From Lineus longissimus (taxonomy: Eukaryota > Nemertea > Pilidiophora > Heteronemertea > Lineidae), in NCBI RefSeq assembly GCF_910592395.1, contig NC_088313.1, positions 1,242,501 through 1,306,500 of the forward strand: a stretch of DNA of 64,000 nucleotides. Reading direction: 5' to 3'. Each line of letters begins with the position of its first letter. The first letter of the stretch is position 1. The translations under genes and the position numbers were made by a program. This document shows positions 1-64,000 of the stretch, one piece after another. Under the pieces are notes generated by a model, which was given only the letters and a program-made list of their open reading frames with translations, did no database searches and was not told the DNA's origin.

Positions 1-1998
1 ACTCAGCAGTAGTTGTCAATGACAATCTGCTTTGGCAACGAACTGAATTCCAATAACTTTACTTACTACTGGCAAATGTGAGTTTGGACTTGTTAAGTCG
101 ATCACCCCATTGTTTCTGTAGGTTTTCCTTTGAGGAGTGTCATCAGATGTCAAGTCGATGGTCGTGCGATCTGAACGAAAATCAGTTTTTCATATTAATT
201 TTTCGTCTTTTCTGCAATCAGGGTTTTCATGACCATTCAAATCCTCAAAACATTATTTGAGGGAGGCACTGATTGTGAAAAGTGCAAGGTAGAAGGTGGG
301 GAAGAGATGCTTACTTGAGAAGCAATCTTCAAGGGATCACTCCCCGTTCGGAAGAGACATGGCCCACTAACAGGAGTCTGTGAATCGGAGTGATGCCTTA
401 CGGCATAGTCTGAATGGCTGCTTCAAGGCAAAGGATAGTTGGCGCCTGTTCACCTCCAACAAATCTACTGGCTCCACCTGGCGCTATCAGGCAAAAGTAC
501 TCTTAGGTTGACTGTTACAAGTATCCAACTATAACCGGATATCATTCATAGATCATGTAGGCTACATCAGAGAAACATATTTTTTCCAATAAATTTTCAT
601 TGACCTGTATTTTGACTATAAACATATAATTTATTCATACCATCGTCATCATCATCAATGATGATAATACTGCCACTATCGCCATGAGGAGCAGCAGGAG
701 CAGGAGGGTGGCTAGGCCTAGGCCTACGTCTCGTAGCTGGGCGTCTCACATTGCCGAGTGGAGTACGGCCGCCTCGACGATACATCTGAAATTGGAAATA
801 GCACAATATCAACTATGCACATGCACATGAGATATTAGACATGTTCTCTCCGAAGCCGAAATCTACCAAAGTTGTCGAGGACTGAGTTTCGTCCGAAAAT
901 AGATGACCGATTTACACACACGTGCACATGTACACGCCGACGGGTCATTGTCGGACGTCAGTTCGTCGCCAAGAAAATCAAAGGATTTGCAGAATTCATT
1001 GGACTCATCAACACACCATTAGTTTTCAGTGAAGTTGAAACGTATTCCTAGATAAATTCTTTTGGTATGTCGAGATTGCAATTGACTTACGTTAATTAAA
1101 GTAGGACAACGTTGTGAGAAGTTTTTATGCGCGACACCTCGCGATCAATGAGTACACCAATATTTAGGTGAGTGCGAAACGACTGGGGGCGAAAAGGTCA
1201 ATGTTTTAGGTAAAACGTCAAGGCTTTCGTTCTGAAATGGAGATTTTGTTTACACTTTATATACATACGTAACCATTACACTCACTACGTTGTGTAAGTT
1301 ACTAAATTTGGAGCGAAACTCCTGGGGGCGAAAAGGTCATGGAGCGAAACGACCGGCTACCCATGCTACCCCGGTGTAAACAAACATTTCAACCACCAAG
1401 CATGACAAGTCTCAACATGACTTGTAAACACTCATTTTACACATGCTCTGGCACATATACCCAGTTAACATGCCGAGTGGATAGGAATTTTGTTCATGGA
1501 CAAGGAAATGCTGTAAGATTTTGAAATTTGGTCACTTTAAGACACCTTTTTAAAACAGATTTGATCACAGAAAACTAGTATTCACTTTGCCCTGTGCCCA
1601 TGCACCATGCCTACCATCCTACATTGTAATACCTGTGACTGTAAGTGTTATGGTAATCGATGGTCATTTGTAATGCAGTGTACCAGTGTGGTAAGTTACA
1701 GTAAGTGTGCTGCTGGGCTTGGCGTTCCAGTGCTGCGGAGATGTAAAGAAGTTGATGAACCTCTCGGGATGGTTTGATCATGGAGGTATTAGTAAGAATA
1801 CCTCCATGGTTTGATAGAGAGCAACCTCCATGGTTTGATAGAGAGCGAAAGACTTCTCCAGCAACACCGTCTGGCATAACTGGTGAGATCTACAACAACC
1901 AGCAAGGCCAGCTCTGTTGGCATGAAGATGCCGCATCAACATCAATACATTATAATTCTAATTTGACCAAATTTCTAAAACAATGAAGTTGACTTTCA
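1..1998. other. Intergenic region, no gene recognised
   Basis: No open frame here resembles a known protein. The stretch contains short low-complexity runs (a GATGAT-rich palindromic patch near 645-670) and two copies of a short motif that is also found upstream of the kinesin gene (listed separately). Near 1780-1850 a short phrase reading CTCCATGGTTTGATAGAGAG is directly duplicated. A polypyrimidine-AG acceptor-like site ends at 1998, just before the NACHT gene's start codon, so an upstream non-coding first exon of that gene may lie in this region. I could not place it. Confidence 0.5.
1174..1360 (+). repeat. Two copies of a dispersed GGGGGCGAAAAGGTCA motif
   Basis: The phrase GGGGGCGAAAAGGTCA occurs at about 1185-1200 and again at about 1324-1339. 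The second copy is followed by TGGAGCGAAACGACCGGCTA. The same extended phrase recurs at 11173-11221, upstream of the kinesin gene. It may be a fragment of a dispersed transposable element or a shared promoter-proximal element; nothing in the sequence decides between these. Confidence 0.5.
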
Positions 1999-2018
1999 GG
2001 GTGCAACACTGATGAGAC

Positions 2019-5000
2019 ATGATGTCTGATCAATGTGAAGAATTAAATAAGAAGATGGACATGACCCATGCCAATGGTGAGAATGGGGAGAAGATGCAGA
2101 GACAGAGAGAGGCCAAGGATGGGGACGGAGAGGAGCACGGCAATCCGGAGGATGCAGGGGTGAAACAAGAAGACGAGGATGAGAGCCGAGAGGATGTGAC
2201 TGAGGAGGACAGCTATGAGAGTGATGGTATAGGTCTAACATTGACAGTGAAAGCCTTAGGTGAGGCTGGGCCTGAAACTGATTTCAATCGGGTAGAATTT
2301 GGTCATGATAATGGTGCTGAGGATGATGATGATGATGATAACAGTTATAGTGAGGATGATGAAGAAGAAATTGCTGATGATGATGATATGTTCCATGATG
2401 ATGTTGATAATCTCTACGATGCTTACCAATCAGTTCTAGCAACCGACAGCAATGATCTTGATCCTTTGGACACTTCAGTGATAGAAGATCCCTTCGCTGA
2501 CCTGCCTCCTATCAGTGAAGATGACGAGCTAGGCAGTAGTGAATTTTCCAAATCAGTTGGAGAAAGCAAGGAAGAATCGCTTGGTTTTGAAGACAGCAGT
2601 GTACAAACTGTTCTGCCAGCTTTTTTGAAAGGAAAGCTGGCGGTGCAGAGCTCTGGAAGTGAGTTAGCGACTGATCAACTTATTAGCAAAGAGATTGTGG
2701 TCAGTGGTTCCACAGAGAAAGAGGTTTCTGATTCTGATGAAGTTGTAACTGGGAAACTTTTCGAGGCGACAGGTGAGATGGTGGTTACTGAGGGGAAAGT
2801 CTCTCCATTGGAGGAAGTGGCAACTGGTGCGGCTTTGAAGGAAACTGGTGATAACATGGACGGTGGAGGACGAGGGGAGGACATATCAGAAGAAAATCCA
2901 TCTGACTTGACCGCACCAAGGGAAGATGTCCCAGTCCCTAGAACTAGCTCTGTCAGTCACGATGCTGTTGCCATGAATACAGTATCCAAGGGAAGACAAC
3001 AGAAAATAATAGAAACGAAAGACACTGTTATTGTTACAGCTACTAAGGAGGAAGTCACAGTCATATCAAAAGGAGGGAAGAATGATTCTAGGGAGGATGA
3101 TGTTGTGGATTGTGGTGATGGGGATGCACCCTGCATGCCCTGCAAAGACAAGCATGGGGTGACTGGCATGGTAGAACAGCACGGTGAAACAGCCGCAGAA
3201 TCACAAGACATTTTACCTGACAATGCAGTGGAGTTGAGAGGCTTGTCATCAAGGGAGGACAAAGATGTTGTGGAGCATGGTCAGTATCAAATCATTATCA
3301 CTATCAGTTATCATCTTACAGAAAAGTTGTTGACTAGGTTTTGAATTGCATTGGTTGGTCCCCTGATATGCCAGAGTTCCCAGTTGATATATGATTCCGT
3401 GAGACCAGGAAAGTGGTGATTATGTGAGCTTAAACAGAAAGTTCTGTGCTCATTGTTATGGTTAGTTCTGGGCCAAGACGGGCCGGCTCATATGGTTTTC
3501 ATATTTGAGTAAATGGCACAGCGATAGTAGATTGTGGTGTACAATAACATGGCTTTTTTGAAAGATCTGATCAGTTTTCTTTTGAATATCACTGCTTACA
3601 TTGGGCCTACTATTTACAAACCTTTCTGTTGGTTTGTTCGTGTTGTTATGAATCAGGTGATTGTGATGGTCATCGTATGTTCCCCATTGTTCCCTTTGTC
3701 GACTGTGCTTTTCACTTTTGTCAGGATAAATAGGAACCGCTGGGATGAGCCAGACGGAACATGTCAGATAGGCCTAGGTTTGGAGAGCTTTCCTTGCTTG
3801 GTCTACCAGCGGAAGCCCTTCTCTTGTTTTTGTAATAGGATTAGTGATTGTGTGATGATGTTTTGAAGACAGTGCTGCATTCTTGAGTTATCAAAAATGG
3901 GTAAGAAGACTACAAGTTTGGTTGTTGGCTTGAATGGTCTGAACTGAAAAGATCAGTCTCTATTATGGGCAATGCAATGGTATCTTTTATTGCATTCTCT
4001 TTAAACGTTCTTATAAGAATTTTGATCTTTTTGCTTAACAGCAGGAGTTGCATTCAATTTTGGAATTTTGTAAGTAATACTATGTACGTGGTTGTAATGT
4101 AATGTTCGTCATGCATGCTATTGATGTGTGATTATGATATCTTATGGACAAATAGAAATTTTAAAATGTCATGAAGTTGACCTGATTGATTTCAGATGAA
4201 AGTGAGGCAGCCACTCAAGACCAAAACATTGAAGAAAAGCATGTTGAGGAAGCTACTGAAACACTTGAAACCACAGTAACCGAACCTGGCGATTCTGTGG
4301 ATTATGATGAATTAGCTGGATGTCAAGATGACGAGGCTGTCGGCCATGTCAGCACAGACTCCCAATCTGAGGAATATGGCCCGCTAGCAGGGAATGAAGC
4401 TGCAGACGGTCAGATCGAAGATTCACAACAAGGACTCGTCTCGTCTCTTGACAGCGAAGCTGAAGCTGTGGGCGATGAGGAAGAAGAAGCAAAGCATGAC
4501 GGCCAACTCCAAACTGAGGCTAAATATGACAGCGGGTGTGAGTCGGAGAGGTCTGAGCAGACTGTGTCCTGCCCGGTGGAGGGCGGACAGGTGTCGGACT
4601 CACAGCGGCCTGAGGCTGGTCATGGACATGATGAAGAGATAGAGGAGGAGCAGATACAGTCATCCAAAAATTGTAAGTATCATCAAGTCTTCTCTGATGT
4701 TGGAATAGTTTCATTTTAGTAGGGGATATGCTTTTCATGTCCTACTGCAAGAAACGGTGAACTTAATCTTATTCTCCAAATGATTGCCGTTGATACATGT
4801 CTGTCTCGGCTTTGAGCTTTATTCTTCTCCCATAGAGCTGTGCACTGCAGTAGCACGTTGGCTTTCTCCACCCTGTGATTTCCAGTGTGGTGATTGAAAT
4901 GACCGTTAGTGTACCTTTCAGTGCTGATGAAATTGAGGGTTGAAGGGCACTGCTGTTCCTTTCGCTCCTCAGATTCACAAGCCCACCAACCAACATTTCC

Positions 5001-8000
5001 GCCGAGTCTATCTTTCTTGGGGCCAACAACAAGTATGTTATCCGCGATATCTGAATCTCCATACTGGTTTCACTGTGGAAGTTAGAATGAATGAACTTCT
5101 CAGACTGCGCGTGCGTTTCATGCAGCCCTCTCCCATTTATATCATGGTCGTTGTTTCTCCTGCAGCTTGACACTTAGTGGGGGAGGTGTGGAAGGAGGGG
5201 TCCGTGGGGGACACTTAGTGGGGGTCAGGGTGAGTAGTGTCTTGGTCATCATCATCATCATCATCATCATCTAGTCCACACCTCGGTTATTCATAAAGGG
5301 AGACTACAGTCGGGCGCTACGTGGAGCAGTTAAAGTTTCATAAAGTCAACAATAGGTGTCTCAGCTAGTGCTGTCTCTCCTGGTAGTAGGAATGTTTTAA
5401 GACAAAATAGAACCAGTTCCCTGATGGAGCATATCACCTTAAGACTCCACCCCCTACTTCCTTTCTCCTCTCCTTTTTATCTGCTACAGAAGAGCAAGTC
5501 TATTGTCACCTGTAACAGGAATGGCTCAGTCATGACAGTCTTGCCCGCTCAAATGCAACAAAGCTTGAAATATTGCATATTGCTGAATGAAAAATACTTG
5601 TCTTTACCAGTGTAGTAGATGAGCCGTTATTTGGTGATCTCTGCTCACCTATTATTTCCTCTTGCAGACCCGGACTTCATCAACACGTGTGAAGAGAAAC
5701 TAAAGGTGCATTACGTGAGCTGCTATGCGAAGGAAGCGCCACTAGACTGGTTCCACGTCCCCAACAAACCAACACATCGTATCTTCACCAACGTCAACCT
5801 GATGGAACGAAACGGCAGCCGGCATAATCAAGTATTGACCTTTGACCTTTTGAACTTTAAGCCTGGTTTGAGGATACTAATTGAGGGTCGTGCTGGTATG
5901 GGCAAGAGTACTTTAATCCATCGCATTGCATATGATTATGGTCTAGGTATTTTGGCGACCTTGCAGCGGTTTAAGCTGGTCTTTGTTCTCGATGTTTTGA
6001 AATGGTCACGTGCGCAAGAGTTGCATGATGTTATTTTGGAACAAGCTGTACAAGCAGATGCGTGGGGATTAGAAGCAGATGATCTCTTTGACTGGATGCA
6101 GAACAATCCAGAAGATATCATCTTCTTCATTGATGGATTGGATGAGCATCCCGGTTTCCCCGCCAGTCACAGTCTCCTCAGCCTCGCACAGGGACAACTC
6201 TACCCAAACAGTACTGTTGTCTTCACAACCCAACCAAACCGTGTTTTTGAAATCACCGATTGTTGCCAAAAGTTCTACGTCATGCAGAAATTCACAGAAA
6301 AACAGATGCAAGGTTTCATGGAGAGTTTTGTTGAGGGAAAAGATAGCGAGCTTGATGCGCTGAAACTTGATCTCCTCTGTGAGAGACATGTGGCCGACTT
6401 CTACAAGGTCCCGCTCCATCTTGCTCTGCTTTGTACACTCTTTCAGAATGGTGAGATCATTGAGAATGACCCAATCCCGTTCACCCTGACAGAGTTGTTT
6501 GACAGAGTCTTCGTGTACACGCTGCGTCAGCTGGTAGCAGATCGGCACGTTGATACTCAAAAAGAGCTCGAGTTGTCCATGTTTGAAGATATGGCATTTG
6601 TGTTGACCCGATTGGCACTGTCATGTTTGCAAGAAGATATTGTCTGTTTGTCCAAAAGTCAACTTGCATCAGGGCATGAAATCGACGACGACCTTCTTGA
6701 TGCATTCATCCAATATGGCCTCCTGGAAAAAGTCATTTGTCGTGATGCATACTTCTTCCCGTACAAACTCTTTCAAGAATTCCTTGCTGCAAAATTCATT
6801 GCGATTGAGTATTTCAGCGCAGCCAACTCCGGCCAGATTGGTGTTGTCCAGGACATGAATCACGTGCGTGAGCTGTTTGAGATGTGCTGGTCATGTTACA
6901 TCGATGGTTACAAGTATGAAGATCTGTGTGTCTTCACGTCTGGTCTCCTCAGCCGGGACTATAATCAGTTTGTTGATGCATTATGTAAACAGTACAGCCA
7001 GGCGCCTGATGACTCGGCACGGGAAATGTGTCTGAACGTGGCGTGTGCTTGCATCAGTGAGAACGCCTCCAATCGTGGTTTCATCAGCTTGGTTGTTGAC
7101 AGTCTTTCACCAAAGGGTGATTTGTGCCTTGACATCTCCACAGATGATGCCAGTGGGGCGCACCTGTTGGGCATCGCTCACATGCTGGCCGCGGACAAAC
7201 TGCCCAAACTGAGTCTGGTCAACTACAACGTGAGTGATGTGGAAGCCTTGCATAGCATCGCAGATGCCCTTGCCGACACTGAGAGGCTGCGATCATTGGA
7301 GATTGACTTCACTAACTTAGATCCAACCTATAACGGCATGCCCAAGATGAAAGGTGGCGAAGAAGATTTCTCGCTATTGAAACGGTTTGTTAAGGCGCTC
7401 TCTGTGAATTCATCAATTCGCGACTTGGCATTCCGACTCAATGTTGATATGATGAGTTTACAAGGTGTTGAAGTCGTATCAGCGTTGTTCCTCAATGTGC
7501 TCGGTGATCTCAAATCACTCGGGGTGCATGTCTATTTTGATAAGACGTCATCGTATTTCCAAGATTGCCCAATCATCAAGGAGAGCATCACATCCTACGA
7601 AAACCTGAACCTGCTGATTTCTCGGTTCACCGTCTTCCTCCAGAACAACTCCATATTGGAGAAACTGGAACTAAATGGCTGCTTCCTGCATCGCGATGCC
7701 CTCCCTGAACTCAAACACAACATCATCAACCATAAGTATCTCCGCGCCATCTCACTCGCCGGTCAGAATGAGGGCGCTCCGATACACCGTGAAGGTACAA
7801 ATGCACTTGCCGAGATTCTGTTACAGAAGAACTTTGATGAAGTCTCGCTCGACCTGAACAGCTTCCTCACGCACCAACCCGACAAGTACAGCCTCAAAGA
7901 CAGCCGCGTCAAATTCGACACAATGCAGTTTGAAAACGAGCTGATCATTGCGAAGCTTTTGAAGGCGATGCAGGGCAATGGCAAGTTGAAGCAGGTGAAG

Positions 8001-8456
8001 CTGGTGTGTCGCCAGATCGATTGTGATCTACTTGACCACATGGCTGACTTTGTCGAGGACTGCCTGTCATTGACCTCGCTTGAGATTTCCTGCGAGGAAA
8101 TGGATGACTTGTTTATGTTGTTCCTTGGTTGCGGAATCTTATGTTCTTGGATGTTAGAAAGCCTGACGCTCCGGGGCAAGTTTGATTCAGGGGGTGCCAC
8201 CTTTCTCTTGGTTCAGTCGTGTGTTATGAGCCTTTCATTGAAATCAGTCACACTCTCCGGGTCATTTTCTCAGGACTGCATTGATTGGTTGGCTGTTTCC
8301 TTGCCTAATTTGAATATTCAGTGCACTCACCCAATGACCTTGACCCTTCAAGGTCGGGTAGATGAAGGTGAGACCGATTCTGTCCTTGAATCGATTGAAC
8401 AGCTGAAAGAGTGTGTCCTCCCTCTTGATCTGCTCTTAGAGACCGAGTTCAATTGA
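2019..8456 (+). CDS. NACHT domain/LRR-like receptor (NLR-like), three exons
   Basis: This is a predicted NLR-type signalling ATPase of about 1508 residues. The exons are 2019-3279, 4196-4672 and 5668-8456. Both introns are GT-AG and both junctions are phase 1, so the frame closes exactly. The ATG at 2019 was chosen because an in-frame TGA lies two codons upstream and an acceptor-like AG ends at 1998. Residues 1-580 are strongly acidic, with runs of D and E, and show no recognisable death, CARD, TIR or pyrin domain. The NACHT module follows: Walker A GRAGMGKST near residue 653, Walker B FFIDGLDEH near 731, a TTQPNR sensor-like segment, and FPYKLFQEFLAAKF of the winged-helix region. The last 400 or so residues contain irregular leucine-rich repeats. 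NACHT proteins typically oligomerise on ligand sensing, in the cytoplasm. No neighbouring gene suggests a ligand. The NACHT call is firm; an immune role is inferred from the family. Confidence 0.88.
5246..5271. repeat. ATC trinucleotide microsatellite
   Basis: A run of about eight ATC units lies in the second intron of the NACHT gene, just after a short direct repeat of ACACTTAGTGGGGG. No function is apparent. Confidence 0.85.
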
Positions 8457-10096
8457 TCACAATCAAGTTAGAGACTGACTTTTATTGTTGTGGGGAGACA
8501 TTTAGTGTTGCCTGATTCCGATGTCTCAACAATTTAATGTTGTGGGGATGTCCAAGGTTAACTTATTTCCGAAACATGACAGGATAAGTTCAAGAAGAAG
8601 AATTGTTTGCTCGGTGGTAATGTTCTCATCATCATGTGCATCTTTGGACAGTCCAGGCAAAACTGGTTTGTTACCAATTCATTATACAAAGTTTCGTTGC
8701 TCGAGGTGGAGGTGGGCTGTTTGGGCTGATGCATTAAGAATGTGGAGGACAAAGCTTTACAACAGTATCCACACGAGTCTGTCTATCATTGCTTGTCTTT
8801 CTCTCCATTCTCTTCAGAATGTTCCAAATCGACAAGGAATCCGACCCATTTTGGTTTGCCCCTCTTGCTTGGTCAATCGTAGCTGTAGTTGATGCTAGTG
8901 CCATGTGCTAGGTGCAGGTTGAAAACCTCCACCAGTTGATTGGCGCACAATGAATGTGCACGTATCTCAATAGGTGCTTGGAGGATCTTTGGTAATTTTT
9001 GCATTTTTCTAAACGTAGAAATGATTGTACTGTACTTACATTGTAGAGAAACCTAGTTTGGTTGCTATGGTTACAGTGTTTCCTCCAGAAATAGATTCAA
9101 GGGTGGACAGCAGTGGTGAAATTTGTAGTCCAGTTTAATTTCTTGGTCAAAATCCATATATTTCCATCTTTCGGGTTTTTTAGGGGAAGACATACCCCCT
9201 GCCTGCCCCTTTGGAGGGAGAAACCCTGTAGCATACATTTTAGATTTTCTATGTTTTACAAATGGTGTCGTGTCAAATATCTGTAAATACTTGTAATTTA
9301 GATACATACGTGTACATGTTTAGCTTTTATAGAAAACATGATGTCCATGTGTCAACTTGCCGAGATTTTGTTTCATACAAACTTTATGAAATACGTATGA
9401 CGTGTTTGACTGTGGCCAACTCCACAGCTGCAGGTAACAGTGATGTCAATACAGTGTCAAGGTGCATGCATTTCATGTCTGCTTCAGATGACAGGTAAAA
9501 TAGGTCTTTTGTACAGGTGCCACTCTACCGGGCTAATCATGTTGTAATAGTATAATTATGTTGCTCTGTATTCAGTTCAATTCTGATGTAACTGTGTGTA
9601 TATGACTTGTACATGCAGATGCCCCCTGGCTTGTGTTTTAGGTACTTCCCTTGATGAGCTTGTGTTTAGGTACTTCCCTTGATGACTTATACATGCAGCC
9701 ATGCCCCTGGCTTTCGCATGGACATTGGTGTATTACTGCATTCAAATCCCAGTGAACTTCAGTAAGTTGTAAAAGTTAAACATTGAGGAGAGTGAGACTA
9801 TATTTCAGTTTTAATTTGTGTTTATTCCAAAACCTACCTTCAATAATTCATGTATCATTTACCTTTTCTTCCAAGACATACATGTATTGAGACTTTTGCT
9901 GCGGGCCGGAAAAGTTGGATAAGATTATTTTGTAACTGGTAGATTTGTAAAGAAATTTTTACTTTCAAAATAAAATCTATTTTGATGAAAAATACCAAAG
10001 TGTAATTTCAGTTTCTCTTTGCTCTCAAAGACAGGACCAGTCTGACCATTCGTGAATGTCGGGTAGCTCCTGTACCTGTGGATTTACTAGATACAA
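8457..10096. other. Downstream region of NACHT gene, no further gene seen
   Basis: This stretch probably contains the 3' UTR of the NACHT gene. The first clear AATAAA on the + strand is at 9969-9974, about 1.5 kb after the stop codon, so either the UTR is long or a variant signal closer in is used. A 30-odd-base phrase containing TTAGGTACTTCCCTTGATGA is directly duplicated at about 9640-9690. No open frame looks coding. Confidence 0.4.
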
Positions 10097-10924
10097 CCCA
10101 TGTACCTGAGATAACTTATGTACCTGGGACTGGCTCAACCTGACCATGGATACAACCCATGTACCTGAGGTACCTTATGTACCCGGGACTGGCTCAACCT
10201 GACCATGGATACAACCCATGTACCTGAGGTACCTTATGTACCCGGGACTGGCTCAACCTGACCATGGATACAACCCATGTACCTGAGGTACCTTATGTAC
10301 CCGGGACTGGCTCAACCTGACCATGGATACAACCCATGTACCTGAGGTACCTTATGTACCCGGGACTGGCTCAACCTGACCATGGATACAACCCATGTAC
10401 CTGAGGTACCTTATGTACCCGGGACTGGCTCAACCTGACCATGGATACAACCCATGTACCTGAGGTACCTTATGTACCTGGGACTGGCTCAACCTGACCA
10501 TGGATACAACCCATGTACCTGAGATAACTTATGTACCCGGGACTGGCACAACCTGACCATGGATACAACCCATGTACCTGAGGTACCTTATGTACCTGGG
10601 ACTGGCTCAACCTGACCATGGATACAACCCATGCACCTGGGGTTCCTTATGTACCTGGGACTGGCTCAACCTGACCATGGATACAACCCATGCACCTGGG
10701 GTACCTTATGTACCTGGGACAGGCTCAACCTGACCATGGATACAACCCATGCACCTGGGGTTCCTTATGTACCTGGGACTGGCTCAACCTGACCATGGAT
10801 ACAACCCATGCACCTGAGGTACCTTATGTACCTGGGACTGGCTCAACCTGACCATGGATACAACCCATGCACCTGGGGTATCTTGTACCTGGGACTGGCT
10901 CAACCTGACCATGGATACAACTCG
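10097..10924. repeat. 59-bp minisatellite, about 14 copies
   Basis: Tandem copies of a 59-bp unit contain ATACAACCCATGTACCTGAG and GGGACTGGCTCAACCTGACC. The period was measured from successive TGACCATGG phrases at 10141, 10200 and 10259. Copies in the first half are almost identical. Later copies differ by ATGCACCTGGGG variants, and the edges are degenerate. The array lies between the NACHT and kinesin genes, about 760 bp before the kinesin start. It is probably non-coding. Confidence 0.95.
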
Positions 10925-11172
10925 TGCAACTCAAGTAGGGCCTAGCTCCTGTACTGCTGGGATGTACTAGAGACATGGGGTCAGCTCGTTTATCAGTCCA
11001 CTGTTCTTCAGTTTATAAAGTTCGGGTTCAGGGGGTTTCAGGATGAAAATCATATTTATGATAATGATGATAATAATAATAATATTACTATATGTACATT
11101 TCTGGAAGAATAAAAGAAGTGACTGAAGAGAAAAAGATACTCGGGGCCAAACGACCACGAGACTACGATTTT

Positions 11173-11221
11173 GAACGAAACGACTGGGGGCGAAAAGGTC
11201 ATGGAGCGAAACGACCGGCTA
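11173..11221 (+). repeat. Third copy of the GGGGGCGAAAAGGTCA motif
   Basis: This copy matches the one at 1311-1360, including the following TGGAGCGAAACGACCGGCTA. It lies about 470 bp upstream of the kinesin start codon, while the other copies lie 660-845 bp upstream of the NACHT start. It is either a dispersed element or a promoter-proximal motif. Confidence 0.5.
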
Positions 11222-11687
11222 TCCTTTGGAACGCGCCTATTGATTGGTTGTTCGTTTCAAAACTCAATCATGTCAATGGCTGGCCGCGAATTGCATGAAT
11301 TGTAAACATTTTTAGTATTTTACTGAAATGCGCTCGTTAGGGTGAATATAAATGCGCAACAATTAAATGACACAACAGAAGGCCTAAGCCGAGTTCGGAC
11401 AATGCCTAGAGACACGACGATCCTTTGTTGAAGGTGAAAAGCATTGGTTGGCACCAAAATAAACTTCTTCAAATTCGCGTTTAAGACCTCATCATCAGTT
11501 TATGCCTGCATACATTTGTAGGCTACATTTGATAAGACAAGATGTCAGATCACAACCTGTAGTTGAACTGTCATTACTTGTATACGTAGTCAGTTGACGC
11601 CATGACGGGTTGTGGGGAGCTTGAGTTGAAATTAAGTTCGAACTAAGACTATATTCATTCTCGTTTTAGTTTTTCTTGGGTTCCAAG

Positions 11688-32930
<21,243 letters not shown>

Positions 32931-33002
32931 TCGTTGGATGAGTCTCGGTCAATGCAACTCAAGATATTGATATCTTTCAAGGAGGTTTTTGTTCACATTA
33001 CA

Positions 33003-33815
33003 ACATGACATTGGGTCTAGGACATGTTCCGTGACATTGGGTTTAGGACATGTTCCGTGACATTGGGTTTAGGACATGTTCCGTGACATTGGGTTTAGGA
33101 CATGTTCCGTGACATTGGGTCTAGGACATGTTCCGTGACATTGGGTTTAGGACATGTTCCGTGACATTGGGTCTAGGTCATGTTCCGTGACATTGGGTCT
33201 AGGACATGTTCAGTGACATTGGGTCTAGGACATGTTCCGTGACATTGGGTCTAGGACATGTTCAGTGACATTGGGTCTAAGACATGTTCTGTGACATTGG
33301 GTCTAGGTCATGTTCCGTGACATTGGGTCAAAGACATGTTCAGTGACATTGGGTCTAGGATATGTTCCGTGACATTGGGTCTAGGTCATGTTCCGTGACA
33401 TTGGGTCTAGGACATGTTCAGTGACATTGGGTCTAGGACATGTTCCGTGACATTGGGTCTAAGACATGTTCTGTGACATTGGGTCTAGGACATGTTCCAT
33501 GACATTTAGGACATGTTCCGTGACATTGGGTCTAGGTCATGTTCCGTGACATTGGGTCTAGGACATGTTCAGTGACATTGGGTCTAGGTCATGTTCCGTG
33601 ACATTGGGTCTAGGTCATGTTCCGTGACATTGGGTCTAGGACATGTTCAGTGACATTGGGTCTAGGACATGTTCCATGACATTAGGTCTAAGACATGTTC
33701 AGTGACATTGGGCCTAGGACATGTTCCGTGATATTCGGTCTAGGACATGTTCCGTGACATTGGGTCTAGGACATGTTCCATGACATTAGGTCTAAGACAT
33801 GTTCTGTGACATTGG
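33003..33815. repeat. 26-bp minisatellite, about 30 copies, after the kinesin stop codon
   Basis: The unit is GTGACATTGGGTCTAGGACA plus TGTTCC, period 26 bp. Point variants (TTT for TCT, CAG for CCG, GTCA for GACA) are scattered through it. It starts about 70 bp after the kinesin TAG at 32928-32930, so it probably lies in the 3' UTR or just beyond it. No clear AATAAA was found between the stop codon and the array. Confidence 0.95.
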
Positions 33816-34004
33816 GATGCATTGCATTGTACCTCAGACTGCATTTAACTGAAAGTCTTCGAGGAAGCTTTTAAACTATTGGTTTGTTTTATCGAGCCCG
33901 TTTTCATTTCAAACTCTGTTAATGTAAATATTTCATCTCTGTGCGAGACTGCATTTTAACTGTAAATCTTGTATAGAACTTTGTAGATGTAATCATGTAT
34001 GTTA

Positions 34005-34545
34005 GGGAGCGTCCATTAAGTACGTACGCACGAAAATGCCAATTTTGAGACCCCCCTCCCCCTGTATGCACCTTGTACGCATTGCCTCATACCCCCCCTC
34101 CCCCCTGTACGAGCGTACGCCTATAGAACCTTGAATTCCCTAGCAGACGAACAGACATAGTACCTGATTTTGCTACATTGTGGCGCCACAATCGGATTCG
34201 CGGCGTATTGGCAAGTCAACTGTGCAATTTTTCTCCGACAGCGACAAGCATTACTGGGAAATTAAACGGCGCTGGAAATTGCTAAACATTGTAGTCGGGT
34301 AACATCCGAACCCAGAAGCGTATGAGTTCACACATCTTGTGAAGAACAAGTATGATTATCCAAATAAGAATAAGAAAGAGGAGAAAATTATTATGATAAT
34401 ATTTATTTTTTATTTGTTCAAAAAATGGTTCTTGGCCTGCGTACGTACGCAAGACCATTAACCCCCCCTCCCCCCTGTACGCATTGTGTACGGATTTCAT
34501 AGACCCCCTCCCCCCTCAGTGCGTACGTACTTAATGGATGCTCCC
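34005..34545. mobile_element. Non-autonomous TIR element (Harbinger-like MITE)
   Basis: A 541-bp element is bounded by inverted repeats of about 26 bp, GGGAGCGTCCATTAAGTACG at the left and its complement at the right, with one mismatch. Direct TTA trinucleotides flank both ends, which fits the 3-bp TWA target duplications of PIF/Harbinger elements. The subterminal regions are C-rich (CCCCCCTCCCCCC) on both sides. No transposase is encoded. Superfamily assignment rests only on the TTA duplication. Confidence 0.78.
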
Positions 34546-35875
34546 TTATAATGAATGATTGCTTGAGCTCGCATGCCTAGTTGTAACTAATTGCCAAATC
34601 TACTCGAACCTTTCAAACATGCTAACCTTCAGCTAGATACAGATTTCTTGTTAGTGTTTGAAAGGGCGGGCCTATCAATTACATATTTGGGACACACCCT
34701 GCTAAACCTCCAGAAAACACTTCAGGGGGCCAGAAATTTATTTTTTTGGGGGGGGGTATTTTTGACTCTCATAACATTGAACGGTGTATACTTTCTGTTA
34801 TTGAGAGGCCTGAAGGGTTCAATGAGAGCTGTCCAGTTCCTTTGTGTGAAATTGAGTAAACTAGCCTCTGGCATTTTGTAAATCATGTGGTGTATTGTGT
34901 CATCTTTGCATGACGTCACCAGCATATTGTCCTTCGCTACTTGTCGTGTTTTATTCATCTCGTCATGATGCTAATCACCTCAGCTAAAATAGCCCTTACT
35001 TGGAGGAATCACGCTATACAGCCTGGGTACAATAGACTATTGGGTGGTGAAGATATGCATTCAAATTCTGTATTGAGGCGGTGCACTCATTAACGGTTTA
35101 TGAGGGGTTGTTTGACAAAAGGTGGAATATGTTGAATGATTGTATGCTGCATGCTGCATGCCTTTTGCTTACCAAGTTTTCATTGTGTTTTGCAGTAACT
35201 GTGACATTGGTGGGGGAGGAGGATAAGGCTGTATGATGGGTGTACTGTGGGCCATTCACAAGTAGGCGTTGTCAATAAGTTGTCCAGGCAGATCATTTGG
35301 ATATATAATGCCTTGTTATTATTGTTTCCGTGGATACATTATTCCAAGCGCTGTCATAGCTTTGATGCATTCTGTAGTGTGTTTGGTTCACAACAAGAGC
35401 CAATCTCTTTGAAGACAACGAGTTTGAAAAGTGTAAATAGAATTTGAAACTAGTCGCTTCTTTGCCAACTGTCCATCACTGTGTTCAGATGAATCATGTT
35501 TTGTGCAATGATTAGATTTTACTACAATAATGAGTCACATCAATAATATAGCATCTTTGCACTGAAACTTTTGTCCTGTTGTTTCCTTGACATGGAGAAG
35601 TGTCTTCAGAATAATCGCTCCAAAAGACGAAAAGATTACCATCTCATGTCATTCTGGACGATGACCGATGCTCAAATGAAACTGCCTTCTATGGCCATAA
35701 AGCATCTAGCATTCAGGATCTTGTTTGTGATAGCCCATTGCTCAGGGCGTGGTTGCTTGTAATCAGTGACGGCATGGAGTCCCAAGGCTAATGTTACATT
35801 TACTGGTGGAGATTATTTTCGCCAACGCTGTAATGCTGATTGAACTGGGTTCAGAGTATCAACCCAGCTTAAAAG
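34546..35875. other. Intergenic, no gene recognised
   Basis: No open frame or splice pattern here resembles a gene. There is a G-homopolymer near 34747 and several T-rich stretches. It lies between two inverted-repeat elements. Confidence 0.4.
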
Positions 35876-37615
35876 GGGTAGGTGTAAACTGTGGACGAAA
35901 GTGTGGACAGCGGCCCTCTAAGTTTGGTGGGCTGGCATTTCTTTGTCTTTCAATATATTTAAAAGAAATTGCAGTATATTATGCATTATAATCTTTTTAA
36001 TGGGTCAGCGAAAGAAAAAAAGAAAAAAAATTATTCTGATGGGTGATTTTGATCATTGAGTGGACGGGCTTTTTTGCCCCTTTTTTGAAGGTTTTCGAAG
36101 TGGCCTTTGACTTTGTGGACGGGGGAAATGCGAGGTCTAGTGTCCAAATGTGGACTAATTATCAAAGAATTTGTTGAAACTGTGATATTTCTAACTAGTC
36201 CAAATAATATTCTTTCACAAAAACTACTTTTATTTGAATGACAATGACAATATCATTCAGTTGTAGGCAAAAATAGTTGGCCCTCTCTCAGCTGCTCAGA
36301 GCCATTTTCTTTGATCCAAGATGGCGGCTCTCCTCGGACTTCTTCAAAAATGCGTTTTTGTCAGAGGACAACCTATTGTCTTTTGAGACAGCCTGAATAG
36401 GGAGTTCTTCATCCAGTACATCATGTCCTTGTCAGAGGACAACCTATTGTCTTTTGAGACACCCTGAATAGGGAGTTCTTTATCCAGTACACCATGTCCT
36501 TGTTGGAGGACAACCTACTGTCTTTTGAGACACCCTGAATAGGGAGTTCTTCATCCAGTATATCATGTCCTTGTTGGAGGACAACCTACTGTCTTTTGAG
36601 ACACCCTGAATAGGGCGTTCTTCATCCAGTACATCATGTCCTTGTCAGAGGACAACCTATTGTCTATTGTGACAGCCTGAATAGGGAGTCCTTCACCCAG
36701 TACATCATATCCTTGTTGGAGGACAACCTACTGTCTTTTGAGACACCCTGAATAGGGAGTTCTTCATCCAGTACATCATGTCCTTGTTGGAGGACAACCT
36801 ACTGTCTTTTGAGACACCCTGAATAGGGCGTTCTTCATCCAGTACATCATGTCCTTGTCAGAGGACAACCTATTGTCTATTGTGACAGCCTGAATAGGGA
36901 GCCCTTCATCCAGTACATCATGTCCTTGTCAGAGGACAACCTGCTGTCTTTTGAGACACCCTGAATAGGGAGTTCTTCATAACCCGATATGTAAGAATGA
37001 CTATAAAAAAATAGGCCATAATTCATTAGTTACAAATGGTGACAATGATATAGCATCAGTGAATGTACATTGGCCCCTAATCGGAGGAAATAACATATCC
37101 TGATCTGTTTTACAGTATGACTTGTCTCAGTGAAACTGACTAGTATAGCTCCTGACTGATTTACAGTAACCTTTCAACAGGGCTTCAGTTGTGCCGCCAT
37201 CTTGGATCAACGAAAGTTGGTCTGAGAGAGGGCCAACTATTTTTGCCTACAACTGAATGATATTGTCATTGTCATTCAAATAAAAGTTAGAAATATCACA
37301 GTTTCAACAAATTCTTTGATAATTAGTCCACATTTGGACACTAGACCTCGCATTTCCCCGTCCACAAAGTCAAAGGCCACTTCGAAAACCTTCAAAAAAG
37401 GGGCAAAAAAGCCCGTCCACTCATTGATCAAAATCACCCATCAAAATATTTTTTTTTCATTTTTCTTTCGCTGACCCATTAAAAAGATTATAATGCATAA
37501 TATCCTGCAATTTCTTTTAAATATATTGAAAGACAAAGAAATGCCAGCCCACCAAACTTAGAGGGCCACTGTCCACACTTTCGTCCACACTTTCGTCCAC
37601 AGTTTACACCTACCC
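35876..37615. mobile_element. Large fold-back element with a minisatellite loop
   Basis: Two inverted arms of about 425-450 bp, 35876-36327 and 37192-37615, start GGGTAGGTGTAAACTGTGG and end near GCCGCCATCTTGGATC. They match closely apart from small indels, including a 15-bp duplication (CACTTTCGTCCACAC) near the right terminus. Between them lies a 71-bp minisatellite. No transposase frame is present and no clear target duplication was found. The structure resembles fold-back (long inverted repeat) elements whose loop carries direct repeats. Confidence 0.85.
36361..36985. repeat. 71-bp minisatellite inside the fold-back element
   Basis: About 8.8 tandem copies contain TCAGAGGACAACCTATTGTC and CCTGAATAGGGAGTTCTTCA. 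The period was measured from copies at 36361, 36432 and 36503. Copies fall into two sub-types, TCAGAGG and TTGGAGG, in a partly alternating order. Confidence 0.94.
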
Positions 37616-38911
37616 GCTGGTACAAGTTAATTGCCTCATTAAATATCTCGCGATCCTTTCTGTTGTGGTAAAGTGTCAATAAAGCTAAGTAGCCAAGCTT
37701 GCTTTTCACAAATCGTAACAAGTGGTATGACACGTGCAATGAATATCATTGCGCGAAGTTACTATTTATAGCTCACAAGGTCATTTGCATAAGATATTGA
37801 TGACGTTTTAGTCTCGTGACAGTCGGACATCGACACTTATTTCTACGCTTTTGAGCTTATTTCAAAGTCAATTATCTTTGACCCTGCATTGTTTTTAGCA
37901 TGAATGATACCATAGAGTCAGAGAGAGAAATATTCAGAACAATTATGTAGTATTTCCAACACTCGGACATGTGCCAGATTGAATCTAACTGCCCTAGTTA
38001 GAAAGCCTGAATCCATTACGAAACCGCATGTTTGTCCGACATTGCCTGTAATTCAGCGATGGGGAAATAGAGGGCAGCAGCTGCAGAGACGTCATCTTCG
38101 CGGAATGCTATTGCGAACTTATAAAATTGGCTCAACTGAGAGCAAGTGAATGCTGTTAGAGCTAAACCATAAAGCTTTCAAAATTAGGAACGTAAATGTT
38201 GAATACGTTCCTAAATATTTCTAGTCCTGTAAATAATCATAGCACTTACTACAATTTTTTGGTTTGTTTGAAATTACATGTACATGCAGTTGCCGCATTA
38301 TTTGTGTGTTTACTGTCACTGTGTCTTCATAATGCATATGTCTCTGTTTTCTTCAGAAAACTAGAGCGCTTTTAGACATCTGAATAGCTGTGCTGTAACG
38401 ATAGCAACGTGAGATTGTGGTTATATTGTAAATTTATTGTTTTGATATTCTGATAGTAATGTACATTTGTATTTGTGTTTCGTGCCTTATATGCAAAGAT
38501 TGTGTTTTGGCCAATAACTTTTATTTCATTTCATTTCATTTCATTATAGACTTCAACCTAAAATCAACCCCAAAGTATGAAAAACGAAGACAATTGCCCA
38601 AGCCAAAAAACTGCCCAATGATAATCCGATCAATGTAGAACTGTTTCAATTCAAGTTAAATTTTCGAGTAGCCCTTATGCTTCAGGTATCCCCGCAACGG
38701 ATCATTGGCGACCGTCGCTAGGCAAAAGACAAGTTGACTCTGAGCAGTTTTTCTTTCAGCCATTGGGACCCAATTTATTTCGCCGGTATAGACACAAGCA
38801 GTTTAAACCAAATGGATATCAATGTATCATAGTTTTCACGCAAACAATTATTTGGAATTAAAAGTTTTTTTCGATTTGACGGTAATTGAAACACGAAGAC
38901 AAACCGGAGCA
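37616..38911. other. Intergenic/upstream region of the IgGFc-binding-domain gene
   Basis: No gene was recognised. A short TTTCA microsatellite lies at about 38522-38545. The last few hundred bases presumably hold the promoter and 5' UTR of the gene starting at 38912, but I saw no unambiguous TATA or initiator element. Confidence 0.35.
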
Positions 38912-41900
38912 ATGTCGAAATTCATTTTGTGGTTGCTTTGCTTGCTAATGTTGGAGAGCGCTTTCTCAGGTAAATCATGCCATTCGGAACCTCATGGTCT
39001 TATACTTCATAGGTTTTATATCCGATTTATGACAATATTGAAGTTAGAAATGGCTGCTACTGACCTTATCTACCATAAACTGGACATTTTAAGATCTCGG
39101 TGCTCTGATAGGCGATACCCGAGGGTAAAGATGTCTAAGAGTATACCCCCTATACCTGCCTCAGGCGGCACATTTTGTGCCCCTCGAAAAAGCAATTGCC
39201 AACTTTGGAAAAACAATTTCCACTAAAGAATATGGGATGACTAGGCGGGGACAGTCGTCCGCCTGCCCTGTCCGCCGTCCGCCCCTCCCCTGTCCCCGAC
39301 GCACTTCCGCCTCAAGCGCTTCGGATGAACCCATTCTGGACAACATTCATATCATTTGCTTATTTCATGATTTCTTGACCTCTCGGGTTCAATTTTCATA
39401 CCATTAATGTCGTCTTTATGACTGTTCGCAGGAAACCATTCTTCTGATTTACAGATTTGCCGCGTGGATTTGGTTTAGTCTTTTCTCACAACTCTCCGGA
39501 TTACAACCACCTTATTTATGAACTGGTACACCTTATTTATGAACAGCTGTCCCCGATAACTTCTTCATTCCCACTTGCAGCTCACCCTACAAATCTCTTT
39601 TTTCCCTAGCTGCAACCATCATCGATACTAATCAATTCTTAATTTTATTCATCTATTCATCAGGATAAACAATTCATGATACATTGGGTGACAGGTTTCT
39701 TGTCTAACAGTGGCAGTGGAGAATTCGCGGCCGTATTGTGCGAAATTGTTAATATCGCACGTAATCAATCAACGCGAGTCTCCGACGACGGACGTTGATT
39801 AATCTTTAGAATGTCACCCTCCAGTCCGGGGAATAAAATGTCTAACCCTTTGAGTGTGTTGTATATACGATATAAATAACGCCATGAGACCTTCGGGCCG
39901 GGAAGAAATTACAATAAGTTTGGATATTTTGGCTACTGATACTTAAGACCATCATCGGCGTGCCAGTGGTATGAAGGAGTGGCTAAATTTACATTCAAAA
40001 ACAGTCTCGCACGTTTAGTTAAAGAGCTGTTGTATGCTTGTAAAATTACTTATAGCTACTCATTGTGTTTTAGGTCCAGGCTCTAACTTCGGTCGACAGT
40101 TCCTTATATCCCTGAACGCCGACTTTGTTCCAAGTGGCGTCAAAATAGTAATCTACGCCAAAAATGATGTAACGTCAGCAGCGACGGTCAAAGTTTCGTG
40201 GCCGAATAATCATGGCTCTCTATCGCGAACATTCACACTTCAAGTTGGGGAAAAGACTATATTGGGAGTAAAAGATATTTCGATGTGCGGTGCTACGGAA
40301 ATGTGTGACAAAGGTAAAATCTGTTCCTTAGCTTAGTTTAAAGCAAGTCACTGTAAAATCGGACAGGAGCCGTAACGGCTATTTATCACTACAAATCCCA
40401 CAGAATTATCAATTACATGCAGCAGCATAATCGTTTTGAGAGTAAAGCCTTCCAGACTTACTTACTCCGCATCAATGGTCTATTTACAGGTACTCTCGTG
40501 GAGTCCACACAGGACGTAGCGGTCGTTGTAGCCGCCACGCCGAGCCACTACTACACGCCAGTCCTGCCCGCCGATGCCCTCGGACTCCGCCACATAGTCC
40601 TGACCAATATGAAGTACCCGAAGTCCAAAACGCTTTACTCTGTCATGGCACTTTATGATTGTACCAAAGTGAAGATTCATGGGGAGAGTTCCGTTGACAT
40701 TTCTACAGAAAAACAAATTAATGCTTATGAGATATTCCAGGTGAGAGAATTAGAGAGATTACGTTTGGCAAGATATACCCAGTGATTTAGATTTTATAAT
40801 TTTCTTCTTCCCCTTCTTCCTCTCCTCCTCCCCTCGTTCCTCTCCTAGACGTTCCCATATTTCGAAAGTAAGAATTTCATTGTGCCGAGAGCAGCATCAT
40901 TAGAGAGTTCAAGAGCTTGTTTGGGGAGTTTCGGCAGGTGCGGATTTTTACGCCCGTATGACGTATACGTATTGCCGCGTCACAAATTACGTTATGTACG
41001 TCATACGTACATGTAAATCGACAGAGATATCGATACGGCCCATTCGTCATACGAGAGCGATTGTTTTCGCGAAATTCGCACATGGTAGCACTGTTTTTGT
41101 TCCTTCAGCGAGTTTTTCTTCCAAATAAAAAATTATTACCCAACCCCTTCTCCATACACGTTCTCTTCTTCAAAACACCGCTTGTTGTGCAAATTAGCAT
41201 GTTATTTTAGACCTTTAGCATTGCTTTTATTGACATTTAGCAATGCTTTTATCAATGGCGTTGCTCAGCTTTCAGACAATGCGGCGTATGCGGTCAGGGT
41301 ACGGAGGGACCACCGCTTGAAAATCAGAATGCGAATTGTTCTCATTGGCCAAGTCCAAGAAACATTGGTTGGGGTTTCGGCACTCCACCACGTCATTCAC
41401 AGATAGTGTATACACTATGTTCTATCAGCGTCTGGTTCTATGCTATATTTCAGGTGATTAAGGCATTGGACCTGACTGGGACGCAGATTCTGGCAGATAA
41501 GCCCGTAGCTGTCTTCGCAGGGGACTCAGATTCCACCTGGCAGATTCTACCCGTCGAACAGTGGGGCCAGACCTACGTCTTTTACTCGACACAGAAAAAC
41601 GTTGGAAAGAGATACTTCAAAGTTTTGTGTAAGTGGTCACAACGCGTAATCCTAAAACGATGTTACTGGTCATTCGATGAATTGCAAGCTTTTTATCAGT
41701 CTTGGTGACTGTAGCGAACGCTCCTCAGAAGAAGGTGGGAGTAGGCTGGTGGTTACTCTAAGGAATAAGACGCTGATAATATCAGCGTTGACAATATCAG
41801 CGTTGACTTTCTCTTGGCAGGCTAAAGCTAAACCATCTGTCAATCATTTAAAGAAAGATGACTAGCAAATTTGCTTGCAGGATCAAACACGGACTAAACA

Positions 41901-42956
41901 TACTCACGTCGGTCCTTACCGCGAGCGATTCTCGGTTGCCAAAAGTGACTAATAAAGACTGGCTTTTACTTACTCTTAGTACCACTGGAGGGGTTCAGAA
42001 ATCCTAACGTCAACGATAGATATGTGAGAGAGAGGGACTTAAGCAGCATGTGGTAGGACGCTGATATAATTGTCTCTAAAGTGGTCATATGATAGAAATG
42101 TAGAAGACTATCGCGCGCCAGTAAACCATCTTGTTGCTTCTTTTTTTCAGCAGCAAAGGGCGACACGGTTTGCACGAACGTTATGAGGAGTGGCGCCACC
42201 ATCAGCAAGCTGGGAACGATCATTGCTGTATCCCAAATCACCAAGATGGAGTGCACAGATGAAGTTTTGGTTGCCGAACTGAGAGGCAACCGTGAGGTGT
42301 TGGTCTCAGAAACGAGAGACACTGGTCTGAGCATATTGTCTCTCTTCCCTGCCACTGCGCTCTTTCTGGACAATTTTCAGCTCGTGTTTTGGACTTTTCA
42401 ATACGCTGTCACAATTTGCATTCCGAGTGACACTATCGGAAATGTACAGGTGGATGGGAAGTCAGAAGCCACACCCGCCAAAATAGGAACAATCAGTGGA
42501 TATGATATATTTTCGCTTGGAACTTTTGAGGGAAAACATTGGTTTTCTCACCCGACAGTGAAATTTGGTCTGACTGTTACTTTTTATGACACAAACAGTG
42601 AGGCAAGAGAGTATGTTTCTCATTCGAACACAATGATTGGTCTTCAGAAAAATACACTGAAAAGCGCGACGGATAATTTTTGTCAAGACCAAACGACGAC
42701 CACAACATCAGCAGCACCGACATTTGGAGAGTCGGGTGGATCCGGAGGTGGAGGTGCTTCTGTCTCCACCGCGATTACTGTGATGGAGGCAGACCCCCTC
42801 GTTAAGACAAAATACCTTGCCGTTATATTAGGCGTGTGTGGTGGCGTTCCATTCCTTATCGTTGGGTGTGTTGCCTTGCATGCCATGATTGCTAGTCGTC
42901 TGTCGCGAGGAAAGAAAAAGCGGACGGTGAACCCGGCGGCGGACCTCTCGGAATAA
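38912..42956 (+). CDS. Type I membrane protein with IgGFc-binding N-terminal domain
   Basis: A five-exon gene of about 509 codons: 38912-38969, 40074-40313, 40490-40740, 41454-41628 and 42151-42956. The junctions are phase 1, 1, 0 and 1 and all close in frame. The ATG at 38912 begins a signal peptide (MSKFILWLLCLLMLESAFS). The body matches the IgGFc-binding protein N-terminal domain, with GRQFLISLNADF near the start, NMKYPKSKTLYSV in the middle and the signature DLTGTQILADKPVAVFAG followed by EQWGQTYVF. Near the C-terminus a Thr/Ser/Gly-rich stalk precedes one membrane helix (YLAVILGVCGGVPFLIVGC) and a short basic tail (RLSRGKKKR). In vertebrate mucus proteins this domain is secreted; here it is predicted to be displayed on the cell surface. 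The NAGNAG acceptor at 42150/42153 can drop one alanine. The ligand is unknown. Confidence 0.87.
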
Positions 42957-43273
42957 AATATTGTGCTCGATCTGTATTTGAAAGATTCTGGTATGACCAA
43001 CTGTGCCAGATAATGAGGGACTAGGATCAGTGACCTGGGCGCGGTCGTTCAAAACAAGTGTTGTCCTAAAGGTTGGCGTTCATTTAACTTTTGGCGTTCA
43101 CTCAATGAACTTGAGTGAAGGAGACAGCGCGAAGATAAGTTTAACGCTAGCGTTGGTGACAAAGGTTGTTTTGGACAACTAGGCGCTGATGACAAATACA
43201 GACACAAAAAACGCGACTTTTCCCACTGACGTTCTTCTCACATGAATGTTGTTGTTGAATGTAAATAATGTAT

Positions 43274-43279
43274 AATAAA
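43274..43279 (+). terminator. Poly(A) signal AATAAA
   Basis: A canonical AATAAA lies about 320 bp after the stop codon of the IgGFc-binding-domain gene. A second AATAAA overlaps the stop codon itself, which is probably too close to be the functional signal. Confidence 0.5.
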
Positions 43280-45541
43280 AGATTATTTCTTGTAAAAGGA
43301 AAGAAAATCGTTTTTGAAATTTATTTTATTTTTTCAACGACAAATGACGAATAAACTGATGTCGTCGAAACCACGCTTCCCGAAACTGATGACATTTCAA
43401 GACGGTATTTCCCATCGGTCGTCAGTTATCATCTAGCTGCACTTTTCAAATAATGCGCCGAACCATGCCTTCCATTCAATAGCCTGATGGATCAATGGCT
43501 ATTGGACAGCATGGTTATAGAATACCTGTCAATGGTGCAGATCTAGAGCAGCCTTCATGAATAACAATACAGCCGATCCAGGATGTCAACAAATATGACA
43601 ATGGCGGCTGGAGTGATTGTGGTGGGGACAAGATAGCACTTCAATACAACCATTTCCTTGTGTTTTGCCTGCTGCCTTAGTCCAACATGGGCAACCTCCC
43701 CCCGGATCAGCCACGATTGGATGAGAGGATCGATACCGGTTCTACTGATTGTAGATTGTAGGTGAGTGTGACTTTGTGTGATAAGGTGGTTGTGACTTTT
43801 TGATATCGTTGATGACCTACTTGTTTTGGCTGTTACCATCTGCATTGTGGAACAACCTGCTGATGGCGGAGATGTCGTCGAATACACATATATAGTTATA
43901 TCCATGTAGTCGTCGTCTGCCTGCTTTTTAGCAAGATAGTCAGTGGAATAATGGCATAGTCAGTTCTCAATAAAACAAGATATTTGGTCGGTTTTTATGT
44001 ACTTATCAGTCATAAGCCAACGGGAGACCGTGAAGTAATGGGACAAGTCATACGTCTTCTAATAGTCCGAAGTTGTTAAAATTCGACTGTCACCAAGAAG
44101 TGCTGTTCTGGTAAAAACACCGGCCAATTTGGCCAAGATAATATATACACAAAATATATTAAAAAAGGTAGGAATGTCATGATACTATATAATGTAACTT
44201 CATTCACACTTGTACCTGGTAATTCCACTGCTGTAAAACGGTCAGGGGCCGTTTGATATTTTAAGTTCCTGTCCTTGGGGGTTGTGACGGTTCCTGGCTC
44301 AGTTTGCAGCATTTTATTTTCTTATTATATACATTTAAAATGCATTATGTATATAATGTACTTCATAGTTTTTGACGCTGTAGCCCAATATCATGTTTGA
44401 AGTCAATAAAATGATTTAAATTTGAATTTGACGATGGCTTTCTAGATGAAACCCCAGTAGGCCTTACTATACATAACCAGCTGTATGATGATGATGCTAG
44501 AAAATCATTACTGGGGCTGATAAAGGCCTTCACCCCTCGCGTATATCAGCACCATGTTGGCGAATATAATACCATATGTTTATCACATCTATGCATGAAC
44601 AACTATTGTGACGAAGGAGTGAAAAAAGCCTAGTCTCATGGCACGAATTGTCTGCTGCAAGTCAGTGGATATTTGATTTTTATCATAGCATGATCATAGT
44701 ATAATGTCATCGATCGATTTTCACTTTGACTGTGTTTTATGAACTTCTGAAGCCTGGACATGGCAGGTAGGAAGGATGCACTTAGATGAGACGATGTTGG
44801 TTGAAATAGAGCGAGGGCCTATTCCTATGGATGTAGAGAGTTAGGACCCTGGCTAGTAAGACCCCTTGTACCAAGTACCAGCAATGTTAAGGTCTACAAG
44901 AGTTGTATCACCGCGATCTCGATGCCCACAATCTGAAAGTGAAAGTAGTATATATAGGCCTAATAGGCCAAGACGTTCCGTCCTTGGATATGCCCAGTGT
45001 AATTACGTCTGTCCACTACTCGAAGGACAATGGGACAACCTGGTTCAAAGGACTGTCATGGGCTTGCAGGAACACCTCGTTTCTGCACTCATATCCACAA
45101 TGTGTGCGAGGGAAGGAGCATACGACTGACTGTGATATTCGAGGATGGAATAATGTCTGAAAGACTGAAACAGAGAAACTGGTGTGGGTGTGTGTGTGTG
45201 TGTGGGGGGGGGACTCCTTCGGTACAGCATGGTCGTCACTGAATGGGGGCTCTGAATGGGTTACTATTCAGGTTTGTCTTGCCAGCATATTCAACAATTT
45301 TACCATGTTGATGACCCTCAAAATGGCCTTCATGCCCTCTCTTCTTCCATATTTTCCAGTTCCCAAGGCCAAATTCAAGGCCTGGGACACAGGTGTATGC
45401 AATGATAGACAGTAGTATGGCACTGGGCTTTTGGTGTTAAATCTTCGCATCCATCAGCATCGTCATCACGACATTAGTTAAGGCTGCAGTACTGCCCCTT
45501 CTTAATCCTTTTTCGATTCATGTTTTCGATCCTTTTTTCAG
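43280..45541. other. Intergenic region with a possible gene fragment
   Basis: Most of this shows nothing recognisable. At about 44903-45160 (+) an open stretch reads DAHNLKVKVVYIGL and later VTSVHYSKDNGTTWFKGL, which resembles extracellular beta-sandwich (F5/8 discoidin-like) phrasing. The frame then breaks after GWNNV and continues in another frame (SIRLTVIFEDG). It may be a decayed exon. A GT-rich and G-run tract lies at 45183-45212. Confidence 0.3.
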
Positions 45542-45591
45542 GTTATTCACAAAACAGTTTGAAGTCGTTATTACAAGGAGGTAACCCGACA

Positions 45592-46245
45592 ATGTCGTCG
45601 GATATGGCCTTTCGAAACCCTGCCTTCGTCCGTACGGACAGTGTACTTATGACGAACACGACAGCTACCCCATCAGAGGCTTCCGTCCAGATGCGACCGG
45701 TCATCGTCCAGCCAAAGAAATTGGATATCTGTGGACTAACACACGGGGAGTTCAACTCCCAGCGCGGGGCGAGGACCTGCGCCTGGGTGGTTATGATAAG
45801 TAGCATCATCGTCTTCGGGTGCTGCATCGTCCTGGGTGTGAATGACGCACCTACCGGTTGGTCCGCCGTAATCGGGGTCGTATACTTCGTCGCCGGAATT
45901 CTCTGCCACTTGTCTTGCTGGTATAAGTTAACTTTGTGCATTACTCTTGCGACTGTAGGAGTGCTCCTCTCTGCAGCATTCGGATTAGTCCAGGTCGTAT
46001 GGGCTGTAATAGCCATTGTGGAATATTCGGAACTCAACACGAATCTTTTGAGTAGGACGTCTAAGTTTGTTTTGACAGCCAATATCTTGTTAGGGCTAAT
46101 GGCAATTGCTACCATAGCCAGTGCAATTGTCTTCTCCATTAAAGGATGCAAGGTGCTTTTTTCACACAAGGACAAACGCTCTCATGCAAAGTATAGAGCG
46201 ACGCAGAGATACCCAAAACCGACTCACGATGAAGTTTTCATTTAG
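45592..46245 (+). CDS. Four-helix membrane protein, MS4A/CD20-like topology
   Basis: An open frame of 218 residues in one exon. The exon begins at an acceptor (CCTTTTTTCAG) ending at 45541, so a 5' untranslated or short coding exon lies upstream and was not located. The ATG at 45592 (MSSDMAFRNPAF) is the first in-frame methionine after that acceptor. Four hydrophobic segments are evident: WVVMISSIIVFGCCIVLGV, WSAVIGVVYFVAGILCHLS, LCITLATVGVLLSAAFGLV and FVLTANILLGLMAIATIAS. The N-terminus of about 60 residues and a basic C-terminal tail (KDKRSHAKYRATQRYPK) would both be cytoplasmic. The topology and short loops resemble membrane-spanning 4A proteins. I do not recognise a family signature with certainty. 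Confidence 0.75.
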   Translation: MSSDMAFRNPAFVRTDSVLMTNTTATPSEASVQMRPVIVQPKKLDICGLTHGEFNSQRGARTCAWVVMISSIIVFGCCIVLGVNDAPTGWSAVIGVVYFVAGILCHLSCWYKLTLCITLATVGVLLSAAFGLVQVVWAVIAIVEYSELNTNLLSRTSKFVLTANILLGLMAIATIASAIVFSIKGCKVLFSHKDKRSHAKYRATQRYPKPTHDEVFI

Positions 46246-46979
46246 TCATATTTGTTTTGCTTTCGCAACCCTTTCATAAATCTATCTAGAGGTGAATGGT
46301 CATGATGTCTAGTTGAACGGCCATCACACGCATGCTACAGTGTTAAAAATGAATGACGCTTTCGCATTCTCTAAGTTTTTGGAAGGCACGAATAAGCTCT
46401 CTGCGGTGTCTTCGTTCGAAGAACCGTGCCGTTTATGCACACGGACATCTCACCAGTCGTGCAAGTTATAGTTAAAAAAGTGGTCATGACATCAATCGAT
46501 TATAATCAAAAATCAACATACATGTACTCAAGTCACTCCTGTCCCTGATAGAGAGGTGTCCTGATTAGAGTGGTCAAAGTGGATAGAATAAACCAATTTT
46601 GTACCAAAACTAGTGTCCTTATCAGAGAGGTTGTCCTTAATGGAGAGGTGTCTGCTATGGGAGGTTCTACGGCATCGGTATAGGCCTATGGTTGACTTAT
46701 GGAGTCTAATTAAAAAATGACTGATTACCAATGAATACGAAACAAATGTAATACTTCGACTATGATTGATGAAGTCTTATTGTCTTCCTTTTCATGTTTT
46801 CTTTCTGATAAGGAACTTCTTTTTTTCACTCAGCCAATGTTGGAATTGTATACAAAGGAGTAAACTTGGACTATATGTCAAAGGGCGGGGTTGTTTTGAC
46901 TTATTTTGACTCAAAGTCATTTTGCACCGAAAGAGAGCATTATGCCCCCAGCCAGGACTGATCATGATTTGGCGTGGCT
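46246..46979. other. Intergenic, no gene recognised
   Basis: This contains a short cluster of a GAGAGGTGTCCT/GTCCTTATCAGAGAGG phrase at about 46548-46660, an imperfect 20-30-bp repeat with the look of a dispersed low-copy element. Nothing coding was seen. Confidence 0.35.
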
Positions 46980-47765
46980 ATGACCGTCTCATCTCTCTCA
47001 CCATGATGCCAACACGGTGGAGCAGCCAGGACTGATTTGGCCTGGCTGTGACTGTCTCATCTCTCTCACCATATTGACAACTTGGCAATGCGGCGAAGAC
47101 TGATGTGGCCTGGCAGTGACCGTCTCATCTCCCTCACCATGTTGGCAACACAGTGGAGCAGCCAGGACTGATTCGGCCTCGCTGTGACCGTCTCATCTCC
47201 CTCACCATGTTGACAACACGTTGAAGCAGCCGGGACAGATTTGGCCTGGCTGTGACCGTCTCATCTCTCTCACCATGCTGTCAACACAGTGGAGCAGCCA
47301 AGACTGATTCGGCCTGGCTGTGACTGTCTCATCTCCCTCACCATGTTGACAACTTGGCAGAGCAGCAGAGACTGATTTGACCTGGCTGTGACTGTCTCAT
47401 CTCTCTCATCATGTTGTCAACACGGTGGAGCAGCCAGGACTGATTCGGCCTAGCTGTGACCGCCTCATCTCTCTCACCATGTTGTCACAGTGGAGCAGCC
47501 AAGACTGATTCGGCCTGGCTGTGACTGTCTCATCTCTCTCACCATGTTGACAACTTGGCAGATCGAGCAGCAGAGACTGATTTGGCCTGGCTGTGACTGT
47601 CTCATCTCTCTCATCATGTTGCAAATAAACACGGTGGAGCAGCCAGGACGGATTCTCACCATGTTGACAACTTGACAGAGCAGCCATGACTGATGTGGCA
47701 ATGCTGTGACCGTCTCATCTCTCTTACCTTGTCAACACGGTGCAGCCAGGTGGAGCAGCCATGAC
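46980..47765. repeat. 68-bp minisatellite, about 11 degenerate copies
   Basis: The unit contains TGACCGTCTCATCTCTCTCA, CCATGTTGACAACACGGTGG and AGCAGCCAGGACTGATTTGG. The period was measured from TGAC at 46981, 47049 and 47117. Copies diverge by substitutions and small indels. It lies upstream of CHMP3, ending about 390 bp before the CHMP3 start codon. Confidence 0.92.
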
Positions 47766-48151
47766 TGTCAAACAGTTGTGCGAGCTCACTAGTATAGCCA
47801 AGTGCGCTTATCTATTATGTTCACCTTTTGCCCTTTGCGGAGCAAGAGCCACCAATAGTATTATTCTGTGTCTTGTATGCTGATTTTGGGGCGAGCCGTT
47901 TTATCTTCGATCTCGTTCTCGGATCAAAATCTTAACCTCTCTATTATGTTGTCTTCGGGGTAATTTCCACGGCCAATACGGAGGAGTAATGTACTTAAAA
48001 CTATCATTGTTAAAAAAAAACAAACGTAGTGCATTTAGTACATATCATGTACATATTTGCAGGTAAACAAACCAGAAAGAGATAATCTTTGACATGTTTC
48101 CTGGTCATTTCATCTAAATAACAGGTTATTTCGTTATCCAGGCTGCGGAAG

Positions 48152-51100
48152 ATGGGGTTATTTGGTAAAACACCGCAGAAGGATCCAAAGGAACAGGTAA
48201 ACGTTGTTTATGACTCTATCAATCCAAACAAACTTGGCTGCATTTAAATTTTGTAATTTGTAATTTGTGTCTGTATATTTTTACTCTGTAAAGACTGTTA
48301 CTGTATGCTGATGAGCATGTCGCTGTCAGTCATCTGATAAATCTAGTATCGTATCGTATCGTTCATTTTTGATTTGTGATCTCGCAGCTTTGATCATGCC
48401 AGGCTGCTGCACAGGGTCCTGAAGCCTAGTTAGTGGGATTATCAGGCTAAACTGAATGGGATAAGCCAGGAACTATGAGAAGAGTACTTTCCAGGCTTAT
48501 CCCATTGTTTAGCCCAATAATCCCACTAACTAGGCTTCAGGGGCCTTTGGCTGCTGCAAGAAGCAAAGTATAGGTTTGTTTGGCTGAGCTGGGACCTTTT
48601 CGACAAAGATGAACCAGGGGCAGGTCCCAAACAAATGTCATGAAGAATGTCATGAATCGTTCAGGAAATGTGGAAGATGTCCTGCTTATTTCGTTTACCA
48701 TCATTAGATTTTATTTTGATGACTTCAATATGCTTTTAAACCTGGTGGACGCTGTTTAATGTGACCCAACTCTAAGGCCATAGGAATGATTAATCCTGTT
48801 TACCGTCCGAGAGATTTAAAAAGATGATAAGGCTTTTTTTCATTTTTCCTTATTCATTATCGGTTTACAGTCTGATTTACTGGTCAAAACACGCGATTCA
48901 GCAAGTTCCATTAAATGGAAATCAGGTCGGTCATCAACATGAGGCATTGAAAAAATGTCATTATTATGATGAAGAGCCTACCCTGCTAAGTTTTATTGTG
49001 TTTTTCAATCATTTAAGGTAAAGATGAACCACTGGAAAGATTATTTAAATGAAAAAATGATGTCAACAATAAAATAAGTATATTTTTTAAAAAATAATGA
49101 AAATATTTCATGTTCGATCAGAACCCATGCGGGAGGTGGACGGTAAACAGGATTAATAATTCCCATGGCCTAATGTCTGACACTTATATTGCCAAATCAT
49201 CAGCAAGGGAAATTTGCCACAGTTTCAATGTGGTGGTCTTCAGAAGATAATCATAGTTGAAAGTATTTAGTTGAAAGTAAGCCAGCTTGCTTTGGCCTGG
49301 GGTGGTTCCAAGTCATGGTTTGAGCTTGTTGTGAAGTTACTTCCTCAGCAATTGTTCTTGCTTTCATTTCAGTGCCGTACCTGGTGTTCCGCCGTCAGGA
49401 AAGAAGGAAGAGGACTCGACAGGCAAATTCGAGGTTGGTATTAGTTTTGTTACTGTCTTCAATGAACATGGTAAATGTTAAACTAAACACTGACTAAAAC
49501 TGAAAGGGTGGATGTTGTCCTGGGTGCCGACAAATGGTACCCAGGTTCGAGATCGACTGGACAATAAGCACCCTGGGTGCCATTACACTAGACAAACAGC
49601 ACCCAGTGGCAGTACAGAAACATTGTCCCTAAGATCCGTAAGCCAGGCAAAAAGAAGCTGGGTGCTGTTTGTCTAGTGTAATGGCACCCAGGGTGCTTAT
49701 TGTCCAGTCGATCTCGAACCTGGGTACCATTTGTCGGCACCCAGGACGACATCCACCCTTTTAGCCTGACTAAACCAGCTTTCAATTTTGCAAAGGCACA
49801 TTATGATTCTCTTCATTATGCAAAATACTTTATTGTAAAACAGGAGCTCTGGTACATCTAAGTCGGCATTTAAACAACAGTGTAATATAACAGTTATTTC
49901 ACAGTTAGATTTTCACTTTTTCTGCGATACATTTTTGCGATTATCTGGGATCACTAGACTAATAATAGACGAGCAAACTTTTACAGCGTTTCAGTCTAGT
50001 TGTATTCAGATGTTTTAAAAAAAAATATTTTACTCTTTATTAACAACAGAACATACATATACAGGTACAACAGTACAATGATACAAAAGCTGTTTTTATT
50101 TATTTTACAATCCTGCCCTGCCCTATTACCCCCCACCCACCCACCCACTACCACCAATAACACCATCTTTCAGTCTGTCCTACTCAAATCTGGCTGTCCT
50201 GTCCATATTTATCAGTCCAAGTTTTAAAGGAAATCGAATGTTGGGTCCCATTTTTCAGAAAATGATTGTATTCAGATGTTGATACAGTTTTAGTTTCTAT
50301 TTTCAGCCATTCAAAATGAAGAAGCAAAGGTTGTTAAGCAGATCAAAGCTGCAGCCAAGAAGGGAGACAATGATGTATGCAGAATCTTAGCCAAGGAGGT
50401 GGTCAATTCCAGAAAAGCTGTCAACAAGATTTATTGCACCAAGGCACATTTGAGTTCTGTCGAGATGCAAATGAAAAGTCAACTAGGTAAGTTACAGAAC
50501 TTTTCTAAGAATAATTTCTTTCGCATTCACTGCTAAGATGCAGCTATCATTCAGTACTGGAATACACTAAGCAAGAGCAGTGCATGCCCTGACTTGTCTG
50601 TGAGATGAATCCATGTTGGCCAACTGAAAATGTTTGAAAAAAGCAGACATGTGACTTCTCATCGAATGTTTCTTTCTTTTAGCAACACTCCGGGTGGCTG
50701 GCAGCTTATCCAAGAGTACTGAAGTGATGAAGAGTATGCAGGCTTTGATAAAGGTCCCAGAAGTAATGGCAACAATGCAAGCTATGTCCAAAGAGATGAT
50801 GAAGGTAAGAGAATGGAGATGTTTTATCGAGCGCTTTTTACACCCCAAGATCTGTCTCAAAGCCAGCCATAGCTACACTGAAGGAGCTGCAGCCAATACT
50901 CCTTAAACTCAGGACTTCGATTCAGCTTAATCATACTTAACCAAGATCACCTATCAGTAACCAAGGTACAGACCTCAAGAACCTCATCTTGTTAGAGCAG
51001 GTCATATAAGGTAAACCTGTGTGACCTACTTTGAGCAAGAGATTTATACCAGTTACGCTGTGAAGAAAAGTCTCTAACTCTTCAGACAATCTGGTTTCCA

Positions 51101-51594
51101 GGCGGGTATTTTGGAAGAGATGATTGATGATACATTTGAGAGTCTCGAGGACGATGACCTCGAAGATGATGCTGATGCGGAGGTGGAGAGGATTCTTAAT
51201 GAAGTTGTTAAAGGTACACTGTCGTTTGTCACATATTCTGATGGAGGTTTGGGCAGTTCACTCTCTTCAGTCAGTGCCAGGCAAACCCTTCCTCATATCT
51301 GGCACTGTCTTAAACAGTAAGTTCCGACATGGCTGGAGGGTGTTGGGGATTGTCCTCTACTGTTAAACCACTGAATCTTCACAGTGACCTATATTACTAG
51401 GCCCTTTGTGTTGATTGTTACCAATTTGTCTCTTGAATATTCTCCGTTATCTTTCCACAGGTGTCATCGATACAGCACCAGCAGCTGGAGCCCATTCATT
51501 GGCTGAGCCAGAAGGTGCTACTGCCGATTTTGCATCAGATGAGGAGGAGGATGTTTCAGACATGCAACAGCGATTGGCCGCGCTCAAGAGTTAA
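48152..51594 (+). CDS. CHMP3: CHMP3 (VPS24), ESCRT-III subunit
   Basis: A six-exon gene of 217 codons plus stop: 48152-48196, 49373-49433, 50307-50486, 50683-50804, 51102-51213 and 51461-51594. All junctions are in phase. The protein opens MGLFGKTPQKDPKEQ, as CHMP3 does, and continues through RQIRAIQNEEAKVVKQIKAA, RVAGSLSKSTEVMKSMQALI and GILEEMIDDTFESL. It ends in an acidic segment and the MIT-interacting motif DMQQRLAALKS, which recruits VPS4. CHMP3 co-assembles with CHMP2 on CHMP4 filaments at endosomes and at the abscission midbody. Length matches the family (about 220 residues). Exon 2 (CRTWCSAVRKEGRGLDRQIR) is less conserved than the rest but has the expected length and position. Confidence 0.95.
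48418..48543. repeat. 126-bp palindrome in CHMP3 intron 1
   Basis: Inverted arms of about 50 bp contain CCTGAAGCCTAGTTAGTGGG and its complement, separated by about 25 bases. The arms match except for a few mismatches and indels. No flanking duplication was identified. It is probably a small fold-back element. Confidence 0.85.
49503..49762. mobile_element. Fold-back MITE in CHMP3 intron 2
   Basis: This is a 260-bp inverted-repeat element with arms of about 105 bp beginning AAAGGGTGGATGTTGTCCTG. The centre carries a short unique stretch (about 49612-49655). CTGACTAAA occurs just outside both ends (from about 49490, and from 49766), which could be a 9-bp target duplication if the element starts a few bases further out. 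It encodes nothing. Confidence 0.85.
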
Positions 51595-51749
51595 CTTGTG
51601 TGTGTCTGGATGGACAATATGACTATTTTTGTTGAGACTCCTGTTAAGTTTTTGCCCCTGCCGGTTTCGACCCGTGGAAGCTGTTTCGTGGCGGTTGATG
51701 TAATCAGGATTTTCCCTGATAATCCTTTGATAAGACAGTAGAACAATTG

Positions 51750-51881
51750 GAATTTAGGCCAAGGTGCGAGCGGGCTTTGTTCAGAGACAGCATACGATGT
51801 ATTGTGCTTGGCCTAAATTCTTCTAACTGCGAGGTAAGGGGCAAACAGTGATGTAAATATTTTGACTAACTTATGAATAAA
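51750..51881 (+). other. CHMP3: CHMP3 3' UTR stem-loop and poly(A) signal
   Basis: A perfect 14-bp stem (GAATTTAGGCCAAG at 51750 with its complement ending at 51820) encloses a 43-base loop in the 3' UTR. AATAAA follows at 51876-51881, about 280 bp after the stop codon, and is the likely poly(A) signal. The stem may be an RNA structure or a small palindromic insertion. Confidence 0.6.
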
Positions 51882-53415
51882 GCAAGGTAGGCCTACTTCT
51901 GGATGTCACTTGTGGGTACATTCTGTCAGTATACATGGTGTGTTACGAGATGCATGAAAAACTTTTCAAATGTTTTGCCAACTGTCTTCACCTTGAACTT
52001 TCATGTATATATTAAATGGGTACACCCTTTGTACTTACTGGTGGTCCAGGAAAATAGAAAGGCAGTTCTGCACAATGCCATAGTGCAGTTGTCATACATA
52101 CGAATTCGGTGAAATTTGGTATAAATATATATATATATATCTGTCTACCCAACGGCAATGCTTAATTTATATTTAGCGCGTGTATACCCATTATAAGAAG
52201 TTTTCGAATTCAGTTACAAATTTCAAATTTTTACCAATGGCATCGGCCTTTTAAGTGATTTACTTTGTCCCCAGTCTTTGAATTCTGAAAACACTTTGCG
52301 ATTGGTGTTCATGTATAAATGCATTATTCTTATGAATATGCTCTAGCCCATACCATTTGGTTGAAATGTAAATAAATGGTCAACTGGTTCAATCAGGAAA
52401 GAGGTACCCCCGACACGGACTACCCAAGCAAGTTTATATTAGAGGTGGCCAGTTGTTATTCATATATAGTTCATCAGTGGTTCGCAACTCTACATGTATG
52501 TTTATGTACATTCAATATTCATCATGTTCATAATTGTTTATAAATAAACTCTCAATAGTTAGAACTAAGTCTTCCGTTACTGTGTATTAATATTATGAGT
52601 TGACCCCTTGTAATGTGAAGCCTCTTGTTTGTGTAGGCCATCTGCACATTCTTGGGTTCAATACCCTTCAAGATTCTTGGCTTTTGAACACTGCCAAATC
52701 ACTTTACTGTGATTGCCAGGTGAGGCGTCTCATATGCCTAGCATGGTCTCTTCACAGGCCCTGTATGCATTGTAGCCGTTTGTGCAATTTAATCATCAGT
52801 TGACATAGTTTTCCCATCCTCCAAAAATGCAATCGTGAGGGCGACTATTTACGGAAATTACGTAGATGGATTGATTCAGCTTTAAATCCATTGAACTATG
52901 GTGTCAATATGGAGTAAAAACGACTTGATCACCTTGATGTCTTAGGCAACTTCCCACTTGGTGCCTCATGCGTCATTTCACATCATATTTGTTGGGATTG
53001 TGTCCTACGTTGGGTGATGCTCAGTCACAAGAGTATCACGCCACTTCAAGTGATTTTTCGTGGGATGTGTGCAATCGGCTTTTCGACATCCGCACTCCCA
53101 GTTTGACACGGAGTGAAATTCAGGTCAATGCGCCACCTCTCTGATAGTGTGTGTACTACTCCCAAGCATGCCGACGTCACGGCGGTGATAATCAGTCCTA
53201 AAGTCTCCTCCTTTCAGCAGGACGGAAATATGCACTATGACGGCGGATCATCAAGCTGTCCAAGTAGCCCCAGTTAAGATCTTTAGAATCATTTCTATTC
53301 ACAGCCAGTTGTGCTTTCTTGACCTGAGGTACCATTTAAAACCTCGGGTTTAGACCAGCTCAACAACTGAATATGTTTAAGAAAGACTTGAAACAGAGTT
53401 TAAATGATAAGATCA
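51882..53415. other. Region between convergent genes, no gene seen
   Basis: This separates CHMP3 (+) from the VWA5A-like gene (-). It has an AT dinucleotide run near 52124-52140 and several further AATAAA hexamers (near 52369 and 52541) that could serve alternative CHMP3 ends. No open frame looks coding. Confidence 0.4.
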
Positions 53416-53421
53416 TTTTAT
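53416..53421 (-). terminator. Possible poly(A) signal of the VWA5A-like gene
   Basis: TTTATT on the + strand is AATAAA on the minus strand, about 1.2 kb after the VWA5A-like stop codon. A 3' UTR of that length is plausible. Other signals nearer the stop were not excluded. Confidence 0.3.
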
Positions 53422-54646
53422 TAAGATAAATAATCACTGCGATAGGCAACACCTCATTCAAGCACTGCTATACATTGCACACGGGGGTATGGTTTAATAT
53501 TTTAATGTGTAAAGAAAATTCAATGTACTTACAAGGCACTTGATATAAGACAAAATACTAGCATAAACATGTAACAATGATAAAATGGGACGTCTAAAGA
53601 CAAAATGGGATGTTATGGTTCTAAGAAATCTCAACCACAAATTCACATCACAGACATTCATCACAGATCAATCGCGACAACCACTAGTTGGTTAATTAAG
53701 CATTCATTTCAATCATCTAATTAGGCATGGCATGGCATACAAATGTATAGACCCTTGAGAAGCAAATGCTGAAATCTGGGCTCAGGTTGATTTGTCTCGT
53801 ATTCCTGTATTCAGAGTTCCATTTTCTCAAAAATTAATAGCACTATACTCCAGTTTTGAGAACTTTTTGGCGATTTCGCACGGAAAATGAAATATTTGAA
53901 GAAAATATTGTATTGCATCGGAAAAATCCAAAGTACCACTCTACTCTGACAGAATTGAACAAAGCATTTATCTTTCCTGTCTGCTGCCTAATATTCTCCC
54001 TTTGAGTGTAACATTGACAAATTTTCCAAGCCATTTTTTCGAGACATGGAGTATAGTTTTAAGGCAAGAACAAACGACACAATTCATATACATGTATTGT
54101 ACATATCCGGTGATCTTGAGTAATTTTAGAATGCTACATACTAACATTTGCAAAACTAGACTACAGACTATGCAAAGTACAGCAGCAGATTAATCACAAT
54201 GACGAACACCTGTAACCTTGAGTCATTACTTGGTCTGATCCTATACCATCCCGGGATTTCAATGTTGCATCTAGCCACGTACACCCTACTGGGCCACGGA
54301 GACAACAATCTGATTTCAGCTGGGAAAGAAAATAAGGCACAGGAAAGTGGCAAAAGACACACATGTCAGAAGTCAACTTGGAACTGCACGATTAAGTGCA
54401 AGAACTTTCACGGTCATGAGTCAACTATACAGTTCAAATCACAATTGATATCCCTTAAATCGCGTCTGTGGTTCGCCCCAGCGCGTAGGTTGTGCCTAAG
54501 TCACGTGTCATATAAACGAAACCAGAGAAATAAGCTCATCACTGGCGCCTCCGAAGGGATGTTGATTGTGACTTGGGCTGTAGTTCATATGTGAATCTTC
54601 GTCATTTCAACATCAGCTGTGTTAGACTTTCATCTTTCTACATGTT

Positions 54647-57600
54647 CTACTCCAATGCTTTCCGAGCTGCCTGCACGAGATCCGCAGGGTCCTTCCCTTC
54701 CAGTGCTTCCCCTTGTCCCTTCAACCAGCTGTATGCCTTGTCGTACAGCATCTCCCAATCATCCTTGCTCTCGCTCCAATTCATATCAAGCCAAGCCAGA
54801 ACCAACGCAGTGGCCCACACTGACAAATCCTGAAAAGTGGAATTTGAAAATAAACTACCATAAGATTGGCCTATGAAAGTGGGGTAAAATTGTAACTATA
54901 CATTATCCAGCTTGAATTATACATGGTTACTCTTTTATTTCATATGATTCACTATACAAAAAGATGTTAAAAGATAGCCTAGTGGGCTGTACTTGTTATA
55001 GCTTTGCCATCCCGGGTTTTGGGTGGAGGGGCTATTTCACCCCCAGGGCCAATTTCACCCCAGTTTACAGTACTGAAGATGCTTTGTAAGATTTTACATA
55101 ATCCTCTTGGGTCTGTAAGATTTCCTATATTTCCCTTTACGTGCAGCAACTCTGCAGGTTTTACTCAAAAAAATCCAAAATGGTTTAAAAGCATCATTGA
55201 AGTCCGAGTAGGCAGTTGGTCATTCATGACAAAATTTCGTTGCGAAGAAAAATGCTCTTATCATAATGATAAATGAGATGATAACACCACATGATTATAA
55301 AGTTTCCACAAAAAAAAGCTGCACCTTACTGACTTTCATCGGAGAACATCCAAACCTTTCGATAAGTCACAGGAAGTTTAGATGTCAGACTCAGTCCATG
55401 TCACATTCGGACTGTGAGCAAGGCCTCAGAGCAGACACAGGTAATCTAGTCAACCGAAACGAGATGAACTTACTGAATTCCAGGCGCATGAGATCAGCAC
55501 TACCATGATGCAAGCAATATGCATTTATTCTAGGTCAAGTTTGATTGCAATAGACTGATTTGCCGCCACAGTTTTCCGAGGTATGTCATCAGATTTGATT
55601 TGGTTAAATTACTCACGTTCAAAGGAGATGACGATTTCAAATCGATGGCGTCTTTGCCAAGCAAGTTAACAACAGCCTCACTCAGCTCCCAGTGTCCATC
55701 AAAGGTTTGCTGGTCTACCATTCCCATTAACGTATCAGGGTCAACTTTAAATGAAAAGAATGACGATGGTGATTTCCGCAGTATGAAAAAAACACAACAT
55801 AATTAACACAAAGACTTCCTCTGGCAGATGACCAGAAAATCATGGAAGAAATTAACAATGTATCCAGAACAGAGCATGAAGGATTCTGGGTCTTTATCAA
55901 AGTCATGGAAGGGTAAGCCAACCAGTAGTTGGCGCTCCAGAGCCACAAACGATGGGGAAGTAACGTTTACGAATGGACTAAAGATTTAAAGACTTGTCGA
56001 ACATCCTTTCTGCATCGCTTCTTGAAAACCGATTTACAGGAATAAATGGTATTTCATATTTGAAAACACTTACCCTTTTTATATAGAGGGCTGTCCTTTG
56101 CCAACACGTTTCGAGATTCTGGGGGACCCGCCTTCACTGTAAGAGAGTCTGAAAAGCCAAGAATACAGAGCATGTGCCATTTGACCCATTGTACATGTAC
56201 TGTACCCCCAGTTATATAGCATGGCTTAACCCGCTGCCCATGGAGGTCTTCCTTTGTGGCCGAATGGTTGGCGTGTTGTCTCCAGGTTATAAGTAAAACC
56301 ACCGCGGGCTGTGGTCATAACTTGGATTGGCGACCAGCACATGGTCGCCAATTTACTCTCCATCATTGTGGACTGTGAGAATGATATTTCTCGAGCTTTA
56401 GGATTGGTGTGAAGTTACTACAAAGGACTTAAAAGGTAAATTATGATGTCTTTGTCACCCTATACTGAACTTCCAGTGGTACTGCCTCTGACCATACGTG
56501 GCGTCTGGAAGCTGAGCAATGTCAATATTACACTGTGGGTCAAGCTGTTGGCAACCAGGTCCCATTAATTTTGATAATAGGCTTATGACAATTCGGGCCA
56601 GATGTGGTATGAGGTAATGATCAATAAAAAAACAAACTTCAAAGAAATCCAACCAGTAGTTGGCGCTCCAGAGCCACAAACGATGGGGAAATAACGTTTA
56701 CGAATGGACTAAAGAACTATATAATTGTCAAGCATCGCTTCTTGAAAACCGATTTACAGGAGTAAATGGTATTCCATATTTGATAACACTTACCATCTGC
56801 TACAAAGCTGCAATCCATTTCTAGAAAAAGAAATTTAAACATCACTATTGATTTGAGCGGATAAAATATCAAACATTTTCAACACCGTCACCTGTACTTG
56901 GCAGCAAAAAGTCTGAAGAGCCAAGAATACAGACTTGACTTTATAAAGTATGCACCATTTGACGCATCACTCCTGTAGTATGGTCACCAATTTACTCTCT
57001 GTCATTGTGGACCGTGGGAATAGGTAGCATAAAATATGATATTTCTCTAGCTTCAGGATTGGTATGAAGTAACTAGAAAAACTTAGTAAAATTCTGATGT
57101 CTTTGGCAACCAGGTCCCATTAATTTTGATAATAGGCTTTGGACAATGCAGGCCAGATGTGGTATGAGGTAATGAACAATAAAAAAACAAACTTCAAAGA
57201 AATCCAACCAGTAGTTGGCGCTCCAGAGCCACAAACGATGGGGAAATAACGTTTACGAATGGACTAAAGAACTATACAATTGTCAAGCATCACTTCTTGA
57301 AAACCGATTTACAGGAGTAAATGGTATTCCATATTTGATAACACTTGCCTGCGCTAGCTGATGGACAGTAGGCTAGAAAAAGAAATTCAAACATCACTAT
57401 TGATTTGAGCGGATAGAATATCAAACATTTTCAACACCGTCACCTGTACTTGGCAGCAAAAAGTCTGAAGAGCCAAGAATACAGACTTGACTTTATAAAG
57501 TATGCACCATTTGACGCATCACTCCTGTAGTATGGTCACCAATTTACTCTCCGTCATTGTGAACCGTGGGAAGAGGTGGCATAAACTATGATATTTCTCT

Positions 57601-60600
57601 AGCTTTAGGATTGGTATGAAGTAACTAGAAAAACTTAGTAAAATTCTGATGTCTTTGGCACCCAGGTTCCATTAATTTTGATAATAGGCCTAAATGCAGG
57701 CCAGATGTGGTATGAGTTACCATGGTTACTGCAGGGCTGGGCCACCAAGTACTCATTCATTCTTATAAGGCCGGGTTTATTTAGAGTTCAGGAACATGTT
57801 GTCCGAACTGTTGATTCCGAACTTATAGCACTGCTAATGATTCTCAGTTAGATTTTGGCCTTTCATTCCACAGTGGCTGTGAGCTTACCACAATATGGGG
57901 ATAGGGGACGACTGGCACACTTACTTCGGAGAGGCTCTGGCCTAACCTTTCGCGGAGATATCGCTGGGGATGGTTCATTCGGTGATAAACCCATAGCTAT
58001 GGGCTTGCGGATTCCTGAAACAAAAGGAATTATTTACCAAATTTCATAGTTTTTCAACAAGAGTTAATAAAAATACAAAGCTTATACATCCCACCTTATT
58101 GTCTCTTCCCTCGGGGCAATCCAAGCAAGTTTTTGGCCAAGGCAATTCTATTCTTAAATTCATCTTTGCACTCTCTGCAGCTGAGTGTCATGAATGCAGT
58201 TACCTTCCACTACTACTAGGTCTATGCCATGCTCAGTCTCTGATAAATTTCACAGATTAAATAACAAATACAAGCCTGATGTCTTTAATTAATGGTTCAT
58301 CGACCATAAACTTCAAATGCTAGATAAAACCATACGTGGTGTCTGGAAGCTGAGCAATGTCAATATTACACTGTGGGTCAAGATGTTGGCAACCAGGTCC
58401 ATTAATTTTGATAATAGGCTTTGGACAATGCAGACCAGATGTGGTATGAGGTAATGGTCAATAAAAAAACTAACTTCAAAGAAATCCAACCAGTAGTTTG
58501 CGCTCCAGAGCCACAAACGATGGGGAAATAACGTTTACGAATGGAATAAAGAACTATATAATTGTCGAGCATCGCTTCTTGAAAACCGATTTGCAGGATT
58601 AAATGGTATTCCATATTTGATAACACTTACCCTCTGCTTTAAAGCTGCAACCCCTTCCTAGAAAAAGAAATTTAAACATCACTATTGATTTGAACGGATA
58701 AAATATCAAACATTTTCAACACCGTCACCTGTACTTGGCAGCAAAAAGTCTGAAGAGCCAAGAATACAGACTTGACTTTATAAAGTATGCACCATTTGAC
58801 GCATCACTCCTGTAGTATGGTCACCAAGTACTCATTCATTCTTATAAGGCCGGGTTTATATAGAGTTCACGAACATGTTGTCCGAACTGTTGATTCCGAA
58901 CTTATAGCACTGCTAATGATTTTCAGTTTGATTTTGGCCTTTCATTCCACAGTGGCTGTGAGCTTACCATAATATGAGGACATCGGAAGTGATGTACGAC
59001 TGGCACACTTACTTTGGGGAGGCATTGGCATAGACTTTGACGGAGATATCGCTGGGGATGGTTTATTCCGTGATAAACTCATAGCTCTGCGCATGGGGAT
59101 TCCTGAAACAAGAGGAATTATTTACCAAATTTTCATAGTTTTTCAACAAGACTTAATAAAAATACAAAGCTTATACATCCCACCTTATTGTCTCTTTCCT
59201 CGGGGCAATCCAAGCAAGTTTTTGGCTAAGGCAATTCTATTCTTAAATTCATCTTTGCACTCTCTGCAGCTGAGTGTCATGAATGCAGTTACCTTCCACT
59301 ACTACTAGGTCTATGCCATGCTCAGTCTCTGATAAAATTTCACAAATTAAATAACAAATACAAGCCGGATGTCTTTAATTAATGGTTCATCGACCATGAA
59401 CTACAAATGCTAGATAAAACCATACGTGGTGTCTGGAAGCTGAGCAATGTCAATATTACACTGTGGGTCAAGATGTTGGCAACCAGGTCCCATTAATTTT
59501 GATAATAGGCTTTTGACAATGCAGGCCAGATGTGGTATGAGGTAATGATCATTAAAAAAACAAACTTCAAAGAAATCCAACCAGTAGTTGGCGCTCCAGA
59601 GCCACAAACGATGGGGAAATTACGTTTACGAATGAACTAAAGAACTATATAATTGTCAAGCATCGCTTCTTGAAAACCGATTTGCAGGAGTAAATGGTAT
59701 ATCATATTTGATAACACTTACCCACGACATCTGATTGAAAGGAGTCTAGAAAAAGAAATTCAAACATCACTATTGATTTGAACGGATAAAATATCAAACA
59801 TTTTCAACACCGTCACCTGTACTTGGCAGCAAAAAGTCTGAAGAGCCAAGAATACAGACTTGACTTTATAAAGTATGCACCATTTGACGCATCACTCCTG
59901 TAGTATGGTCACCAATTTACTCTCCATCATTGTGGACTGTGAGAATGATATTTCTCTAGCTTTAGGATTGGTGTGAAGTTACTACAAAGGACTTAAAAAG
60001 TAAATTATGATGTCTTTGTCACCCTATACTGAACTTCCAGTGGTACTGCCTCTGACCATACGTGGCGTCTGGAAGCTGAGCAATGTCAATATTACACTGT
60101 GGGTCAAGATGTTGGCAACCAGGTCCCATTAATTTTGATAATAGGCTTTGGACAATGCAGGCCAGATGTGGTATGAGGTAATGGTCAATAAAAAAACTAA
60201 CTTCAAAGAAATCCAACCAGTAGTTGGCGCTCCAGAGCCACAAACGATGGGGAAATAACGTTTACGAATGGACTAAAGAACTATATAATTGTCAAGCATC
60301 GCTTCTTGAAAACCGATTTGCAGAAGTAAATGGTATTCCATATTTGATAACACTTACCCTCGCTATATGATGGACAGCAGGCTAGAAAAAGAAATTCAAA
60401 CATCACTATTGATTTGAGCGGATAGAATATCAAACATTTTCAACACCGTCACCTGTACTTGGCAGCAAAAAGTCTGAAGAGCCAAGAATACAGACTTGAC
60501 TTTATAAAGTATGCACCATTTGACGCATCACTCCTGTAGTATGGTCGCCAATTTACTCTCCGTCATTGTGGACCGTGGGAATGGGTAGCATAAAATATGA

Positions 60601-63600
60601 TATTTCTCTAGCTTCAGGATTGGTATGAAGTAACTAGAAAAACTTAGTAAAATTCTGATGTCTTTGGCAACCAGGTCCGATTAATTTTGATAATAGGCTT
60701 TTGACAATGCAGGCCAGATGTGGTATGAGGTAATGATCAATAAAAAAACAAACTTCAAAGAAATCCAACCAGTAGTTGGCGCTCCAGAGCCGCAAACGAT
60801 GGGGAAATAACGTTTACGAATGGACTAAAGAACTATATAATTTGTCAAGCATCGCTTCTTGAAAACCGATTTACAGGAGTAAATGGTATATCATATTTGA
60901 TAACACTTACCCACGCTATATGATTCATCGTCTAGAAAAAGAAATTCAAACATCACTATTGATTTGAACGGATAAAATATCAAACATTTTCAACACCGTC
61001 ACCTGTACTTGGCAGCAAAAAGTCTGAAGAGCCAAGAATACAGACTTGACTTTATAAAGTATGCACCATTTGACGCATCACTCCTGTAGTATGGTCACCA
61101 ATTTACTCTCCGTCATTGTGGACCGTGGGAATAGGTAGTATAAAATATGATATTTCTCTAGCTTCAGGATTGGTATGAAGTAACTAGAAAAACGTAGTAA
61201 AATTCTGATGTCTTTGGCACCCAGGTTCCATTAATTTTGATAATAGGCCTAAATGCAGGCCAGATGTGGTATGAGTTACCATGGTTACTGCAGGGCTGGG
61301 CCACCATGTACTCATTCATTCTTATAAGGCCGGGTTTATTTAGAGTTCACGAACATGTTGTCCGAACTGTTGATTCCGAACTTATAGCACTGCTAATGAT
61401 TCTCAGTTAGATTTTGGCCTTTCATTCCACAGTGGCTGTGAGCTTACCACAATATGGGGATAGGGGACGACTGGCACACTTACTTCGGAGAGGCTCTGGC
61501 CTAAACTCTTGCGGAGATATCGCTGGGGATGGTTCATTCGGTGATAAACCCTTAGCTTTGGGCTTGCGGATTCCTGAAACAAGAGAAATTATTTACCAAA
61601 TTTTCATAGTTTTTCAACAAGACTTAATAAAAATACAAAGCTAATACATCCCACCTCATTGTCTCTTTCCTCGGGGCAATCCAAGCAAGTTTTTGGCCAA
61701 GGCAATTCTATTCTTAAATTCATCTTTGCACTCTCTGCAGCTGAGTGTCATGAATGCAGTTACCTTCCACTACTACTAGGTCTATGCCATGCTCAGTCTC
61801 TGATAAAATTTCACAAATTAAATAACAAATACAAGCCGGATGTCTTTAATTAATGGTTCATCGACCATGAACTACAAATGCTAGATAAAACCATACGTGG
61901 TGTCTGGAAGCTGAGCAATGTCAATATTACACTGTGGGTCAAGATGTTGGCAACCAGGTCCCATTAATTTTGATAATAGGCTTTTGACAATGCAGGCCAG
62001 ATGTGGTATGAGGTAATGATCAATAAAAAAGCAAACTTCAAAGAAATCCAACCAGTAGTTGGCGCTCCAGAGCCGCAAACGATGGGGAAATAACGTTTAC
62101 GAATGGACTAAAGAACTATATAATTGTCGAGCATCGCTTCTTGAAAACCGATTTACAGGAGTAAATGGTATTCCATATTTGATAACACTTACCTGCGCTA
62201 GCCGATGAATGGTAGACTAGAAAAAGAAATTAAAACATCACTATTGATTTGAACGGATAAAATATCAAACATTTTCAACACCGTCACCTGTACTTGGCAG
62301 CAAAAAGTCTGAAGAGCCAAGAATACAGACTTGACTTTATAAAGTATGCACCATTTGACGCATCACTCCTGTAGTATGGTCGCCAATTTACTCTCCATTG
62401 TGGACCGTGGGAAGAGGTAGCATAAAATATGATATTTCTCTAGCTTTAGGATTGGTATGAAGTAACTAGAAAAACTTAGTAAAATCCTGATGTCTTTGGC
62501 ATCCAGATCCCATTAATTTTGATATTAGGCCTAAATGCAGGCCAGATGTGGAATGAGTTACCATGGTTACTGCAGGGCTGGGCCACCAAGTACTCATTCA
62601 TTCTTATGAGGCCGGGTTTATTTAGAGTTCACGAACATGTTGTCCGAACTGTTGATTCAGAACTTATAGCACTGCTAATGATTTTCAGTTAGATTTTGGC
62701 CTTTCATTCCACAGTGGCTGTGAGCTTACCACGCCCTGGCCTAATTTTTTGCGGAGATATCGCTGGGGATGGTTCATTCGGTGATAAACCCTTAGCTTTG
62801 GGCTTGCGGATTCCTGAAACAAGAGAAATTATTTACCAAATTTTCATAGTTTTTCAACAAGACTTAATAAAAATACAAAGCTTATACATCCCACCTCATT
62901 GTCTCTTCCCTCGGGGCAATCCAAGCAAGTTTTTGGCCAAGGCAATTCTATTCTTAAATTCATCTTTGCACTCTCTGCAGCTGAGTGTCATGAATGCAGT
63001 TACCTTCCACTTCTACTAGGTCTATGCCATGCTCAGTCTCTGATAAAATTTCACAAATTAAATAACAAATACAAGCCGGATGTCTGAATTAATGGCTCAT
63101 CGACCATACACTTCAAATCGTTAGCCTCATAGCATAATTGCCTAAGTCATATTTTGGCCAAAATGTGAAAATTTTATGTCTATGTCACTTTTCTGTGTTA
63201 TTCAAGCACTGTTTACTTATTTAATGGTTTTAAAAATGTTGAGACATCTGTTATATGTTTTCGTTAAAGTTCGAATAAAAATTTCCTAAGCGTTGTCTAA
63301 AAAAATGGTTTTCTTTAATTTTTCTCAAAACCTTCAAAATTAATATGAGTTAGGCAATTATGCTATGAGGCTAACGAAATGCTAGATAAACCCTGAAGTA
63401 AGTTGAAGCAGCTCTACATATTAATGCAAAGTGCCTACACTTGGATTGACTGTAAATGTACAAAGATTGGGATGAATAGCTTCGGTGGTTACAAAAACAT
63501 TTCGAATTTTACACTCAACTTTGCCCTCTGTGACCTTGAAAAGTAGGACAAGGTGAAAACCTGTATGATAGATTATGTTCCCTCTCAAAGGGTACCTGCC

Positions 63601-63940
63601 ATTAGAATTTCAGCAATCACTAAATTTTTGTGTTTTCACATTTAAAGCTCCCAAGTGGCCAAGCTGTAAGTCAGAACATGGAGGAAATGGAACTAACCTT
63701 ACCCATCTTCTGTTCTTACCAACCACTAATCCCTGAATAGAGTGACACCGCTGTTATAACTTTGGCTGGGCACAGTCATTTCTTACCTGAGAAGGCCTTA
63801 GTAACACTTCTTTTAAATGCTGACATTTTCTTTCCAACTCTCGACCCTCTAGATTCCATTGCCAATCCGCCTCCCTTCAAAACTGGTCCCGAACTACACA
63901 AACTATATGCCATTAGACCATCTTCACCCAAGCAATCGGA
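54647..63940 (-). CDS. VWA5A-like protein, 3' part, with a microexon array
   Basis: This is the minus-strand C-terminal part of a von Willebrand A domain-containing 5A-like protein; the 5' part lies beyond the window. In transcript order the exons are 63940-63787, then class B and class A microexons (listed separately) from 62813 to 56794, then 56148-56074 (or 56136-56074), 55744-55617 and 54829-54647, ending in TAG. All junctions close in frame. The last two exons carry the family's C-terminal region: DGHWELSEAVVNLLGKDAI, then WATALVLAWLDMNWSESKDD and WEMLYDKAYSWLKGQ, as seen in VWA5A and PARP4. Exon 63940-63787 reads SDCLGEDGLMAYSL to KRSVTKAFSG and ends in phase 1. The VIT and VWA domains expected upstream are outside the window. 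VWA5A function is poorly known; relatives associate with vault particles. Family assignment rests on the last 100 residues. Confidence 0.78.
56794..56820 (-). other. Class A microexon A1 (27 nt)
   Basis: The acceptor is TTTCTTTTTCTAG and the donor GTAAGT. It is phase 1-1. It codes MDCSFVAD between split codons. It is the last class A exon before the exon 56148-56074. Confidence 0.7.
57349..57372 (-). other. Class A microexon A2 (24 nt), GC donor
   Basis: The acceptor is TTTCTTTTTCTAG. The donor is GCAAGT where every other class A exon has GTAAGT, making a GC-AG intron with otherwise perfect consensus. It is phase 1-1. It codes YCPSASA between split codons. Confidence 0.66.
57925..58014 (-). 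other. Class B exon B1 (90 nt)
   Basis: The acceptor is CTTTTGTTTCAG and the donor GTAAGT. It is phase 1-1. It encodes IRKPIAMGLSPNEPSPAISP then RKVRPEPLR. It is close to B3, with several amino-acid-changing differences. Confidence 0.62.
58631..58657 (-). other. Class A microexon A3 (27 nt)
   Basis: The acceptor is TTTCTTTTTCTAG and the donor GTAAGT. It is phase 1-1. It codes RGCSFKAE between split codons and is related to A1 (MDCSFVAD). Confidence 0.7.
59013..59102 (-). other. Class B exon B2 (90 nt)
   Basis: The acceptor is CTCTTGTTTCAG and the donor GTAAGT. It is phase 1-1. It encodes IPMRRAMSLSRNKPSPAISP then SKSMPMPPQ. It is the most divergent class B exon: many of its changes replace amino acids, yet no stop or frameshift is present. 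Confidence 0.62.
59722..59745 (-). other. Class A microexon A4 (24 nt)
   Basis: The acceptor is TTTCTTTTTCTAG and the donor GTAAGT. It is phase 1-1. It codes SFQSDVV between split codons and is the most divergent of the class, although its flanking introns match the other units. Confidence 0.7.
60358..60381 (-). other. Class A microexon A5 (24 nt)
   Basis: The splice sites match those of the other class A exons. It is phase 1-1. It codes CCPSYSE between split codons and is related to A2, with about five base differences in 24. Confidence 0.7.
60911..60931 (-). other. Class A microexon A6 (21 nt)
   Basis: The acceptor is TTTCTTTTTCTAG and the donor GTAAGT. It is phase 1-1. It codes DESYSV between split codons. 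It is the shortest of the class, one codon below the usual 24 nt. Confidence 0.7.
61484..61573 (-). other. Class B exon B3 (90 nt)
   Basis: The acceptor is CTCTTGTTTCAG and the donor GTAAGT. It is phase 1-1. It encodes IRKPKAKGLSPNEPSPAISP then QEFRPEPLR, a Ser/Pro-rich basic linker. An internal AG (ATCCCCAG) could give a 39-nt version in the same frame. Confidence 0.62.
62193..62216 (-). other. Class A microexon A7 (24 nt)
   Basis: The acceptor is TTTCTTTTTCTAG and the donor GTAAGT. It is phase 1-1. It codes YHSSASA between split codons and resembles A2 (YCPSASA), with changes concentrated in its first half. Confidence 0.7.
62730..62813 (-). other. Class B exon B4 (84 nt), shifted donor
   Basis: The acceptor is CTCTTGTTTCAG and the donor is GTAAGC. 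It is phase 1-1 and 84 nt. It encodes IRKPKAKGLSPNEPSPAISP then QKIRPGR. A deletion relative to B1 and B3 removed their usual donor, and a GTAAGC that is intronic in those copies now closes the exon, still in frame. Confidence 0.6.
63119..63376. mobile_element. 258-bp MITE with an empty site visible in the window
   Basis: Inverted ends of about 27 bp (CGTTAGCCTCATAGCATAAT and complement) bound a 258-bp AT-rich insert. The flanks read TTCAAAT then element then AAATGCTAG. The equivalent place in other repeat units (for example near 58313) reads TTCAAATGCTAG with no insert, giving a 4-bp AAAT duplication. The insertion therefore postdates duplication of the unit. Confidence 0.88.
63377..63786. 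other. Intron of the VWA5A-like gene, unique sequence
   Basis: The tail of the last array unit fades out by about 63389. After that the intron continues as apparently single-copy sequence up to the exon ending at 63787. Nothing else was seen. Confidence 0.4.
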
Positions 63941-64000
63941 CTAAAATGAGAAAGTCAATTCTAAGTTTCGAGTGTATGGGAGGCCAAGCTGCTGCCAAGC

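Follow-up and report, generated by a model that had tools for sequence, protein, structure and literature searches.

In the nemertean Lineus longissimus, eleven small exons stand in tandem within a minus-strand, VWA5A-like gene; many of them are strongly diverged from one another, yet they are set between near-identical introns, and the new point here is this evolutionary one. The gene lies in a window of 64,000 nt, the whole stretch of DNA that was analysed (GCF_910592395.1, NC_088313.1, 1,242,501-1,306,500), and all coordinates below are window positions; an alternate haplotype (GCA_910592375.1) is listed in PMC8593623. The account that we favour, and consider probable, is that symmetric cassette exons of phase 1 form a tandem array in which the introns have been homogenised and the exons driven apart, giving a variable tether in the protein.

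All of the exons listed in an earlier note on this DNA (seven of class A and four of class B) were found at the place given, on the minus strand, and they share the symmetry and phase claimed for them, since 11/11 are phase 1-1, stop-free and a multiple of three in length. When the same exons were read in phase 2, stops appeared in 5 of the 7 class A and all 4 class B exons, and in phase 0 they appeared in 1/7 and 2/4, respectively. The consensus splice sites proposed earlier held for every acceptor (11/11 AG after a pyrimidine-rich stretch) and for the donors of ten exons, which are GT, but the A6 donor is GC. Two further features provide alternative in-frame sites: B2, B3 and B4 each carry an extra donor, absent from the earlier note, which extends them to the long forms in the table, and the two E1 acceptors lie 12 nt apart. 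An AG/GT site inside the upstream intron of class A exons is a putative recursive splicing site.

Table 1. Exons of the array and its surroundings, and a recurring element, in window positions.
Feature	Class	Positions	Strand	Details
E0	constant exon, 5' of array	63787..63940	-	154 nt, ends phase 1; from ORF and splice sites; P0001 residues 599-649
B1	class B	62730..62813	-	84 nt, distal donor only (no proximal donor); present in P0001
A1	class A	62193..62216	-	24 nt; present in P0001
B2	class B	61448..61573	-	short 61573-61484 (90 nt, proximal donor), long to 61448 (126 nt); P0001 has short
A2	class A	60911..60931	-	21 nt; present in P0001
A3	class A	60358..60381	-	24 nt; present in P0001
A4	class A	59722..59745	-	24 nt; present in P0001
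B3	class B, diverged B copy	58968..59102	-	short 59102-59013 (90 nt, proximal donor), long to 58968 (135 nt); P0001 has short
A5	class A	58631..58657	-	27 nt; present in P0001
B4	class B	57889..58014	-	short 58014-57925 (90 nt, proximal donor), long to 57889 (126 nt); P0001 has short
A6	class A	57349..57372	-	24 nt, GC donor; absent from P0001
A7	class A	56794..56820	-	27 nt; present in P0001
E1	constant linker exon	56074..56148	-	acceptor 56148 (75 nt, P0001) or 56136 (63 nt)
E2	constant exon, C-terminal domain start	55617..55744	-	present in P0001
E3	last exon with stop codon, C-terminal helical domain	54647..54829	-	present in P0001
AT-rich element	complementary to A2/A4 donor side	62435, 61153, 60603, 57042		

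Exon use was evaluated against one predicted isoform, P0001 (NCBI name VWA5A-like isoform X2, L. longissimus; 944 residues), of the four members in its 90% cluster. Only 1 of 13,824 possible splice chains equals the last 346 residues of this protein; it contains 10/11 array exons with the short B donors, skips A6 and enters E1 at the outer acceptor (56148). In a public model, then, the array is coding. Since ten of them sit together in P0001, the array exons appear to be chained, most of them into a single chain, rather than mutually exclusive, and the free combinatorial use suggested in the earlier note (2^11 combinations) is not what the single Lineus isoform compared displays, with A6 alone skipped.

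The earlier assignment of the gene as VWA5A-like was borne out by the NCBI name of P0001 together with the matched exon chain. Precomputed Pfam accessions on the protein include PF08487, PF13757, PF13768 and PF00092, which we take to be the VIT and vWA families, and its core matches the fold of ITIH1 (6FPY, E 2.6e-30), giving the VIT and vWA core of VWA5A/BCSC-1-like proteins. The C-terminal domain of such proteins is also present, as helices at residues 844-943 in the AlphaFold model, following a loop; four residues of this domain (W860, T891, W909 and K915) are invariant across 40 aligned sequences. No hydrophobic leader was visible by eye at the start of P0001. The array product occupies 167 of the 944 residues (650-816) and is rich in Ser and Pro. 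AlphaFold pLDDT is below 50 over residues 587-840, where low values also arise from poor alignment in a variable stretch, and above 80 in the C-terminal helices. The array is therefore predicted to encode a disordered tether joining the VIT-vWA core to the C-terminal helical domain, and the variable linker that had been proposed ahead of that domain agrees with both the P0001 chain and the AlphaFold model. A 175-residue skip isoform had no significant match in Pfam (best E 0.14), a second copy of the array was not found in the window by blastn of 56001-63800 against 1-54600 (E<=1e-3), and an Rfam scan of the window returned 0 families at gathering score.

The divergence between copies is concentrated in the exons. 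Class A copies differ pairwise by a mean of 0.38 in the exons and 0.04 in the flanks, and introns are 96.6-97.9% identical between copies in a whole-intron comparison covering eight of the ten between array exons (all but A3-A4 and B3-A5). Individual pairs display the same break: A2 and A4 differ at 0/165 positions of the upstream flank and at 7/21 of the exon, A3 and A6 at 0/165 and 5/24, and for the seven class A pairs of equal length, Fisher tests gave p values from 1.2e-10 to 0.0016. None of 358 intron windows of 24 columns was as divergent as the class A exons (0.38), the maximum being 0.087; because of this, and because P0001 contains ten of the eleven exons, the array structure is more than chance. 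Overall, the class A exons and B3 are about tenfold more divergent than the surrounding introns, mostly at nonsynonymous positions, a point absent from the earlier note. B1, B2 and B4 are close to one another (4-8% difference), and of the 480 nt that precede B1, the first ~200 bear no relation to the sequence of other copies (22% difference). Exon lengths vary by multiples of three only; of nine intron gaps, seven are 1 nt and two are 3 nt. A serine common to the class A peptides was not retained as a feature, since exons of 21, 24 and 27 nt can be aligned in more than one way.

Nonsynonymous (N) and synonymous (S) changes were counted per site, with a G assumed before every exon, although after a short B exon the actual preceding base is A. 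Over nine sets of disjoint pairs, counts that are small (2-4 S changes) and leave out A2, the N/S proportion ratio was 3.1-6.3 (Fisher p 0.0004-0.0077). The clearest case is B2/B3, with N 17/67.7 and S 0/22.3, and 3/140 differences in the downstream intron; over six pairs, the B exons have 0-1 S changes. Because the class A exons and B3 lie far apart, mostly nonsynonymously, while the introns are near-identical, the comparison of copies inside one gene of one nemertean indicates, at the level of sequence, that diversifying selection acts on the exons and that the introns are recent or homogenised.

The array could also be a constitutive repeat linker, in which nearly all exons are always included, skipping is minor noise, and the variety is evolutionary rather than regulated. 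This reading, to which we give somewhat less than even chances, fits both the chaining of ten exons in P0001 and the ordinary size of the ten inter-exon introns (310-619 nt); it is harder to reconcile with the skipping of A6 and use of the outer E1 acceptor in the same model, with the two in-frame donors retained by three B exons, and with axolotl models that skip cassettes at the same site. Alternatively, the exons might be old, having diverged at an ordinary pace, without acceleration, and now being kept distinct by purifying selection while conversion goes on overwriting the introns. As conversion or exchange predicts, several copies have one nearest neighbour by upstream flank and another by downstream flank, and the intron after E1 resembles those that follow class A exons (84-86% identity over ~160 nt). 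This possibility we regard as doubtful, because old divergence would load synonymous sites as well, and in the B exons these are intron-like while nonsynonymous sites are not, as B2/B3 illustrates; the objection is weaker for class A, which carries some S changes (e.g., 2/5.3 in A1/A3).

Other explanations fare much worse. Duplicated intronic decoys, whose splice-like sites would never be used, would have inherited symmetric phase and good sites through any duplication, but divergence restricted to the exons led us to reject this reading as very improbable, and exon lengths that stay multiples of three and ten array exons in a public protein model also oppose it. It is equally hard to credit targeted hypermutation or templated exon replacement in place of selection: the borders of divergence are indeed sharp at the splice sites, but synonymous sites would be struck too, and those of the B exons are nearly untouched. 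We know of no such hypermutation enzyme system in nemerteans. Least probable of all, a Dscam-like array with one exon per transcript would suit homologous exons in tandem in one gene, but ten exons occur in one model (one predicted isoform), on which ground this reading was rejected. A search for docking/selector pairing found ten inverted pairs, the strongest inverted repeat being part of a MITE-like insert. One candidate pairing recurs: the donor side of A2/A4 (2/7 class A donors) can pair over 14 nt with an AT-rich element at four intron places; it is short and AT-rich, and 11/200 random Markov sequences reach the pair count (1333-nt stretch tested).

Dscam arrays, as portrayed in the excerpted text of PMC3236188, resemble the Lineus array in having tandem homologous exons in one gene, with an exon variety that selection is believed to maintain, but their exons are mutually exclusive and of 130-160 bp, whereas ten smaller ones are chained here. 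In that text, Dscam paralogous exons gave no sign of positive selection (low power) and no gene conversion was detected, unlike the excess of N over S in Lineus. In schistosome MEGs, and especially in VAL-6, where a MEG-like stretch forms part of an ordinary domain gene, tiny symmetric exons likewise allow splicing to vary short stretches (PMC4350168, in part), and all eleven array exons are small and symmetric. However, such exons make up most of the coding region of MEGs according to the same excerpts, far more than the share of the array in P0001, and MEGs have a constant signal peptide for secretion (portions of PMC10526429), while the array in Lineus belongs to a VIT-vWA protein and its introns are nearly identical. 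The aphid bicycle genes, in the available part of PMC9168663, share many small same-phase internal exons and strong positive selection; their exons are phase 2 rather than the phase 1 of all 11 Lineus exons, and they are salivary-gland effectors with small exons throughout, in contrast to an array within a conserved gene.

Under the selected-cassette reading that we prefer, repeated duplication, unequal exchange or gene conversion would keep the introns alike, and selection would push the exons apart. In-frame options, such as the skipping of A6, the two B donors and the two E1 acceptors, could then vary the length and motifs of the tether with the frame intact. The tether may control docking of the C-terminal domain onto vWA, a self-inhibition of the kind proposed for Dictyostelium Vwa1, and may show short motifs to changing partners. 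The portion of PMC10539598 consulted gives Vwa1 a long disordered loop and a contact between vWA and C-terminal domain, also seen in the human VWA5A model. Autoinhibition in the family has itself only been proposed, on the basis of structure prediction and the overexpression of domains. The order of VIT, vWA, disordered loop and C-terminal domain in VWA5A/BCSC-1 and Vwa1 is that of the Lineus protein, but a microexon array, as in Lineus, goes unmentioned in that portion.

Among the matches listed in open-licence literature, we recognised no description of an exon array in VWA5A. In human VWA5A, Matrin3 and PTB regulate exon 2, which is a cassette exon (PMC4365034, in excerpt), but by its number it lies far from the linker, unlike the Lineus array. 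VWA5A-like models of axolotl, amphioxus and frog have isoforms that vary in the same linker as in Lineus, which was absent from the earlier note. The axolotl models display repeated cassettes (GAATQYK...), cassette skipping and apparent internal donor choice; by eye, cassette sequences in these VWA5A-like models, known here from proteins alone, look unrelated to those of Lineus. P0004, one of the repeat-bearing linkers, is probably artefactual, the protein being doubled. It is conceivable, though we think it unlikely, that the disordered linker of VWA5A has evolved into a diversity system repeatedly: cassettes would multiply at this one spot and diversify under selection in separate lineages (the nemertean, axolotl and frogs), and alternative splicing would create an intracellular repertoire of VWA5A variants in each individual, perhaps facing fast-changing partners such as microbes.

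In this array the usual rule is inverted, since the introns resemble one another much more closely than do the coding exons that separate them. Because this inversion ends at the splice sites, the array offers a clean natural test of selection vs homogenisation at the level of the exon. The finding also marks the VWA5A tether as a spot at which spliced cassettes appear to be gained in several animal lineages, in a family whose human member has a poorly understood tumour-suppressor role (excerpts of PMC10539598). In Lineus, it seems that selection is rapidly altering a flexible tether, one whose splicing can vary with the protein left intact.

The 3' end of the VWA5A-like gene lies on the minus strand of the window, with exons transcribed in the order E0, B1, A1, B2, A2, A3, A4, B3, A5, B4, A6, A7, E1, E2, E3, where E0 and E1 are constant exons, A and B are the small exons of the array (21-27 and 84-90 nt), and E2 and E3 encode the C-terminal domain. 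The earlier note described eleven symmetric, in-frame array exons, and the sequence confirmed that these are real: all eleven are multiples of three, in phase 1-1, and free of stops in that frame. Stops interrupt the phase-2 frame in 5/7 class A and 4/4 class B exons, and the phase-0 frame in 1/7 and 2/4, respectively. The claimed set stood, and to it we added a second in-frame donor that lengthens B2 to 126, B3 to 135 and B4 to 126 nt (B1 has the distal donor only), a GC donor at A6, and the finding that either E1 acceptor keeps the frame.

Features of the VWA5A-like gene end and of the rest of the window (window positions)
Feature	Position	Strand	Remarks
E0	63940-63787	minus	
E1	56148 or 56136 to 56074	minus	two acceptors, 12 nt apart, each in frame
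E2	55744-55617	minus	
E3	54829-54647	minus	carries stop
MITE-like element	63118-63377		intron before B1; 36-nt inverted ends, 97% complementary, 188 nt apart
NACHT domain frame	5619-8456		single open frame, 945 aa; Pfam E 1.7e-18; by sequence, a putative NLR-like gene
Kinesin motor exon	12289-12606		Pfam E 2.8e-17
Minisatellite	23960-26042		2.1 kb, ~49 copies of 42-bp unit; one of several in window
Open frame	26542-29538		998 aa, coiled-coil-like, after kinesin exon; no match in Pfam search
Tandem repeat	30500-32656		four ~570-580-bp copies, 96-98% identical, open frames; RGRPKKKR, presumably an AT-hook-like motif, in 3/4 copies
IgGFc-binding domain exon	40357-40785		Pfam E 2.5e-06

When the C-terminal exons were used in a protein search (820 candidates), the sole match at E<=1 was P0001, the 944-aa NCBI protein 'VWA5A-like isoform X2 [Lineus longissimus]', whose cluster holds four sequences from a single contig. 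We then enumerated 13,824 splice chains, allowing each array exon to be included or skipped, either donor to be used in B exons with two, and either E1 acceptor. Exactly one chain, B1-A1-B2short-A2-A3-A4-B3short-A5-B4short-A7-E1(56148), with A6 skipped, reproduced the last 346 residues of P0001, and thus the array exons are coding and chained together in the public model. NCBI models of this kind usually rest partly on RNA-seq. The array exons are very probably coding. Their free combination is hypothetical. The array acts like a MEG-type cassette stretch, yet is not a MEG, and on the single isoform seen it is not Dscam-like.

Pairs among the seven class A units differ on average by 0.38 within the exon and by 0.04 in either flank. 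A2 and A4 show 0 differences in the 165 nt upstream versus 7/21 within the exon, and A3 and A6 show 0 in 165 nt versus 5/24. None of 358 intron windows of 24 columns was as divergent as the class A exon mean (maximum 0.087), and the four 24-nt exons, whose equal length allows comparison free of alignment, differed by a mean of 0.34, with a maximum of 0.104 for any 24-column window in their own flanks. Of the ten introns that separate array exons, eight (513-619 nt; all but A3-A4 and B3-A5) were compared over their full length in seven pairs, and are 96.6-97.9% identical. B1, B2 and B4 are mutually close (4-8% difference); B3 differs from them by about 20%, compared with 2-3% over the 140 nt that follow. 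Upstream of B1, a stretch of 480 nt shows a 22% difference from the other copies, owing to an initial part that is unrelated to them and contains the MITE-like insert. By eye, this insert has ATTT at either side, and the B4 unit shows the empty site.

To count substitutions, codons were taken in phase 1 with G assumed before every exon, and class A pairs of unequal length were excluded, hence the absence of A2. Between B2 and B3 there are 17 nonsynonymous changes (67.7 sites) and no synonymous ones (22.3 sites); nonsynonymous (N) and synonymous (S) counts are 16 and 0 for B3/B4, and 5 and 0 for B2/B4; B1 has S of 1 with each other B copy, and N of 3, 15 and 5. In class A, N and S were 6 and 0 (A5/A7), 8 and 0 (A3/A4), 4 and 1 (A1/A6, A3/A6), 8 and 1 (A4/A6), 8 and 2 (A1/A3), and 10 and 2 (A1/A4). 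Over nine choices of disjoint pairs, the uncorrected ratio of N to S proportions was 3.1-6.3 (Fisher p 0.0004-0.0077). Exon length changes are all multiples of three; of nine gaps in the intron comparisons, seven span 1 nt and two span 3 nt, as pairwise counts rather than separate events. The plainest reading of these sequences is positive selection on the amino acids of the array, although for class A only, old exon divergence combined with homogenised introns is a tenable alternative. The published L. longissimus assembly (PMC8593623) was built with PacBio long reads, hifiasm and Hi-C, and a collapse artefact is unlikely if the window stems from that assembly.

The intron after E1 has 84-86% identity over about 160 nt to introns after class A exons, and shorter pieces upstream of E1 match class A units too, so that these units and the region around E1 have a common origin. 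Several copies have one nearest neighbour by upstream flank and another by downstream flank, as exchange or conversion would produce. MITE-like element aside, the only recurrent pairing in an inverted-repeat scan was a 14-nt complementarity between the donor side of A2 (60898) and A4 (59709) and an AT-rich element at 62435, 61153, 60603 and 57042; for these short AT-rich elements, random sequences reached the count in 11/200 trials, for the stretch tested only, and the pairing may be due to chance. CAAGTACAG/GTGACG, at 62287 and matching places, is conserved in 7/7 class A upstream introns and is a possible recursive splice site.

A homology search returned 1061 proteins, and among the best 120 examined, 18 pairs were identical over at least the first 450 residues. 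Nine of these pairs, which share sequences, differ in the linker alone (Branchiostoma 5, axolotl 3, Xenopus tropicalis 1); the other nine differ elsewhere too, and some look like paralogues. Searching with the axolotl linker gave nine proteins, all axolotl, with cluster representatives numbered up to X31 and one match representing 27 sequences. The nine are identical to one another over their first 614 and last 146 residues; by eye, cassettes are skipped or kept, including two GAATQYK... cassettes that also occur in shortened form. Linker boundaries could be set in 109 of 126 proteins; internal repeats occurred in 20/109 linkers, and in 0/126 proteins within a 250-residue part of the core. Repeat-bearing linkers came from axolotl (9), X. 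tropicalis (4), and X. laevis, Dendropsophus, Oculina, Actinia, Actinostola, Lineus and a further protein (one each). Since some linkers are of low complexity, and the repeat in the Actinostola protein P0004 is probably an artefact, repeatedly evolved cassettes are best supported in axolotl and Xenopus. At 278 residues, the Lineus linker ranks third in length among the 109, whose median is 137. The regulated cassette described for human VWA5A in PMC4365034 is exon 2, which by its number is not in the linker.

An AlphaFold model of P0001, built with 40 aligned sequences, has a folded core that structurally matches ITIH1 (6FPY). Its pLDDT stays under 50 from residue 587 to 840, and reaches block means of 82-96 in the helical domain that starts at 844. 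Residues 650-816, encoded by the array, fall entirely within the low-confidence stretch and contain 15.6% Ser and 16.8% Pro, versus 8.5% and 3.2% in residues 1-598. Because they sit between core and helical domain, the array would write the tether of the intramolecular clasp, a self-inhibitory contact of vWA and C-terminal domains proposed for Dictyostelium Vwa1 (PMC10539598), and may tune that clasp through the tether. What distinguishes the array is rapid, mostly nonsynonymous change limited to small exons amid near-identical introns, in the predicted tether of a conserved VIT-vWA protein.
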